DNA from: Candidatus Bostrichicola ureolyticus
GTDB lineage: Bacteria > Bacteroidota > Bacteroidia > Flavobacteriales > Blattabacteriaceae
Direction of reading: 5' to 3'
Assembly: GCA_029851125.1 (NCBI GenBank)
Contig: CP100319.1
Span: 263,762-327,761 of the forward strand
Length of the DNA stretch: 64,000 bases
Below the pieces are notes generated by a model. The model saw only the letters and a program-made list of their open reading frames with translations. It ran no database searches and was not told the DNA's origin. Shown piece after piece: positions 1-64,000 of this stretch. The translations under genes were made by a program, and so were the position numbers. How positions within the stretch are numbered: position 1 is the first letter of the stretch; each line of letters begins with the position of its first letter.

Positions 1-1
1 T

Positions 2-1342
2 ATAAATTTTGCATTATCAAAACAAATTACTTTAATCATTGCATTAGATTGCGGAATTAATAATTTATCAGAAATAAATTATGCTAAAAAACATGGAATT
101 GATTTTATTATATGTGATCATCATTTACCTGAAATAAAAAATATAAATGCTTATGCAGTGCTTAATCCAAAATATAATGATTGTCAATATCCATTTAAAG
201 AATTAAGTGGATGTGGTATTGGTTTTAAATTAATTCATGGATTAGCTAATATATTAAATATAAATAAAGAAAATGTTTATCTATATTTAGATCTTGTCAC
301 TTTGAGTATTGCTGCAGACGTTGTACCTGTTATTAATGAAAATCGTATAATATCATTTTATGGTCTTAAAAAACTAAATACAAATCCTTTTATAGGTATT
401 AGGATAATTGTTAAAAAAATAAAAAATACTATTGATATGTCTGATATTGTCTATAAAATAGCTCCTAAAATTAATGCTGCTGGTCGTATTAAACATGCTA
501 ATATTGCTGTTGAATTATTGCTTTCAAAAAAAACAGAAGAAATAAAAAAACTATATAAAGAAATTATTGAATTGAATAATTCAAGAAAAAATATTGATAG
601 TATGGTCACTCAAGAAGCTTTAGAACTTATTAAGTTACATAAAGAAGAAAACAAATATACTACAATAGTTTATAAACCTAATTGGCATAAAGGAGTTTTA
701 GGTATTGTAGCATCTCGTCTTATTGAAAAATATTATCGTCCTACATTAATATTTACAGCAACAAATAATGGCAAAAAATTAGTAGCTTCAGCGCGTTCTG
801 TTATTGGATTTGATATTTATAATGCTATTAAAAAATGTTCAAAATATATAGACTATTTCGGAGGACATAAATATGCTGCAGGTATTACTATAGATTATTC
901 AGTTTTTCCTATTTTTAAGTCTATATTTGAAAATATAGTAAAAAATAGTATTAATGAAAAACAACGTTATCCTAGTCTAACAATTGATTATTGCATATCC
1001 CTAAATGATATAACCCCAAAATTATTACGTATTTTAAAACAATTTTCTCCTTTTGGTCAAGACAACGGAAAACCAGTCTTTTTATCAAAAGAAGTTTTAG
1101 ATAAAGGAGGTGCTAAAGTAATAGGTAATAATCATTTAAAATTAAATGTATATCATATAGGACAAAAAAAAAGTTTAATTGCAATTGGCTTTGGATTAGG
1201 TAAATATATTGATATTGTTTTAAATAATAGATCATTTGATATTGTCTATACAATAGAAGAAATTTCTTATAAAGGTAAAAATTATACACAATTGTATATA
1301 AAGGATATAAGAGGCACCGAACGGATTCGAACCGTTGTATAA
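2..1342 (+). CDS. recJ: Single-stranded-DNA exonuclease RecJ (5' end outside window)
   Basis: RecJ degrades single-stranded DNA 5' to 3' in recombination and repair. The reading frame is open from the first bases of the window, so the N-terminus is missing; a GTG at 158 is internal. Visible motifs are DCGI and ICDHHLP (DHH family, metal site) near the left edge, APKINAAGR in the middle and the DHHA1 signature FGGHKYAAG at about 860-890. The last codons run through the 3' part of the convergent tRNA-Cys gene, so the C-terminal residues GTERIRTVV are antisense tRNA sequence. Family assignment is firm; the odd C-terminus suggests loss of an earlier stop. Confidence 0.93.
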   Translation: MNFALSKQITLIIALDCGINNLSEINYAKKHGIDFIICDHHLPEIKNINAYAVLNPKYNDCQYPFKELSGCGIGFKLIHGLANILNINKENVYLYLDLVTLSIAADVVPVINENRIISFYGLKKLNTNPFIGIRIIVKKIKNTIDMSDIVYKIAPKINAAGRIKHANIAVELLLSKKTEEIKKLYKEIIELNNSRKNIDSMVTQEALELIKLHKEENKYTTIVYKPNWHKGVLGIVASRLIEKYYRPTLIFTATNNGKKLVASARSVIGFDIYNAIKKCSKYIDYFGGHKYAAGITIDYSVFPIFKSIFENIVKNSINEKQRYPSLTIDYCISLNDITPKLLRILKQFSPFGQDNGKPVFLSKEVLDKGGAKVIGNNHLKLNVYHIGQKKSLIAIGFGLGKYIDIVLNNRSFDIVYTIEEISYKGKNYTQLYIKDIRGTERIRTVV

Positions 1343-1382
1343 GGTTTTGCAGACCTATGCCTAACCTCTCGGCCACGGTGCC
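1312..1382 (-). tRNA. trnC: tRNA-Cys (GCA)
   Basis: Read on the minus strand this folds as a 71-nt cloverleaf: acceptor stem GGCACCG/CGGTGCC, D-arm with GCC/GGC, anticodon loop CTGCAAA giving anticodon GCA, and T-arm AACGG-TTCGAAT-CCGTT. The discriminator base is T and no CCA is encoded, so the end must be added by the CCA-adding enzyme encoded at 53864-55276. Its 3' 31 nt overlap the recJ coding end. The bottom pair of the anticodon stem (T-T) appears mismatched. Confidence 0.95.
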
Positions 1383-1387
1383 TTAAT

Positions 1388-1990
1388 TTAATTTTTATTA
1401 TTTTCAAAATTTTTTGATACCTCATCCCAATTAATAACATTCCAAAATGCTTCTATATATTCATTGCGACGATTTTGATAACGAAGATAATAAGCATGTT
1501 CCCATACATCTAATGCCATTATAGGTATTCCTTCACCATACATTAATGGATTATCTTGATTAATTGTAGAATTAATTGTTAATTCATTATTAATATTTAA
1601 ATATAACCAAGCCCATCCTGACCCAAAATGTTTTATAGCAACATTAGAAAATATTTCTTTGAAATTTTCAAAAGAACCGAATTTATTATTAATATCTACA
1701 ATTAAAGAATCTGAAGGTTTGTTGTCTTTTTTATTATTGGGAGAAATAATCTTCCAGAAGAAATTATGATTATAATACCCTCCTCCATTATTGCGAATAA
1801 CAGTATTATCTATATTATTTTTTAAAATTTGTTCTATTGATTGGTCACATAAATTTAATTCTTTGATAGCATTATTCAAATTTAAAGTGTATGATGCATG
1901 ATGTTTAGTATGATGTATTTCCATAGTACTAGAATCTATATAAGGTTCTAAAGCATCATATTTATATGATAAAATAGGAAGTTTGAACAT
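1388..1990 (-). CDS. sodA: Superoxide dismutase (Mn/Fe type)
   Basis: This 200-residue cytosolic enzyme converts superoxide to hydrogen peroxide and oxygen. Metal ligands are visible at H26 (MEIHHTKHH), H75 (YYNHNFFW), D161 and H165 (LDVWEHAYY). The Gln of NQDNPLM (about residue 145) is in the place that favours manganese-type enzymes, so Mn or cambialistic use is likely. It starts with ATG, lies 5 bp from the tRNA-Cys gene and is followed upstream by a 56-bp gap. Together with the ahpC-like peroxiredoxin at 44624 it forms the visible oxidative defence. Confidence 0.95.
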   Translation of the reverse strand: MFKLPILSYKYDALEPYIDSSTMEIHHTKHHASYTLNLNNAIKELNLCDQSIEQILKNNIDNTVIRNNGGGYYNHNFFWKIISPNNKKDNKPSDSLIVDINNKFGSFENFKEIFSNVAIKHFGSGWAWLYLNINNELTINSTINQDNPLMYGEGIPIMALDVWEHAYYLRYQNRRNEYIEAFWNVINWDEVSKNFENNKN

Positions 1991-2046
1991 AATTTTATTG
2001 TATTTAGTACAAAAATAAATTAATATTTATTAATAAATAATTTTTT

Positions 2047-2658
2047 TTATTTTTTTTTAAAAAAAAATAAAAAAAATAAAATATTTATTCCTATAAATAT
2101 TGACAAATCTGCTACATTAAAAATAGGTTTAAATATTTCAAAATGTTTTCTACCAAAAAATGGAATATTTATATATGTATTAATTAATGTTAATTTAAAT
2201 ATATCTACAACACATCCTCCCATAAAAAAAGAATAACTATAACTAGGAGTAGCCAATTTAGATAATCCTGTATAACCTATCCATTTATTACATATTGGAT
2301 CATATATAGTGCCAGTATTAAATATTAAACCATATAAAGTAGAATCAATAGTATTTCCTATAGCTCCTGCCAATATTAAACTAATTGGAATTATTAATTT
2401 TTTTTTAAATTTTGTAATTTTTTTTATATTCAATAAATAAATACTAATAAATATTAAACGAATAATATTTAAAATTATTTTTCCTATATATCCTCCCAAA
2501 TTATAACCATAAGCCATTCCTGGATTTTCTATAAAAAAAATTTTTAACCATGGAAATATATATATGTTATCACCTAATTTTAAATGGGTTTTTACATATA
2601 TTTTTAAACTTTGATCTATTAAAATTATAATTAATGTAATTAATATAAATTTTTTCAA
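2047..2658 (-). CDS. lspA: Lipoprotein signal peptidase II
   Basis: LspA is an inner-membrane aspartic protease that removes signal peptides from prolipoproteins after lipidation by Lgt (62004-62840 here). The 203 residues include several hydrophobic segments, an N-terminal LIDQSLKIYVK motif, ENPGMAYG, and the two catalytic regions GNTIDS and FNVADLSIF. The start is TTG at 2658, whose first bases overlap the TGA stop of the upstream dksA-like gene (TTGA). No in-frame ATG occurs before residue 48 or so, and an AAGGA-like stretch precedes the TTG. It closes the ileS-distal minus-strand cluster. Confidence 0.93.
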   Translation of the reverse strand: MKKFILITLIIILIDQSLKIYVKTHLKLGDNIYIFPWLKIFFIENPGMAYGYNLGGYIGKIILNIIRLIFISIYLLNIKKITKFKKKLIIPISLILAGAIGNTIDSTLYGLIFNTGTIYDPICNKWIGYTGLSKLATPSYSYSFFMGGCVVDIFKLTLINTYINIPFFGRKHFEIFKPIFNVADLSIFIGINILFFLFFFKKK

Positions 2659-3050
2659 AATTTTTTTCCTTCAATCATTTGTTTACCTTCAATACTTAAA
2701 GTTGTATAAGGTATAGCTATTAAACGTTCTTTAGGTATAATATTTCCTGTTATACTACAAATTCCATAATCTGGTCTTTTGACTCTAAGTAAAGCATTTT
2801 CTAAATTAGTAATAAGTTTTTGTATATGTGATATTAATTGTGCATTTTGTTCTTTGCTTAAAGTTTCTGCTCCTTCTTCAAAAACTTTAAATGTAGGAGA
2901 TGTATCATCAGTACCATTATTTTGATCATTTACAAATGATTCTTTTAAAAATGATAAATCTTTTTTTGCTTTTTCAAGTTTATCTAAAATTAATTTTTCA
3001 AATTCTTCTCTTTCTTTTATTGAATAACCAATTTTTTTATTTATTGTCAT
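2655..3050 (-). CDS. TraR/DksA-family protein
   Basis: This 131-residue protein has an N-terminal coiled-coil region (residues about 10-85) and a C-terminal DksA-type finger region with YGICSITG, IPKERL and TTLSIEG. DksA/TraR proteins bind the RNA polymerase secondary channel and modulate transcription, often with ppGpp. Only one cysteine of the usual four-cysteine zinc finger remains, so zinc binding is unlikely; related Bacteroidota proteins also vary here. ATG start; the gene overlaps the end of ileS by 14 bp and lspA by 4 bp, giving the order ileS-dksA-lspA in one transcript. Confidence 0.8.
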   Translation of the reverse strand: MTINKKIGYSIKEREEFEKLILDKLEKAKKDLSFLKESFVNDQNNGTDDTSPTFKVFEEGAETLSKEQNAQLISHIQKLITNLENALLRVKRPDYGICSITGNIIPKERLIAIPYTTLSIEGKQMIEGKKF

Positions 3051-6000
3051 ATTTTTTAATATAAATATATATATGATAACCTGCTAAATTAATTATTTTA
3101 TTAATATTATTAAAATTTTGAAATGATAAATTTAATGCCATAGTTTCTTCACAAATATAATTTTGATGTTCTATAATTATATTATAAAATAATTGTGATT
3201 CACATTTTAAAAAAATTAATATTTTATCAGTTACTTCTAATTTATTTTTTTTTCTTAATTTTTGTATTAAACTAATAAAATCTCTAATTAACCCTTCTTT
3301 TTTAAGACTTTCTGTAATATGTGTATTTAAACTTAAAGTTAAATCTTTTTCAGAAATAACTAACCAATCATTTATGCCACAAGTATAAATTTCAAATTCT
3401 TCTTTTAGAAGAATAATTTTTTCACCTTGAATATCAAGTATATATTTTCCTTCTTGTTCTATTTTTAATATATCTTTTTGAGTAAAATTATTTATAGCAT
3501 TAATAACTAATTTTAATTTTTCTTTTAATCTTGATCCTAAAAGTTTAAAATTAGGTTTAATTTTTTTAATTAAAGAATTTGAATTTTCATTTTGATCTAA
3601 AAAATATATGTTTTTAACATTAACCTCTTGTTTAATTATAGATAATGTTGATTGTAACTTTTTTTTATCATTTGTGATAATTAATAATTCTTGTAAAGGT
3701 TGTCTTACTTTTATTTTTCCTTTCTTTCTTAAAGAAAATGCCATTGAAGTGACTTTTTTAGTTAAATGCATTCTATATTCTAATTCTTCATTTATAATAT
3801 TATCATTATATTTTGGAAAATAAGATAAATGAACACTTTCAAAAAGTTCTTTTTTTGTTGTATCATTTAAATCTTTATAAAGATTTTCCATAAAAAAAGG
3901 AGCAATTGGTGAAGCAATTTTAGATATAGTTAACAAACATTCATAAAGTGTTTGATATGCTGAAATTTTATCTATTGAATAATTAGTTTTCCAAAAACGA
4001 CGACGACATAAACGTATATACCAATTACTTAAATTATCTATTACAAAGTTCATTATTGATCTCGCTGCTAAAGTAGGATTATAATTAGTATAATAATAGT
4101 CAACTTTTTTTATTAAAGAATTTAATTCTGAAAGTATCCAACAATCAATTTCTGGTCTATCATTTATATTAATATATTTTTCTTGATATTTAAATCCGTC
4201 AATATTAGCATATACTGCAAAAAAAATATATGTATTATAAAGTGTACCAAAAAATTTTCGTTTTATTTCTTCAATACCTTCGATATCAAATTTTAAATTT
4301 TCACCAGGTTGAGTATTAGATATCATATACCAACGAACTGTATCGGCTCCAAAATTATCTAAAATTTCGAAAGGATTTATTGTATTGCCTTTGCTTTTAG
4401 ACATTTTATGTCCTTTTTTATCTAAAACTATTCCATTAGATATAACATTTTTATATGCGATTGAATCGAATAACATACATGATATAGCATGAAGTGTATA
4501 AAACCAACCACGTGTTTGATCTACACCTTCTGCAACAAGATCAGCAGGAAAATATTTTTTATTATCAATAAAATTTTTATTTTCAAATGGATAATGCCAT
4601 TGTGCATATGGCATAGCTCCAGAATCAAACCATACATCTATTAAATCAGGTTCTCTTTTCATAATACTTCCAGAATCAGATACTAATATAATTTGATCTA
4701 CAATCTGTTTATGCAAATCTATTTTATTATAATTTTCATTACTCATATTTCCTATTACAAAATCTTTAAAAGGATTTTCTTTCATAAATCCTTTTTTAAT
4801 AGATTTTTTTATTTCCATAATTAATTCTTCTATAGATCCTATAATTAGGAGTTCATTATTATTAGATTTCCATATTGGTAATGGTATTCCCCAATATCTA
4901 GAACGAGATAGATTCCAATCATTAATATTTTTTAACCAATTATTAAATCGTTTTTCTCCAGTTACTTTGGGAGTCCAATTAATCATTTTATTTAATTCAA
5001 CCAATCTATTTTTTAGATTTGTAGTTTTAATTATCCAAGAATCTAATGGATAATATAAAATTGGTTTTTCTGTACGCCAACAATGTGGATAAGCATGAGT
5101 ATATTTTTCTATTTTAAACGCTTTATTATTTTTTTTCAAAAGAATAGCAATATCTTCATCTACTGAATTTTTAGGTATTTCATTATTATTTCTATAATAT
5201 TCATTTTTAACGTATCTTCCAGCGAAATTGTTTTTTATAGATTTTAAAAATCTACCTTGTAAATCTACTAAAGGAACAATTTCTTTTTTTTCATTTATTA
5301 TTAACATAGGTGGAATTCCATATTTTTTAGCGATTAAAGCATCATCCAAACCAAATGTTGGTGCAATATGTACAATACCAGTTCCTTCATTGGTCTTTAT
5401 AAAATCTCCATGAATAATTTGAAATGCATTTTCTACATCTTTATATGGTAAAGCCCAATTTAATAATTGTTCATACCTACTACCTATTATTTTATTACCT
5501 TTAAATTCTAGTAAAGTAAAATAAGGTATATTTAAATTTTTTTCTACTAATTGTTTAGCTAAAATAATATTAATTTTAGGATTATAAGTAGATATTAATT
5601 GATAATCAATGTACTTATTTATAGCTAAAGCAGTATTAGATGGTATAGTCCATGGTGTAGTAGTCCAAACTAAAAAATAAATATCTCCTTTAATTGATTG
5701 AAATTCAATAGGAAGACTTTCTTTGATAGCTTTGAATTGAACAGTTATTGTTAGATCTGTTATATTCTTATAAGCACCTGGCATATTTAATTCATGTGAA
5801 CTTAAACTAGTACCTGCTGAAGGAGAATATGGTTGAATTGTATAATCTTTATATAACAATTTTTTTTTATATAATTCTTTTATAGACCACCAAATACTTT
5901 CTATATATTTAGTTTCATATGTTATATATGGATTTTTAAGATCTATCCAATAACCTAATTTTTTAGTTAGTTCATTCCAAACATTTGTATAACGCATTAC

Positions 6001-6366
6001 TGATGATTTACAAATATTATTATATTCTTTTATGCTAATTTTATTGCCAATATCTTCTTTATTTATACCTAATTTATATTCTACATTAAGTTCTATAGGC
6101 AATCCATGAGTATCCCAACCAGCTTTACGTTTTACTTGTTTACCTTTTAAAGTGAAAAATCTACAAAAAATATCTTTAATAGTTCTTCCCATAACATGGT
6201 GAATACCTGGTTTGCCATTAGCAGATGGAGGACCTTCATAAAAAATATAAGCAGATGAAGATTTTCTAGATGAAATACTTTTTTCAAAAATATTTTTTTT
6301 AATCCAAAAATCTATTATATTATTAATAATTTTTTCGAAATTTAATTCTTTATATATTTTAAACAT
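3037..6366 (-). CDS. ileS: Isoleucyl-tRNA synthetase
   Basis: This 1109-residue class I synthetase charges tRNA-Ile. The HIGH-type motif is PGIHH at residues 53-57 within GPPSANGKPGIHH, and KMSKSKGN lies near residue 655. The connective editing domain (around residues 200-430) with TTTPWTIPSN and the large C-terminal anticodon-binding region are present. Length is normal for the Bacteroidota/eukaryote-like IleRS type. ATG start lies 1 bp after the stop of the TPR-like gene, so the five genes from the esterase to lspA probably form one operon. Confidence 0.97.
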   Translation of the reverse strand: MFKIYKELNFEKIINNIIDFWIKKNIFEKSISSRKSSSAYIFYEGPPSANGKPGIHHVMGRTIKDIFCRFFTLKGKQVKRKAGWDTHGLPIELNVEYKLGINKEDIGNKISIKEYNNICKSSVMRYTNVWNELTKKLGYWIDLKNPYITYETKYIESIWWSIKELYKKKLLYKDYTIQPYSPSAGTSLSSHELNMPGAYKNITDLTITVQFKAIKESLPIEFQSIKGDIYFLVWTTTPWTIPSNTALAINKYIDYQLISTYNPKINIILAKQLVEKNLNIPYFTLLEFKGNKIIGSRYEQLLNWALPYKDVENAFQIIHGDFIKTNEGTGIVHIAPTFGLDDALIAKKYGIPPMLIINEKKEIVPLVDLQGRFLKSIKNNFAGRYVKNEYYRNNNEIPKNSVDEDIAILLKKNNKAFKIEKYTHAYPHCWRTEKPILYYPLDSWIIKTTNLKNRLVELNKMINWTPKVTGEKRFNNWLKNINDWNLSRSRYWGIPLPIWKSNNNELLIIGSIEELIMEIKKSIKKGFMKENPFKDFVIGNMSNENYNKIDLHKQIVDQIILVSDSGSIMKREPDLIDVWFDSGAMPYAQWHYPFENKNFIDNKKYFPADLVAEGVDQTRGWFYTLHAISCMLFDSIAYKNVISNGIVLDKKGHKMSKSKGNTINPFEILDNFGADTVRWYMISNTQPGENLKFDIEGIEEIKRKFFGTLYNTYIFFAVYANIDGFKYQEKYININDRPEIDCWILSELNSLIKKVDYYYTNYNPTLAARSIMNFVIDNLSNWYIRLCRRRFWKTNYSIDKISAYQTLYECLLTISKIASPIAPFFMENLYKDLNDTTKKELFESVHLSYFPKYNDNIINEELEYRMHLTKKVTSMAFSLRKKGKIKVRQPLQELLIITNDKKKLQSTLSIIKQEVNVKNIYFLDQNENSNSLIKKIKPNFKLLGSRLKEKLKLVINAINNFTQKDILKIEQEGKYILDIQGEKIILLKEEFEIYTCGINDWLVISEKDLTLSLNTHITESLKKEGLIRDFISLIQKLRKKNKLEVTDKILIFLKCESQLFYNIIIEHQNYICEETMALNLSFQNFNNINKIINLAGYHIYIYIKKYDNK

Positions 6367-6367
6367 A

Positions 6368-6898
6368 CTATCTATTATAGTATTTATATTGTTTAATCAT
6401 TTTTTTTACTATTTCTATTTCTTTATTTAATAATCCATGTTTATCATTTTTTTTCACCTCTAATAATAAATTAGATGCATAATTTTTGTTTCCTTTTATT
6501 ATAGATGCTATAGCTATATTTAATTGGGCTATTGCTATATTGTGTTTAAAATAAAGTCCAATTGATAGAGCTTTTTGCATAAAATATTCTGATTTATCAA
6601 AATTTATATTTGAATAAATTAATCCATTTAAAAAATAAAAATATGCTTTTTGATTTTTTGTAAGTTGTAAATCAGGATTTTTAATAAAACGTAACCATTT
6701 TTTTGCATTTTCTATATCTTTTTCTTTTAGTTTAAAAAAGGCTAATAAAAGAAACTCATTTTGGAAAAATAAAAAAATAAAAATCGAACTTAATAAAAGT
6801 AATAATATACTAATTATAGTTGTTTTTATAATAAAAAAACTATATATAGCAATAATTAAAATTATTAATGATATATATAATTTGATATATTTATTCAT
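6368..6898 (-). CDS. Putative membrane protein with TPR-like helices
   Basis: I do not recognise a named family. The 176-residue protein has one or two N-terminal hydrophobic segments (residues about 8-52, almost only I, L, F, S) followed by a soluble helical part. That part contains patterns resembling tetratricopeptide repeats (AYFYFLNGLIYSNINFDKSE and IAIAQLNIAIASIIKGN), suggesting a membrane-anchored protein-protein interaction module. It overlaps the esterase gene by 8 bp and precedes ileS by 1 bp, so it is co-transcribed with them. Function unknown. Confidence 0.6.
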   Translation of the reverse strand: MNKYIKLYISLIILIIAIYSFFIIKTTIISILLLLLSSIFIFLFFQNEFLLLAFFKLKEKDIENAKKWLRFIKNPDLQLTKNQKAYFYFLNGLIYSNINFDKSEYFMQKALSIGLYFKHNIAIAQLNIAIASIIKGNKNYASNLLLEVKKNDKHGLLNKEIEIVKKMIKQYKYYNR

Positions 6899-7523
6899 AT
6901 TTTTCTTTTACCCATTTAGTTAAATCATAATAATTATCATAATTCAAATTATGTTCTGCTTCATATTCTCTATAATAATAATTAATATTATAATTGTCTA
7001 ATATTATAGGACCTTGTTTTGCCCATTCTATAGGTATTATAGAATCATTTTTTCCATGAGAAATAAAAAAATCTAATGTTTTATAATTTTCTTTTTTTGT
7101 ATTAGGTAATAAATTTGTATCAGGAAATCCACTTAATATGATTATTTTTTTTATTATTTCAGGATAATGTAAGGCAATAGCATAACTTAAAATAGCTCCT
7201 TGACTAAATCCACATAACCATATGTTATTTTTATTTAAATTATAAAATAATATAGAGTCATGAATAAATTTAATTATTTCTTTAATTGATTTAATAGCTT
7301 GTGAAGTATTATATATTTTTATATCATTATAAATATTATACCAACAAAAACCGATATCATTCAAATTATGGAATGCACGTAAACTAATAAAAAAAAAATA
7401 TTGTGGTAATTCTTTTGTCAAAGAAAAAAAATCATTTTCATTTCCACCATATCCATGTAATAATAGAAATAATGGTGGATTCTTTTTTTTTATTAAAGGT
7501 TGTTTAGTTATATGTTTTAGCAT
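6891..7523 (-). CDS. Alpha/beta-hydrolase, phospholipase/carboxylesterase type
   Basis: This 210-residue protein belongs to the small serine-hydrolase group that includes phospholipase/carboxylesterases. The oxyanion region LLLHGYGGNENDF, nucleophile elbow GFSQGA (Ser), aspartate in SHGKNDSIIP and histidine in EAEHNL form a complete catalytic triad. There is no signal peptide, so it is cytosolic; the substrate cannot be predicted. ATG start, divergent from sucC across a 76-bp AT-rich gap that must carry both promoters. First gene of the esterase-TPR-ileS-dksA-lspA run. Confidence 0.83.
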   Translation of the reverse strand: MLKHITKQPLIKKKNPPLFLLLHGYGGNENDFFSLTKELPQYFFFISLRAFHNLNDIGFCWYNIYNDIKIYNTSQAIKSIKEIIKFIHDSILFYNLNKNNIWLCGFSQGAILSYAIALHYPEIIKKIIILSGFPDTNLLPNTKKENYKTLDFFISHGKNDSIIPIEWAKQGPIILDNYNINYYYREYEAEHNLNYDNYYDLTKWVKEKYE

Positions 7524-7599
7524 AAAAAATTATAAATAATTTAAATAAATATATAAAATCTTCTTTTATATTATTAATTATTATAAATAATATGATTAT

Positions 7600-8784
7600 A
7601 TGAATTTACATGAATATCAAAGTAAGGAAATATTAAAATCTTTTGGAATCAAAGTACCTCGTTATGTTATAGTTGATGATATAGAAAATTCAATAGAATT
7701 AGCTAAAAAATTACATAAAGAAACAGATACTAAATGTTTTATTATAAAAGCTCAAATTCACGCTGGAGGAAGAGGAATAGGTGGAGGTATAAAAATAGCA
7801 AAATCTTTAAAAGAAGTTAAAGAAAAAGTATCTAAAATATTAGGAAGGCATTTAATTACTCCACAAACTACTAAAGAAGGAAAATTAGTTAATAAAGTTA
7901 TGATTGCAGAAGATATTTATTATGAAGGTAAATATGAAATAAAAGAATATTATATATCTATATTATTTGATAGAATCAAAAACAAAAATATTATTATATA
8001 TTCAAATGAAGGTGGAATAGATATTGAGCATATAGCTAAAAATAATCCTAATAAAATATTATATGAAGAAATAGATTCATATGGACTTCAATCTTTTCAA
8101 GCTAGAAAAATTGCATTTAATTTAAAATTAAATGGACAATCTTTTAATGAATTCATAGAATTTCTATATTCTTTATATAGAGCATATATTAAATCTGATG
8201 CTACTCTTTTGGAAATTAATCCTTTATTAAAAACTTCAGATAATCATATTGTTGCTGTTGATGCTAAAATAATTATTGATGATAATGCATTATTTCGTCA
8301 TAATGATTATTTATCTATGCGTGATCTTAAAGAAGAAAATCCCATTGAAGTAGAAGCTTCTAAATTTGGATTAAAGTTTATAAAACTTACAGGTAATGTT
8401 GCATGTGTAGTTAATGGTGCTGGTTTGGCTATGGCAACTATGGATATGATTAAATTATATGGAGGTGATCCAGCTAATTTTTTAGATATTGGTGGAAATG
8501 CTGATAAGAAATGTATTGAAATAGCTTTTAATATTATTTTAAATGATAAAAATGTAAAAATAATATTTGTTAATATTTTTGGTGGAATTGTACGTTGTGA
8601 TATAGTATCACTAGGTATTATTAATGCTTGTAAAAAAAATAAAATATTAAAACCAATAGTTATTCGTTTTAATGGTACTAATTATGAATTAGCAATAAAT
8701 ATGATTAATAAAAATTTATTAAAAAATATTTATTATGCTAATTCTTTAAAAGAAGCAATGGAAAATATTAAGTCTTTATTATAA
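7600..8784 (+). CDS. sucC: Succinyl-CoA ligase, beta subunit
   Basis: SucC carries the ATP-grasp nucleotide site and, with SucD (43697-44575), makes succinate from succinyl-CoA with ATP or GTP formation in the TCA cycle. The 394-residue length is normal. Signatures are MNLHEYQSKEIL at the start, AQIHAGGRG in the ATP-grasp fold, GLAMATMD, FLDIGGNAD and NIFGGIVRCD near the C-terminus. The alpha and beta genes are separated by 35 kb, unlike the usual sucCD operon. It is followed 2 bp later by dnaX. Confidence 0.97.
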   Translation: MNLHEYQSKEILKSFGIKVPRYVIVDDIENSIELAKKLHKETDTKCFIIKAQIHAGGRGIGGGIKIAKSLKEVKEKVSKILGRHLITPQTTKEGKLVNKVMIAEDIYYEGKYEIKEYYISILFDRIKNKNIIIYSNEGGIDIEHIAKNNPNKILYEEIDSYGLQSFQARKIAFNLKLNGQSFNEFIEFLYSLYRAYIKSDATLLEINPLLKTSDNHIVAVDAKIIIDDNALFRHNDYLSMRDLKEENPIEVEASKFGLKFIKLTGNVACVVNGAGLAMATMDMIKLYGGDPANFLDIGGNADKKCIEIAFNIILNDKNVKIIFVNIFGGIVRCDIVSLGIINACKKNKILKPIVIRFNGTNYELAINMINKNLLKNIYYANSLKEAMENIKSLL

Positions 8785-8786
8785 AT

Positions 8787-9812
8787 ATGATTTCATCAAT
8801 AAAATATCGTCCTACAGAATTTGAATATGTTATAGGACAAGAAATTATTACAGAAACTTTAAAAAAAGCAATTAATAAAAAAAGATTAGCAAAAGCTTTA
8901 TTATTTTGTGGACCTCCAGGAGTGGGAAAAACTACTTGTGCACGTATTGTGGCTAAAAAAATTAATGAACCATTAGAAGATTATAATTTAAATATAATAG
9001 AATTAGATGCAGCTTCTAATAATTCAATAGAAGATATTCGTAATATCATTGATAAAATATATTTCCATCCACAAAAAGGAAAGTATAAAATATATATTAT
9101 TGATGAAGTTCATATGCTTTCTCAATCGGCTTTTAATGCTTTTCTAAAAACTTTAGAAGAACCACCATCACATATAATATTTATATTAGCTACAACAGAA
9201 AAGTACAAAATTTTGCCTACTATAATTTCTCGTTGTCAAGTATATGAATTTAAACGTATATCTACAGTAGATATTCAATTATATTTAAAATCAATTTCAA
9301 AAAAAGAAGGAATTAAAGTTACTGATTACATTTTATTTATGATTGCAAAACATGCTAATGGTTCTATTAGGGATGCACTTTCTATTTTTGATAGATTAGT
9401 TTCATATTCAGGTAATATTTTAGTTAAAAAAACTGTTGAAGATCAATTAGGTATACTAGATAATGAATATTATTTTAATATAACTGATTTTATTATAAAA
9501 AACGATAGTTCAAGAACTTTATTATTATTTTCTAAAATTTTAGAACGTGGATTTTATATTGATTTATTTCTTAATGGTTTAGCTGATCATTTTAGAGAAC
9601 TTTTTATATCTAAAGATTCAATAACTATTAAATTATTAGAAAATGAAAATATGAAAGAAGATTATTTAAAACAAGCACACCAAATAAATAAAAATTTTTT
9701 AATTAATGCTATTGAAATATGTAAAAATGCAGAATATAATTGTAAAAAAAGCCACAATTCTAGATTAGATGCAGAAATTGCTTTAATAAAACTGGCATTA
9801 TTAAAATATTAA
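8787..9812 (+). CDS. dnaX: DNA polymerase III gamma/tau subunit, short form
   Basis: DnaX is the clamp-loader ATPase. Walker A GPPGVGKT is at residues 42-49, DEVH at 106-109 and the SRC arginine finger at 148-150, followed by the AAA+ lid with a Sensor-2 region (GSIRDALS). At 341 residues it ends after the collar domain, so only a gamma-like product is possible and the tau regions that bind DnaB and polymerase are missing. The cysteine-rich zinc module usual between Walker A and LDAASN is replaced by a short stretch without cysteines (EPLEDYNLN). ATG start 2 bp after sucC; the stop overlaps convergent terC by 4 bp. Confidence 0.93.
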   Translation: MISSIKYRPTEFEYVIGQEIITETLKKAINKKRLAKALLFCGPPGVGKTTCARIVAKKINEPLEDYNLNIIELDAASNNSIEDIRNIIDKIYFHPQKGKYKIYIIDEVHMLSQSAFNAFLKTLEEPPSHIIFILATTEKYKILPTIISRCQVYEFKRISTVDIQLYLKSISKKEGIKVTDYILFMIAKHANGSIRDALSIFDRLVSYSGNILVKKTVEDQLGILDNEYYFNITDFIIKNDSSRTLLLFSKILERGFYIDLFLNGLADHFRELFISKDSITIKLLENENMKEDYLKQAHQINKNFLINAIEICKNAEYNCKKSHNSRLDAEIALIKLALLKY

Positions 9813-10573
9813 TTTTTTTTTTTCATGTTTATATTGAATATTTCAATTAATAATGCAAATATTATTGTTATATAAAACCAATTTTTAGGTATAGTTTCTA
9901 TATAATTATCAAAAATTCTAAAATTTCCTATTTTAGCAGCTTCTGTTATTAACATTAATCCAATTAATAATAAAAAAGATAATACTAAAATTTGTATAGA
10001 AGGATGATTATTTATTATCTTACTAAGATAAGATGAAAACATAAGCATTATTGCAATTGTTATTATTATTGCTATCATAATTAAAAAAATACCATTAATA
10101 TAACCCAATCCTTTAAAATTAACTATACCTATAGCTGTTAATATGCTATCTAAGGAAAATACAATATCAATAAATACAATTTGTGAAATTGTATTAAATA
10201 AATTAGAATTAGATATTTGTATATTATTTTTTTTAATTTTTGTAAAATTATAAATTTCGTAAATACTTTTATAAAGTAAAAAAAATCCTCCTAATAATAA
10301 AATTAGGTTTTTAAATGAAAATTCACCTTTTATAAAACCTATATCAAAACTAATTAATGTTTGTTTTAAATGTAAAATACAAGTAATAAGTAAAAGAAGT
10401 ATTAATCTGAATAACATAGCTAAACTTAAACCTATTATTCGGGCTAAATTTTGTTTATTTTTAGGTAATTTATTCGAAATTATTGATAAAAATAATAAAT
10501 TATCTATTCCTAAAACAATTTCAAAAAAAATTAACATAAATAAAACAATATATGTATTAGGATTAAATAACAT
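9809..10573 (-). CDS. TerC-family integral membrane protein
   Basis: The 254-residue protein is nearly all hydrophobic with about seven membrane segments. TerC signatures are EIVLGIDNLLF near the N-terminus and DIVFSLDSILTAIG near residue 140; the paired acidic residues inside membrane helices are thought to handle metal ions, and family members have been linked to manganese export or to loading of exoenzymes. Its place downstream of tsf suggests the same transcript as rplM-rpsI-rpsB-tsf. Substrate not determinable from the sequence. Confidence 0.88.
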   Translation of the reverse strand: MLFNPNTYIVLFMLIFFEIVLGIDNLLFLSIISNKLPKNKQNLARIIGLSLAMLFRLILLLLITCILHLKQTLISFDIGFIKGEFSFKNLILLLGGFFLLYKSIYEIYNFTKIKKNNIQISNSNLFNTISQIVFIDIVFSLDSILTAIGIVNFKGLGYINGIFLIMIAIIITIAIMLMFSSYLSKIINNHPSIQILVLSFLLLIGLMLITEAAKIGNFRIFDNYIETIPKNWFYITIIFALLIEIFNINMKKKN

Positions 10574-10584
10574 TATTTATTTAT

Positions 10585-11376
10585 TTATATAGATACTCTT
10601 TTAAAATTAATAATTTCAATATTTGAATTAATGTTTTTAATATATTCTATTAAAGATATATTATTATTTTTAATAAAAGGTTGATGAGTAAGTACTTTTT
10701 CTGAAAAAAAATTATTTATAATAATATTATGGTTATTTTTTTCTTCATTTAATTTTTCTTTTATTTCTTTTTCAATTGTTGATTTATCAACAGTTTTTTC
10801 ATTTAAAAATATAGGATTCATAGCCACAACTTGCATAGCGACATTTTTATATATATCTTCACAATTTTTAATTTTTGCATAAAATCCTACTAAAGCAGCA
10901 ATTCTATTTTGATGTGTATAATATGAAATAAATGGAGCTTCTAATTGTTCATATGTTAATACCAATTTTTCTTTAATTATGCCTGCTAATTCTGTTATTT
11001 TTTCTATAACATTTAATCCATCATCAAATTTTTTTAACATTAATTCTTCTTTAGAATTGCAATTGTAAATAATTGCTAATTCTGCTATTTCATTTATTAA
11101 ATTGGTAAATTTTTTATTCCTAGATGCAAAATCTGTTTCTGAATTTAAAGCAATAATTACGCCTTTTTTACGATTATGATTAACTTTAGCAATTACTAAT
11201 CCTTGATTAGTAATTTTCTTTTTATTTATTATAAATTCTTGTCCCTTTGTTCTTAACAGTTTTATAGCTTGATTCAAATTACCTTTTGTTTGTTCTAATG
11301 CTTTCTTACAATTCATTATGCCAGAGCCAGTAATTTGTCTTAATTTACTAATATCATCAATTGATATTTTATACAT
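10585..11376 (-). CDS. tsf: Elongation factor Ts
   Basis: EF-Ts exchanges GDP for GTP on EF-Tu. The 263-residue protein begins with the UBA-like domain (LRQITGSGIMNCKKALEQ), contains the conserved core segment LNSETDFASRNKKF (about residues 77-90) and continues into the dimerisation region. ATG start, 12 bp after rpsB, with which it is paired in most bacteria. It is a little shorter than typical Bacteroidota EF-Ts, mainly in the second half. Confidence 0.96.
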   Translation of the reverse strand: MYKISIDDISKLRQITGSGIMNCKKALEQTKGNLNQAIKLLRTKGQEFIINKKKITNQGLVIAKVNHNRKKGVIIALNSETDFASRNKKFTNLINEIAELAIIYNCNSKEELMLKKFDDGLNVIEKITELAGIIKEKLVLTYEQLEAPFISYYTHQNRIAALVGFYAKIKNCEDIYKNVAMQVVAMNPIFLNEKTVDKSTIEKEIKEKLNEEKNNHNIIINNFFSEKVLTHQPFIKNNNISLIEYIKNINSNIEIINFKRVSI

Positions 11377-11388
11377 AAAAAAAAATAT

Positions 11389-12084
11389 TTAAGATTTATT
11401 AATGGAAATACCTTCATTAATAGCTTTAGTTAAAAATGATATAATAAATTCAATTGATTTAGAAGAATCATCATTGGCAGGTATAGGATAATCAACATCT
11501 TTAGGATTTGAATTAGTATCTACCATTGCAAATATTGGAATATTAAGTTTTTTTGCTTCTTTTACCGCTATATGTTCTTTACGTATATCTACTATAATAA
11601 TAGCAGAAGGTAGATTATTCATATTAGCAATAGTTCCAAATGTACGATTTAATTTTAATTGTAATCTTTCTATAAGAAGTTGTTCTTTTTTAGAAAGTTT
11701 ATCATAAATACCTTCCTTTTTATTACGATCAATAGTATTCATTTTTGTAACAGATTTACGTATAGTATATATATTTGTTAATATCCCTCCCAACCAACGT
11801 TCTGTTATATAAGGCATTCCTACTTTTTTAGCATAATTAGATATTATATTTTTTCCTTGTTGTTTTGTACAAACAAATAATATTTTTTTTCCAGAAGATG
11901 CAATCCTTTTTAAGGGATCCCAAAATTCTATCATATTTTTACGTGTTTTAAATAAATCTATTATATGAATTCCTCTTTTTTCAAAAAAAATATAAGGTTT
12001 CATATGTGGATTCCATTTTTCAGTTAAATGTCCAAAATGAACTCTTGCTTTTAATAATTCTTGAATATTTATTTCTGGTATCAC
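11389..12084 (-). CDS. rpsB: 30S ribosomal protein S2
   Basis: S2 binds the back of the 30S subunit and helps recruit S1. The 231-residue sequence contains KARVHFGHLTEKWNPHM, KKILFVCTKQQGKNI, ERWLGGILTN and PIFAMVDTNSNP, all S2 signatures. The start codon is GTG at 12084; no suitable ATG lies near the conserved N-terminus. Position between rpsI and tsf follows the usual rplM-rpsI-rpsB-tsf order of this phylum. Confidence 0.97.
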   Translation of the reverse strand: MIPEINIQELLKARVHFGHLTEKWNPHMKPYIFFEKRGIHIIDLFKTRKNMIEFWDPLKRIASSGKKILFVCTKQQGKNIISNYAKKVGMPYITERWLGGILTNIYTIRKSVTKMNTIDRNKKEGIYDKLSKKEQLLIERLQLKLNRTFGTIANMNNLPSAIIIVDIRKEHIAVKEAKKLNIPIFAMVDTNSNPKDVDYPIPANDDSSKSIEFIISFLTKAINEGISINKS

Positions 12085-12097
12085 TATTTATTAAATT

Positions 12098-12496
12098 TTA
12101 ACGTTTTGAAAATTGGAATTTTTTACGTGCTTTTTTTCTACCATATTTTTTTCTTTCTATAATTCGTGAATCACGTGTTAATAATCCTTTAGGTTTTAAA
12201 ATAGATCTATTTTCTAAATTTACTTTACAAAGTGCACGTGAAATAGCTAATGAAATAGCTTCTGCTTGACTATTAAATCCACCACCAAATACTGTAATTA
12301 ATATATCATATTTATTTTGGTTATTAGTTAATATAATAGATTTTAAAATTTTGTCAAAAAGTAAATAATGTTTTAAATATTCTTTATAAGAACGTTTATT
12401 AATTTTAATATCTCCATGTCCTTCTTTCAAGTAAATTCTAGCCACAGAACATTTTCTTCTTCCTATTGCATGATATATAATATTTTTTTCTTCCAT
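12098..12496 (-). CDS. rpsI: 30S ribosomal protein S9
   Basis: S9 sits in the head of the 30S subunit and its C-terminal tail reaches the P-site tRNA. The 132-residue protein has AIGRRKCSVARIYL near the start, VFGGGFNSQAEA in the middle and the basic tail ending in KFQFSKR. ATG start, 4 bp after rplM, with which it is translated as a pair. Confidence 0.97.
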   Translation of the reverse strand: MEEKNIIYHAIGRRKCSVARIYLKEGHGDIKINKRSYKEYLKHYLLFDKILKSIILTNNQNKYDILITVFGGGFNSQAEAISLAISRALCKVNLENRSILKPKGLLTRDSRIIERKKYGRKKARKKFQFSKR

Positions 12497-12500
12497 TTAA

Positions 12501-12938
12501 TTATAATAAAATTTTAGGTTTTTGAGCATCATGATTGTGTTTTGATCCTACATATATATATAAATTTTTAAGAAATTGTTTTCTTAACCTATTTTTAGGT
12601 AACATACCTTTTATTGATTTTTCCAAAATTTTTTTAGGATTTCTTTTGAATAATTCTTTAAAAAGAATTATTTTTTTTCCTCCAGGATATCCTGTATAAG
12701 TAATATATGTTTTATTATTCCATTTTTTTCCAGTTAGTTTAATTTTATCAACATTTATAACAATAATATTGTCTCCTATATTAACATTATTAATAAAATA
12801 TGGTTTATGTTTTCCTCTTATTAAAATAGCAATTTTTGAAGATAATCTCCCTAGAATTTTATCCGTAGCATCTATAATAAACCATTCTTTTTTAATTGAT
12901 TTATTATTTGAAATAGTTTTAAAACTTAAAGTATTCAT
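12501..12938 (-). CDS. rplM: 50S ribosomal protein L13
   Basis: L13 is an early-assembly 50S protein. The 145 residues show WFIIDATDKILGRLSSKIA, NNVNIGDNIIVINVD, YTGYPGG and GMLPKNRLRKQ. It is the first gene of the minus-strand rplM-rpsI-rpsB-tsf-terC run, whose promoter must lie in the adjacent AT-only spacer. Confidence 0.97.
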   Translation of the reverse strand: MNTLSFKTISNNKSIKKEWFIIDATDKILGRLSSKIAILIRGKHKPYFINNVNIGDNIIVINVDKIKLTGKKWNNKTYITYTGYPGGKKIILFKELFKRNPKKILEKSIKGMLPKNRLRKQFLKNLYIYVGSKHNHDAQKPKILL

Positions 12939-13200
12939 TATATATATAATATTATTATATATAATATTATTATAATTATATATATTATCATTAATAATAA
13001 ATATTATATATATATATAATATTTTTATTATATATATATATAATATTTATTTATATAAATAAATAATATAAATATATTATATATTAATTATATATAATAT
13101 ATTATTATATATATAAATATATTATATATAATTATATATATAATATATTTATATTATAAAATATTTTAATATTATATGTTATATAAATATATATATATAT

Positions 13201-13480
13201 ATATATATAAATATATAATAATTATATATAATAATTATATAAATAATAATTATATATAATAATTATATATATATAAATATATAATAATTATATATAATAA
13301 TTATATAAATAATAATTATATAATAATTATATATATATAAATATATAATAATTATATATAATAATTATATAAATAATAATTATATAAATAATAATTATAT
13401 AAATAAATAATAATTATATATAATAATTATATAAATAATAATTATATAAATAATAATTATATATAATAATTATATATATA
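13201..13480. repeat. AT-only tandem repeats, unit 64-66 bp
   Basis: The phrase ATATATATAAATATATAATA recurs at 13201, 13267 and 13331, giving periods of 66 and 64 bp. After the third copy the array decays into shorter 13-15 bp units of the type AATAATTATATA. Composition is exclusively A and T. It resembles a bacterial satellite produced by slippage or a DNA-unwinding element. Confidence 0.75.
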
Positions 13481-13535
13481 TATATATAAATATATTATGT
13501 GACTTTATTAATAAAATAATATTTGTGATTTTGTT

Positions 13536-13572
13536 ATTTAAATGACTTTTATTTAAATGACTTTTTGTCATT
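13536..13572. repeat. 15-bp tandem duplication with overlapping hairpin
   Basis: The 15-mer ATTTAAATGACTTTT occurs twice in direct succession at 13536-13550 and 13551-13565. The second copy runs into a hairpin AATGAC-TTTTT-GTCATT (13556-13572). It lies about 170 bp upstream of dnaK and could be a protein-binding site or part of a 5' leader. Confidence 0.6.
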
Positions 13573-13626
13573 AATAATTATTAATAATTTATTAATAATT
13601 TTAAAAAAAAATATTTTTTTTACCAA

Positions 13627-13654
13627 TTTGTATATTCTTATGTTATTATTTTTG
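13627..13654 (+). promoter_or_regulatory. Possible Bacteroidota-type promoter for dnaK
   Basis: TTTG at 13627-13630 and TATTTTTG at 13647-13654 match the -33 (TTTG) and -7 (TAnnTTTG) elements of Bacteroidota promoters, with 16 bp between them, slightly short of the usual spacing. It would place a transcript start about 75 bp upstream of the dnaK ATG. In such AT-rich DNA chance matches are frequent. Confidence 0.3.
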
Positions 13655-13679
13655 TTATTATATAAATAATTTTTTAATT

Positions 13680-13704
13680 GCATGATGATTGGGCATGATG
13701 ATTG
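13680..13704 (+). repeat. 12-bp direct repeat upstream of dnaK
   Basis: GCATGATGATTG occurs at 13680-13691 and again at 13693-13704, one base apart. It is among the most GC-rich stretches in this spacer and ends 31 bp before the dnaK start, a place suited to a translational or transcriptional control element. No known CIRCE-like inverted repeat is present. Confidence 0.5.
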
Positions 13705-13735
13705 AAAATTAATTATTAATTAATAATAAAATAAT

Positions 13736-15676
13736 ATGAGTAAAATTATAGGTATAGATTTAGGTACTACTAATTCGTGTGTTGCTATAATAGAGGGAAA
13801 GGATCCCACTGTTATACCTAATTCAGAAGGAAAGAGAACTACACCTTCTACCGTGGCTTTTGTAGAAGGTGGTGAAATAAAAATTGGTGATCCAGCTAAA
13901 CGTCAAGCTGTTACTAATCCTTCAAAAACAATTTTTTCTATAAAACGTTTTATGGGAAGAAAATTTTCTGAAGTTACTGAAGAAATTAAAAATGTTCCTT
14001 ATAAAGTAATAAAAGGTAGTAATAATACTCCTAGAGTAAGTATTGATGGCAAATTATATTCTCCTCAAGAAATATCAGCTATGATACTTCAAAAAATGAA
14101 AAAAACAGCAGAAGATTATATAGGACATGAAGTAAGTAGAGCAGTAATTACTGTTCCAGCATATTTTAATGATTCCCAACGACAAGCAACTAAAGAAGCT
14201 GGAGAAATAGCTGGATTAAAAGTTGAACGTATTATTAATGAACCTACTGCAGCTGCATTAGCTTATGGTATAGATAAACATAAAGAATCTAAAAAAATAG
14301 TGGTATATGATTTGGGAGGAGGAACTTTTGATATTTCAATATTAGAATTAGCTGATGGTGTCTTTGAAGTTCTTTCAACTAATGGAGATACACATTTAGG
14401 AGGTGATGATTTTGATAGTGTTATTATTAATTGGTTGTCTATGACATTTAAAAATCAAGAAGGTATAGATCTTCGTAAAGATCCTATTGCACATCAACGT
14501 TTAAAAGAAGCTGCAGAAAAGGCGAAAATTGAACTATCTTCAAGTATGCAAACTGAAATTAATTTACCTTATATAACTGCTACAGCTTCTGGTCCTAAAC
14601 ATTTAATACAAACACTTACAAGAGCTAAATTTGAACAACTTTCTGAAAAATTAATTAATCGTTCTATGGAACCTTGCAAAAAAGCTCTAGATGCGGCAGG
14701 ATTAAAAGCTAAAGATATTGATGAAGTAATTTTAGTAGGTGGCTCGACACGTATACCTAAAATACAAAAAGAAGTAGAAATTTTTTTTGGTAAACAACCA
14801 TCTAAAGGAGTAAATCCTGATGAAGTGGTAGCTATTGGTGCTGCTATTCAAGGAGGTGTATTAACTGGTGATGTAAAAGATGTTCTTTTATTAGATGTCA
14901 CTCCATTATCTTTAGGAATAGAAACTTTAGGAGGAGTTTTTACTAAATTAATAGAATCTAATACAACTATTCCTACAAAAAAATCAGAAATATTTTCTAC
15001 TGCTACAGATAATCAACCAGCTGTTACTATACGTGTAGGACAAGGTGAACGTTCTATGTTCAATGATAATAAAGAAATTGGACGTTTTGACTTAGTGGAT
15101 ATTCCACCTGCTCCAAGAGGTACTCCTCAAATTGAGGTTACTTTTGATATTGATGCTAATGGTATTTTAAATGTTTATGCTAAAGATAAAGCTACAGGAA
15201 AAGAGCAATCTATTCGTATAGAAGCTTCATCAGGGTTAAGTAAAGAAGAAATTGAAAAAATGAAACTAGAAGCAAAGGAAAATGCTGAAAAAGATAAAAA
15301 AATAAAAGAAGAAGTTGAAAAATTAAATTCTGCTGATAGTTTAATATTTAATAGTGAAAAACAATTAAAAGAATATGGAGATAAAATTTCAGAAAATAAT
15401 AAAAAAAATATTGAAGAATCAATAAAAAAACTTAAATCTGCATATAATGATAAAAATTTATCTATGATAGATGAAGCTACAAAAGAAGTAAACGAAGCTT
15501 TTTCAGCTGCTTCTAAAGAAATTTATGAAGCTCAACAAGCTCAACAAGCTCAACAAGCTCAACAAGCTCAACAAGCTCAACAAGCTCAACAAGCTGAAAC
15601 AAATGATTCTTCAAAAAAAACTGATTCTAAAAAAAATGAAAATGTACAAGATGTTGATTTTGAAGAAGTTAAATAA
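13736..15676 (+). CDS. dnaK: Hsp70 chaperone DnaK
   Basis: DnaK is the ATP-driven cytosolic chaperone that works with DnaJ and GrpE (60275-61946 here). The 646-residue protein has [12 protein letters not shown] at its start, [12 protein letters not shown] and [10 protein letters not shown] in the ATPase domain, followed by the substrate-binding domain with [17 protein letters not shown] and the helical lid. The C-terminal tail contains seven AQQ triplets encoded by a 9-bp tandem repeat and ends DVDFEEVK, close to the family's EEVD-like end. A long AT-rich leader precedes the ATG. Confidence 0.98.
15530..15592 (+). repeat. 9-bp tandem repeat in dnaK tail (7 copies)
   Basis: Seven exact copies of GCTCAACAA encode AQQ repeats in the disordered C-terminal tail of DnaK. 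The unit length is a multiple of three, so copy-number change by slippage keeps the frame. Confidence 0.95.
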
Positions 15677-15690
15677 ATAAATAAATAAAT

Positions 15691-15730
15691 ACTAAATAAA
15701 TACATAAATGTATTTATGTATTTATTTAGT
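15691..15730. terminator. Bidirectional terminator-like inverted repeat between dnaK and dnaB
   Basis: A 40-bp near-perfect inverted repeat with 19-bp arms starts ACTAAATAAATACATAAA and closes with its complement around a two-base loop. It lies 15 bp after the dnaK stop and includes the dnaB stop codon (15726-15728). Both convergent transcripts would form the same stem. It lacks a GC core, so termination efficiency is uncertain; mRNA 3'-end protection is an alternative. Confidence 0.6.
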
Positions 15731-17054
15731 CATTTAAAAATTGGGCTTTATTTTTAATAAAACGTAAACGAATATTATCTAATTTTCCATTACGATGTTT
15801 AGCAATAATTATTTCAGCTTGATCTTTGCAAGTATCAGTATTAAAACCATAATATTCAGGTCTATAAATAAAAGAAACAATATCAGCATCTTGCTCAATT
15901 GCACCTGATTCTCGTAAATCAGATAATAATGGACGTTTATTTCCTCCCCTAGATTCTACGGCACGAGATAATTGAGATATAGCTATTATAGGTATATTAA
16001 GTTCTTTAGCAATAGATTTTAAACTTCTAGAAATTATTGATATTTCTTGTTCACGATTAATAGTGTTTTTATTACAAGTCATTAATTGTAAATAATCAAT
16101 CATAATAAGACGTACACCATATTGAGAGACTAAAATACGAGATTTAGAACGTAAATCGAATATTGAAAGTGCTGGAGTATCATCTATATAAAATGGAGAT
16201 TGTTCTATTTTTTTTATTTTTTGATTAAGTAATTTCCATTCTAAATCAGATAAATTAGCTTTTTTTAATTTATTAATTGATAAATCAGTTTGATATGCAA
16301 TCAATCTATTAATTAATTGTATAGAAGACATTTCTAATGAAAAGAATGCTATAGGTATTTTATTATATACAGAAATATTATTAGCCATAGATAATATAAA
16401 TGCTGTTTTTCCCATTCCAGGACGTGCTGCAAATATAATTAATTCAGAATTTTGCCAACCTGAAGTAATATCATCTATTTTAGAAAAACCAGAAGGTATA
16501 CCACTCAATCCATTATTATTAAGTGATGCTATTTTTTTCATTTTATCTATAGATTCTAAAATAATTGATTGTACATGTTCAAATTTTTTTTTACTTAAAT
16601 TATTATAAGTAATTTCAAAAAATTTTGATTCAGCATAATCAAGTAATTCAAAAATATCTGTAGTTTCATCGTATGATTTTTCTATTATTTCATAAGAAAT
16701 ATTTATAAGACTTCTTAAGATAAATTTGTATTTTATAATACTGCTATGATATTCAATATGTGCGGAAGAAACTACTTTTTGGGTAAGTTTTATTAAATAA
16801 TATTCATCTCCAATAATTTTTATTTTTCCTAATTGACGAAGTTTATTTGATATTGTATATAAATCTATAGGTTCAGAATTATGAAAAAGTTGTAGTATAA
16901 CTCTATATATTTCTTTATGTTTTGTGTTATAAAACATTTCTGGAGATAATATATCAATAATTTTATATAATCCTTTTTGATCAATCATTATAGCACCTAA
17001 AACAATTTCTTCTAATTCTAATGCTTGAGGAGGTATTTTTAAATTTTTATCCAT
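15726..17054 (-). CDS. dnaB: Replicative DNA helicase DnaB
   Basis: DnaB unwinds DNA ahead of the replication fork as a hexamer. The 442-residue protein has the N-terminal domain (PPQALELEEIVLGAIMID), Walker A AARPGMGKTA, the H2-region SLEMSS, Walker B LIMIDYLQLM and the C-terminal motif DIVSFIYRPEYY. It is slightly shorter than usual at the C-terminus. It is a lone minus-strand gene between dnaK and map, with its own promoter presumably in the 53-bp gap before map. Confidence 0.97.
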   Translation of the reverse strand: MDKNLKIPPQALELEEIVLGAIMIDQKGLYKIIDILSPEMFYNTKHKEIYRVILQLFHNSEPIDLYTISNKLRQLGKIKIIGDEYYLIKLTQKVVSSAHIEYHSSIIKYKFILRSLINISYEIIEKSYDETTDIFELLDYAESKFFEITYNNLSKKKFEHVQSIILESIDKMKKIASLNNNGLSGIPSGFSKIDDITSGWQNSELIIFAARPGMGKTAFILSMANNISVYNKIPIAFFSLEMSSIQLINRLIAYQTDLSINKLKKANLSDLEWKLLNQKIKKIEQSPFYIDDTPALSIFDLRSKSRILVSQYGVRLIMIDYLQLMTCNKNTINREQEISIISRSLKSIAKELNIPIIAISQLSRAVESRGGNKRPLLSDLRESGAIEQDADIVSFIYRPEYYGFNTDTCKDQAEIIIAKHRNGKLDNIRLRFIKNKAQFLND

Positions 17055-17107
17055 TTTTTTATATTAATTATTATTAATTTAATAGTATTAATCGTAAAAA
17101 AAATTAT

Positions 17108-17878
17108 ATGGTTTATTCTGTAGAAGAAATTGAACTTATTAGAATAAGTGCGTTATTAACATCAAAAACACTTGGAATGTTAGCAAAGGAAATAAAACCT
17201 GGGATTAATACTTTATATTTGGATAAATTAGCAAAAGAATTTATTTATGATAATGGTGGTATTTCAGCATTTTTAGGATTATATGATTTTCCTAATACTA
17301 TTTGCATATCTATTAATGAACAAGTAGTACATGGAATTCCTAAAAAAAATGTTTATTTATATGAAGGAGATATTATATCTATAGATTGTGGTGTAAAAAT
17401 GAATGGATATTGTGGAGATCAAGCATATACTTTTGAAGTAGGTCAAATAAATTCAAAAAAAAAAAAATTACTCCAAATAACTAAAGAATCTTTATATTTA
17501 GGAATAAAAGAATGTAAAAAAGGACATAGTATAGGACATATTGGTTTTGCTATTCAAAATAATGTAGAAAAATATGGATATAGCATAGTTAGAGAATTTG
17601 TAGGACATGGTATAGGACGTAAAATACATGAAAATCCTCAAATACCTAATTATGGTAAAAAAGGTAATGGTGATCTTTTAAAAGAAGGAATGGTATTAGC
17701 TATAGAACCAATGGTTAATATGGGTACTGATCAAATACAATTTGATAAAGATGGTTGGACAATTTCTACTTTTGATAGACAACCTTCAGCTCATTTTGAG
17801 CATAATATAGCAATTATTAATGGTAAAGCTTCTTTACTATCTACTTTTGAATATATTTATAAATCTTTAATTAAATAA
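17108..17878 (+). CDS. map: Methionine aminopeptidase, type I
   Basis: Map removes the initiator methionine from nascent proteins after deformylation by Def (52051-52560). The 256-residue enzyme shows its five metal ligands in SIDCGVKMNGYCGDQAYTF (two Asp), FVGHGIGRKIHE (His), AIEPMVN (Glu) and FEHNIAI (Glu). In many Bacteroidota map lies between secY and infA; here it precedes rpsL by 6 bp and may be the first gene of the ribosomal superoperon. Confidence 0.97.
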   Translation: MVYSVEEIELIRISALLTSKTLGMLAKEIKPGINTLYLDKLAKEFIYDNGGISAFLGLYDFPNTICISINEQVVHGIPKKNVYLYEGDIISIDCGVKMNGYCGDQAYTFEVGQINSKKKKLLQITKESLYLGIKECKKGHSIGHIGFAIQNNVEKYGYSIVREFVGHGIGRKIHENPQIPNYGKKGNGDLLKEGMVLAIEPMVNMGTDQIQFDKDGWTISTFDRQPSAHFEHNIAIINGKASLLSTFEYIYKSLIK

Positions 17879-17884
17879 ATAAAT

Positions 17885-18274
17885 ATGCCCACTATTCAAC
17901 AATTAATAAGAAAAGGAAGAATTTCAATTAAAAAAACTAGTAAATCAGCTATATTAAATTCTTGTCCTCAAAAAAGAGGTGTATGTACACGTGTATATAC
18001 TACTACTCCTAAAAAACCTAATTCTGCTATGCGTAAAGTTTGTCGTGTACGTTTAACTAATGGAAAAGAAATAATTGCTTATATACGTGGTGAAGGTCAT
18101 AATCTTCAAGAGCATTCAATTGTATGTGTAGCAGGAGGAAAAATAGCTAGAGATCTTTCAGGAGTACGTGCTCATGTAGAACGTGGATGTAGAGATGCTG
18201 CTGGAGTTGTTGGTCGTATGAAAAGTAGAAGTAAATATGGTACTAAAAAAAGTTCTAATGAAAATAAACAATAA
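17885..18274 (+). CDS. rpsL: 30S ribosomal protein S12
   Basis: S12 lies at the decoding centre and controls accuracy. The 129-residue protein has [19 protein letters not shown], including the lysine that is changed in streptomycin-resistant strains, and [18 protein letters not shown]. It starts the str cluster rpsL-rpsG-fusA, sharing the bases TAATG with rpsG. Confidence 0.97.
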
Positions 18275-18750
18275 TGAGAAAAGTTAAAGCTTTAAAAAAG
18301 TCTTATTTACCAGATCCCAAATATGGTGATACATTAGTCACTAGATTTGTTAATCATCTTATTAAAGATGGTAAAAAAATAAAAGCTTTTAATATATTTT
18401 ATAATGCTATTAAAAAAATAGATGAGGATAAAAAAACAGAAGAAAAAACAGGTTTAGATATTTGGAAACAGGCATTAAAAAATGTTATGCCTCATGTAGA
18501 AGTTAGAAGCCGTCGCATTGGAGGAGTAAATATTCAAATTCCTGTTACTATATCGTCACATATGAAAATAACTAAAGCCATAAAATTGATAATTAAATGT
18601 GCATCATTACGAAATGAAAAAAGTATGGCATTTAAATTAGCCTGTGAGATTTTAGATGCGTTTAATGAAGAAGGTATGGCTATAAAAAAAAGAGATAATA
18701 TTCATAAAATTGTTGAAGCTAATAAGGCTTTTTCTCATTTTAGATTTTAG
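18274..18750 (+). CDS. rpsG: 30S ribosomal protein S7
   Basis: S7 nucleates assembly of the 30S head and contacts the E-site tRNA. The 158 residues include [35 protein letters not shown] and the C-terminal [21 protein letters not shown] region. Start overlaps the rpsL stop (TAATG); fusA follows after 5 bp. Confidence 0.97.
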
Positions 18751-18755
18751 TATTT

Positions 18756-20852
18756 ATGGTCAAAAACAAATTGAAATATACAAGAAATATAGGTATTGCA
18801 GCACATATTGATGCTGGTAAAACAACTACAACAGAACGTATTCTTTTTTATACTGGTAAAACTCATAAAATAGGTGAAGTGCATGAAGGAACTGCTACCA
18901 TGGATTGGATGGCTCAAGAACAAGAAAGGGGCATTACAATTACTTCTGCAGCAACACGTTGCGAATGGACGTATTATAATAATAAATATTATATCAATAT
19001 AATTGATACACCTGGACATGTAGATTTTACAGTAGAAGTAGAACGTTCTATTCGTGTATTAGATGGTATGGTAGTTTTATTTAGTGCTGTAGATGGGGTA
19101 GAACCTCAGTCAGAAACTGTTTGGAGACAAGCTGATAAATATAATATTCCAAGAATAGGTTATGTTAATAAAATGGATCGTAGAGGGTCAGATTTTTTTA
19201 ATGTTTGTGATCAAGTAAAAAATATTTTAGGTAGTAAATCAGTTATTATGCAAATACCTATTGGTAATGAAATAGATTTTAAAGGTATAATAGATTTAAT
19301 TTCAAATAAAGCTATTATTTGGAATGATAATGATAAAGGTGTAACATATAAAGAATGTGAAATACCTAATAGTATAAAAAATATTTCTATAAAATATAGA
19401 AATAAATTAATAGAAGATATTGTAGAATATGATGATGTTTTAATAGAAAAATTTTTTAAAGATCCTTCTTCTATTTCAGAAGAAGAAATATATAAAACTT
19501 TACGTAAAGCTACAATAAATCTTAAAATAGTTCCTATGTTTTGTGGTTCTTCTTTTAGAAATAAAGGAGTCCAAATATTAATAGATGCAATATGTCAGTA
19601 TTTGCCATCTCCTATTGATATAAAAAAAATTATTGGTATAAATCCTATTACAAATAATAAAGAAGAACGTAGACCTGATGATAATGAACCATTTTCAGCA
19701 TTAGCATTTAAAATTTCTACTGATCAATTTGTTGGCCGTTTAGCTTTTATAAGAGTTTATTCTGGTGTATTAAATGCTGGTTCTTATGTATATAATACGC
19801 GTACAAAAAATAAAGAACGTATTTCACGTATATATCAAATGCATACTAATAAACAAATTCCTATAGAAAAAGTTGGAGCAGGTGATATTGGAGCTATAGT
19901 AGGTTTTAAAGATATTAAAACAGGAGATACTATTTGTTATGAGAAATATCCAATAATATTAGAAAATATATCGTTTCCTGAACCAGTAATAGGATTAGCT
20001 ATTGAACCTAAATATAAAAAAGATCTTGATAAAATGAGTTTGGCAATTTCAAAATTTCTTGAAGAAGATCCTACTATTCAAGTACGTATTGATAGATCAA
20101 CCAGACAAACTATTATTTCAGGTATGGGAGAATTACATTTAGAAATTATTATAGATCGTATGAAAAGAGAATTTGGAGTAGAAGTCAATCACGGAGAACC
20201 TCAAGTTGAATATAAAGAAGCATTAAAAACTACAATTAAACATAGAGAAATTTATAAAAAACAAACTGGAGGTAGGGGAAAATTTGCAGATATAATATTT
20301 ATATTAAGTCCTTCTGAAAAAAATAAAAATGGTTTAGAATTTATAAATAAAGTGAAAGGTGGTAATATTCCAAAAGAATTTATTCCTTCTATTGAAAAAG
20401 GTTTTAGGGCAGCAATGAAAAGTGGACCTTTAGCTGGTTATGAAATTGATGCAATGAAATTAACTTTAATAGATGGTTCTTATCATCCAGTAGATTCTGA
20501 TCAATTATCTTTTGAATTAGCAGCAAAATCTGGATTTAGAGAATCATCAAAAAAGGCAAAATTTGTTTTATTAGAACCTATAATGAAATTAGAAATAGTA
20601 ACTCCTGAAGAAAATATGGGAGATATTGTAGGAGATTTGAATCGTAGGAGAGGTACTGTAAAACACATAGATAGCCGTAATAATACAAAAATTATTAAGA
20701 CTATTGTTCCTTTATCAGAAATGTTTGGATATGTCACTACTTTACGTACGTTATCTTCTGGTAGAGCAATTTCAACAATGGAATTTTCTCATTATGAAGT
20801 TGTTCCCTCTAATATAGCAGAAGAAATTATTTCAAAAACAAAAGATATATAA
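18756..20852 (+). CDS. fusA: Elongation factor G
   Basis: EF-G is the GTPase that moves tRNAs and mRNA through the ribosome. The 698-residue protein has the G1 motif AHIDAGKTT (residues 16-24), DTPGHVDF near 85 and NKMD near 138, then domains II-V with the tip-loop region and the closing segment [10 protein letters not shown]. Length and motif spacing are normal. It links the str cluster to the S10 cluster: rpsJ follows after 3 bp. Confidence 0.98.
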
Positions 20853-20855
20853 AAT

Positions 20856-21161
20856 ATGAGTCAAAATATTAGAATAAAATTACAATCATATGATCATTTT
20901 TTATTAGATAATTCTATGGATAAAATTATTAAATCGGTAATTCCTACAGGTGTTATAATTAAAGGTCCTATTCCTTTACCTACTGTTAAAAAAATTTATA
21001 CTGTATTACGTTCACCACATGTTAATAAAAAGTCTCGTGAACAATATGTTTTACCTAAACATAAGAGATTTTTAGAAATTTGTAATGCACGTTCTACTAC
21101 TATAGATGCTTTGATGAAGTTAGAATTAGCTAGTGGAGTTGAAGTTAAAATTAAAGTTTAA
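20856..21161 (+). CDS. rpsJ: 30S ribosomal protein S10
   Basis: S10 is a 30S head protein. The 101 residues contain [30 protein letters not shown] and [12 protein letters not shown], all standard. It opens the S10 gene cluster and lies 2 bp before rplC. Confidence 0.97.
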
Positions 21162-21163
21162 TT

Positions 21164-21781
21164 ATGCAAGGAATAATAGGTAAGTATATAGGTATGATTA
21201 ACTTATATCAAAATGGAATAAGTATTCCATGTAGTATTATAAAAGCTGGACCATGTACAGTAACTCAAATTAAAACTATAGATAAAGATGGTTATTGCGC
21301 TATACAATTGGGTTTTGAGTATAAAAAAAAGATAAATAAACCTTTAAAAGGACATTTTAAAAATATATTACCTAATAAAAAAATTGTAGAATTTAAAGGA
21401 GATTTTCCTAATCTTAAATTAGGAGATAATATTAAAGTTAATATTTTTAATGAAAATGAATTAATTAATATTACAGGTATTTCTAAAGGCAAAGGATTTC
21501 AAGGGGTAATAAAACGTCATAGATTTTCAGGTGTTGGTGAAAGTACTCATGGTCAACATAATCGTTTAAGAGCTCCAGGATCTATTGGAGCTGGATCTGA
21601 TCCTTCTCGTGTATTTAAAGGGACTTTAATGGCAGGTAGAACAGGTAATAATAGAATTACTATTAAAAATATTAATTTAATTAAAATAGATATAGAAAAA
21701 GATTTATTAATTGTTAAAGGATCCGTACCAGGATATAAAAATTCGTATTTAATAATAAATAAAATTAATAAATGGAAGTAA
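21164..21781 (+). CDS. rplC: 50S ribosomal protein L3
   Basis: L3 is needed for early 50S assembly and lies near the peptidyl-transferase centre. The 205-residue protein has the family signature [12 protein letters not shown] and [28 protein letters not shown]. The end overlaps the start of rplD by 10 bp. Confidence 0.97.
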
Positions 21782-22401
21782 CAGTATTTAATATAAATGG
21801 TGAAAAAACTGGATCTTTAAAATTAGATTCTTTTAATATTAATCCTAATAATCATTCTGTATATCTTGAAATTAAAAGATATTTAGCATCAAAACGTCAA
21901 GGAACTCATAAAACCAAAGAAAGAAGTGAATTATCAGGAAGTAGACGTAAACTACATCGTCAAAAAGGAACTGGTAGTTCAAGAAAAGGTGATATTAAGA
22001 ATCCTTTATTTAAAGGTGGAGCAAGAGTTTTTGGACCTACTCCTAGAAAGTATAATTTTAAGTTAAATAAATCTTTAAAAAGATTAGCTAAACGTTCTAT
22101 TATAAGTCAAAAATTGAAAGATAATTCAATATTAATTTTAGAAGATTTTTATTTAGAAATTCCTAAAACTAGGATTTTTTTAGAAAAATTAAAATTTTTT
22201 AATTATATATCAATAAATAAAAAAAATATTCTAATGGTTTTAGAAACGTATAATAAAAATTTATATTTAGCATCTCGTAATTTACCTAAATTCAAACTTA
22301 TATCAGTTAATGAATTAAATAGTTATGATCTTTTAAAAGCTTCATATATTATTTTTTTTAAAAGTTCAATAGAAAAAATTTCTAATTATTTGAATAAATG
22401 A
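21772..22401 (+). CDS. rplD: 50S ribosomal protein L4
   Basis: L4 lines the 50S exit tunnel. The 209 residues include the tunnel loop region [18 protein letters not shown] and [18 protein letters not shown]. It overlaps rplC by 10 bp and rplW by 4 bp and ends in TGA, showing that TGA is a stop in this organism. Confidence 0.96.
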
Positions 22402-22679
22402 CAATTTTAATTAAACCTTTAAATAAAGTTGAAAAATATAATAGATATAATAAATCTTACGTTTTTTTAGTTAAAAATAGAGCCAATAAAATTCAAATAA
22501 AGAATGAAATAGAAAAATTTTATAATGTTATAGTAAAAAATGTTAATACAATAATATTTTATATTAAACCAAAATCTAAATATACTAAAAAAGGATTTAT
22601 TATAAATAAGTCAAAAACATTAAAAAAAGCTATAATAACTCTTGAAAAAGGTGCTTTTATAAATTATATAAATAAATAA
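22398..22679 (+). CDS. rplW: 50S ribosomal protein L23
   Basis: L23 lies at the tunnel exit and docks SRP and trigger factor. The 93-residue protein has the opening ILIKPLNKVEKYN and a central VFLVKNRANKIQIKNEIE, the typical L23 fold, but its loop sequence is strongly lysine-shifted by AT bias. ATG overlaps the rplD stop (ATGA). Confidence 0.93.
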   Translation: MTILIKPLNKVEKYNRYNKSYVFLVKNRANKIQIKNEIEKFYNVIVKNVNTIIFYIKPKSKYTKKGFIINKSKTLKKAIITLEKGAFINYINK

Positions 22680-22682
22680 TAA

Positions 22683-23510
22683 ATGTCAATTAAAAAATTA
22701 AAACCAATAACGTCAGGTCAAAGATTTAGAGTAGTAAATAATTATGATGATATTTCTAAAAAAAAAAATTTAAGTAATGTTAAATATTTAAGTATAGGAA
22801 AAAATAAATCAGGTGGAAGAAATAATTATGGCAAAATTACTATGCGTTATATTGGAGGAGGGCATAAAAAAAAATATAGAATTATTGATTTTAAAAGAAA
22901 TAAATTCAATATACCAGCTATTGTAAAAACTATTGAATATGATCCTAATAGATCATCTTTTATCTCTTTGTTATTTTATGCTGATGGTGAAAAACGATAT
23001 ATTATATCTCCCAATGGAATTAAAATTGGTCAAAAAATTTTTTCAGGTAAAAACATTTCACCAGACATTGGAAATGCTTTATATTTAAATGATATTCCTT
23101 TAGGAACTATTATTTCATGTATAGAAATAAAACCTGGTAAAGGAGCAACACTAGCTCGTAGTGCTGGTTCTTATGCACAATTGATGGCTAAAGATGGTAA
23201 ATATGTAATAGTTAAATTACCTTCAGGTAAGAATCAAATGATTTTGAATAACTGTATTGCTACTATAGGGTCTGTATCTAACGTTGATCATCAATTAGAA
23301 ATATTAGGCAAAGCTGGAAGAAATAGATGGTTAGGAAGAAGACCACGCACTAGAGGTGTAGCAATGAATCCAATAGATCATCCTATGGGAGGTGGAGAGG
23401 GAAAATCTTCTGGAGGTCATCCAAGAAATAGAAAAGGTATACCTTCAAAAGGATTTAAAACACGTTCTAAAAAAACATCATCTAAATATATAATAGATAA
23501 TAAAAAATAA
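22683..23510 (+). CDS. rplB: 50S ribosomal protein L2
   Basis: L2 binds 23S rRNA at the subunit interface near the peptidyl-transferase centre. The 275 residues contain [44 protein letters not shown] and [18 protein letters not shown], all conserved. Normal length; 3 bp after rplW and 1 bp before rpsS. Confidence 0.98.
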
Positions 23511-23511
23511 T

Positions 23512-23793
23512 ATGGCACGTTCATTAAAAAAAGGTCCATATGTATCGTATACATTATTAAAAAAGGTTATTAATAATAAAAAATTAAATAAAAAAATAGT
23601 TATAAAAACGTGGTCAAGATCATCAATGATAATTCCTGAATTTGTAGGTCAAACTTTTGCTGTTCATAATGGAAAACATCATATTCCAGTATATATAACT
23701 GAAAATATGGTGGGCCACAAATTAGGAGAATTTGTTTATACTAGGATATTTAGGGGACACGCAGGTTCTAAAAATAAAAAAATAACAAAATAA
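23512..23793 (+). CDS. rpsS: 30S ribosomal protein S19
   Basis: S19 is a 30S head protein paired with S13. The 93 residues show [35 protein letters not shown] and [18 protein letters not shown]. Normal size. Confidence 0.97.
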
Positions 23794-23799
23794 TGTAGT

Positions 23800-24180
23800 A
23801 TGGGTGCAAGAAAAAAGAGAATAGCTATAAATAATATTAAATATAGAAAACCAATAGTATTTGCTTTATTACGAAATGTTCCAATATCTCCCCGGAAAAT
23901 GAGATTAATGGCGAATAATATTCGTAATTTAAGTGTCAATAATGCTTTAAATATTTTAAAATATAGCAAACAAAAATCATCAATTTTTTTAAAAAAACTT
24001 TTATTATCAGCATTATCAAATTGGAAAATAAAAAATAAAAATATTGAAAAACCTTTATATATAAAAGAAATTATTGTCAATAAAGCTCGTACTTTAAAAA
24101 GATTACGAATAGCTTCTAAAGGTAGAGCTAATCAAATAAAAAAGAAATATAATAATGTTAAAATTATAATTAATTATTAA
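23800..24180 (+). CDS. rplV: 50S ribosomal protein L22
   Basis: L22 has a long beta-hairpin that lines the exit tunnel. The 126-residue protein has [20 protein letters not shown] near the N-terminus and a basic hairpin [19 protein letters not shown] near the C-terminus. Located between rpsS and rpsC as expected. Confidence 0.95.
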
Positions 24181-24181
24181 A

Positions 24182-24841
24182 ATGGGACAAAAAACAAATC
24201 CAATTGCTAATAGATTAGGTATTATTCTATCATGGCAATCTAGTTGGTGTGGGGATTTTTTAGAAAGAATTACTGAAGATTTTAAAATAAGACATTATAT
24301 AGAAAAACGTTTACCAAAATATATTGTCTCTCGTATATTCATAGAACGTACTTTAAAATTTATTACTATTACTATATATACTTCTCGTCCAGCTATTATT
24401 ATTGGTAAAGGTGGTCATGAGATAGATAAATTAAAAAATGAATTAAGTAAAATTACTACCAAAGAAATGCAAATAAATGTTAATGATATTAAACGTCCTG
24501 AACTTGATGCATCTTTAGTAGCTAAAAATTTAGCTCGTTATATTGAAAATAGATTTTCTTATAAAAGAATTATTAAACAAGCTATTATATCTGCTATGCG
24601 TCTTAGTGCAGAAGGTATAAAAATACAAGTGTCAGGTAGATTAAATGGAGTAGAAATGGCGCGTAAAGAATCTTATAAAGAAGGTAGCATTTCTTTATCT
24701 ACTTTTCGTGTAAATATAGATTATGCTATGGTGGAAGCACATACTATTTATGGAAGAATAGGCATTAAAGTATGGATAAATAAAGGAGAAATTTATAATA
24801 AAAAAGAATTTTTAATAGTAGGTGGAGGTGGAAAAAGATAA
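24182..24841 (+). CDS. rpsC: 30S ribosomal protein S3
   Basis: S3 forms part of the mRNA entry channel. The 219-residue protein has [14 protein letters not shown], the KH-domain motif [13 protein letters not shown] and the C-terminal [18 protein letters not shown] and [12 protein letters not shown]. Ends shortly after the core, slightly shorter than many homologues. Confidence 0.97.
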
Positions 24842-24846
24842 TAAAT

Positions 24847-25281
24847 ATGTTACAACCTAAACGAACAAAATATAATAAACAACAAAAAAAACCTGTAAAA
24901 GGTAATTCTACAAAAGGAACTAGGCTTTCATATGGTGACTATGGTATTAAAACTCTAAAATCATCATGGATTACTGCTAGTCAAATAGAGGCTGCACGTA
25001 TAGCAGCTACTCGTTATATGAAACGAGAAGGAAAATTATGGATTAATATATTTCCTGATAAACCTATTACAAAAAAACCCCAAGAAGTACGTATGGGAAA
25101 AGGAAAAGGGAATGTAGATCATTGGGTAGCAAATACTAAACGTGGACGTATTTTGTTTGAAATTAGTGGTGTTAGTATAACTATTGCTAAGGAAGCTTTA
25201 AGATTAGCATCACATAAATTACCTGTGAAAACTAAATTTGTTATTGCAAATGATTTAAATATTAAAAACAATGAAAATTAA
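24847..25281 (+). CDS. rplP: 50S ribosomal protein L16
   Basis: L16 helps position aminoacyl-tRNA in the A site. The 144 residues show [58 protein letters not shown] and the C-terminal [16 protein letters not shown]. It overlaps rpmC by 11 bp. Confidence 0.97.
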
Positions 25282-25453
25282 TGAATTAAAAAAATTATCT
25301 ATTGAAGAACTTAAGTCATTATTAAAAATGAAACAAGATAATTATCAAAAATTAAAATTTGATAATACAATATCAACTATAAAAAATCCTCTTTTAATTA
25401 AGAATCTTAGAAAAGATATAGCTCGTATTAATACAATTATAAATAATTTATAA
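25271..25453 (+). CDS. rpmC: 50S ribosomal protein L29
   Basis: This 60-residue two-helix protein binds near the tunnel exit next to L23. [18 protein letters not shown] and a C-terminal [15 protein letters not shown] match L29. The start ATG lies within the end of rplP. Confidence 0.93.
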
Positions 25454-25490
25454 ATAATATTATATTTCTATTTCAATAATAAGAATATAT

Positions 25491-25733
25491 ATGACTAGAA
25501 ATTCTAGAAAAGAAAGGACAGGATTAGTAATAAGTACTAAAATGAATAAAACTATAGTAGTTTTGGAAACTAAACGTGTCAATCATCCACGTTATGGAAA
25601 AAGTATAGTAAAGTCTAAAAAATATATGGTACATGATGAAAAAAATGTTTCTAATAAAGGAGATAATGTAATTATTATGGAAACTCGTCCATTAAGTAAA
25701 AAAAAACGTTGGAGATTAATAAAAAAAATTTGA
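25491..25733 (+). CDS. rpsQ: 30S ribosomal protein S17
   Basis: S17 binds 16S rRNA in the 30S body. The 80 residues include [38 protein letters not shown] and the closing [16 protein letters not shown] start 37 bp after rpmC, the largest gap in this part of the operon. Confidence 0.96.
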
Positions 25734-25735
25734 AT

Positions 25736-26098
25736 ATGTTACAACAAGAATCAATACTTAAAGTAGCTGATAATACTGGTGCAAAAGAAGTTTTGCTTAT
25801 ACGTGTATTAGGAGGAAAAAGATATGGATATGTAGGAGATTCTATTATAGTTTCTGTAAAAGAAGCTATTCCTGGAGGAAGTATTAAAGAAGGACAAATA
25901 TCTAGAGCAGTTATTATTAGAACAAAATATAAAACACGTCGTAAAGATGGATCATATATCTCATTTGACGATAATGCGTGTGTATTACTTTCTTCTTCGA
26001 AAGAAATATTAGGAACTAGGGTATTTGGTCCAGTAGCAAGAGAATTAAGAGATAAAGAATATATGAAAGTTATTTCATTGGCTATTGAAGTTTTATAA
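25736..26098 (+). CDS. rplN: 50S ribosomal protein L14
   Basis: L14 forms an inter-subunit bridge. The 120-residue protein begins [19 protein letters not shown] and has [10 protein letters not shown] and [20 protein letters not shown]. The ATG at 25736 was chosen because it matches the conserved family start; an in-frame TTG at 25709 would overlap rpsQ and add residues unlike L14. Confidence 0.97.
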
Positions 26099-26108
26099 AA
26101 AAAATAAT

Positions 26109-26420
26109 ATGTTAAAAATTAAAGTGGGAGATAAAGTTATTATTTTATCGGGAAATTATAAGAACCGTAAAGGTATTATTATGAAAATTTTGAAAAAAAA
26201 AAATAAAGTAATTGTTAGTGGTATAAATTTAATAAAAAAACATATAAAAAAAGATGGAATTCTAAAGATAGAGGCACCAATTCATATTTCTAATATATCT
26301 CTTATTGATCATGATAGTGGAAATCCTATACGTATAGGATGTATAGGATTTAAAATAAATAATGATAAAAAAATTCGCATAATTAAAAAAACTGGAAAAA
26401 TATATGAAAATATTAATTAA
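26109..26420 (+). CDS. rplX: 50S ribosomal protein L24
   Basis: L24 is an assembly initiator of the 50S subunit. The 103 residues show the KOW motif in [20 protein letters not shown], then [14 protein letters not shown]. The start is the ATG at 26109; an upstream in-frame start at 26085 would overlap rplN and add residues outside the family pattern. Confidence 0.95.
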
Positions 26421-26422
26421 AA

Positions 26423-26974
26423 ATGTTTTATTCACCTAGACCTCAACTTTTATATAAAAAAAAAATAATTCCTATTCTTATTAAAGAATTTGGGTATAAA
26501 TCAATTATGGAGGTACCTAAAATAAAAAAAATAGTTATTAGTAAAGGAATTGGTTATGCTCTTAATGATAAAAAAATTATTAATAATGCAATAGAAGAAA
26601 TTTCTATTATTACGGGACAAAAAGCTATACCGTGTTTTTCAAAACGTGATGAAGCAGGATTTAAATTACGTAAAGGAATGTTGGTAGGATGTAAAGTAAC
26701 TTTACGTAGACAAAAAATGTATGAATTTATAGATAGATTAATTACTATAGCTTTACCTAGAGTAAGAGATTTTAACGGAATTAAAAATAATAGTTTTGAT
26801 GGAAAAGGTAATTATAATTTGGGAATTATTGAACAAATCATATTTCCTGAAATAAATATTGATAAAACAAAAAAAATTTTAGGTATGAATATTGCATTTG
26901 TAACATCTGCTAAAACAGATAAAGAAGCTCTATCTTTATTAAAATATTTTGGAATACCTTTTAAAAAAAATTAA
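26423..26974 (+). CDS. rplE: 50S ribosomal protein L5
   Basis: L5 holds 5S rRNA and touches P-site tRNA. The 183-residue protein has [37 protein letters not shown] and [11 protein letters not shown], then [12 protein letters not shown]. Normal length. Confidence 0.97.
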
Positions 26975-26977
26975 AAA

Positions 26978-27247
26978 ATGGCTAAAGAATCAGTAAAAGC
27001 TAGACAAATAAAACGTGAAAAAATAGTTTTAAAATATAAAAAAAAACGTTTCCTTTTAAAAAAGGCTAAAGATTATGATTCATTGCAAAAATTACCAAAA
27101 AATGCATCTCCTGTAAGATTATGTAATAGATGTAATATTACAGGCAGGAAAAGAGGTTATATACGTGATTTTGGAATATCTAGGATAGAATTTAGACGTA
27201 TTGCTTCTGAAGGTTTAATACCAGGAATAAGAAAAGCAAGTTGGTAA
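26978..27247 (+). CDS. rpsN: 30S ribosomal protein S14
   Basis: S14 is a 30S head protein. The 89-residue form (long type) has [15 protein letters not shown] at the start and the rRNA-binding C-terminal half [22 protein letters not shown], ending GIRKASW. Two cysteines remain in LCNRC, but no second pair is seen, so this is not the zinc-binding short form. Confidence 0.97.
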
Positions 27248-27265
27248 ACTTAAATTAAAAAAAAA

Positions 27266-27655
27266 ATGAATATAGATACTATAGCTGATTATTTAACACG
27301 TATCCGTAATGCTTTACATGCATGTAATAGGATAGTAAAAATTCCATATTCTAATTTAAAAAATGAAATTACTAAGATTCTTTTAGATCAAGGATATATT
27401 TTAAATTACAAAGTAATAAATGATAATAAAAAATATATTAAAATTGCATTAAAATACCATAAAAATTATCCAGTTATAAAATTTATGAAACGTATTAGCA
27501 AACCTGGATTAAGAAAATATTGTAGTTCAAAAAAAATTCCTCGTGTATTAAATGGTTTAGGAATAGCAATTATTTCAACATCTAAAGGGATAATGATTTG
27601 TAAAAAAGCTAAAGAAAAAAATATAGGAGGAGAAATATTATGTTATATTTATTAA
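27266..27655 (+). CDS. rpsH: 30S ribosomal protein S8
   Basis: S8 binds the central domain of 16S rRNA. The 129 residues show [49 protein letters not shown] in shorter conserved pieces, and the closing [14 protein letters not shown] start follows a 18-bp gap after rpsN. Confidence 0.97.
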
Positions 27656-27667
27656 ATATTAAAAATA

Positions 27668-28219
27668 ATGTCTAGAATAGGTAAAATTCCTATATTAATA
27701 CCTAAAGAAGTTATTATAAAAATAGAAAATGGAAAAATTATAATAAAAGGTCCATTAGGAGAATTATATCAATCATTTTCAATAAAAAATATTGAAATAA
27801 TAATTAAGGAAAATTATTTATATATAAATAATATAGTTTTAAATGAAAAAAAAGGAAGAGCTATGCATGGATTATATCGAGTACTAATCAATAATATGAT
27901 AATTGGTGTTACTAAAGGTTTTCAAAAAGTATTAGAAATAGTTGGTATAGGATATAAAGCTTCTAATAATGGACGTATTTTAGAATTAAGTTTAGGTTAT
28001 TCTCATAATATTATGATTAAATGTCCTGATGAAATTAAAGTAGAGACTAAAAATGAAAAAGGAAAAAATCCATTAATCATTTTGTCATCTTATGATAAGC
28101 AACTATTAGGAATAGTTGCTGCTAAAATTCGTTCGTTTAGAAAACCAGAACCTTATAAAGGTAAGGGCATAAGATATTTAGGAGAATATATTATAAGAAA
28201 AACTGGTAAATCAGCTTAA
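27668..28219 (+). CDS. rplF: 50S ribosomal protein L6
   Basis: L6 lies near the factor-binding centre. The 183-residue protein begins MSRIGKIPILIPKEV, has GVTKGFQKVLEIVGIGYKA and ends with RKPEPYKGKGIRYLGEYI, all standard L6 motifs. Confidence 0.97.
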   Translation: MSRIGKIPILIPKEVIIKIENGKIIIKGPLGELYQSFSIKNIEIIIKENYLYINNIVLNEKKGRAMHGLYRVLINNMIIGVTKGFQKVLEIVGIGYKASNNGRILELSLGYSHNIMIKCPDEIKVETKNEKGKNPLIILSSYDKQLLGIVAAKIRSFRKPEPYKGKGIRYLGEYIIRKTGKSA

Positions 28220-28226
28220 ATTAAAA

Positions 28227-28562
28227 ATGAAAACTAATAGAAGATTAAGAATAAAATATAGAATTAGAAAAAAAATATTTGGAACATCGAAAATTCCTAG
28301 ATTATCTGTTTTTAGAAGTAATAGAGAAATTTATGCACAAATTATTGATGATACTAAAAGTATAACATTGGTATCAGCGTCTTCTTTAAAACTACCTAAA
28401 CAGGATAATAAATCAAAATTTGCTACTGAAGTAGGTAAACGTTTAGGTATGAAAGCTAAAAATATAGGAATTGAAAAAGTAGTTTTTGATAGAAATGGAT
28501 ATTTATATCATGGTAGAATTAAAAATTTAGCTGAAGGTGTTAAAAAATATTTAAAATTATAA
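28227..28562 (+). CDS. rplR: 50S ribosomal protein L18
   Basis: L18 binds 5S rRNA with L5. The 111 residues show [21 protein letters not shown] split by the usual N-terminal basic arm, [18 protein letters not shown], and [20 protein letters not shown]. Confidence 0.96.
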
Positions 28563-28567
28563 AATTT

Positions 28568-29089
28568 ATGTTTTATTCATTTAGAAAAAAATTAAAAATA
28601 TCCAAAAATATTGAATTAAAAGAACGTTTAGTAACAGTTGAAAGAGTTTGCAAAGTTACTAAAGGTAGACGTTATTTTAGTTTTAGTGCTATTGTTATTA
28701 AAGGAAATGAAAATGGAATAGTTGGTTATGGTTTAGGAAAATCTAATGAAATATCGGATGCTATTCATAAAGCTGGTGAACAAGCCAATAAAAATTTAGT
28801 AAAAATATCAATATATAAAGGAACAATACCTCATGAACAAAGTGCTAAGTTTGGAGGATCTAAAATATTTATACGCCCCGCTTCTGAAGGGACTGGAATA
28901 ATTGCTGGTGGTGCTATGCGGTATGTTTTAGAAATTGCAGGTATATATAATGTATTATCTAAATCTAAAGGATCATCTAATCCTCATAATGTTGTTAAAG
29001 CTACAATTAAAGCATTAATAAATATTAGAAATGTAAATATAATTGCTAAAGAGAGAGGTATTTCTATTAATAAAGTTTTTAATGGATAA
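28568..29089 (+). CDS. rpsE: 30S ribosomal protein S5
   Basis: S5 works with S4 and S12 in accuracy. The 173-residue protein has [19 protein letters not shown]-like sequence (here [18 protein letters not shown]), [19 protein letters not shown] and [14 protein letters not shown]. In most bacteria rpmD (L30) follows; here only 35 bp separate rpsE from rplO, so rpmD is absent from the locus. Confidence 0.97.
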
Positions 29090-29124
29090 AAAAATATTTA
29101 AAATATTTAATAAATAATTAAAAA

Positions 29125-29580
29125 GTGAAATTAAATAATTTAAGTCCAGCAAAAGGTTCTGTCAAAACGAATAAACGTTTAGGAAGAGGTCAAGGATCAG
29201 GTAGAGGTGGAACATCTACAAGAGGACATAAAGGAGCTAAGTCTAGATCAGGATTTAGTAAAAAATTGGGGTTTGAAGGAGGACAAATGCCTTTACAAAG
29301 ACGTGTTCCTAAAGTAGGTTTTAAACCTTTTAATAAAAAAAAATATTCAATAGTTAATTTAGATGATTTGCAAATTTTATTTGATAAAGGAAAACTTAAA
29401 AACAATATTATAAACAATAATATTTTAGTAGCTAATGGTTTGATAAAAAAAACCAATGAATTAATTAAAATTTTAGGTAGGGGTGAATTAAAAGTTAAAT
29501 TAAAAATAACCGCTAATAAATTTAGCAAAAAAGCTGATAAATTAATTAAAAAAGTAGGAGGAGAAACTATAAAAATATGA
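29125..29580 (+). CDS. rplO: 50S ribosomal protein L15
   Basis: L15 is a late-assembly 50S protein. The 151 residues include MKLNNLSPAKGSVKTNKRLG, GRGQGSGRGGTSTRGHKGAKSR in shorter conserved pieces, and QMPLQRRVPKVGFKPF. The start codon is GTG at 29125, directly at the conserved family start. The TGA stop shares ATGA with secY. Confidence 0.97.
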   Translation: MKLNNLSPAKGSVKTNKRLGRGQGSGRGGTSTRGHKGAKSRSGFSKKLGFEGGQMPLQRRVPKVGFKPFNKKKYSIVNLDDLQILFDKGKLKNNIINNNILVANGLIKKTNELIKILGRGELKVKLKITANKFSKKADKLIKKVGGETIKI

Positions 29581-30884
29581 AATATATATATTCAACTATA
29601 AAAAATATATATAATATTAGTGAATTACGTAATAGAATAGGTATAACTATAATATTATTATTAATATATCGTTTTGGGTCTTATGTTCCATTACCAGGAA
29701 TAAATCCTAATGGTTATAGTTCTTATGCTAGTTATAGTGGAATTATGCAAATATTATCTTCATTTACAGGAGGTGCTTTTAATCGTGTATCTGTTTTAGC
29801 ATTAAGTGTAATGCCTTATATATCAGCTTCTATTATTGTACAATTAATGAGTTTTGCATTTTCTTATTTTCAAAAAATACAAAAAGATGGGGAAAGTGGT
29901 AATAGAAAAATGAATTATATTATAAAATGGGTTACTATATTAGTATGTTTAATTCAAGCTCCTGCATACATAATAGCACTAACTACACATTTTATACCTT
30001 TATATACAAATGAAATTTATTTTATTTACAATAATAAATTATTATTTATAATAATATCGGTAATAATATTAACTACAGGAACTTTATTTACTGTTTGGTT
30101 AGGAGATAAAATTACTCAGAAAGGAATAGGCAATGGAATATCATTAATTATTATGACTGGTATTATATCACGTTTTCCTATTTCTGTAATTAATGAAATT
30201 AATAATAAAATGGGAATGGGAATTGGTAAGTGGAATTATGGATTAATATTTTTAGAATTTTTATTGTGGATTTTAGTTATAATTTTTTGTCTACTTGTAA
30301 TTCAAGCAGTAAGAAAAATACCAATACGATATGTAAATAGTTATTATTCTAATAATATATTTCAACATATTCCTATTAAAGTAACAACAGCTGGAGTTAT
30401 GCCTATTATATTTTCACAATCTATTATGTTATTTCCAATGACTATATCAACATATATTAAAAACGAAAAAATTAAATATATATTGGATATATTTAATAAT
30501 ATATATGGTTTTTGGTATAATTTAATATTTGTAATTATGATTATAATATTTACATTTTTTTATACTTCTCTGACTATATCTGTTAGCAAAATATCTGATG
30601 ATTTAAAACGAAATGGTGGTTATATACCTAATGTAAAACCTGGAAAAAATACAATAAATTATTTAGATAATATTATATATAAAATTACTATTCCAGGAGC
30701 TTTATTATTATCTATAATAGCAATATTACCTTCATTAGTAATTAAAATAGGTATAACCAAAAATATTGCTTTATTTTATGGAGGTACTTCATTACTTATT
30801 ATAATAGGTGTAATATTTGAAACAATTCAACAAATTAATATTTATTTATTAAATTATAAATATGATCATTTTATATATGGATAA
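29577..30884 (+). CDS. secY: Protein translocase subunit SecY
   Basis: SecY is the channel of the inner-membrane Sec translocon. The 435-residue protein has about ten hydrophobic helices, the N-terminal PLPGINPNGYSSY, the plug-region FNRVSVLALSVMPYISASI, and GIGNGISLIIMTGI. Signature loops are present and the length is normal. ATG overlaps the rplO stop. Confidence 0.97.
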   Translation: MKYIYSTIKNIYNISELRNRIGITIILLLIYRFGSYVPLPGINPNGYSSYASYSGIMQILSSFTGGAFNRVSVLALSVMPYISASIIVQLMSFAFSYFQKIQKDGESGNRKMNYIIKWVTILVCLIQAPAYIIALTTHFIPLYTNEIYFIYNNKLLFIIISVIILTTGTLFTVWLGDKITQKGIGNGISLIIMTGIISRFPISVINEINNKMGMGIGKWNYGLIFLEFLLWILVIIFCLLVIQAVRKIPIRYVNSYYSNNIFQHIPIKVTTAGVMPIIFSQSIMLFPMTISTYIKNEKIKYILDIFNNIYGFWYNLIFVIMIIIFTFFYTSLTISVSKISDDLKRNGGYIPNVKPGKNTINYLDNIIYKITIPGALLLSIIAILPSLVIKIGITKNIALFYGGTSLLIIIGVIFETIQQINIYLLNYKYDHFIYG

Positions 30885-30887
30885 TAT

Positions 30888-31148
30888 ATGGCCAAGCAAG
30901 CAAATATAGAAATTTACGGTATTATTACTGAAGCATTGCCCAATGCTACATTTCGTGTTAAATTAAATAATGGATCTTTTATCATAGCTCATATATCGGG
31001 AAAAATGAGATTGCATTATATTAAATTATTACCTGGTGATAAAATAAAATTAGAAATGTCTCCTTATGATTTGAGTAGAGCTAGAATTATATTTAGATAT
31101 AAAAATACATATGAAAGTAAGAACATCAATAAAAAAAAGAAGTGCTAA
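30888..31148 (+). CDS. infA: Translation initiation factor IF-1 with C-terminal extension
   Basis: IF-1 binds the 30S A site during initiation. Residues 1 to about 72 ([20 protein letters not shown] through [16 protein letters not shown]) are a complete IF-1 OB fold. Instead of stopping there, the frame continues for 14 lysine-rich residues to 31148, overlapping the first 38 bp of rpmJ in another frame. The extension looks like loss of the ancestral stop rather than a domain. It is tightly followed by rpmJ. Confidence 0.95.
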
Positions 31149-31227
31149 TTGTAAATTAGTAAAACGTAAAGGACGTCTTTATATTATAAATAAAAAAAAT
31201 CCTAGATTAAAACAAAAACAAGGTTAA
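31111..31227 (+). CDS. rpmJ: 50S ribosomal protein L36
   Basis: This 38-residue protein is too short for a routine ORF list but clear: it starts [20 protein letters not shown] and ends NPRLKQKQG. Only one cysteine remains and the usual histidine is a leucine, so this is the zinc-free form common in Bacteroidota. The ATG at 31111 lies inside the infA extension; rpsM follows 4 bp after the stop. L36 stabilises 23S rRNA in the 50S subunit. Confidence 0.95.
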
Positions 31228-31231
31228 AAAA

Positions 31232-31609
31232 ATGGCTAGAATATCAGGTATAGATTTACCTAAAAATAAAATAGGCATGATAGCTTTAACAGAAATTTAT
31301 GGTATAGGAAAAAGTACATCTAAAAAAATTTTAAATATAAATAACGTTGATAAAAATATTAAAGTCAAATATTGGACAGATGAACAAATTAATAATATTA
31401 GAGAATATATATCAAATACATTAAAAGTAGAGGGTGAGTTACGTTCTGAAATTCAATTAAATATCAAACGTTTGATAGATATTGGGTGTTATAGAGGTAT
31501 GCGTCATAGAATTGGATTACCTGTTAGAGGACAAAAAACAAAAAATAATTGTCGTACTAGAAAAGGTAAAAGAAAAACTGTAGCTAATAAGAAAAAAGTT
31601 ACTAAATAA
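31232..31609 (+). CDS. rpsM: 30S ribosomal protein S13
   Basis: S13 forms bridges between head of 30S and the 50S subunit. The 125 residues show [48 protein letters not shown] and a basic tail. It begins the alpha-operon part rpsM-rpsK-rpsD-rpoA-rplQ. Confidence 0.97.
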
Positions 31610-31624
31610 TAAATTTTAAAATAA

Positions 31625-32011
31625 ATGGTTAAATCTATAAAATCAAAAAAAAGAAAAGTTATAGTTGAAGCTAAAGGAGAGGCACATATAAGTTCTACGT
31701 TTAATAATATTATTATTACATTAACTAATACTAAAGGAGAAGTTATAGCTTGGTCATCAGCCGGTAAAATGGGATTTAAAGGTTCTAAAAAAAATACACC
31801 TTACGCTGCTAAAATTGCAGCAGAAGATGCTGCTAAAGCAGCATTGAATGCTGGATTAAAAAGAGTAGATGTTATTGTTAAAGGACCTGGATCTGGTAGA
31901 GATGCAGCTATACGAACATTAAATAATATGGGTCTACAAATTAATGTAATAAAAGATGTGACCCCATTACCTCATAATGGTTGTAGACCACCTAAAAGAA
32001 GAAGAGTTTAA
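31625..32011 (+). CDS. rpsK: 30S ribosomal protein S11
   Basis: S11 lies in the platform next to the E site. The 128-residue protein has [39 protein letters not shown] and [18 protein letters not shown] at its end. The rpsD start follows 1 bp after the stop. Confidence 0.97.
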
Positions 32012-32012
32012 T

Positions 32013-32627
32013 ATGGCAAAATATATAGGACCTAAAGGGAAAATAGAACGTCGATTTGGAGAACCAATATTTGGAACTAAAATACTTAAACGTAGAAAAT
32101 ATCCACCAGGACAACATGGTAATAATCGTAGGAAAAGTAAAAAACGTTCTGAATATGCTATTCAATTATTTGAAAAGCAAAAAGCAAAATATATTTATGG
32201 TATATTAGAACGTCAATTTTTAAACTTATTTAAGCAAGCATCAAAAAAAAAGGGAATTACTGGAGAATTGCTTATTCAAATGTGTGAATCTCGTTTGGAT
32301 AATATTGTATATAGATTGAATATTGCACGTTCTAGATCTGAAGCTCGTCAAATAGTTTCCCATCGTAATATTACAGTAAATAATAAAATTATTAATATAC
32401 CTTCTTATTTATTAAAACCTGGTGATATAATAGGTATTAATAATAAAAAAAATCATACTGTAATTAAACAACAATTAATAAATAAAAAAAATAAAAAATT
32501 GTTAATAGATTGGTTAACATGGAATGATGAACAAATGATAGGAACTTTTCAAGCTATTCCTAATAGATCACAAATTCCAGAGAACATAAAAGAAAATTTA
32601 ATAGTTGAATTTTATTCTAAATTCTAA
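32013..32627 (+). CDS. rpsD: 30S ribosomal protein S4
   Basis: S4 starts 30S assembly and may regulate this operon, as in other bacteria. The 204-residue protein starts [17 protein letters not shown], has KYPPGQHG and the S4 domain [22 protein letters not shown] in shorter pieces. The ATG at 32013 fits the conserved start; an earlier in-frame start at 31977 would overlap rpsK. Confidence 0.97.
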
Positions 32628-32631
32628 AAAC

Positions 32632-33618
32632 ATGGAAAATTTTGTAAAACCTGAAAAATATATAATGTTGGAGTCAACAAATTTCAATGGAATTTTTCAA
32701 TTTAAACCTTTAGAACCTGGTTTTGGTTGTACTATAGGTAACGCTATGAGACGTGTTTTATTATCTTCTTTAGAAGGTTTTGCTATAACTTATATTAAAA
32801 TTATAGGTATAACGCATGAATTTAGTCCTATAAAAGGAGTAGTAGAAGATGTAACTGAAATTATTCTTAATCTTAAACAGGTTAGATTTAAAAAAGAAAT
32901 AGAAGAAATAGATAAAGAAATTGTTACAGCGTCTATAACAGATAAAGAACAAATTATAGCTGGAGATTTTAATAAATTTATTACAGGATTTAAAGTAATT
33001 AATACAAATTTAGTTATTTGTAATAAGGATAAATCAGTTCCCTTTAATATAACCTTTTGTATTGAAAAGGGTATAGGATATGTACCAGCTAATAGGAGTC
33101 AAGATATAGGTACTATAGCTATAGATGCAATATATACCCCTATAATAAACGTAAAATATACAATTGAAAATTGTAGAGTTGGACAAAAAACTGACTTTGA
33201 AAATCTTTTATTATATATTCAAACAGATGGTTCAATTTATCCAAAAGATGCTTTAAATAAAGCTTCAAAAATATTAATAGATCATTTTTTACTTTTATCT
33301 AATGATAATAATTTTTCAAAATTAAAATCTGAAAATAATGAGGTTAAACCACATAATGTTGATAATGTTGATAATGAATTTATACGTATTAAAAAATTGT
33401 TAAAGTCAAAATTGACTGATACAGATAAGCTATCTAGACGTACATTAAATTGTTTACATTCAGCTGAAATAGAAACTTGGGCTGATGTAGTATCTCATGA
33501 TAAAAATTATATTTTAAGAGTAAGAAATTTTGGAAAAAAATGTTTATCTGAATTGGAAGAAGAAATGAATAATAATGAATTGTATTTTGGAATGGATATA
33601 TCAAAATATGAACTATAA
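32632..33618 (+). CDS. rpoA: RNA polymerase alpha subunit
   Basis: RpoA dimerises to nucleate RNA polymerase. The 328 residues contain the N-terminal assembly domain (FKPLEPGFGCTIGNAMRRVLLSS) and the C-terminal domain with LSRRTLNCLHSAEIETWADV and VRNFGKKCLSELEEE. The ATG at 32632 matches the family start (MENFVKPEKYIMLE); an upstream in-frame codon at 32605 overlaps rpsD. The stop shares TAATG with rplQ. Confidence 0.97.
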   Translation: MENFVKPEKYIMLESTNFNGIFQFKPLEPGFGCTIGNAMRRVLLSSLEGFAITYIKIIGITHEFSPIKGVVEDVTEIILNLKQVRFKKEIEEIDKEIVTASITDKEQIIAGDFNKFITGFKVINTNLVICNKDKSVPFNITFCIEKGIGYVPANRSQDIGTIAIDAIYTPIINVKYTIENCRVGQKTDFENLLLYIQTDGSIYPKDALNKASKILIDHFLLLSNDNNFSKLKSENNEVKPHNVDNVDNEFIRIKKLLKSKLTDTDKLSRRTLNCLHSAEIETWADVVSHDKNYILRVRNFGKKCLSELEEEMNNNELYFGMDISKYEL

Positions 33619-33998
33619 TGAGACACGGAAAAAAAATAAATCATTTAGGTATGAAATCTGCTCATCGCAGACTTATGCTTTCAAATATGGCTATATCGCT
33701 TTTAAAATATAAAAGGATTAATACTACTTTATCTAAAGCCAAAGCATTAAAAAAATATATAGAACCCATTATAACTAAAAGCAAAAAAAATGATCTTAAT
33801 ACAAGACGCATAATTTTTAAACAATTGCAAAATAAAAAAATTATTTCAGAATTGTTTGAAGTAATTTCTAATAAAGTAAAAAATCGTTTAGGTGGATATA
33901 TCAGAATAATAAAAACTGTATATCGTTCAGGAGATGGAGCAGATATGGCTATGATTGAATTAGTTGATTTTAATAAAACATATAATAAAAAAGAATAG
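33618..33998 (+). CDS. rplQ: 50S ribosomal protein L17
   Basis: L17 lies at the bottom of the 50S subunit near the tunnel exit. The 126-residue protein begins MRHGKKINHLGMKSAHRRLML and has INTTLSKAKALKKYIEP and RLGGYIRIIKTVYRSGDGADMA in shorter pieces. It ends the superoperon; its stop codon overlaps the end of the opposite-strand SRP RNA gene. Confidence 0.97.
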   Translation: MRHGKKINHLGMKSAHRRLMLSNMAISLLKYKRINTTLSKAKALKKYIEPIITKSKKNDLNTRRIIFKQLQNKKIISELFEVISNKVKNRLGGYIRIIKTVYRSGDGADMAMIELVDFNKTYNKKE

Positions 33999-34095
33999 GC
34001 AAGTAATATGCTACACATCGCTAAACTACCTTACCTTTGCTGTGTTCCCACCCTGGAGGGATTTAGTAGTAGCTGATTGTGCAAAACTTGCCTAT
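33995..34095 (-). ncRNA. ffs: Small (4.5S-type) signal recognition particle RNA
   Basis: Read on the minus strand, about 100 nt close with the terminal stem ATAGGCAAGT/ACTTGCCTAT. The inner part contains the SRP domain IV core: CCCTCCAGGGTGGGAACACAGC followed by AAAGGTAAGG. The GGAA tetraloop and the internal AGCA/ACAGC loop bind Ffh (47043-48359). GC content is clearly above the surroundings. Exact ends are uncertain by a few bases; the gene is convergent with rplQ and overlaps its stop codon. Confidence 0.88.
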
Positions 34096-34163
34096 CCTTA
34101 AATACATACATATATATATACATAATATATATATATACATAATATATAAAATTTTTATTAATA

Positions 34164-35090
34164 ATGAAAATTACAATAATAGGAGCAGGTAATGTAGGAG
34201 CTACATGTGCTGATATTTTATTTAAAAAAAATGTTGTAAAAGAAATAATTTTATTAGATGTCAAAAAAAATCTTTCTGAAGGAAAGGCTCTAGATATTTC
34301 GCAAACTGCTACTCTAAATGGATCTTCAAGTAATATTATTGGCGTAACTAATGATTACTCTAAAACAGCCAATTCTAAAGTAATAGTAATTACTTCAGGA
34401 ATTACTAGAAAATCTGGTATGAGTAGAGATGATTTAATCAATATAAATGCTAGTATTGTAAAATCAGTAATTGAAAAATCTATAGAATATTCTCCTGAAA
34501 CAATATTTATTGTTGTATCTAATCCGATTGATGTTATGACATATGTTGCTTTTATTTCATCTAAAATAAATAATGCTTATCGTGTATTCGGAATGTCTGG
34601 AATTTTAGATAAAGCTCGTTATTGTACTTTGTTAGCTAAGGAATTAAATTGTTATCCTAAAGATATTCAAACTTTATTAATTGGAAGTCATGGAGATACT
34701 ATGGTACCTTTACCTCGTTATACTACTGTATCTGGTATTCCAATAATAGAATTAATTGATCAATCAAGGATTGATTCTATTATAGAACGTACTAAAAAAG
34801 GTGGTATAGAAATTGTTAACATGTTAGGTACTTCTGCTTGGTATGCTCCAGGTGCTTCTGTTGCTCAAATGGTAGAATCAATAATTAAAGATTCTAAACG
34901 TATATTTCCTTGTTGTGCTTGGTTACAAGGAGAATATGGTTTAAAAAATATATATTTAGGTGTTCCTGTAATTTTAGGAAAAAATGGTATAGATAAAATT
35001 TTAGAACTAAAATTAAATGATGAAGAAATGAATTTATTGAATAAATCAGCAAAACATATAAAAAATATGATAAAAGTAATAGATTTATAA
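34164..35090 (+). CDS. mdh: Malate dehydrogenase (LDH-like type)
   Basis: Mdh interconverts malate and oxaloacetate with NAD in the TCA cycle. The 308-residue protein has the NAD-binding GAGNVGATCADIL, the substrate loop GITRKSGMSRDDL with arginines in place of the lactate dehydrogenase glutamine, NPIDVMTYV and the catalytic histidine in LIGSHGDTM. With sucC and sucD it shows a retained part of the TCA cycle. It precedes pdhA by 14 bp. Confidence 0.96.
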   Translation: MKITIIGAGNVGATCADILFKKNVVKEIILLDVKKNLSEGKALDISQTATLNGSSSNIIGVTNDYSKTANSKVIVITSGITRKSGMSRDDLININASIVKSVIEKSIEYSPETIFIVVSNPIDVMTYVAFISSKINNAYRVFGMSGILDKARYCTLLAKELNCYPKDIQTLLIGSHGDTMVPLPRYTTVSGIPIIELIDQSRIDSIIERTKKGGIEIVNMLGTSAWYAPGASVAQMVESIIKDSKRIFPCCAWLQGEYGLKNIYLGVPVILGKNGIDKILELKLNDEEMNLLNKSAKHIKNMIKVIDL

Positions 35091-35104
35091 TATATTTATT
35101 AATC

Positions 35105-36106
35105 ATGAAAAATATTACCTATGAAACTTATCTCAAATGGTTTAAGGATATGTATTTATGGAGACGATTTGAAGATAAATGTCGTTATTTATATTTTAAA
35201 CAAAAAATTAGAGGATTTTTACATCTATATAATGGACAAGAAGCTATTCCCGCAGGAATTACTCACGCAATGGATCTTAACAAAGATATAGTCATTACAG
35301 CTTATAGGTGTCATATACTGGCAATAGCTATGGGGGTTGATCCTAAAATGGTAATGGCAGAACTTTTTGGAAAAATTACTGGTACTTCTAAGGGACTGGG
35401 TGGATCAATGCATATTTTTAGTAAAAAAAATCGTTTTTATGGAGGTTATGGGATTGTAGGATCACAGATACCTATAGGAGCAGGTATAGCATTTGCAGAT
35501 AAATATTTTGGTCGTAATTCTGTAACGTTAACTTTTATGGGAGATGGAGCCGTTAATCAAGGATCTTTACATGAAACTTTTAATATGGCTATGATTTGGA
35601 AACTACCAGTTATATTTATATGTGAAAATAATAAATATGCAATGGGGACTTCATTTAAAAGAAGTACATACATAAAAGATATTTATAAAATTGGTTCAGC
35701 ATATAATATGCCATCTATAGAAGTAGATGGTATGGATCCTAACAAAATAGCATACGCTACTTATGAAGCTATTGAAAATGCTAGAAAAGGATGTGGGCCA
35801 ACATTTTTAGAAATGCGTACTTATAGATATAGAGGACATTCAGTTTCTGATGCATCAACTTACAGAACTAAAGAGGAAGTACTTAAATACAAAAAAAAAG
35901 ATCCTATTTTAAAAATAAAAAATATGATCATAACTAATAAGTGGTATACAGAAAAAGATATTAAAGAGATTGAATCTAATATTAATAAAAAAATTGATGA
36001 ATGTGTTAATTTTGCTGAAAAATCTGATTTTCCTTATATTGAGACAATGTATAATACAGTTTATTATCAAAAGGATTATCCTTTTGTAGATAAAATAATA
36101 ACATAA
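35105..36106 (+). CDS. pdhA: Pyruvate dehydrogenase E1 alpha subunit
   Basis: The E1 alpha subunit binds thiamine diphosphate with an E1 beta partner and decarboxylates pyruvate. The 333-residue protein shows GDGAVNQGSLHE around residue 150 and ENNKYAMG about 28 residues later, the thiamine diphosphate motif, plus the phospho-loop-like RYRGHSVSDASTYRTKEE. The E1 beta gene is not in the window. pdhC follows after 9 bp. Confidence 0.95.
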   Translation: MKNITYETYLKWFKDMYLWRRFEDKCRYLYFKQKIRGFLHLYNGQEAIPAGITHAMDLNKDIVITAYRCHILAIAMGVDPKMVMAELFGKITGTSKGLGGSMHIFSKKNRFYGGYGIVGSQIPIGAGIAFADKYFGRNSVTLTFMGDGAVNQGSLHETFNMAMIWKLPVIFICENNKYAMGTSFKRSTYIKDIYKIGSAYNMPSIEVDGMDPNKIAYATYEAIENARKGCGPTFLEMRTYRYRGHSVSDASTYRTKEEVLKYKKKDPILKIKNMIITNKWYTEKDIKEIESNINKKIDECVNFAEKSDFPYIETMYNTVYYQKDYPFVDKIIT

Positions 36107-36115
36107 AAAAAATAT

Positions 36116-37273
36116 ATGGCAGAAGTAGTATCAATGCCCCGTTTAAGTGACACTATGAATGAGGGTAAAGTAATTAAATGGTATAAAAAAGTAGGTGATA
36201 AAGTTTTCGAAGGTGATATTTTAGCTGAAATAGAAACTGATAAAGCTATTCAAGATTTTGAAATTGACATTAATGGCATATTGCTTTATATTGGGGTCCC
36301 TGAAGGACAAAGTGCTAAAGTTAATGATATATTAGCTATAATTGGAGAATCTAATGAAAACATAAGTTCATTAATTTCACCAAAGGAAGACATAAAGGAA
36401 GACATAAAGGAAGACATAAAGGAAGACATAAAGGAAACTAAAGATAAAATTTTAGCTTCACCATTAGCTAAAAAACTAGCTATAGAAAAAAATATATATT
36501 TACAGGATATTGTAGGAAGTGGTTTTAATAATCGTATTGTTAAACGTGATGTGGAAAAATATTTACGTGAAAAACAACGTATAGAACAACTAGATAATAT
36601 TGTTACGCATTCTTCAATGCGTAAGATTATTGCCAAACGTTTAACTGAATCTAAATTTACTGCTCCTCATTATTATTTAATAAGGGAAATTAATATGGAT
36701 AATCTTATTCAATTAAGACTTGATATTAACAATAAACTTGATGAGGATAAAAAAATATCTATAAATGATATCATTATTAAAGCTTCTGCTATTGCATTAC
36801 GTGAAAATCCAAAAATTAATTCTTCATGGACAGATTCTTCAATAATTTATCATTCTGATGTTAATATAGGTGTAGCGGTGGCAATAAAAGATGGTTTAGT
36901 AGTTCCTGTTATTTCAAAAGTTGATCAAAAATCATTGCTTCAAATATCTTTTGAAATAAAAGATAAAGTTAATCGTGCTAAAGCCAATAAAATATATTCT
37001 AATGAAATATGTGGTAGTACATTTACTGTTTCTAATTTGGGAATGTTTGGAATAGAATTTTTTACTTCTATTATAAATCAACCTAATTCTTGTATTTTTT
37101 CTATAGGTTCTATTTTAGAAAAACCTATTGTTAAAGAAGGAAATATCGTAATAGGTAAAACAATAAAAGTCACTCTTGCTTGTGATCATCGTATTGTAGA
37201 TGGTATTATAGGTAGTGCTTTTTTACAAACTTTTAAAGATATAATTGAAAATCCTATACTTATTTTAATATAA
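36116..37273 (+). CDS. pdhC: Pyruvate dehydrogenase E2, dihydrolipoamide acetyltransferase
   Basis: E2 forms the core of the pyruvate dehydrogenase complex. The 385-residue protein has one N-terminal lipoyl domain with the lysine in EIETDKAIQDFE (about residue 43), an acidic/lysine linker with KEDI repeats (about residues 90-108), the E1/E3-binding domain (SPLAKKLAIEKNI through VKRDVEKYL) and the catalytic domain ending with the HRIVDG active site. The lipoyl group is supplied by LipA (56301-57155). One lipoyl domain is common in this group. Confidence 0.96.
   Translation: MAEVVSMPRLSDTMNEGKVIKWYKKVGDKVFEGDILAEIETDKAIQDFEIDINGILLYIGVPEGQSAKVNDILAIIGESNENISSLISPKEDIKEDIKEDIKEDIKETKDKILASPLAKKLAIEKNIYLQDIVGSGFNNRIVKRDVEKYLREKQRIEQLDNIVTHSSMRKIIAKRLTESKFTAPHYYLIREINMDNLIQLRLDINNKLDEDKKISINDIIIKASAIALRENPKINSSWTDSSIIYHSDVNIGVAVAIKDGLVVPVISKVDQKSLLQISFEIKDKVNRAKANKIYSNEICGSTFTVSNLGMFGIEFFTSIINQPNSCIFSIGSILEKPIVKEGNIVIGKTIKVTLACDHRIVDGIIGSAFLQTFKDIIENPILILI
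36383..36437 (+). repeat. 12-bp tandem repeat in pdhC linker
   Basis: Four exact copies of AAGGAAGACATA (36383-36430) and part of a fifth encode repeated KEDI units in the flexible linker between the lipoyl and the subunit-binding domain. The unit keeps the frame. Confidence 0.95.
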
Positions 37274-39046
37274 TTATAGTAATTTATTTTTTCGTAAAAG
37301 TTTGTTGTAAGTGCCTTCTTCTATAATATTACCTTTATCTAATACAATAATGTTATCGGCATTTTTAACGGTAGAAATTCTATTAGCAATAATTAATGAA
37401 GTACGATTTTTCATAATGTTTAGTACTGCTTTTTCTGATTCAGTATCTAATGAAGATGTAGCTTCATCTAAAATAATAATTTTAGGATTTTTTAGTATAA
37501 CTCTAGCAATATTAATTCTTTGTTTTTGTCCTTTAGATAATTGAATTCCACAATCTCCTATTAAAGTGTTATATCCTTGATTAAGAGATTGGATAAAATC
37601 ATGAGCATTAGCTATTTTAGCAGCGTTAATTACAGAATTAAAAGATACATTTTCATTACCTATAGCGATATTATTAAAAACAGAATCATTAAATATGACT
37701 GATTCTTCTAGAACTATTCCAAATAGATTTCTATAATCTTTTATATTTATGTCTTTTATATTGATACCATCGATTAGAATTTGACCTGAAGTAACATTAT
37801 AAAAACGTGCCAATAAATTAACTATAGTAGATTTACCACTTCCAGAACGTCCAACTAATGCAATAGTTTTTCCTTTTTTCAATTTAAAGTTAATATTCTT
37901 AATTAATAAGGTATCGTTATATCCAAAATATACATTTTTAAATACTATTTCATTTTTAAAATTTTCTATTCTATACATAGAATAATACTCACTAGCATTT
38001 GAGTTTAATATTTCAAATATACGTTCTACTGAAGCTTTTCCTTTATGTATATTTGAAGCAAAATTTACAATATTTTTAGCTGGATTAATTATTTGATAAA
38101 ATAAACCAATAAAAGGAAATAAAATTTCAGTTGAAATCTCTTTTCTTTCTATAAGAATTCCACCATACAAAATTATTAATATCATTATAATTGAAGATAA
38201 AAATTCACTTATTGGAGAAGCTAATTCTTTTTTTATATTTACACGTGAGGAAAATTTTTTCTGTAAAAGTGATATATTTTCAAATATATTTTGCATTTTA
38301 TTTTCTGCATTAAAAATTTTAATAATTTTTATAGCATTAATAGTTTCTTCAGTAACTGAAAAAAGTTTTCCTAATTCATATTGAGATTTATAAGAATCTG
38401 TTTGTAGATTTTTTCCAATCAAATATATAACAGTTACCATTAATGGTAATATCATTATTGCAAAAATTGTAAGTTTATGATTCATGAAGAATAGAGCAAT
38501 AAAATGAAAAGATAACATTATAGGCAAACTTATAATATTTGCTAATGGAATAATTATAGTGTGTTCTATTTCAATAACATCGTTAAATATTCTTGACATT
38601 ATATCTCCTTTTTTTTTAGAATAAAGAAAAAAAATTGGTAAGTATAATATTTTTTTATATAAATCGTTTCGAATATCACAGACCATAGAATTTTTGATAA
38701 TAATCATGTAATATTCATATATATAATGAAATATATTTCTAATAAAAAAAAGAAAAATAGTTAATCCACAAAATATTGCTAATGTATATGATTTACCAAA
38801 TTCTTGATACAGAATAAGAATATTCTTTTTAAAAAAGAATTTGATTATATCAAATATATTACGATTATTATGAATAGATATAGCAGTATTTTGTGAATTG
38901 GGTTCAAGTAATATACTTAAAACAGGAGTAATAGATATTATAGATATAACTGACAGCAAAGAATAAAGTGCATGAAATATTATATTTAATAAATAATAAT
39001 ATTTATAATATATTAAATAATGTAATATTATTTTCAAATGTTCCAT
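37274..39046 (-). CDS. ABC transporter, fused membrane and ATPase domains (MsbA-like)
   Basis: The 590-residue half-transporter has about six membrane helices in the first 330 residues and one ATPase domain: Walker A GRSGSGKST near residue 400, signature LSKGQKQR near 505 and Walker B IIILDEATSSLD near 525. The family includes MsbA lipid flippases and peptide/drug exporters. The stop lies immediately beyond convergent pdhC. The substrate cannot be read from sequence; a phospholipid or lipid A precursor exporter is a guess. Confidence 0.88.
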   Translation of the reverse strand: MEHLKIILHYLIYYKYYYLLNIIFHALYSLLSVISIISITPVLSILLEPNSQNTAISIHNNRNIFDIIKFFFKKNILILYQEFGKSYTLAIFCGLTIFLFFIRNIFHYIYEYYMIIIKNSMVCDIRNDLYKKILYLPIFFLYSKKKGDIMSRIFNDVIEIEHTIIIPLANIISLPIMLSFHFIALFFMNHKLTIFAIMILPLMVTVIYLIGKNLQTDSYKSQYELGKLFSVTEETINAIKIIKIFNAENKMQNIFENISLLQKKFSSRVNIKKELASPISEFLSSIIMILIILYGGILIERKEISTEILFPFIGLFYQIINPAKNIVNFASNIHKGKASVERIFEILNSNASEYYSMYRIENFKNEIVFKNVYFGYNDTLLIKNINFKLKKGKTIALVGRSGSGKSTIVNLLARFYNVTSGQILIDGINIKDINIKDYRNLFGIVLEESVIFNDSVFNNIAIGNENVSFNSVINAAKIANAHDFIQSLNQGYNTLIGDCGIQLSKGQKQRINIARVILKNPKIIILDEATSSLDTESEKAVLNIMKNRTSLIIANRISTVKNADNIIVLDKGNIIEEGTYNKLLRKNKLL

Positions 39047-39091
39047 TTAATTAAATTCTATCAAAGGTAAAAATCAATAATATAATATAAA

Positions 39092-40807
39092 ATGAATAAA
39101 ACAAAAATTGTAAAAAAAATAATTTCTTTACGAAAAGAAATTTATGAACATAATTATAAATATTATATATCTAATAATCCTGAAATATCAGATTATGAAT
39201 TTGATATGAAATTAAAAGAATTAGATAGCATTGAGAAGGAATATCCTGAATATAATGATTTAGCTTCTCCCACTAAAAAAATTTGTGAAGATGTTATTAA
39301 ATTTTTTCCTGTTGTAAATCATCGTTATCAAATGTACTCATTAAATAATGTTTATAGTCAACAAGAGGTTATTGATTGGGAAATACGTATAAAAAAACAT
39401 TTAAAATCTTATATAGAATATGTATGTGAATTAAAATATGATGGAATATCAATAAGTTTACGTTATAAAAATGGATATTTGATTAGTGCTTTAACTCGTG
39501 GAGATGGTATTCATGGAAATGAAATAATTAATAATATACGTGCTATAGATTCAGTTCCACTTAAACTAAAAGGTAATTATCCTTATGATATTGAGGTTCG
39601 TGCAGAAATTATTCTACCTTTAATAGAATTTAAAAAAATTAATCAAGAACGTATAAAAAAAGGAAATAAACCTTATGCTAATCCTCGCAATACAGTTAAT
39701 GGTTTATTAAAACAAAAAAATAAAAAACATTATTTAAATTATTTAGAATGTTTAGTTTATTCTATTATTAATAATAATAATATTAATAATAATATTTATA
39801 ATTATCAATATTATAATTTAATGTATGCTCGCGAATGGGGATTTAAAGTTCCTAAAAGTATTCAGATTTGTAAATCAATTACAAATATTTTTAATTATAT
39901 TGATTATTGGAATATTGCTAGATCTAATTTAGAATATGATATTGATGGAATTGTTATAAAGGTTAATAATTATCATCAACAAGCAATATTAGGTTATACC
40001 TCTAAATATCCACGTTGGGCTATTGCTTATAAATTCAAATCACAAAGAGTAATAACGCAAATTTTAAATGTTAATTTTGAAGTAGGACGTACTGGAGTAG
40101 TAACTCCTGTAGCAGAACTTAAACCTATTGGTTTTGATGGAACAACTGTTAAACGAGCTTCGTTATATAACGAAGCTTTTATAAATAAATTAGGTCTTTA
40201 TAAGGATGATTTTGTTGTTTTAGAAAAAGGTGGAAATATTATTCCTAAAATAATAGGCGTTGATAAACGGACTACTAATAAAAAATATAAATTTATAAAT
40301 ATATGTCCTGCTTGTAATACATTTTTAATTAAAAAAAATAATATATATTACTGTACCAATGAAATTGGTTGTTATTCACAAATAATAGAAAAAATACAGC
40401 ATTTTGTAAAAGCAATGAATATTGCTAATATAGGTCGTAATACTATTAGACAGTTATATAATGCTAATTTATTACGTACAATTGCAGATTTATATACAAT
40501 AAAAAAAGTAAAGCCATTTTTTAATGCACAAAATATTATAGAAGAAATCGAAAAATCTAAAAAAAATCCTTTTTATAAAGTTTTATATGCATTATGTATT
40601 CCTAATGTTGGAGAATATATAGCTAAAAAACTAACACATATATTTTTTAATATTGATGAATTAATGTTGGCTGATTACGATAAATTAATAAATATTAACA
40701 ATATAGGAAATAAAATTATTCTTTCTTTAAAAGAATATTTTTCAAAAGATTTTAACATAAAAATTATAAATAAACTAAAAAAAAATGGTATTAAATTTAC
40801 CATTTAA
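39092..40807 (+). CDS. ligA: NAD-dependent DNA ligase, lacking the BRCT domain
   Basis: LigA seals nicks in DNA with NAD. The 571-residue protein has domain Ia (HNYKYYISNNPEISDYEFD), the adenylation lysine K115 in ELKYDGIS, the OB domain, the four-cysteine zinc finger (CPAC...CTNEIGC) and the helix-hairpin-helix region. It ends just after the last hairpin; the roughly 80-residue C-terminal BRCT domain seen in the usual ~670-residue enzyme is missing. The core needed for joining is complete. Confidence 0.96.
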   Translation: MNKTKIVKKIISLRKEIYEHNYKYYISNNPEISDYEFDMKLKELDSIEKEYPEYNDLASPTKKICEDVIKFFPVVNHRYQMYSLNNVYSQQEVIDWEIRIKKHLKSYIEYVCELKYDGISISLRYKNGYLISALTRGDGIHGNEIINNIRAIDSVPLKLKGNYPYDIEVRAEIILPLIEFKKINQERIKKGNKPYANPRNTVNGLLKQKNKKHYLNYLECLVYSIINNNNINNNIYNYQYYNLMYAREWGFKVPKSIQICKSITNIFNYIDYWNIARSNLEYDIDGIVIKVNNYHQQAILGYTSKYPRWAIAYKFKSQRVITQILNVNFEVGRTGVVTPVAELKPIGFDGTTVKRASLYNEAFINKLGLYKDDFVVLEKGGNIIPKIIGVDKRTTNKKYKFINICPACNTFLIKKNNIYYCTNEIGCYSQIIEKIQHFVKAMNIANIGRNTIRQLYNANLLRTIADLYTIKKVKPFFNAQNIIEEIEKSKKNPFYKVLYALCIPNVGEYIAKKLTHIFFNIDELMLADYDKLININNIGNKIILSLKEYFSKDFNIKIINKLKKNGIKFTI

Positions 40808-40816
40808 AATTTAAAA

Positions 40817-41959
40817 ATGATATTTGACATTATTTATTTAGATAAATATTATGATATATTTAAAGAACATACAATTACCTCTAGAATATTTAGACATTCT
40901 GAATTATTAATACAATTAGAAAAATATAGTAATAAATGTATTATTGATTTAATAGGACATTCTATAGAAAAAAGAGAAATTTATAAACTACAATTGGGTT
41001 TAGGAAAAAAAAAAATAATGATATGGTCTCAAATGCATGGAAATGAAACGACCGGTACAATAGCTATGTTTGATGTATTACGTTATCTTAATGAGGATAA
41101 CTCATTGACTAACTTTTTAAAAGAAAAGTTGAATATTTCATATATTCCAATACTTAATCCTGATGGATCAGAAATATTTAAACGTAATAATGCAATAGAT
41201 ATTGATTTAAATAGAGATGCAAGAGCTTTAAAGTCTCCTGAAAGTAATATACTTTTTAATAATATTAAATCTTTAAATCCTGATATTCTTTTTAATTTAC
41301 ATGATCAAAAAAGCATATACAATGTAGGTGATACACATAAACCTGCAGTATTATCTTTTTTAGCTCCTTCTGAAGATAAAAAACGTACTATAACATATTA
41401 TAGAAAAAAAACTATGAATATAATAAATTTTATTGAAAAAAATATTAAAATCATTTTACCAGGTATGATTGGAAGATATTATGACGAATTTTATCCTACA
41501 GCTACAGGAGATAATCTTCAAAGAATGGGATATCCATGTGTACTGTTTGAGGCAGGGTATTATTTAAATGATTGGCAAAAAATTAAAGTTAGAAAATATA
41601 ATGCAATTGCAATTTTAGCAGGATTGTTTTATTTAGCTAATGAAGAAAATATTGAACAAGATTATAGATATTATTTTTCTATTCCCGAAAATAGCAAAAA
41701 TCTTATTGATATAATTTATAAAAATGTAAAAATTAGAAAAAAAGGAATGGAATTTTCCGTAGATATTGGGATTATGTATGAAGAAAAATATAATATTGAC
41801 ACAAATACTATTGATTTTATTCCTAAAATAATTGAAATAGGTGATCTTAAGTATTTTTTTTGTAGAACTGAGGTAAAAGCTTATGGAAAAAATTATATTG
41901 GCCAATATGGTAAAACTTATCCTAACATTGGTGAAGTTGCTAACTTCCAACTTATTTAA
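40817..41959 (+). CDS. Zinc carboxypeptidase-like (M14/AstE-type) hydrolase
   Basis: The 380-residue protein has the metallopeptidase pattern MHGNETTG (His and Glu zinc ligands), [23 protein letters not shown], a third ligand in NLHDQKS and a candidate catalytic glutamate in VLFEAGYYL. This fits the M14 carboxypeptidase / succinylglutamate desuccinylase superfamily. No signal peptide is seen. A peptidase on cell-wall or other peptides is possible, but the substrate is unknown. It lies 9 bp after ligA and its stop overlaps rpmH by 4 bp. Confidence 0.75.
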
Positions 41960-42102
41960 GTTTCATTACTAACTGTTAATTTTTTTCTATTTTTTTTTCG
42001 TCTTCGTGCTAAAATTTTCCTACCATTATTATTTATCATACGTTTAAGATATCCGTGTTTGTTGACTCTTTTTCTTTTTGATGGTTGATATGTTCTTTTC
42101 AT
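41956..42102 (-). CDS. rpmH: 50S ribosomal protein L34
   Basis: This 48-residue basic protein ([19 protein letters not shown] and [16 protein letters not shown]) is a clear L34. It starts at ATG 42102 and its stop overlaps the convergent hydrolase gene. In many bacteria rpmH is next to the replication origin and dnaA, but here neighbours are unrelated. The first 59 bp overlap, in another frame, the end of the small membrane ORF 42044-42193. Confidence 0.95.
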
Positions 42103-42193
42103 TTTTTGTTTTTCTATTGCCTAATAAAATTAAAATAATTATACCTAATAAAATTCCAAATAAAAAATATAAAAAACGTTTATAAAAATTCAT
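42044..42193 (-). CDS. Possible small single-helix membrane protein
   Basis: A 49-residue ORF starts at ATG 42193, upstream of rpmH on the same strand. It begins [20 protein letters not shown], a positively charged start followed by one hydrophobic segment to about residue 25, then a short lysine-rich tail that overlaps rpmH out of frame. Flavobacterial genomes have longer proteins that begin in a similar way, so this could be a truncated remnant. Chance ORF is also possible in AT-rich DNA. Confidence 0.4.
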
Positions 42194-42208
42194 AATAAAA
42201 TTAATAAT

Positions 42209-42616
42209 TTATATAAATTTAATATTACGAATATTTCCATTTTTTTTTATTATTACTTTATGATAATTAATAGGTAAAATATGTTCATATTTTTCAGGCC
42301 ATTCAATTAAACAAATATTTTTAGAAAAAAAATAATCTTCATATCCTAAATCGAATATTTCATATTCGTTTTCTATTCTATAGAAATCAAAATGATAAAT
42401 TTTTTTTGTGTTTGCATACAAATATTCGTTTACTATAGTAAAAGTAGGACTATTTACTAAATTAGTACTTCCTAAACATTTACATATATAACTTATCAAA
42501 GTAGTTTTTCCTGATCCCATACTTCCATAAACAGCTATTATATTATGATAATAATGTTGTGAAATGTAATTGCCTACTTGTAATAAGTTATTTATTTTTT
42601 TTATATAAAAATGCAT
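42209..42616 (-). CDS. tsaE: tRNA threonylcarbamoyladenosine biosynthesis ATPase TsaE
   Basis: TsaE is the ATPase of the TsaB-TsaD-TsaE complex that makes t6A37 in ANN-decoding tRNAs. The 135-residue protein has Walker A YGSMGSGKTTL, SPTFTIVNEY, HFDFYRIENEYE and LIEWPEKYE, all typical. It is divergent from fabZ across a 48-bp gap and 15 bp upstream of the small membrane ORF. Confidence 0.95.
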   Translation of the reverse strand: MHFYIKKINNLLQVGNYISQHYYHNIIAVYGSMGSGKTTLISYICKCLGSTNLVNSPTFTIVNEYLYANTKKIYHFDFYRIENEYEIFDLGYEDYFFSKNICLIEWPEKYEHILPINYHKVIIKKNGNIRNIKFI

Positions 42617-42664
42617 ATAATTAAATTTTAATTTAAATTAAACTAATTATTAATTAATAAAAAT

Positions 42665-43126
42665 TTGATAAAAAAACATAACAACACATTATATGATATT
42701 AATCATATAATGTCTATTTTACCACATAAACCACCTTTTATTTTTGTAGATAAAATTATAGAATTTACAGATAATCATGTTGTTGGAATAAAAGCTGTTA
42801 CTATAAATGAACCTTTTTTTGTAGGACATTTTCCTAATGAACCAATAATGCCAGGTGTATTATTAATTGAAGCAATGGCACAAGTAGGTGGTATTTTTGT
42901 TCTAAGTAAAGTAGATGATCCTAAAAAATATTCTACTTATTTATTAAAAATAGATAAAACAAAATTTAAAAAAAAAGTAGTTCCTGGAGATATTATTATA
43001 TTTAAATTAATTTTATTAAGACCTATTATAAAAAACATAATAAATATGCAGGGGTATGGATATGTTAATAATAATATAGTAGTAGAAACAGAATTAATAT
43101 CAAAAATATCTAAAAAAAATAATTAA
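42665..43126 (+). CDS. fabZ: 3-hydroxyacyl-ACP dehydratase FabZ (stand-alone, apparent remnant of LpxC/FabZ)
   Basis: FabZ dehydrates 3-hydroxyacyl-ACP in fatty-acid synthesis. The 153-residue protein has ILPHKPPFIFVDKI, the active-site histidine in FVGHFPNEPIMPG and the glutamate in LIEAMAQ. The start is TTG at 42665; residues before ILPHKPPF (YDINHIMS) resemble the linker between LpxC and FabZ in the bifunctional Bacteroidota protein, so the LpxC half seems to be lost. An ATG at residue 16 would cut into the fold. The stop shares TAATG with efp. Confidence 0.93.
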   Translation: MIKKHNNTLYDINHIMSILPHKPPFIFVDKIIEFTDNHVVGIKAVTINEPFFVGHFPNEPIMPGVLLIEAMAQVGGIFVLSKVDDPKKYSTYLLKIDKTKFKKKVVPGDIIIFKLILLRPIIKNIINMQGYGYVNNNIVVETELISKISKKNN

Positions 43127-43695
43127 TGGCATCAACAACTATTAAAAAAGGTTTATGTTTATTGCTAAATGGTGAAATTTATAAAGTAATAGAATTTCTA
43201 CATGTAAAACCTGGAAAGGGATCGGCATTTGTACGGACTAAACTAAAACATATAATTACAGGACATATATTAGAAAATACTTTTCCATCTGGACATAAGA
43301 TAGAAAACGTCCGTATAGAAACTCGTAATTACAAATATTTATATAGAGATAAAACATTGTTTTATTTTATGAATGTTATAAATTATGATCAAATTTTTTT
43401 AGATAAAAAAGTTATAAATAATTACCAATTTTTGAAAGAAGGGATTACAGTTAAAATAATTTTTCGTAATGATATTCCATTATATGTAGATATGCCTAAT
43501 AATGTAATATTACAAGTAATTTATACAGAGAAATGTATAAAAGGAGACACTATTATAAATGCTACAAAACAGGCTAAATTAGAAAATGGAATTACTGTGC
43601 AAGTCCCTTTATTTATAGATATTGGAGAATATATTAAAATAAACATTGAAAAATGTTCATATATAGAAAGATATAAAGATATAAAAAAAAATTAA
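43126..43695 (+). CDS. efp: Elongation factor P
   Basis: EF-P rescues ribosomes at proline stretches. The 189-residue protein has three domains: KOW-like N-terminus with the modifiable loop KPGKGSAFVRTK, a middle OB fold and a C-terminal OB fold with TKQAKLENGITVQVPLFI. The order fabZ-efp-sucD matches the remains of the flavobacterial lpxD-lpxC/fabZ-lpxA-efp-sucD neighbourhood, from memory of that phylum. Confidence 0.96.
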   Translation: MASTTIKKGLCLLLNGEIYKVIEFLHVKPGKGSAFVRTKLKHIITGHILENTFPSGHKIENVRIETRNYKYLYRDKTLFYFMNVINYDQIFLDKKVINNYQFLKEGITVKIIFRNDIPLYVDMPNNVILQVIYTEKCIKGDTIINATKQAKLENGITVQVPLFIDIGEYIKINIEKCSYIERYKDIKKN

Positions 43696-43696
43696 A

Positions 43697-44575
43697 ATGA
43701 GCATTTTAGTTAACAAAAATTCAAAAGTGATTGTACAAGGATTTACTGGAAAAGAGGGAAGTTTTCATTCAGAGAAAATGATTGATTATGGAACTAATGT
43801 AATAGGAGGAGTTACACCAGGTAAAGGTGGCCAAATACATTTAGAAAAACCTGTATTTAATACAGTAGAAGAAGCAGTAAAAGAATTAGGATTAATTGAT
43901 GTAAGCATAATTTTTGTTCCTGCAATATTTGCTGCTGATGTTATACTTGAAGCAGCTTACGCTGGAATATCACTTATAGTTTGTATTACTGAAGGTATAC
44001 CTATTTCAGATATGATTAAAGTAAAATATTATCTAAATAATAAAAATTGTAAATTAATTGGTCCCAATTGTCCTGGAATAATAACAGTTGAAGAAACTTT
44101 AATAGGTATTATGCCTAGTTATATATTTAAAAAAGGAAATATAGGTATTATATCTAGATCTGGAACATTAACTTACGAAGTAGCTGATCAAATAGTTAAA
44201 GCAGGTTATGGTATATCTACAGCAATTGGTATTGGGGGTGATTATATTATTGGTTTTAGTATACTAGAAATAATAAAATTATTTATGAACGATCCAGATA
44301 CTGATGCTATTGTATTGATAGGAGAAATTGGTGGACAACTTGAAATTGAAGCAGCAAAATGGATAAAAAAAAATAAGTGTAATAAACCAGTAATTGGATT
44401 TATTGCTGGTTTAACTGCACCAAAAGGACGTATTATGGGACATGCTGGAGCTATAATTGGTGGCCATAATGAAACAGCACAATTTAAAATTGAAATAATG
44501 AAAAAATGTGGTATATATGTAGTAACATCTATTGCTAAAATAGGAGATGATATAAGTAAAATACTTATGAAATAA
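43697..44575 (+). CDS. sucD: Succinyl-CoA ligase, alpha subunit
   Basis: SucD carries the phosphohistidine site and binds CoA. The 292-residue protein has VQGFTGKEGSFHSEKM, GGVTPGKGG, GPNCPGII and the active-site histidine in GHAGAIIGGHNE. Partner of SucC at 7600-8784, so the enzyme is encoded at two loci. Follows efp after 1 bp. Confidence 0.97.
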   Translation: MSILVNKNSKVIVQGFTGKEGSFHSEKMIDYGTNVIGGVTPGKGGQIHLEKPVFNTVEEAVKELGLIDVSIIFVPAIFAADVILEAAYAGISLIVCITEGIPISDMIKVKYYLNNKNCKLIGPNCPGIITVEETLIGIMPSYIFKKGNIGIISRSGTLTYEVADQIVKAGYGISTAIGIGGDYIIGFSILEIIKLFMNDPDTDAIVLIGEIGGQLEIEAAKWIKKNKCNKPVIGFIAGLTAPKGRIMGHAGAIIGGHNETAQFKIEIMKKCGIYVVTSIAKIGDDISKILMK

Positions 44576-44592
44576 TAAAATATAATTATATA

Positions 44593-44615
44593 TATTTATT
44601 ACTTTGTAATAAATA
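44593..44615 (+). terminator. Weak hairpin between sucD and ahpC-like gene
   Basis: TATTTATTA and TAATAAATA form 9-bp arms around CTTTG, 17 bp after the sucD stop. All-AT stem; it could slow transcription or protect the 3' end, but may be chance. Confidence 0.3.
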
Positions 44616-44623
44616 AAATATAT

Positions 44624-45256
44624 ATGAAAGTTTTAGTTGGAAAATATGCTCCTAATTTTAAAGCGAATGCTATAATAAATAACAAAATAATAGAAAACTT
44701 TAAATTAAAACAATTTATAGGAAAGTATGTATTATTATTTTTTTATCCTAAAGATTTTACTTTTGTATGTCCTACTGAATTACATGCTTTTCAAGAAAAA
44801 CTACAAGATTTTGAATCAAGAAATGTACAAATTATTGCTGTCTCTACAGATACAGAACAATCCCATTGGGGATGGATGCAGCTATCAAAACAAGAAGGTG
44901 GAATAAAAGGCATTACCTATCCTATTGTAGCTGATACTAATAAAACTATTTCTTATAATTATGGAGTTTTAGCAGGTGATTGGATTTATGATGAAGAAAA
45001 AGATCAAATAGAAGCAGATAAAGAATTGGTGGCTTATAGAGGACTTTTTTTAATTGATAAAGAAGGTATTATACGTCATCAATTAATTAATGATATGCCA
45101 ATAGGTAGAAATGTAAATGAAGCGCTACGTATCGTAGATGCACTAATTTTTTTTGAAAAAAATGGAGAAGTATGTCCAGCTAATTGGAAATTAGGTGATA
45201 AAGGTATAAAAACTGATCATAAAAGTGTAGCACTATATTTATCTAAAAAGAAATAA
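44624..45256 (+). CDS. Peroxiredoxin, AhpC/typical 2-Cys type
   Basis: The 210-residue enzyme reduces hydrogen and organic peroxides. The peroxidatic cysteine is C49 in DFTFVCPTELHAF and the resolving cysteine is in GEVCPANW near residue 180. The form matches AhpC-type peroxiredoxins, here likely kept reduced by a thioredoxin system: trxB is at the right edge. It complements sodA. It follows sucD after a 48-bp gap with a hairpin. Confidence 0.93.
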   Translation: MKVLVGKYAPNFKANAIINNKIIENFKLKQFIGKYVLLFFYPKDFTFVCPTELHAFQEKLQDFESRNVQIIAVSTDTEQSHWGWMQLSKQEGGIKGITYPIVADTNKTISYNYGVLAGDWIYDEEKDQIEADKELVAYRGLFLIDKEGIIRHQLINDMPIGRNVNEALRIVDALIFFEKNGEVCPANWKLGDKGIKTDHKSVALYLSKKK

Positions 45257-45270
45257 TCCTTTTAAAAATA

Positions 45271-47022
45271 ATGAATAGTATAAAATGTATAAAATCAGTT
45301 TTAAAAGATATTAAATTTATAGATACGCGGGAATTAGAAATTCAATATACTGACAAAAAATATAAAGGATATGTTACATTAATTATATTTCCATTATTAA
45401 AGATTATTAAAAAACCTTTGAAAGAAATTGGACAAGAGTTAGGCAATAACATAAAAAAAAAATTATCATTTATTAAATCATTTAATGTTATTAATGGATT
45501 TTTAAATTTAGAATTTAAAGATGAGTATTATTTGGAATTATTATTAATAATAAAACAAGGATTATTTCAAATAAATAAAAAAAAAAAACAATTATTAATG
45601 ATAGAATATTCTTCACCTAATACTAATAAGCCTTTACACTTAGGACATATTCGTAATTGTATATTAGGCCAATCAATTGCCAATATATTTGATACTCTAG
45701 GATACAAAGTAATCAGAACCCAACTTATTAACGATAGGGGAATACATATTTGTAAATCTATGGTTGCTTGGAAAAAATTGGGTAAAGGAAAAACTCCACA
45801 AAATACAAATATAAAAGGAGATCATTTTGTTGGTAAATATTATGTAGAATTTGAAAATTTGAAACGTAAAGAAATTGAAACATTATTATCATTAGGATAT
45901 AATCATAATGAAGCTGAAGAAAAATCTAAAATAATGCAATCTGTCCGTGAAACTTTACGTAAATGGGAAAATGGTGACCATTATACTATTGAAATTTGGA
46001 ATAAATTGAACAAATGGGTTTATGAAGGGTTTGAAGAAACCTATCGTAGATTAGGAATTACTTTTGATGAAGTTCAATATGAAAGTAATACTTATATTTT
46101 AGGAAAAAAAATTATAAAAGAAGGTATTCGAAAAGGTATTTTTTATAAAAAAGATGATGGTTCTGTATGGATTGATTTTAAAAATAAAACATTAAATAAA
46201 AAATTACTGTTACGATCTGATGGCACTTCAGTATATCTTACTCAAGATATTGGAACAGCTGTAGAACGTTTTAGAAAATATCCTATAGATAAATTAATTT
46301 ATACTGTAGGTGAAGAACAAAATTATCATTTTAAAATTTTATTTATTATTTTAAATCGTTTAGGGTATCCATGGGCTAAAAAACTTTTCCATCTTTCATA
46401 TGGTATGGTAAATTTACCTTATGGAAAAATGAAATCAAGAGAAGGGACTGTTGTAGATGCAGATGACTTAATGAGCAAAATGCATCATACAGCTATGAAT
46501 ATTACTAAACAACTAGGAAAATTTAAAAATTGTTCAAAACAAGAAGAATATCAATTATTTGAAAAAATTGGTATTGCTGCTTTAAAATATTATATACTTA
46601 AAGTTAATCCTAAGAAAAGTATTATATTCGATCCTATGGAGTCTATTGATTTTAAAGGATGTACTGGTCCATATATTCAATATACTTACGCACGTATTTG
46701 CTCATTAAAAATAAAAATCCAAAATAATAAAAATTATAGTAAATCTATATCATTAAATATATATGAACGTACTATTATTAAAACGTTGGAACAGTATATT
46801 TCAATTATTAAAAGTGTAGCAAATAATTTAGATCCTTCTATTTTAGCAAATTATATATATAATTTATCGAAAAAATTCAATGATTTTTATCAAAATATTA
46901 AGGTTATTAATGAAATAAATGAAGATAAAAAATATTTTCGTATTAATTTATCATCAATTGTAGGAGATATTTTAAAACATGGTATGGAATTATTAGGAAT
47001 TTCAATGCTTGAACGTATGTAA
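45271..47022 (+). CDS. argS: Arginyl-tRNA synthetase
   Basis: ArgRS charges tRNA-Arg. The 583-residue protein has the additional N-terminal domain, the HIGH motif HLGH at about residue 123 (EYSSPNTNKPLHLGHIRN), the KMSK-like region YGKMKSREGTVVDADD and an all-helical anticodon-binding domain ending with LLGISMLERM. Normal length. ATG start 14 bp after the peroxiredoxin gene. Confidence 0.97.
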   Translation: MNSIKCIKSVLKDIKFIDTRELEIQYTDKKYKGYVTLIIFPLLKIIKKPLKEIGQELGNNIKKKLSFIKSFNVINGFLNLEFKDEYYLELLLIIKQGLFQINKKKKQLLMIEYSSPNTNKPLHLGHIRNCILGQSIANIFDTLGYKVIRTQLINDRGIHICKSMVAWKKLGKGKTPQNTNIKGDHFVGKYYVEFENLKRKEIETLLSLGYNHNEAEEKSKIMQSVRETLRKWENGDHYTIEIWNKLNKWVYEGFEETYRRLGITFDEVQYESNTYILGKKIIKEGIRKGIFYKKDDGSVWIDFKNKTLNKKLLLRSDGTSVYLTQDIGTAVERFRKYPIDKLIYTVGEEQNYHFKILFIILNRLGYPWAKKLFHLSYGMVNLPYGKMKSREGTVVDADDLMSKMHHTAMNITKQLGKFKNCSKQEEYQLFEKIGIAALKYYILKVNPKKSIIFDPMESIDFKGCTGPYIQYTYARICSLKIKIQNNKNYSKSISLNIYERTIIKTLEQYISIIKSVANNLDPSILANYIYNLSKKFNDFYQNIKVINEINEDKKYFRINLSSIVGDILKHGMELLGISMLERM

Positions 47023-47042
47023 CACAAAAATAAATAAATAAT

Positions 47043-48359
47043 ATGTTTAACATTTTACAAAAAAAATTAAATAAAGCTTTTGAATTGTTAAAGGGAAAAA
47101 AAATAATAAATGAAGAAAATATTACAAACACACTTAAAGAAATACATAATGCTTTAATTTATGCTGATGTTAACTATCACATAGCAAAAGATTTTATTAA
47201 AAAAATAAAAAATAAAGTCATATATTCTACTAATATAATTGATTATAGAACCTATTTAATAAAAATTGTTTATAGTGAATTAACTAATTTAATGGGTGGA
47301 AATAATGTAGATATTAATTTGTTAGAAAATCCTAATATCATTCTTATAGTGGGTTTACAAGGTAGTGGTAAAACTACTTTTTCAGTTAAACTTGCTAGAT
47401 TTTTAAAAATAAAAAAACATAAGAATCCTTTGCTAGTGGCAGCAGATGTTTACCGTCCAGCAGCTATTAATCAAATAAATATTTTAGGTACAAAAGTTAA
47501 TGTTCCAGTTTTTTCTATTAAAAATAACAAAGATCCCGTAGATATAATTATAAAATCTATTGAACAAGCAAAAGTTAATAATAATAATGTTATTATTATT
47601 GATACAGCTGGTCGTTTATCTGTTAATAAATTTATGATGAATGAAATAAAAAATATTTACAATTCAATAAAACCAACAGAGACTTTATTTATAATTGATG
47701 CTATGATGGGTCAAGATGCTATTAATATAGCTAAATCATTTAATAATGAGATTAATTTGGATGGAGTAGTTTTAACTAAATTAGATAGTGATGCTAGGGG
47801 TGGAGCTGCTTTAACTGTTTGTAGTGTTATTAATAAACCTATTAAATTTATTAGTACTGGTGAAAATATGGAATCTATAAGCGTTTTCTATCCTAATAGG
47901 ATGGCTAGTCGTATTTTAGGTATGGGTGATATTGTTTCTTTAGTAGAAAAAGTTAAAGAGCAATTTGATGAAACACAAGTTAAAAATATACAAGAAAAAA
48001 TAGAACAAAGTACATTTAATTTTAATGATTTTTTAGAGCATATTAAAAAAATAAAAAAAATGGGCAATATAAAAGATATCATAGATATGATACCTTGTCC
48101 TACTACTAATATTAATATAGAAAATTTTAGTAAAATAGAAGCAATTATTTATTCAATGACACCTCTGGAACGTAAACAACCTTTAATTTTAAATAAAAGT
48201 AGAAAAATACGTATTGCTAAAGGATCTGGTACTTCACTTGAAGATATTAATAATATTATTTCTAAATTTTCATATATTAGTAATATGCTTAAACCCCTGA
48301 AAAATATTTCAATAAAAGATGCTTTATCAATGATAAAATCAAAATTTTATAATCAATAA
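47043..48359 (+). CDS. ffh: Signal recognition particle protein Ffh
   Basis: Ffh is the SRP GTPase that binds signal sequences with the RNA at 33995-34095. The 438-residue protein has the N domain, G1 GLQGSGKTTF near residue 103, DVYRPAA, DTAGRL near 186 and TKLDSDARGG, then a methionine-containing M domain (about residues 300-430) with the RNA-binding RIAKGSGTSLEDIN. The gene neighbour glpF follows after 1 bp. Confidence 0.96.
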   Translation: MFNILQKKLNKAFELLKGKKIINEENITNTLKEIHNALIYADVNYHIAKDFIKKIKNKVIYSTNIIDYRTYLIKIVYSELTNLMGGNNVDINLLENPNIILIVGLQGSGKTTFSVKLARFLKIKKHKNPLLVAADVYRPAAINQINILGTKVNVPVFSIKNNKDPVDIIIKSIEQAKVNNNNVIIIDTAGRLSVNKFMMNEIKNIYNSIKPTETLFIIDAMMGQDAINIAKSFNNEINLDGVVLTKLDSDARGGAALTVCSVINKPIKFISTGENMESISVFYPNRMASRILGMGDIVSLVEKVKEQFDETQVKNIQEKIEQSTFNFNDFLEHIKKIKKMGNIKDIIDMIPCPTTNINIENFSKIEAIIYSMTPLERKQPLILNKSRKIRIAKGSGTSLEDINNIISKFSYISNMLKPLKNISIKDALSMIKSKFYNQ

Positions 48360-48360
48360 A

Positions 48361-49050
48361 ATGACAGAATTTTACGCAGAACTAATTGGTACAATATTCC
48401 TAATTTTATTAGGAAATGGAGTGGTAGCTAATGTAGTTTTGTCTAAAACTAAAGGAAATAATTCTGGATGGATTGTAATAACAACCGGTTGGGCATTAGC
48501 AGTTTTTGTAAGTATTGTAATTACCAGTAAATATAGTAGTGGAGTCCATTTAAATCCTGTAATAACTATTGGTTTAGCTTTGATAAAAAAAGTTGAATGG
48601 ATAAAAGTTCCTCTATTAATATTAGCTCAATTTATTGGATCTATGATAGGAGCATTTTTAGTATGGTTAATTTATAAAGATCATTTTTTGATAACTAAAG
48701 ATCCTTTAGTTAAACTATCGGTTTTTAATACAATTCCAGCTATAAAAAATCCTCTATTAAATATTACAAGTGAAATTATAGCTACTTTTATGTTAATGTT
48801 TTTCATTTTTAATTTTACAGACTCTAAAGATGCACTACCAATATCTTTTTTAATTTGGAGTATAGGTCTATCTTTAGGAGGTACAACAGGTAGCGAAATT
48901 AATCCTGCTCGTGATTTGGGGCCAAGACTAATGCATTTTATTTTACCTATTCCTGGAAAAGGATCAAGCGATTGGGAATATGCCTGGATACCTGTTGTAG
49001 GACCAATAATAGGTACTATAATTGCTTATATTTTATATTGTTTGTTATGA
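48361..49050 (+). CDS. glpF: Aquaglyceroporin / glycerol facilitator
   Basis: This 229-residue MIP-family channel has six membrane helices and two half-helix loops. The second loop is NPARDLGPR (residues 181-189), with the aspartate and glycine that mark glycerol-type channels; the first is LNPVITIG (65-67 NPV instead of NPA). It could pass glycerol, urea or ammonia/water; in cockroach symbionts nitrogen flow would make urea or ammonia relevant, but that is an inference. The TGA stop shares ATGA with thrS. Confidence 0.93.
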   Translation: MTEFYAELIGTIFLILLGNGVVANVVLSKTKGNNSGWIVITTGWALAVFVSIVITSKYSSGVHLNPVITIGLALIKKVEWIKVPLLILAQFIGSMIGAFLVWLIYKDHFLITKDPLVKLSVFNTIPAIKNPLLNITSEIIATFMLMFFIFNFTDSKDALPISFLIWSIGLSLGGTTGSEINPARDLGPRLMHFILPIPGKGSSDWEYAWIPVVGPIIGTIIAYILYCLL

Positions 49051-50966
49051 TATATATAACATTAGTTGATAATACAGTTAAAGAATACAAAGTAGGAGTA
49101 ACACCAATTGAAGTTGCTAAAGATATTTTTTGTAAAAAAAAAATAGATAAATTATTATCTGCTAGTATTAATGATAATCAAATAGAATTAAATACTCCAA
49201 TATATGCAAATGCAAAATTATGTTTTTATACTTGGGAAGATGAATTAGGTAAAAAAGCATTTTGGCATTCTTCTGCTCATTTATTGGCTCAAGCTATTTT
49301 AGAATTATATCCACAAGTTAAGCTTACTATTGGACCAGCTATTAATAATGGATTTTACTATGATATAGATTTTGTAAATACATCATTTACTAAAAAAGAT
49401 TTCTCTATTGTAGAGAAAATAATGATTAAAAATGCTAAAAAAGCTTCACAATTTAAAGTATATAATATTTCTAAAATAGAAGCTTTATCTTATTATAAAG
49501 ATAATATATATAAAACTGAATTAATAAAAAATATTAAAGATAAAGATCTTACTTTTTGTAAGCACGATAATTTTATTGATCTTTGTAAAGGAGGTCACAT
49601 TCCACATACAGCATTTATAAAATATATAAAATTAATAAATATTTCAGGAGTATATTGGCGTGGTAATAAAAATAATAAACAATTAACACGTATTTATGGA
49701 ATTTCATTCCCTAATGAATATTATTTCAATAAATATTTATCTAATATTTCTGAATATCAGAAACGTGATCATAGAAAAATAGGAAAAAAATTGGAAATTT
49801 TTACATTTTCTAAACGTGTAGGATCAGGATTACCTTTGTGGTTACCTAAAGGAACTTTGTTGCGTAAACTTTTAGAAGAGTTTTTAACAAAACTTCAACA
49901 AAAAATAGGTTATGAAATGGTGATAACCCCGCATATTGGGCATAAAGATTTATATACTACTTCTGGACATTGGGATAAATATATGGAAAATAGTTTTAAA
50001 TCTATTCTAACTCCTAATAGTGAAGAGGAATTTATTTTAAAACCAATGAATTGTCCTCATCATTGTGAAATTTACCGTTCACATCAATTGTCTTATAAAG
50101 ATTTACCAAAACGTTTTGCAGAATTTGGTACTGTATATCGTTATGAGCATAGTGGAGAACTTCACGGACTAACACGTGTACGAAGTTTCACACAAGACGA
50201 TGCTCATATTTTTTGTACTTCTGATCAATTATTAAATGAATTTAAATTGGTTATTGATTTAGTTATTTATATATTAAATTCTTTAGGATTTAAAGACTAT
50301 ACTGCCCAAATTTCGTTAAGAGATTATAATAACACTTCAAAATATATTGGTACTAATGAAAATTGGAAAAAATCAGAAGAATATATAATTCAAGCCACTA
50401 AAGAAAAAGATTTAAAAACAAAATTAGTTTATGGTGAAGCAGCTTTTTATGGTCCAAAACTTGATTTTATTGTAAAAGATGCCTTAGGACGTAATTGGCA
50501 ATTAGGAACAATTCAAGTAGATTATAATATGCCTATACGTTTTGATCTTAATTATAAAGGAAATGATAATAAATTACATAGACCAATAATGATTCACCGT
50601 GCTCCTTTTGGATCTTTAGAACGTTTTATTGCAATTCTTATTGAACATACTGGAGGTGATTTTCCATTATGGTTAGCTCCTTATCAAGGAGTTATTCTTA
50701 CTATAAGTAAAAAATATTTAGTATATGCTAAAAAAATATTTAATATATTAAGTTCAAATATAAGATTGTTAATGGATGATAGAAATGAAAAAATAGGTAA
50801 AAAGATACTAGATGCAGAAATTAGTAAAATTCCTATTATGATTATAATAGGACATAAAGAAGAAAAAAATAAATCAATTTCTCTACGACGGAGAGGATCA
50901 AATAATTTTGAAGAAATTCAAATAGAAAAATTTTTGAAAATTATAAAAAAAGAATTAACTTTTTAA
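49047..50966 (+). CDS. thrS: Threonyl-tRNA synthetase
   Basis: ThrRS charges tRNA-Thr and edits serine. The 639-residue class II enzyme starts MIYITLVDNTVKEYKVGVTP (TGS domain), has the editing-domain motif HSSAHLLAQA and class II motif 2 CPHHCEIYR, RYEHSGELHGLTRVRSF, and HRAPFGSLERF (motif 3). Start chosen at ATG 49047 by homology; upstream in-frame codons from 48972 overlap glpF and match no family sequence. It begins the thrS-infC-rpmI-rplT cluster. Confidence 0.97.
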   Translation: MIYITLVDNTVKEYKVGVTPIEVAKDIFCKKKIDKLLSASINDNQIELNTPIYANAKLCFYTWEDELGKKAFWHSSAHLLAQAILELYPQVKLTIGPAINNGFYYDIDFVNTSFTKKDFSIVEKIMIKNAKKASQFKVYNISKIEALSYYKDNIYKTELIKNIKDKDLTFCKHDNFIDLCKGGHIPHTAFIKYIKLINISGVYWRGNKNNKQLTRIYGISFPNEYYFNKYLSNISEYQKRDHRKIGKKLEIFTFSKRVGSGLPLWLPKGTLLRKLLEEFLTKLQQKIGYEMVITPHIGHKDLYTTSGHWDKYMENSFKSILTPNSEEEFILKPMNCPHHCEIYRSHQLSYKDLPKRFAEFGTVYRYEHSGELHGLTRVRSFTQDDAHIFCTSDQLLNEFKLVIDLVIYILNSLGFKDYTAQISLRDYNNTSKYIGTNENWKKSEEYIIQATKEKDLKTKLVYGEAAFYGPKLDFIVKDALGRNWQLGTIQVDYNMPIRFDLNYKGNDNKLHRPIMIHRAPFGSLERFIAILIEHTGGDFPLWLAPYQGVILTISKKYLVYAKKIFNILSSNIRLLMDDRNEKIGKKILDAEISKIPIMIIIGHKEEKNKSISLRRRGSNNFEEIQIEKFLKIIKKELTF

Positions 50967-50986
50967 ATAGTTAAAAACATTTTAAT

Positions 50987-51532
50987 ATTATAAATATAAA
51001 AGATAAATATTATCGTATAAATGAATATATAGTTGCTACTAAAGTACGTTTAGTTGGAGAAAATGTAAAAATAGGTATTTATACATTAAAAAATGCACTT
51101 AAAATGGCTAAATATAATGAACTAGATTTAGTAGAAATTAATTCTAAAACTGATCCACCTATATGTAAAATACTTGAATATAAAAAGTTTTTATACGAAC
51201 AAAAAAAGAAACAAAAATTAATTAAATTAAAACAAGATAAAGTTATTATAAAAGAAATACGTCTTGGGCCACAAACAAATATTCATGATATTGAATTTAA
51301 AATAAAAAATGCTAAAAAATTTTTAAAAGATAAAGAAAAAGTTAAAATATCTATTTTTTTTAAAGGACGTTCTATAATGTATAAAGATCATGGAAAAGTT
51401 CTTTTATTTAAATTTGCAGATGCACTAAATCTTTATGGAAAAGTAGAAAAAATGCCAATAATGGATGGAAAAAAAATGTATATGATTATATCACCAATAA
51501 AATATTCAAAACATGACAAAATTGAAAAGTAA
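50987..51532 (+). CDS. infC: Translation initiation factor IF-3, probable ATT start
   Basis: IF-3 prevents subunit joining and checks start-codon choice. The frame extends upstream of ATG 51104, giving [19 protein letters not shown], which are conserved IF-3 N-terminal residues, so the ATG is internal. The most plausible start is ATT at 50987, a rare codon known as the infC start in E. coli, giving 181 residues. The frame is open from after a TAA ending at 50974. The second half has [18 protein letters not shown]. Its end overlaps rpmI by 20 bp. Confidence 0.9.
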
Positions 51533-51707
51533 ATCTGGATCAAAAAAAAGATTTAAAATTACTGCTAGTGGTCTTATTAAAAGAAAACATGCATTTAAAA
51601 ATCATATTCTGACTAAAAAATCTACCAAAAAAAAACGATATTTAACTAAATATGCTATAATAACAAAAGCAGATATTAAAAATATAAAAAAACAATTATT
51701 ATTATAA
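51513..51707 (+). CDS. rpmI: 50S ribosomal protein L35
   Basis: The 64-residue basic protein starts [20 protein letters not shown] and has [20 protein letters not shown], typical L35. The ATG at 51513 lies within the end of infC; the overlap supports translational coupling. rplT follows after 1 bp. Confidence 0.95.
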
Positions 51708-51708
51708 T

Positions 51709-52056
51709 ATGCCAAGATCTGTAAATTCAGTAGCTTCAAAACGCAAAAGAAAAAAAATACTTAAAAATGCTAAAGGTTATTATGGAGTAGGAAGTAAAGT
51801 ATATACAATAGCTAAAAATAGAGTTGAAAAAGCATTTCAGCATGCTTATATTGGTCGGAAACAAAAAAAAAGAATATTTCGTTCTTTATGGATTCAAAGA
51901 ATAAATGCAGTAGTTAGAACATTTGGAATGTCATATTCAAAATTTATAGATTTATTATATAATAAAAATATCAATCTTAACCGCAAGGTTATTGCGGATT
52001 TAGCAATGAACAATCCTAATATTTTAAAAAAAATTATTATAGAATATATTCTATAA
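51709..52056 (+). CDS. rplT: 50S ribosomal protein L20
   Basis: L20 is an early-assembly 50S protein and, in other bacteria, a repressor of its own operon. The 115 residues show [37 protein letters not shown] and the LWIQRINA region. The stop overlaps the convergent def gene by 6 bp. Confidence 0.97.
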
Positions 52057-52560
52057 ATATAATTTATTTAATTTATTATAAATATTTTTTTTTTTACCAG
52101 TAGATAAACGATCAATAAAAAGTTTTCCATAAAGATGATCATATTCATGTTGTACAATTCTTGCTGGTAATCCATTTAATATTTCTGTATGTCTATTCCA
52201 ATATTCATCATAATATCTTATCAAGATGTGAGATTCTCTTTTGACTAATTCAATAATATTGGGTATACTAAGACAACCTTCTTTAAAAATTGATTTTGGA
52301 CCATAACTTTTTATTATTTTAGCGTTAATAAAAACTTTCTTATACTTAGAAATCTTATACTTAGAATTATTAGAATAATCTATAATAAATAATTTTATAT
52401 TTTGTCCAATTTGAGGTGCTGCTAATCCTATTCCTTCTACATTATACATCGTTTCAAACATATTTGAAATCAATAAATTAAGTTTAGGAAAAGAATCAGA
52501 AATGTTAACACATTTTTTTCTTAGAATAGAATTACCATAAATTATTATAGGTAATATCAT
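52051..52560 (-). CDS. def: Peptide deformylase
   Basis: Def removes the formyl group from new proteins, using a metal held by Cys and two His. All three motifs are present in the 169-residue protein: [17 protein letters not shown] and QHEYDHL. Works before Map (17108-17878). The start overlaps the ruvX stop by 4 bp (ATGA). Confidence 0.97.
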
Positions 52561-52979
52561 AATAAATTATCTTTTTGCAAAAGATAAGATTGTAGAATTA
52601 AAGTAGCACTAATTTTATTTATTAATGTTTTATTTTTTCTTTTTTTTTTATTTAATCCTCCTTCTATCATATATTGTTTTGCTAATTTAGAAGTAAAACG
52701 TTCATCTATACGTTTTATAATAATATGATTATATTTTTGATTTATTAATTTAATAAATTGTCTAATATCTATTTCAATAGGTGCATATTTACCATTTAAT
52801 TGCTTAGGTAATCCTATAACAATTTTTTTTATTTCTTCTTTATAAAGATATTCTTTTATAAATAACATTAATTTTTCTGTATTTATAGTTTCTAATCCAT
52901 AAGCTATTATTTCTAGAGGATCAGTAATTGCAATACCTGTTCTTTTGCGGCCATAATCTATACCTAGTATTTTTGACAT
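52557..52979 (-). CDS. ruvX: Holliday-junction resolvase-like protein RuvX/YqgF
   Basis: The 140-residue RNase H-fold protein has LGIDYGRKRTGIAITDPL and VIGLPKQLNGKYAPI, RIDERFTS, which are YqgF/RuvX motifs. Proposed roles are Holliday-junction resolution and 16S rRNA maturation. It is the first gene of a two-gene transcript with def, divergent from dapD across 52 bp. Confidence 0.9.
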   Translation of the reverse strand: MSKILGIDYGRKRTGIAITDPLEIIAYGLETINTEKLMLFIKEYLYKEEIKKIVIGLPKQLNGKYAPIEIDIRQFIKLINQKYNHIIIKRIDERFTSKLAKQYMIEGGLNKKKRKNKTLINKISATLILQSYLLQKDNLL

Positions 52980-53031
52980 ATGTTGAAATATTACTATAAA
53001 TTGTATAAAATATGTAAAAATATAATAAACT

Positions 53032-53850
53032 ATGGATAAATATAAAACAACAATAGAAAAAGTTTGGCACTATAAACAAAATTGGAAAATTACCGAAATA
53101 AAAAATATTATTTTTGATGTTATAAAACAACTTGATAACGGTACACTTAGGATAGCTACATATGATAAAAATGATAAAAAATGGATAATAAATGAATGGA
53201 TTAAAAAAACAATTCTTATGTATTTTTCAATCAAAGAAATGGAACTTCTAGAAGTAGGTCCATTCGAATTTTATGACAAAATTCCCTTAAAAAATTCTTA
53301 TGACGAAAAAAAAGTTCGTGTAGTTCCTCCTGCTATAGCTAGATATGGATCTTATATTTCTCCTGGTTCTGTTTTAATGCCTTCTTATGTTAATATTGGT
53401 GCTTATATAGGGACTAATAGTATGATAGATACGTGGGCTACAGTAGGTAGTTGTGCGCAAATTGGATCTAATGTCCATATAAGTGGAGGTGTTGGGATAG
53501 GTGGGGTTTTAGAACCTTTACAATCTGCACCTGTTATTATTGAAGATAATGTTTTTATTGGATCTAGATGTATTTTAGTTGAAGGCGTTTATATAGAAGA
53601 AGAAGCTGTTTTAGGCGCTAATGTAGTTTTAACAGCATCAACTAAAATTATAGATGTTACTGGTAACAATCCTATTGAAATAAAAGGTAGAGTACCAAAA
53701 CGTTCAGTAGTAATACCAGGATCATATTCTAAAGAATATCCTGCTGGACGATATAATGTTCAATGTGCTTTAATAATTGGAAAACGTAAGGAAAGTACAA
53801 ATAAAAAAACATCACTTAATGAAGTTTTACGAGAACATAATATTATTTAA
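53032..53850 (+). CDS. dapD: Tetrahydrodipicolinate N-succinyltransferase
   Basis: DapD succinylates tetrahydrodipicolinate on the way to diaminopimelate and lysine, useful for peptidoglycan and for a host short of lysine. The 272-residue protein has a left-handed beta-helix with hexapeptide repeats around residues 100-210 (VRVVPPAIARYGSYISPG, GAYIGTNSMIDTWATVG, GGVGIGGVLEPL) and the C-terminal region with VVIPGSY. It is the only amino-acid biosynthesis gene clearly seen in this window. Confidence 0.96.
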   Translation: MDKYKTTIEKVWHYKQNWKITEIKNIIFDVIKQLDNGTLRIATYDKNDKKWIINEWIKKTILMYFSIKEMELLEVGPFEFYDKIPLKNSYDEKKVRVVPPAIARYGSYISPGSVLMPSYVNIGAYIGTNSMIDTWATVGSCAQIGSNVHISGGVGIGGVLEPLQSAPVIIEDNVFIGSRCILVEGVYIEEEAVLGANVVLTASTKIIDVTGNNPIEIKGRVPKRSVVIPGSYSKEYPAGRYNVQCALIIGKRKESTNKKTSLNEVLREHNII

Positions 53851-53863
53851 GTTTAACATAATA

Positions 53864-55276
53864 ATGTTAAATAATATATTTAATAAAAAAATATTTAAGA
53901 TAATAAGTAAATCTTCTAAAGAAATTAAACAAGATTCTTATATTGTAGGAGGTTACGTACGAGATTTTTTATTGGGTAAGCAATCTCAAGATATTGATAT
54001 TGTAACTACAGGAAGTGGTATTCATTTAGCAGAGCAAGTATCTAAAAATATTGAAAAAAAACCTAAAGTAAATTTTTTCAAAAAATTTGGTACTGCTATG
54101 TTGATATACGAAAATGATAAAGTAGAATTTGTAGGAGCTAGAAAAGAATCATATAATATTAATAGTCGAAATCCTCTAATAGAAAAAGGTTTACTTATAG
54201 ACGATCAAAATAGAAGAGATTTTACTATTAATTCTATAGCTATTAGTCTTAATAATAATGATTACGGAAGGTTAATAGATCCTTTAATGGGAAAAGATGA
54301 TTTAAAAAAAAAAATTATACGGACTACTAGAGATCCCAATATAACTTATTATGATGATCCTCTAAGAATGATGCGTGCTATACGTTTGGCTACACAATTA
54401 AAATTTAAAATTGAAGATTTATCTTATGAATTTATAAAAAAAAATAAAGAAAGAATACATATTGTATCTATAGAACGTATTATGGATGAATTTAATAAAA
54501 TACTTTCTTGTGAAAAACCATCTATAGGTATTAATTTACTTTATGATTCTGGGTTATTGAATATTATATTACCTGAATTGACAGCACTGAAAGGAATAGA
54601 AGAAAAAGATGGTTACACACATAAAGATAATTTTATTCATACTATTGAAGTAATAGATAATATTAGCAAAAAAACAAATTATCTTTGGCTAAGATGGGCA
54701 GCATTACTTCATGATATTGGAAAAACTAATACTAAAAAATATTTGTCAGGTATTGGCTGGACGTTTCGTTCACATGAAGTTTTAGGTTCTAAAATGATAC
54801 CGTATATATTTAGACGTCTTAAACTTCCTATGGGAGTTACAATGCGATATATTCAAAAAATAATACGATATAGTTCACGTCCAATTGCATTAATAAGTGA
54901 TAAAACTACTGATTCTGCTATACGTAGATTATTATTTGATTTAGGAAATGATATTGAAGATTTAATAATGTTATGCGAAGCAGATATTACAACAAAAAAT
55001 TTATCAAAAAAACAACAATACAAAAGTAATTTTAATTTAGTAAGTACTAAACTTAAGCAAATTGAAAAAAAAGATAAAATACGTAATTGGCAACATCCTA
55101 TATCAGGAGAATGTATTATGAATACTTTTAATTTAAAACCTTGTAAACAAGTAGGTATTATAAAAAATGCTATAAAAGAAGCTATTTTAGAAGGAGAAAT
55201 AAATAATGAAAAAAATGATGCTTATATATTAATGTTAAAAAAAGGAAAAGAATTAGGATTAAAAACAAATAAATAA
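53864..55276 (+). CDS. cca: CCA-adding enzyme / HD-domain tRNA nucleotidyltransferase
   Basis: This 470-residue protein adds CCA to tRNA 3' ends. It has the class II nucleotidyltransferase motif GGYVRDFLLGKQSQDIDIVTTG, RRDFTINSIA, the DDPLRMMRAIRLA segment and an HD domain in LHDIGKTNTKKY. Needed because the tRNA-Cys gene has no CCA. Starts at ATG 53864; an in-frame codon at 53777 overlaps dapD. The stop lies in an AAAT repeat run. Confidence 0.94.
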   Translation: MLNNIFNKKIFKIISKSSKEIKQDSYIVGGYVRDFLLGKQSQDIDIVTTGSGIHLAEQVSKNIEKKPKVNFFKKFGTAMLIYENDKVEFVGARKESYNINSRNPLIEKGLLIDDQNRRDFTINSIAISLNNNDYGRLIDPLMGKDDLKKKIIRTTRDPNITYYDDPLRMMRAIRLATQLKFKIEDLSYEFIKKNKERIHIVSIERIMDEFNKILSCEKPSIGINLLYDSGLLNIILPELTALKGIEEKDGYTHKDNFIHTIEVIDNISKKTNYLWLRWAALLHDIGKTNTKKYLSGIGWTFRSHEVLGSKMIPYIFRRLKLPMGVTMRYIQKIIRYSSRPIALISDKTTDSAIRRLLFDLGNDIEDLIMLCEADITTKNLSKKQQYKSNFNLVSTKLKQIEKKDKIRNWQHPISGECIMNTFNLKPCKQVGIIKNAIKEAILEGEINNEKNDAYILMLKKGKELGLKTNK

Positions 55277-55294
55277 ATAAATAAATAAATAAAT
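55267..55294 (+). repeat. AAAT tetranucleotide run
   Basis: Seven copies of AAAT between cca and the nrnA-like gene. The cca stop codon (55274-55276) lies inside the run. A similar shorter AAAT run follows dnaK at about 15673-15690. Confidence 0.85.
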
Positions 55295-55296
55295 AT

Positions 55297-56300
55297 ATGG
55301 ATGACTTAAAAAAAATATTTAAAAGTTTAAAAAAAAAATTACATTATTATCACATAGAAATCCAGATGGTGATGCTATAGGTTCATCATTAGCAATGTTT
55401 TTATATTTAAAAAAACTTAACCATGATGTTTGTATGATTCTTCCTACAAATTATCCTAATTTTTTAAAGTGGTTACCTAATAATGAAGATTTTATAATTT
55501 ATTCAGAAAAAAACAAAATAGTCATAAAAGAAAAAATTATATATTCAGATATAATAATATTTATAGATTTTCATGATTTATATAGAATAAAACCAATTGA
55601 TATTTTTTTACAAGAATCAAAAGCAATAAAAATGTTAATTGATCATCATGATAATTTTAAAAATTATGATTTTTTTGATTTAAAATTTTATGATCCTACA
55701 GCCTCTTCTACAAGTATAATAATTTTTAGAATTATAAACAGTATGGGTGATTTTAATCATGTTGACATACGTATAGCTACCTGCTTATATGTAAGTTTAG
55801 TAACAGATACTGGTTCTTTTCGTTTTTCGTATATTACTCCTGAAACACATTATATAGCTGCCAAATTATTAGAAACTGGTATAGATATATCTTATGTAAA
55901 TAATAGAATATATAGCATATATACTAAATATCGTATGTTCCTATTAGGAAAAACTTTGCAAAACGTCAAAATTATATCTCTATATAGAACTGCTTATACC
56001 ATAATTAATGCTTATGATTTAAAAAATAATGGAGATACTGAAGGTTTTGTTAATTATGGTTTAGATATAAAAAATATTGTATTTTCTTTGATATTTATTG
56101 AAAATCTTAAGTTTATTAAAATATCCTTTCGGTCTAAAGGAAATTTTGATGTTAATGCTTTTGCAAAAAAGCACTTTTCGGGAGGAGGACACAAAAATGC
56201 TGCAGGAGGCATCTATTATAAAAGTTTAAATGAAACTATTAAATATTTTCTTAGCATATTACCTATATATAAAAAAATTCTTCAAAGAATAAACTTATAA
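55297..56300 (+). pseudogene. nrnA: DHH/DHHA1 phosphoesterase, NrnA-like, frameshifted at an A10 tract
   Basis: NrnA-like proteins degrade short RNAs and pAp. ATG 55297 opens MDDLKKIFKSLKKK and then reaches a stop; after one base is added at A10 (55329-55338) the other frame continues as ITLLSHRNPDGDAIGSSL. That frame contains LIDHHDNFKN and GGGHKNAAGG and stays open to 56300. As written it is broken; with 11 A residues it would encode about 334 residues. Transcript slippage at the A tract may rescue it. Alternatively ATT at 55338 could serve as start. Confidence 0.8.
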
Positions 56301-57155
56301 TTATTTTACATGTCTATCTGCATGATATGAAGAGCGAACTAAAGCTCCACTTTCTACATACAAAAAACCCATTTTTAATGCTATATTTTCATATTTTTTA
56401 AACTGTTCTGGTGAAATAAAAGTCCGTACAGCTATCTGTTGTTTTGATGGTTGTAAATATTGTCCTATTGTAATAATATCTACATTAGATTTTTTTATGT
56501 CTGCCATTGTTTCTAATATTTCTTCTTCAGTTTCTCCTAAACCTAACATTATGCCTGTTTTAGTACGACTTTGTCCGTTATATTTTAAATAACGTAAAAG
56601 TTCTAAACTACGATCATACTTAGCTTGAATACGTATTTCTTTAGTTAATCTTCGAACAGTTTCTAAATTATGGGATATAACTTCAGGTTTTGTATTTATA
56701 ATTTTATCTAAAAATTGGGTTTTTCCTTTAAAATCAGGTATTAATGTTTCAATAGTGGTGAATGGATTAAAATATCGTATAGTTTTAATAGTTTTTATCC
56801 ATAGTAATGATCCCATATCCTCTAAATCATCTCTATTTACAGAAGTAATTACAGCATGTTTTATATTCATTTTTTTTATAGAAAATGCTATTTTTTCAGG
56901 TTCATTCCAATCTATCATTTGGGGACGGCCAGTTTTTACACTACAAAATCTACATGAACGAGTACAAATATTTCCTAATATCATAAAAGTAGCTATGCCA
57001 TTTCCCCAACATTCACCAATATTAGGGCAATTTCCACTTTGGCAAATAGTGTTTAATTTATACTTATCTACTAGATTTTGTAATCTATGATAATTTTTTC
57101 CTATTGGTAATTTTACTCTTATCCAATTAGGTTTTTTTTTATTATCTATTTTCAT
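56301..57155 (-). CDS. lipA: Lipoyl synthase
   Basis: LipA inserts sulfur atoms into octanoyl groups on lipoyl domains such as that of PdhC. The 284-residue radical SAM enzyme has the auxiliary cluster cysteines CQSGNCPNIGEC and the SAM cluster CTRSCRFC, plus the C-terminal serine in VRSSYHADRH. Normal length. Convergent with the nrnA-like gene without spacing and divergent from the Nif3-like gene. Confidence 0.97.
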   Translation of the reverse strand: MKIDNKKKPNWIRVKLPIGKNYHRLQNLVDKYKLNTICQSGNCPNIGECWGNGIATFMILGNICTRSCRFCSVKTGRPQMIDWNEPEKIAFSIKKMNIKHAVITSVNRDDLEDMGSLLWIKTIKTIRYFNPFTTIETLIPDFKGKTQFLDKIINTKPEVISHNLETVRRLTKEIRIQAKYDRSLELLRYLKYNGQSRTKTGIMLGLGETEEEILETMADIKKSNVDIITIGQYLQPSKQQIAVRTFISPEQFKKYENIALKMGFLYVESGALVRSSYHADRHVK

Positions 57156-57177
57156 TATTTAATTTAGGGTTTTGAAA

Positions 57178-57207
57178 AAAATTACTTATTTTAAAATAAG
57201 TAATTTT
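57178..57207. promoter_or_regulatory. Perfect 30-bp palindrome between lipA and Nif3-like gene
   Basis: AAAATTACTTATTTT is followed directly by its reverse complement. It lies in the 64-bp divergent gap, 12 bp before the Nif3-like start at 57220, and could be an operator or a short hairpin in either leader. AT-rich content makes chance possible, though 15-bp arms with two GC pairs are long. Confidence 0.45.
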
Positions 57208-57219
57208 ATTTATATAGAT

Positions 57220-58302
57220 ATGAAAGTAAAAGATGTTACTTATGCACTTGATAAACTTGCTCCTACAGAATATGCTGAAAATTATGATAATGTAGGCCTT
57301 TTAATAGGAAATTATGATAATAAAATATCTAAAATATTAATAACTTTAGATATTACTGAAGCAGTATTAAAAGAAGCTATTGATAATGAATATAATCTTA
57401 TTATTAGTTATCATCCACTTATTTTTAATGGAATAAAAAAAATAATAGGATCTAATTATAGAGAACGAATAATAATATCTGCAATTAAACATGATATTTC
57501 TATATATGTAATTCACACTAATTTGGATTTTATGCCGAATGGTACCAATTATTATATTGGTAAGCGTTTGGGTTTAATTAAACAACAAGTATTAGTTCCA
57601 AAATTAGGTTGTCTTAAAAAGTTAACAACTTATGTACCTAAAAAATATGCCAATATTGTAAGAACATCTTTATTTAAAGTAGGAGCAGGAAATATAGGTA
57701 ATTATGATTATTGTAGTTTCAATTGGGAAGGTATAGGTAGTTTTAGGGGAAAAAAAGATTCAAATCCTTTTATTGGAAAAAAAGGAAAAATTAATTTTAA
57801 AGAAGAAACGTGTATTAACGTAATTTTTCCTATACATAAAGAACGTTTAGTTATAGAATCTCTTATTAAAAATCATCCTTATGAAGATGTTGCTTATGAA
57901 ATTATTGATATTAATAATCAATACCTAGGTTTAGGTACATTTGGACTTTTAAAAGAAAGTATGTCAGAAAAATCTTTTTTTTCTTTTTTAAAAGAAAAAA
58001 TGTGTACGAATAACATTCGTCATTCTCCTTTTTTAGGTAAACCTATTGAAAAAGTAGCTTTAATAGGTGGGTCCGGTAGTTTTGGATTATTTCATGCTAA
58101 AGAAGTAAATGCAGATATTTTTATATCATCTGATTTTAAATATCATCATTTTTTTGAAACAGATTTCTTAATTGCTGATATTGGACATTATGAATCTGAG
58201 CAATTTACAAAAAACTTAATAGAAACTTATTTAATAGATAAATTTCCTAATTTAGCTATTTTTAAATCAAAAATTAACACTAATCCAGTTAATTATTTTT
58301 AA
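57220..58302 (+). CDS. Nif3-like dinuclear metal centre protein
   Basis: This 360-residue protein belongs to the NIF3/YbgI family (also called GTP cyclohydrolase 1 type 2), of uncertain function, with a dinuclear metal site. Motifs include YAENYDNVGLLIG, SYHPLIFNGIKKI, HTNLDFMPNGTN, and the second half ISSDFKYHHFFE and DIGHYESEQF. The start is set at ATG 57220 (MKVKDVTYALDKLAP) by homology; the upstream TTG at 57172 would place the palindrome in coding sequence. Middle insertion domain fits the longer family form. Confidence 0.88.
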   Translation: MKVKDVTYALDKLAPTEYAENYDNVGLLIGNYDNKISKILITLDITEAVLKEAIDNEYNLIISYHPLIFNGIKKIIGSNYRERIIISAIKHDISIYVIHTNLDFMPNGTNYYIGKRLGLIKQQVLVPKLGCLKKLTTYVPKKYANIVRTSLFKVGAGNIGNYDYCSFNWEGIGSFRGKKDSNPFIGKKGKINFKEETCINVIFPIHKERLVIESLIKNHPYEDVAYEIIDINNQYLGLGTFGLLKESMSEKSFFSFLKEKMCTNNIRHSPFLGKPIEKVALIGGSGSFGLFHAKEVNADIFISSDFKYHHFFETDFLIADIGHYESEQFTKNLIETYLIDKFPNLAIFKSKINTNPVNYF

Positions 58303-58305
58303 ATA

Positions 58306-59088
58306 ATGAAAAAACAAGAATTTACATTTGAAAAACAGTTAAGAGCATTATATAAATTACAATTAATAGATTCTCGTATTGATGAAATACGAGATTATCG
58401 AGTCAGTCTTCCTTTAGAGGTAAAAAAAATAGAAAATGAAATTAAAGTATTAATACAAAAAATAGAAAATATTAATAATGAAATTAATTTATTGTCTCAA
58501 AATATAAATAAAAAAAATAAAAATATTAAAGAAGCAGAAGACATTATTAAAAAATACAACGTACATAAAATAAATGTTAATAATCGTGAATATGAATTTC
58601 TTAATAAAGAAATTGAATATCAAGAATTAGTAATAGAATTATCTTTAAAAGAAATTAAAGAATACAAATTAAAAATTAATAATAATAATATTTATATACA
58701 AGAGTTAGAAGTTATTATTAAAAATCATAATGATAATCTTTTTAAAAAAAAAGAAATTTTAAATCAAATTTTTTTAGAAAGTAAAAAACAAGAAAAATTT
58801 CTTTTAGAAAAAAAAGAATTGTGTTCTCAACAAATTGAAGATAATTTATTACAAACTTATAAAAAAATACGCCATAATGTTGAAGATGGATTGGCTGTAG
58901 TACCAATAGAAAGAGGAGTTGCAGTAGGATCTTTTTTATTTATTCCACTTCAAACATATTCAGAACTTTTTCAAAGAAAAAAAATAATTATAGATGAACA
59001 TAGTGGTAGAATACTCATAGATAATGAGTTAGCTGAAAAAGAAAGAAAAATAGTAGAAAATGAAATCTTTTCAAGATATAATTCCTGA
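58306..59088 (+). CDS. Coiled-coil protein related to COG1579 zinc-ribbon family, cysteines absent
   Basis: The 260-residue protein is mainly a long coiled coil (residues about 20-190, rich in I, K, E, N) ending in DEHSGRILIDNE. Homologues of this type usually end in a C4 zinc ribbon and often sit beside nif3, as here (3 bp after it). The four ribbon cysteines are replaced (GVAVGSFLFIP, DEHSG), so zinc binding is unlikely; from memory several flavobacterial relatives share this. Nucleic-acid binding is a guess. It overlaps mnmA by 18 bp. Confidence 0.8.
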   Translation: MKKQEFTFEKQLRALYKLQLIDSRIDEIRDYRVSLPLEVKKIENEIKVLIQKIENINNEINLLSQNINKKNKNIKEAEDIIKKYNVHKINVNNREYEFLNKEIEYQELVIELSLKEIKEYKLKINNNNIYIQELEVIIKNHNDNLFKKKEILNQIFLESKKQEKFLLEKKELCSQQIEDNLLQTYKKIRHNVEDGLAVVPIERGVAVGSFLFIPLQTYSELFQRKKIIIDEHSGRILIDNELAEKERKIVENEIFSRYNS

Positions 59089-60252
59089 TCCTATTACTTC
59101 TTCTCCAAGATACCAAACTGCAAATTGTCCTCTAGTTATAGCCCTTTGAGGATTTTTAAATTCTATATACATACCATTATATACTTTATATAAAATAGCT
59201 TCTTGTAATGATTGTCTATAACGAATTCTACAACTTACTTCTAATTTTTCTCCATTCTTTAGAGAAAAGTCATTACGTATCCAATGTAATTCTTTATTAT
59301 TTATGAATAATACTTTTTGGTATAAACCTGGATGCATATTACTCATACCAACATATACTATATTTTTATTAATATCAGTATCAATAACAAAAAGTGCTTC
59401 TTTATATCCTCCAACTCCTAACCATTTACGTTGACCTATAGTATATACACATGCTCCTATATGTTGTCCAATAATTTTTCCATCATTTTTTTTATATATT
59501 TTTCTTTTAGAAAGAAAATTTAAATAATCATATTTTGATAAAAAATTATATTGTTGTTTTTTATATATAGGAGCAGATGAAGGTATCTCGACAATATCTC
59601 CTTTTTTTAATTTTAGTTTTGATTTCAAAAAATCAGGTAATCGTATTTTTCCTACAAAACAAAGTCCTTGAGAATCTTTTTTTTTTGCTGTAATTAATCC
59701 AGCTTTAGTGGCTATTCTTCTAACTTCTTTTTTTGTAAAATCTCCTATAGGAAAAATAATTTTATCTAATTGATATTGGTTAAGTTGACAAAGAAAATAT
59801 GATTGATCTTTATTATTATCTTTTCCTGATAATAACCTATATTTTTCAAAACAAATTTTTATTTTTGCATAATGACCAGTAGCAATAAAATTGGCACCTA
59901 ACAAATGAGCTTTTTTCAAAAAAATATCGAATTTAATTGTGCGATTGCAAAGTATATCAGGATTAGGAGTCCTACCAATTGAATATTCATTCAACATATA
60001 GTCTATAACATTATTTTTATATTCTTTGCTAATATCAATTATTTGAAAAGGAATACCTATTTTTTTTGCTACTAACATAGCATCTATACTATCTTCTATC
60101 CAAGAACATGTTCGTAAATTTGTATCATACAAATTACGTATGAAAATACCAATAACTTCATAACCTTTTAATTTTAATAATAAAGCAGCTACACTAGAAT
60201 CAACCCCTCCAGAAAGTCCTACTACAACACGTTTTTTACTATTATTATTCAT
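59071..60252 (-). CDS. mnmA: tRNA-specific 2-thiouridylase MnmA
   Basis: MnmA puts sulfur on U34 of tRNA-Lys, -Glu and -Gln. The 393-residue enzyme has the PP-loop VVGLSGGVDSSVAALLL, the catalytic cysteine in NPDILCNRTIKFD and the second one in SQGLCFVGKI, plus RYRQ and the C-terminal QFAVWY. A sulfur-donor gene is not visible here. The 3' end overlaps the convergent coiled-coil gene. Confidence 0.97.
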   Translation of the reverse strand: MNNNSKKRVVVGLSGGVDSSVAALLLKLKGYEVIGIFIRNLYDTNLRTCSWIEDSIDAMLVAKKIGIPFQIIDISKEYKNNVIDYMLNEYSIGRTPNPDILCNRTIKFDIFLKKAHLLGANFIATGHYAKIKICFEKYRLLSGKDNNKDQSYFLCQLNQYQLDKIIFPIGDFTKKEVRRIATKAGLITAKKKDSQGLCFVGKIRLPDFLKSKLKLKKGDIVEIPSSAPIYKKQQYNFLSKYDYLNFLSKRKIYKKNDGKIIGQHIGACVYTIGQRKWLGVGGYKEALFVIDTDINKNIVYVGMSNMHPGLYQKVLFINNKELHWIRNDFSLKNGEKLEVSCRIRYRQSLQEAILYKVYNGMYIEFKNPQRAITRGQFAVWYLGEEVIGSGIIS

Positions 60253-60274
60253 TATCTATAAAATATCTTAATAT

Positions 60275-61369
60275 TCAAGAAAACATTTCTCTGACTCTAT
60301 CAAAAAATGATTTTTCATTAGGTTTAGGTATAAAATTATCATTTTCCCTCATTTTTTCAAAAAAATCCTTTTGTTCTTTAGTTAATTTTTTAGGTGTCCA
60401 AACATTAACATGAATTAAAATATCTCCTTTTTCATAACTTCTTTCAATGTTAGGTAATCCTTTTCCTTTCAATCTAAGAGTTTTACCAGATTGAGTTCCT
60501 TTGTCTATTTTTATAAGGACTTTTCCACCAATAATTGGTATTTCTTTAGAAGCACCTAATACAGCATCTGGTATAGATATATATAAATCATAATGCAAAT
60601 TATTACCTTCACGTTTTAACAAATTATGATGAATTTCTTCAATCATAACTATAAGATCTCCAGATTCACCACCAAATGGTGCTTGATTTCCTTTTCCAGG
60701 AACTTTTAGTTGTATTCCATCAGTTAAACCTGCTGGTATTTTAATATTTACCAATTCTTCTTCTTTAATTAATCCTTGATTATTTGCACCATTTGGTAGA
60801 ATATCTATTATCTCACCAATACCTTGACATATATTACACGTAGTAGTAGTTTGCATTCTTCCTAATATAGTATTAGTAACATGTGAAATATGTCCAATTC
60901 CTTGACACCTATTACAAATTTTGTATTTTGTACCATGTGCTATTTTCATACGTTTTACTTTAACTGTTTTTTCAACACCTTTAGCTATTTCTTCTAAATT
61001 AAGTTTAACTCTTATACGAAGGTCACTTCCTTTAATACGTCCACGTCTTGAACTTCTACCAAAACCAAATGCTGAACCAAAAGCATCTCCAAAGATATCA
61101 CCAAAATTAGAAAAAATATCTTCCATATTCATGGAAGAACTTTGACTATGTACCCCAGTATGACCAAATTGATCATATCGTTGTCTTTTTTCTGGATTAC
61201 TTAAAACATCATAAGCTTCAGCTGCTTCTTTAAATTTTTCCTCAGCTTCTTTTTTATTATTAGGATTTTTATCTGGATGATATTTAATAGCTAATTTGCG
61301 ATAAGCCTTTTTAATTTCTTCTGATGAAGCATTTTTAGAGACACCCAATATATCGTAATAATCTTTCAT
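60275..61369 (-). CDS. dnaJ: Chaperone DnaJ with only one of two zinc centres
   Basis: DnaJ delivers substrates to DnaK and stimulates its ATPase. The 364-residue protein has the J domain with HPD at residues 31-33, a G/F-rich segment, a cysteine-rich region and two beta-sandwich domains. Only two CxxCxGxG motifs remain (C152/C155 and C178/C181), corresponding to the second and third; the first and fourth motifs are gone, so one of the two zinc sites is lost. Nothing else is broken. Followed downstream by mnmA; grpE lies 7 bp upstream. Confidence 0.96.
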
Positions 61370-61376
61370 ATTAATA

Positions 61377-61946
61377 TTATTTTGCTACAATTACTTTAGC
61401 ATGTCTAATAACTTTTTCTTGTAATAAATATCCAGATTCAACAACATCCATAATTTTATTTTTTAGATTATCTTCATGTGCTGGTACTTGCGTAATAGCT
61501 TCATGAAAATCTGTATTAAAATCAGATCCTTTTTCAACTTTTATTTTTTTTAAACCCTCATATTCTAATAATTTCATTAATTTATCTTGGATAAGTATCA
61601 TACCTTTATATTTTTTAATTTCTTCAATTCCTCGTTCAAAATCATCTAAAATAGGTAATAACCCCATAATAAGAGCTTTATTTGCTGTTTTGAATAGTTC
61701 AAACCGCTCTTTTTGAGTACGTTTTTTATAATTTTCAAATTCTGCATAAAGTCGCAAAAATCTATCTTTTTCTTCTGCTATTTTTTTTATTAAAAAATCT
61801 TTTTCATCTTTTTCAGATTTTAAATCTTTTTCATCTTTTTCAGATTTTAAATCTTTTTCATCTTTTTCAGATTTTAAATCTTTTTCATCTTTTTCAGATT
61901 TAGTCAAATTTGAATTTGATAAGTCTTCGGATAATTTATCTACCAT
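61377..61946 (-). CDS. grpE: Nucleotide exchange factor GrpE
   Basis: GrpE releases ADP from DnaK. The 189-residue protein starts at ATG 61946 ([13 protein letters not shown]); an upstream in-frame start at 62000 adds residues unlike GrpE. An N-terminal stretch of four SEKDEKDLK repeats (from a 27-bp tandem repeat) precedes the long helix ([22 protein letters not shown]) and the C-terminal beta domain with [12 protein letters not shown] and [11 protein letters not shown]. Paired with dnaJ as a short operon. Confidence 0.93.
61798..61902 (-). repeat. 27-bp tandem repeat in grpE (3.9 copies)
   Basis: Three full copies and one nearly complete copy of a 27-bp unit encode SEKDEKDLK repeats in the charged N-terminal tail of GrpE. 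The unit is in frame, so copy number can change without disrupting the protein. Confidence 0.95.
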
Positions 61947-62003
61947 AAGTAATTTTATGTTTTTGAGTTTATAACAAATAAATAAGCAAAATTTATGCAA
62001 ATT

Positions 62004-62840
62004 TTATGTATTGTCATTTTGACAGGCATATTTATTATTTAATATTAAAATAATACCTACTATTATAAATGGTATACTTAATATTTGTCCCATATTTAGT
62101 GGCATTTTTGATTCAAAATAAGTTTGATTTACTTTGAAAAATTCAATAATAAATCTTATTGAGAATAATAATATTAATAATATTCCACAAATAACACCGT
62201 TGTTTTTTGTTATATTTATTTTATATATATAATATATAATAATAAATATTATTAAATAAGCAATAGCTTCATATATTTGTGTAGGATGTCTGGGTATTAA
62301 ATCAATTCTTTTAAATATAATTCCATAATTACTATTTGTAGGTTTTCCAATAATTTCTGAATTAGCAAAATTTCCTAATCTAATAAAAAAAGCTGTTAAT
62401 GGAGTCACAATAGATATCCTATCTAAAATAGATAATATATTTATTCTATTTTTTATGTTATAAATAAATATTGATAATAAAATACCTAATGCACCACCGT
62501 GACTTGCTAATCCTTGAAATCCTATAAATTTAATTTCTCCTTGTTTGAATTGTAATGGTAAAAGAATTTCTATAGGATTTTTGAAATAGTATTTAAAATT
62601 ATAAAATAAACAATGACCTATTCTAGCACCTAGAATAATACCAATTAAAATATAACTTACCAAAGTTTCAAATCTCTGAATAGTTATTATACTACTATTA
62701 CTATTAACACAAATATATTTTAATAGATTATATCCTAATAATAAACCAATAACAAATAAAACACTATAGTATCTTATTGAGAAGAAATTGAAAATTTTAA
62801 TAATTTCAGGATTAAGATCCCATATTATTGATATAATCAT
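62004..62840 (-). CDS. lgt: Prolipoprotein diacylglyceryl transferase
   Basis: Lgt attaches a diacylglyceryl group to lipoprotein cysteines before LspA cleaves the signal. The 278-residue inner-membrane protein has about seven hydrophobic segments, GLASHGGALGI, the signature RLGNFANSEIIGKPT and RHPTQIYEA. ATG at 62840 was preferred over an in-frame TTG two codons earlier. It is 57 bp upstream of grpE and divergent from truA. Confidence 0.95.
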   Translation of the reverse strand: MIISIIWDLNPEIIKIFNFFSIRYYSVLFVIGLLLGYNLLKYICVNSNSSIITIQRFETLVSYILIGIILGARIGHCLFYNFKYYFKNPIEILLPLQFKQGEIKFIGFQGLASHGGALGILLSIFIYNIKNRINILSILDRISIVTPLTAFFIRLGNFANSEIIGKPTNSNYGIIFKRIDLIPRHPTQIYEAIAYLIIFIIIYYIYKINITKNNGVICGILLILLFSIRFIIEFFKVNQTYFESKMPLNMGQILSIPFIIVGIILILNNKYACQNDNT

Positions 62841-62893
62841 AAACAAAAAAATTAATAAAAATTAGATATTATTATTAAATAATAAATAAAAAA

Positions 62894-63634
62894 TTGAGAT
62901 ATTTTATAGAAGTTTCTTATAATGGAAATAATTATCATGGTTGGCAAATACAAAAAAATAATATTTCAATAGAAGAAGTTTTGGAATATTGTCTATCTAA
63001 ATTATTAAAATGTTCTATAAATTTAATAGGAGCTGGACGGACAGATAGTGGTGTACATGCACTACAAATGTTTGCTCATTTTGATTTTGAAAAAAATATT
63101 GAAATATCTTTGGTAGATAAATTGAATCGTTTTTTACCTAAATCAATTAAAGTATTTCGTATTTTTCGTGTTAAAAATAATGCTCATGCTAGATTCGATG
63201 TTATTAGCCGTACTTATCAGTATCACATTTTATTAGAAAAAGATCCTTTTTGTAATGATTTCACTTGGCAATTGTTATGTGGAAAATTGAATATTAAAAA
63301 AATGAACCAAGCATCTAAAATTTTAATTAAAAATAGAGATTTTAGTATTTTTTGTAAAAAAAGTACTAAAAGTAGTTATTGCATACTTTATAAAGCGTAT
63401 TGGGATGTTAATGGTAATAAAAAATTATGTTTTACTATTGAAGCTAACCGTTTTTTAAGAAATATGGTAAGATCTATAGTAGGTACTATTATAAAAATAG
63501 GAAAAGAACAACTTAGTATAGAAGATTTTATAAAAATTATTAAAAATAAAAATCGTAATTTATTAGGTAGTTCTGCACCACCATATGGTTTATTTTTAGT
63601 TAAAATAATTTATAATAATAAAATTTATGAATGA
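62894..63634 (+). CDS. truA: tRNA pseudouridine synthase A
   Basis: TruA makes pseudouridine at positions 38-40 of tRNAs. The 246-residue enzyme begins MRYFIEVSYNGNNYHGWQ and has the catalytic aspartate in GAGRTDSGVHALQMFAHFD, RTYQYHILLE and RFLRNMVRSIVG. The start codon is TTG at 62894, placed by homology. The stop overlaps convergent trxB by 10 bp. Confidence 0.95.
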   Translation: MRYFIEVSYNGNNYHGWQIQKNNISIEEVLEYCLSKLLKCSINLIGAGRTDSGVHALQMFAHFDFEKNIEISLVDKLNRFLPKSIKVFRIFRVKNNAHARFDVISRTYQYHILLEKDPFCNDFTWQLLCGKLNIKKMNQASKILIKNRDFSIFCKKSTKSSYCILYKAYWDVNGNKKLCFTIEANRFLRNMVRSIVGTIIKIGKEQLSIEDFIKIIKNKNRNLLGSSAPPYGLFLVKIIYNNKIYE

Positions 63635-64000
63635 GAATTTAGATATTTTTCTAAATCCAATGCTGCCATACAGCCAGTTCCTGCTGATGTTATTGCTTGA
63701 CGATACCGTGGATCTTGTACATCTCCAGCTGCAAATACTCCTGGTTTATTAGTTTGTGTTGTTCCTTTTTCAGTAATAATATAATTGTTTTCATCCATTT
63801 TAAGTTGTCCTTTAAATAATTGGGTATTAGGACTATGACCTATCGCAATAAATATACCTTTTACATCAAATATTTTTTCCATTCCATTTTCTTTATTTAT
63901 AACTTTTATTCCATTTACTTCTTTTTCTCCCAAAATATCTTTCAATTCATGGTTAAATAATATTGAAATATTCTTTATATAAGAAACATTATGTTGCATT
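63625..64000 (-). CDS. trxB: Thioredoxin reductase (C-terminal part)
   Basis: The flavoenzyme uses NADPH to reduce thioredoxin. Only about 124 C-terminal residues are in the window; the N-terminus lies beyond the right edge. Visible motifs are GIFIAIGHSPNT, the FAD-binding AAGDVQDPRYRQAITSAGTGCMAA and the closing LEKYLNS. The redox CxxC is outside the window. A thioredoxin system would serve the peroxiredoxin at 44624. Confidence 0.92.
   Translation of the reverse strand, partial: MQHNVSYIKNISILFNHELKDILGEKEVNGIKVINKENGMEKIFDVKGIFIAIGHSPNTQLFKGQLKMDENNYIITEKGTTQTNKPGVFAAGDVQDPRYRQAITSAGTGCMAALDLEKYLNSHS

Follow-up and report, generated by a model that had tools for sequence, protein, structure and literature searches.

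Does a gene whose reading frame changes by one base within a run of ten A still make its protein, and if so, by which route? Breaks in poly-A runs of symbiont genomes often get a pseudogene annotation, and the nrnA-like locus of Candidatus Bostrichicola ureolyticus, a Bacteroidota symbiont of bostrichid beetles (PMC10284843), presents such a break. Here, we analyzed a 64-kb window, i.e., the whole stretch of DNA under study, from a genome of 344,793 bases in a single contig, and compared it with the sister genome, Candidatus Bostrichicola ureolyticus LBRU2 (CP100318; ~90% protein identity to the window genome). Judged by homology and by the pattern of substitutions, the nrnA-like gene appears functional despite the break.

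The frame break and the product of the second frame

In the window, the nrnA-like gene stands between cca and lipA (Table 1). The frame of ATG 55297 runs as MDDLKKIFKSLKKK into the A10 tract, which is flanked by T on either side, and its full reading is MDDLKKIFKSLKKKLHYYHIEIQMVML, with 13 codons beyond the tract before the TAG at 55378–55380. ATT 55338 (ITLLSHRNPDGDAIGSS...) lies in a different frame, which stays open between 55323 and a stop codon whose last base is 56300. The frame change falls exactly at an A/T run of at least about nine (A10 in the window, A9 in the sister), and the break is confirmed as real. By our own count, about 14 further A/T runs of at least ten lie inside unbroken open frames of the 64-kb window, so an A10 run alone is ordinary there. 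The initial annotation had the ATG frame stopping and the family frame resuming after the A10; the break itself is borne out, and the stop lies 13 codons past the tract, not right after KKK. Its description of both sides as normal coding sequence, with the DHH and GGGHKNAAGG motifs intact, holds, as does its guess of an AT-rich insect symbiont, the genus being Bostrichicola. An (AAAT)n repeat of eight units (55263–55295) spans the end of cca and the cca–nrnA spacer; the sister lacks it and has a much shorter spacer.

Table 1. Positions of the features discussed, numbered within the window.
Feature	Position	Strand	Remark
Probable infC start, ATT codon	50987..50989	+	ATG/GTG/TTG unavailable at the conserved N-terminus
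cca-type tRNA nucleotidyltransferase gene	53819..55276	+	directly upstream of the nrnA-like gene; control
nrnA 5' part	55297..55380	+	ATG frame: MDDLKKIFKSLKKK, then out-of-family LHYYHIEIQMVML, TAG; N-terminus aligns with family
nrnA 3' part, DHH/DHHA1 phosphoesterase open frame	55323..56300	+	homologous residues from ATT 55338
A10 tract, frame-change site	55329..55338	+	T+A9 at the equivalent place in the sister
ATT codon, possible alternative start	55338..55340	+	upstream context at 83rd percentile
Motif I HRNPDGDA	55353..55376	+	3' of the tract, 5' of ATG 55395
DHH motif	55641..55649	+	
GGGHKNAAGG motif	56181..56210	+	DHHA1 domain
lipA	56301..57155	-	convergent downstream neighbor; control

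The second frame is not open by chance, to judge from its predicted 320-residue product, a homologue with relatives of solved structure. A profile search found Pfam DHH (E 8e-18) and DHHA1 (E 1e-8) in the 3' part of the gene, and the Bacteroides structures 3W5W/4PY9, DHH-DHHA1 proteins of like domain architecture and motifs, match the whole 3' part at E ~1e-65. All catalytic motifs are kept (HxxPDGDA, D, DHH, D, GGGH). The NCBIfam NrnA equivalog model gives 70.8 bits, below its cut-off of 350, and we therefore limit the name to NrnA-like; a nanoRNase/pAp phosphatase activity is one that we infer rather than assign. A second NrnA-type gene was not found in either Bostrichicola genome, the only other DHH match lying in a frame of RecJ length, nor was a stand-alone Orn-type RNase_T gene found in either; the lone RNase_T match in the sister sits within a 1189-codon frame that is taken for DNA polymerase from its size. 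As this is the only nanoRNase-type gene found, annotating nrnA as lost would misrepresent RNA turnover in this symbiont. The gene can be lost, though, since several related symbiont genomes of 200–300 kb have no detectable nrnA.

The sister genome and selection on the gene

The sister has an equivalent frame break, with GTTTT+A9+TTACA in place of GTTT+A10+TTACA. The total length of the T+A run is equal in both genomes (TTT+A10 and TTTT+A9), so that a single pre-split deletion together with one T/A substitution accounts for both. In the sister, a TAA directly before the run closes the family frame, which opens only at TAA AAA AAA ATT, leaving no other upstream start for it there. A break common to two species is unlikely to be recent. 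The initial annotation had offered "recent or tolerated"; the matching arrangement in the sister makes the former unlikely and the purifying selection described below favors the latter. It had also proposed a count of A residues in related strains (8, 10 or 11), and the sister gives A9 with the frame equally broken.

Every other relative inspected reads through the tract site in frame, with at least 11 residues upstream of the first strand. Relatives of Blattabacterium size (about 600 kb) typically carry an in-frame A10 run coding KKK-I, and the peptide of the ATG frame likewise terminates in KKK, as in Blattabacterium and others. Its match to the family N-terminus has P 0.0003 overall and 0.027 with KKK fixed, and when the residues of the peptide itself are permuted P is about 0.1; the match is partly driven by KKK. 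Among 51 other family members with a match, none has an internal stop save one with a stop at the C-terminal end; a similar break in Blattabacterium was considered and rejected, the lone match with a TAA having it at that end, away from the tract.

The run itself tells little of selection. Most of the long runs in the 7 kb around it have equal lengths in the two genomes; this pair conserves long A runs in any case, so the keeping of this one is no evidence for selection, and we rejected it as a signal. Exceptional conservation downstream of the tract was likewise dismissed, as the 102-base identical run found there is surpassed by three others in the 7 kb.

Between the window genome and the sister, the downstream part of nrnA has a dN/dS of 0.36 (95% bootstrap 0.20–0.62), and five neighbors (cca, lipA, NIF3-like, dapD, ruvX) have 0.26–0.46. 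Amino-acid changes number 31 where 47 are expected, and 1000 neutral simulations never fell under 37; a stop was gained in 985 of these 1000, and the real 3' part has none. All three indels between the species are multiples of three. A zinc-ribbon CdsZ-like coiled-coil protein (58306–59085) is an outlier at dN/dS 0.84, evolving faster than its neighbors.

Lost genes do decay in Bostrichicola, as dnaB illustrates: it is intact in the window genome (15726–17054, minus strand), and in the sister (about 273113–273872) it is an obvious pseudogene, with only remnants left, many stops in them, and eight of nine indels out of frame. No stops or out-of-frame indels of this kind were found in nrnA beyond the tract. 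The decay of dnaB postdates the species split and has thus had less time than the break in nrnA has existed, if the break is ancestral. Two species of one genus here provide both a true pseudogene and a broken gene that is not decaying, which makes for a clean test that a gene can stay functional with a break of this kind. No other dnaB copy was found in LBRU2. The window genome also has murC and murG above the family cut-offs, whereas in the sister murG was not found and the murC-like match is decayed. Gene losses have been published for Lyctus symbionts (PMC10284843), and from these together with murC/murG it is plausible that the window genome comes from a Dinoderus symbiont; if so, the break would predate the split of the Lyctus and Dinoderus symbionts.

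How the frame may be restored

With a matching break in a related species and no decay, the gene is probably still expressed, through slippage on the A run. In the scheme that we favor, a poly-A run coding for lysine would have lost one A before the divergence of the two known Bostrichicola species; translation would begin at ATG 55297, and RNA polymerase would slip on A9–A10 so that some mRNAs gain one A or lose two. Corrected mRNAs would read ...SLKKK-ITLLSHRNPDGD... and give a full-length protein of ~334 residues, and uncorrected ones a 27-residue dead-end peptide. We give the complete scheme, i.e., a working gene, a break older than the divergence and a rescue by the polymerase, about an even chance; that the polymerase is the agent, and at which rate it would slip, we infer. 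Close precedents in Buchnera, Blochmannia, Citrobacter and Walczuchella make slippage the best explanation. Please note that the A9 run of the sister is near the lower limit for efficient slippage, which counts against it.

As the break comes just 14 codons past the start codon, a downstream start is a serious alternative. The main rival to slippage is initiation at ATT 55338, within the A run or directly behind it, and we allow it a modest chance. It needs no recoding and would yield a protein without the N-terminal extension, beginning at the first beta strand as (M)TLLSHRNPDGD. Bacteroidota leave Shine-Dalgarno signals unused and favor A at −3 and −6 (PMC6847099), and A stands at both positions before this ATT. 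Scored against the 53 gene starts in the window, its context reaches the 83rd percentile, and that of the sister's ATT the 90th; ATG 55297 is also strong, at the 90th. In infC (50975–51532, plus strand), 4 kb upstream, ATG, GTG and TTG are absent before the conserved N-terminus in both genomes, and the start there would have to be ATT or ATA, ATT being the most likely. This lineage thus probably makes use of ATT or ATA starts, and for nrnA the ATT stays a serious candidate; in the sister, the only opening of the family frame leads into this very codon. The initial annotation had listed ATT 55338 as an alternative start, and so far it survives. What speaks against it is that at least 11 residues precede this point in all relatives inspected, and that an ATG in good context with a family-like KKK peptide is kept in both species despite a strongly diverged preceding spacer. 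Also, ATT starts are rare outside infC. The other start that had been listed, ATG 55395, can be set aside as unlikely: no gene start in the window has a context that scores as low, and the product would lose motif I (HRNPDGD).

If the mRNA is unchanged, the ribosome might instead slip by −1 on A_AAA_AAA within TTA AAA AAA AAA TTA. This heptamer is in the correct frame in both genomes, and correction at an oligo-A run has been inferred for chloroplast atpB (PMC8254509); however, in E. coli A_AAA_AAA provokes far fewer shifts than A_AAA_AAG (PMC5009743), stimulation of the Shine-Dalgarno type is improbable in this phylum, and a search for an RNA stimulator downstream of the tract gave no folding signal (z −0.46 and −0.59 in the two genomes, nothing unusual), which leaves ribosomal slippage unlikely. 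A homopolymer error in both assemblies, with the true DNA one A longer in each, is distinctly unlikely. Homopolymers do tend to be shortened in long-read assemblies, and Nanopore reads were part of the L. brunneus dataset (PMC10284843); but Illumina reads were used for it as well (PMC10284843), the equal lengths of most long runs in the 7 kb around the tract and the many intact frames over runs of ten or more in the window speak against such errors, and an identical mistake would be needed at one place in two separate genomes. Least of all do we believe that the break killed nrnA and that decay is under way. The absence of a detectable nrnA from the smaller related genomes would fit, yet the normal dN/dS, the zero stops and the purely in-frame indels across a two-species divergence do not, and real decay looks otherwise, as in dnaB and murC of the sister. 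Equally doubtful is that, within polymerase slippage, the break is kept as a throttle, the slippage frequency setting the level of the only detected nanoRNase; if true, the turnover of tiny RNAs, which can prime transcription, would be coupled to the behavior of the polymerase.

Comparison with known cases and other observations

Poly(A) tracts reportedly rescue frameshifted genes in Buchnera and Blochmannia (Tamas et al. 2008, Wernegreen et al. 2010). The nrnA case resembles these in that a single-base break lies in an A run of at least nine in an otherwise intact gene of an AT-rich insect symbiont, and in that the break is common to more than one species, with a normal evolutionary rate. It differs in phylum (Bacteroidota), in gene (nrnA), in the nearness of the break to the start, and in being known here from DNA sequence. 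For Buchnera and Blochmannia, corrected transcripts of 12–50% have been reported (PMC5009743), and frameshifts in homopolymer runs, shared between species, are retained in Blochmannia, as the B. vafer genome showed (PMC3017870). A survey of Buchnera transcripts, on the other hand, had no case of frame restoration, which counts against slippage (PMC5574713). In tssM1 of Citrobacter rodentium, an interrupted gene has its frame restored by slippage of about 20–25% at an A11 run, as we propose for nrnA; there, in contrast, protein and mass spectrometry data demonstrated the slippage, both products are required, and Citrobacter is a culturable enterobacterium rather than a symbiont of reduced genome (PMC4256274). 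Closer in lineage is Walczuchella monophlebidarum, a related Flavobacteriia insect symbiont with comparable breaks, i.e., frameshifts in homopolymeric tracts; these are noted as possibly still functional, and the broken genes are annotated as pseudogenes, unlike our reading of nrnA (PMC3971599). The phenomenon is thus already known from Buchnera and Blochmannia; new is the nrnA case in Bostrichicola, shared and non-decaying, which would add to it a beetle symbiont of the Bacteroidota and a gene that is the only one of nanoRNase type found in its genome.

Our survey for other frame breaks covered the 64-kb window and its counterpart region in the sister. At 6368–7529 (minus strand), adjacent ORFs of 179 and 212 codons face a single ORF of 232 codons in a shorter space in the sister, which suggests gene loss there. 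A broken dnaK in the sister, hinted at by a TTG-started ORF of 262 amino acids, turned out to be a fragment-boundary effect, and the frame is open. Tandem repeats were also seen in the window. About 560 bases of degenerate AT-only repeats (ATTATTATATATAAT-like) lie at 12937–13498, between minus-strand genes and dnaK; an in-frame repeat of AAGCTCAAC, 7.6 copies at 15528–15595, falls in the Gln-Ala-rich C-terminal part of dnaK; and four copies of a 27-base unit repeat in frame within another open frame at 61795–61901.
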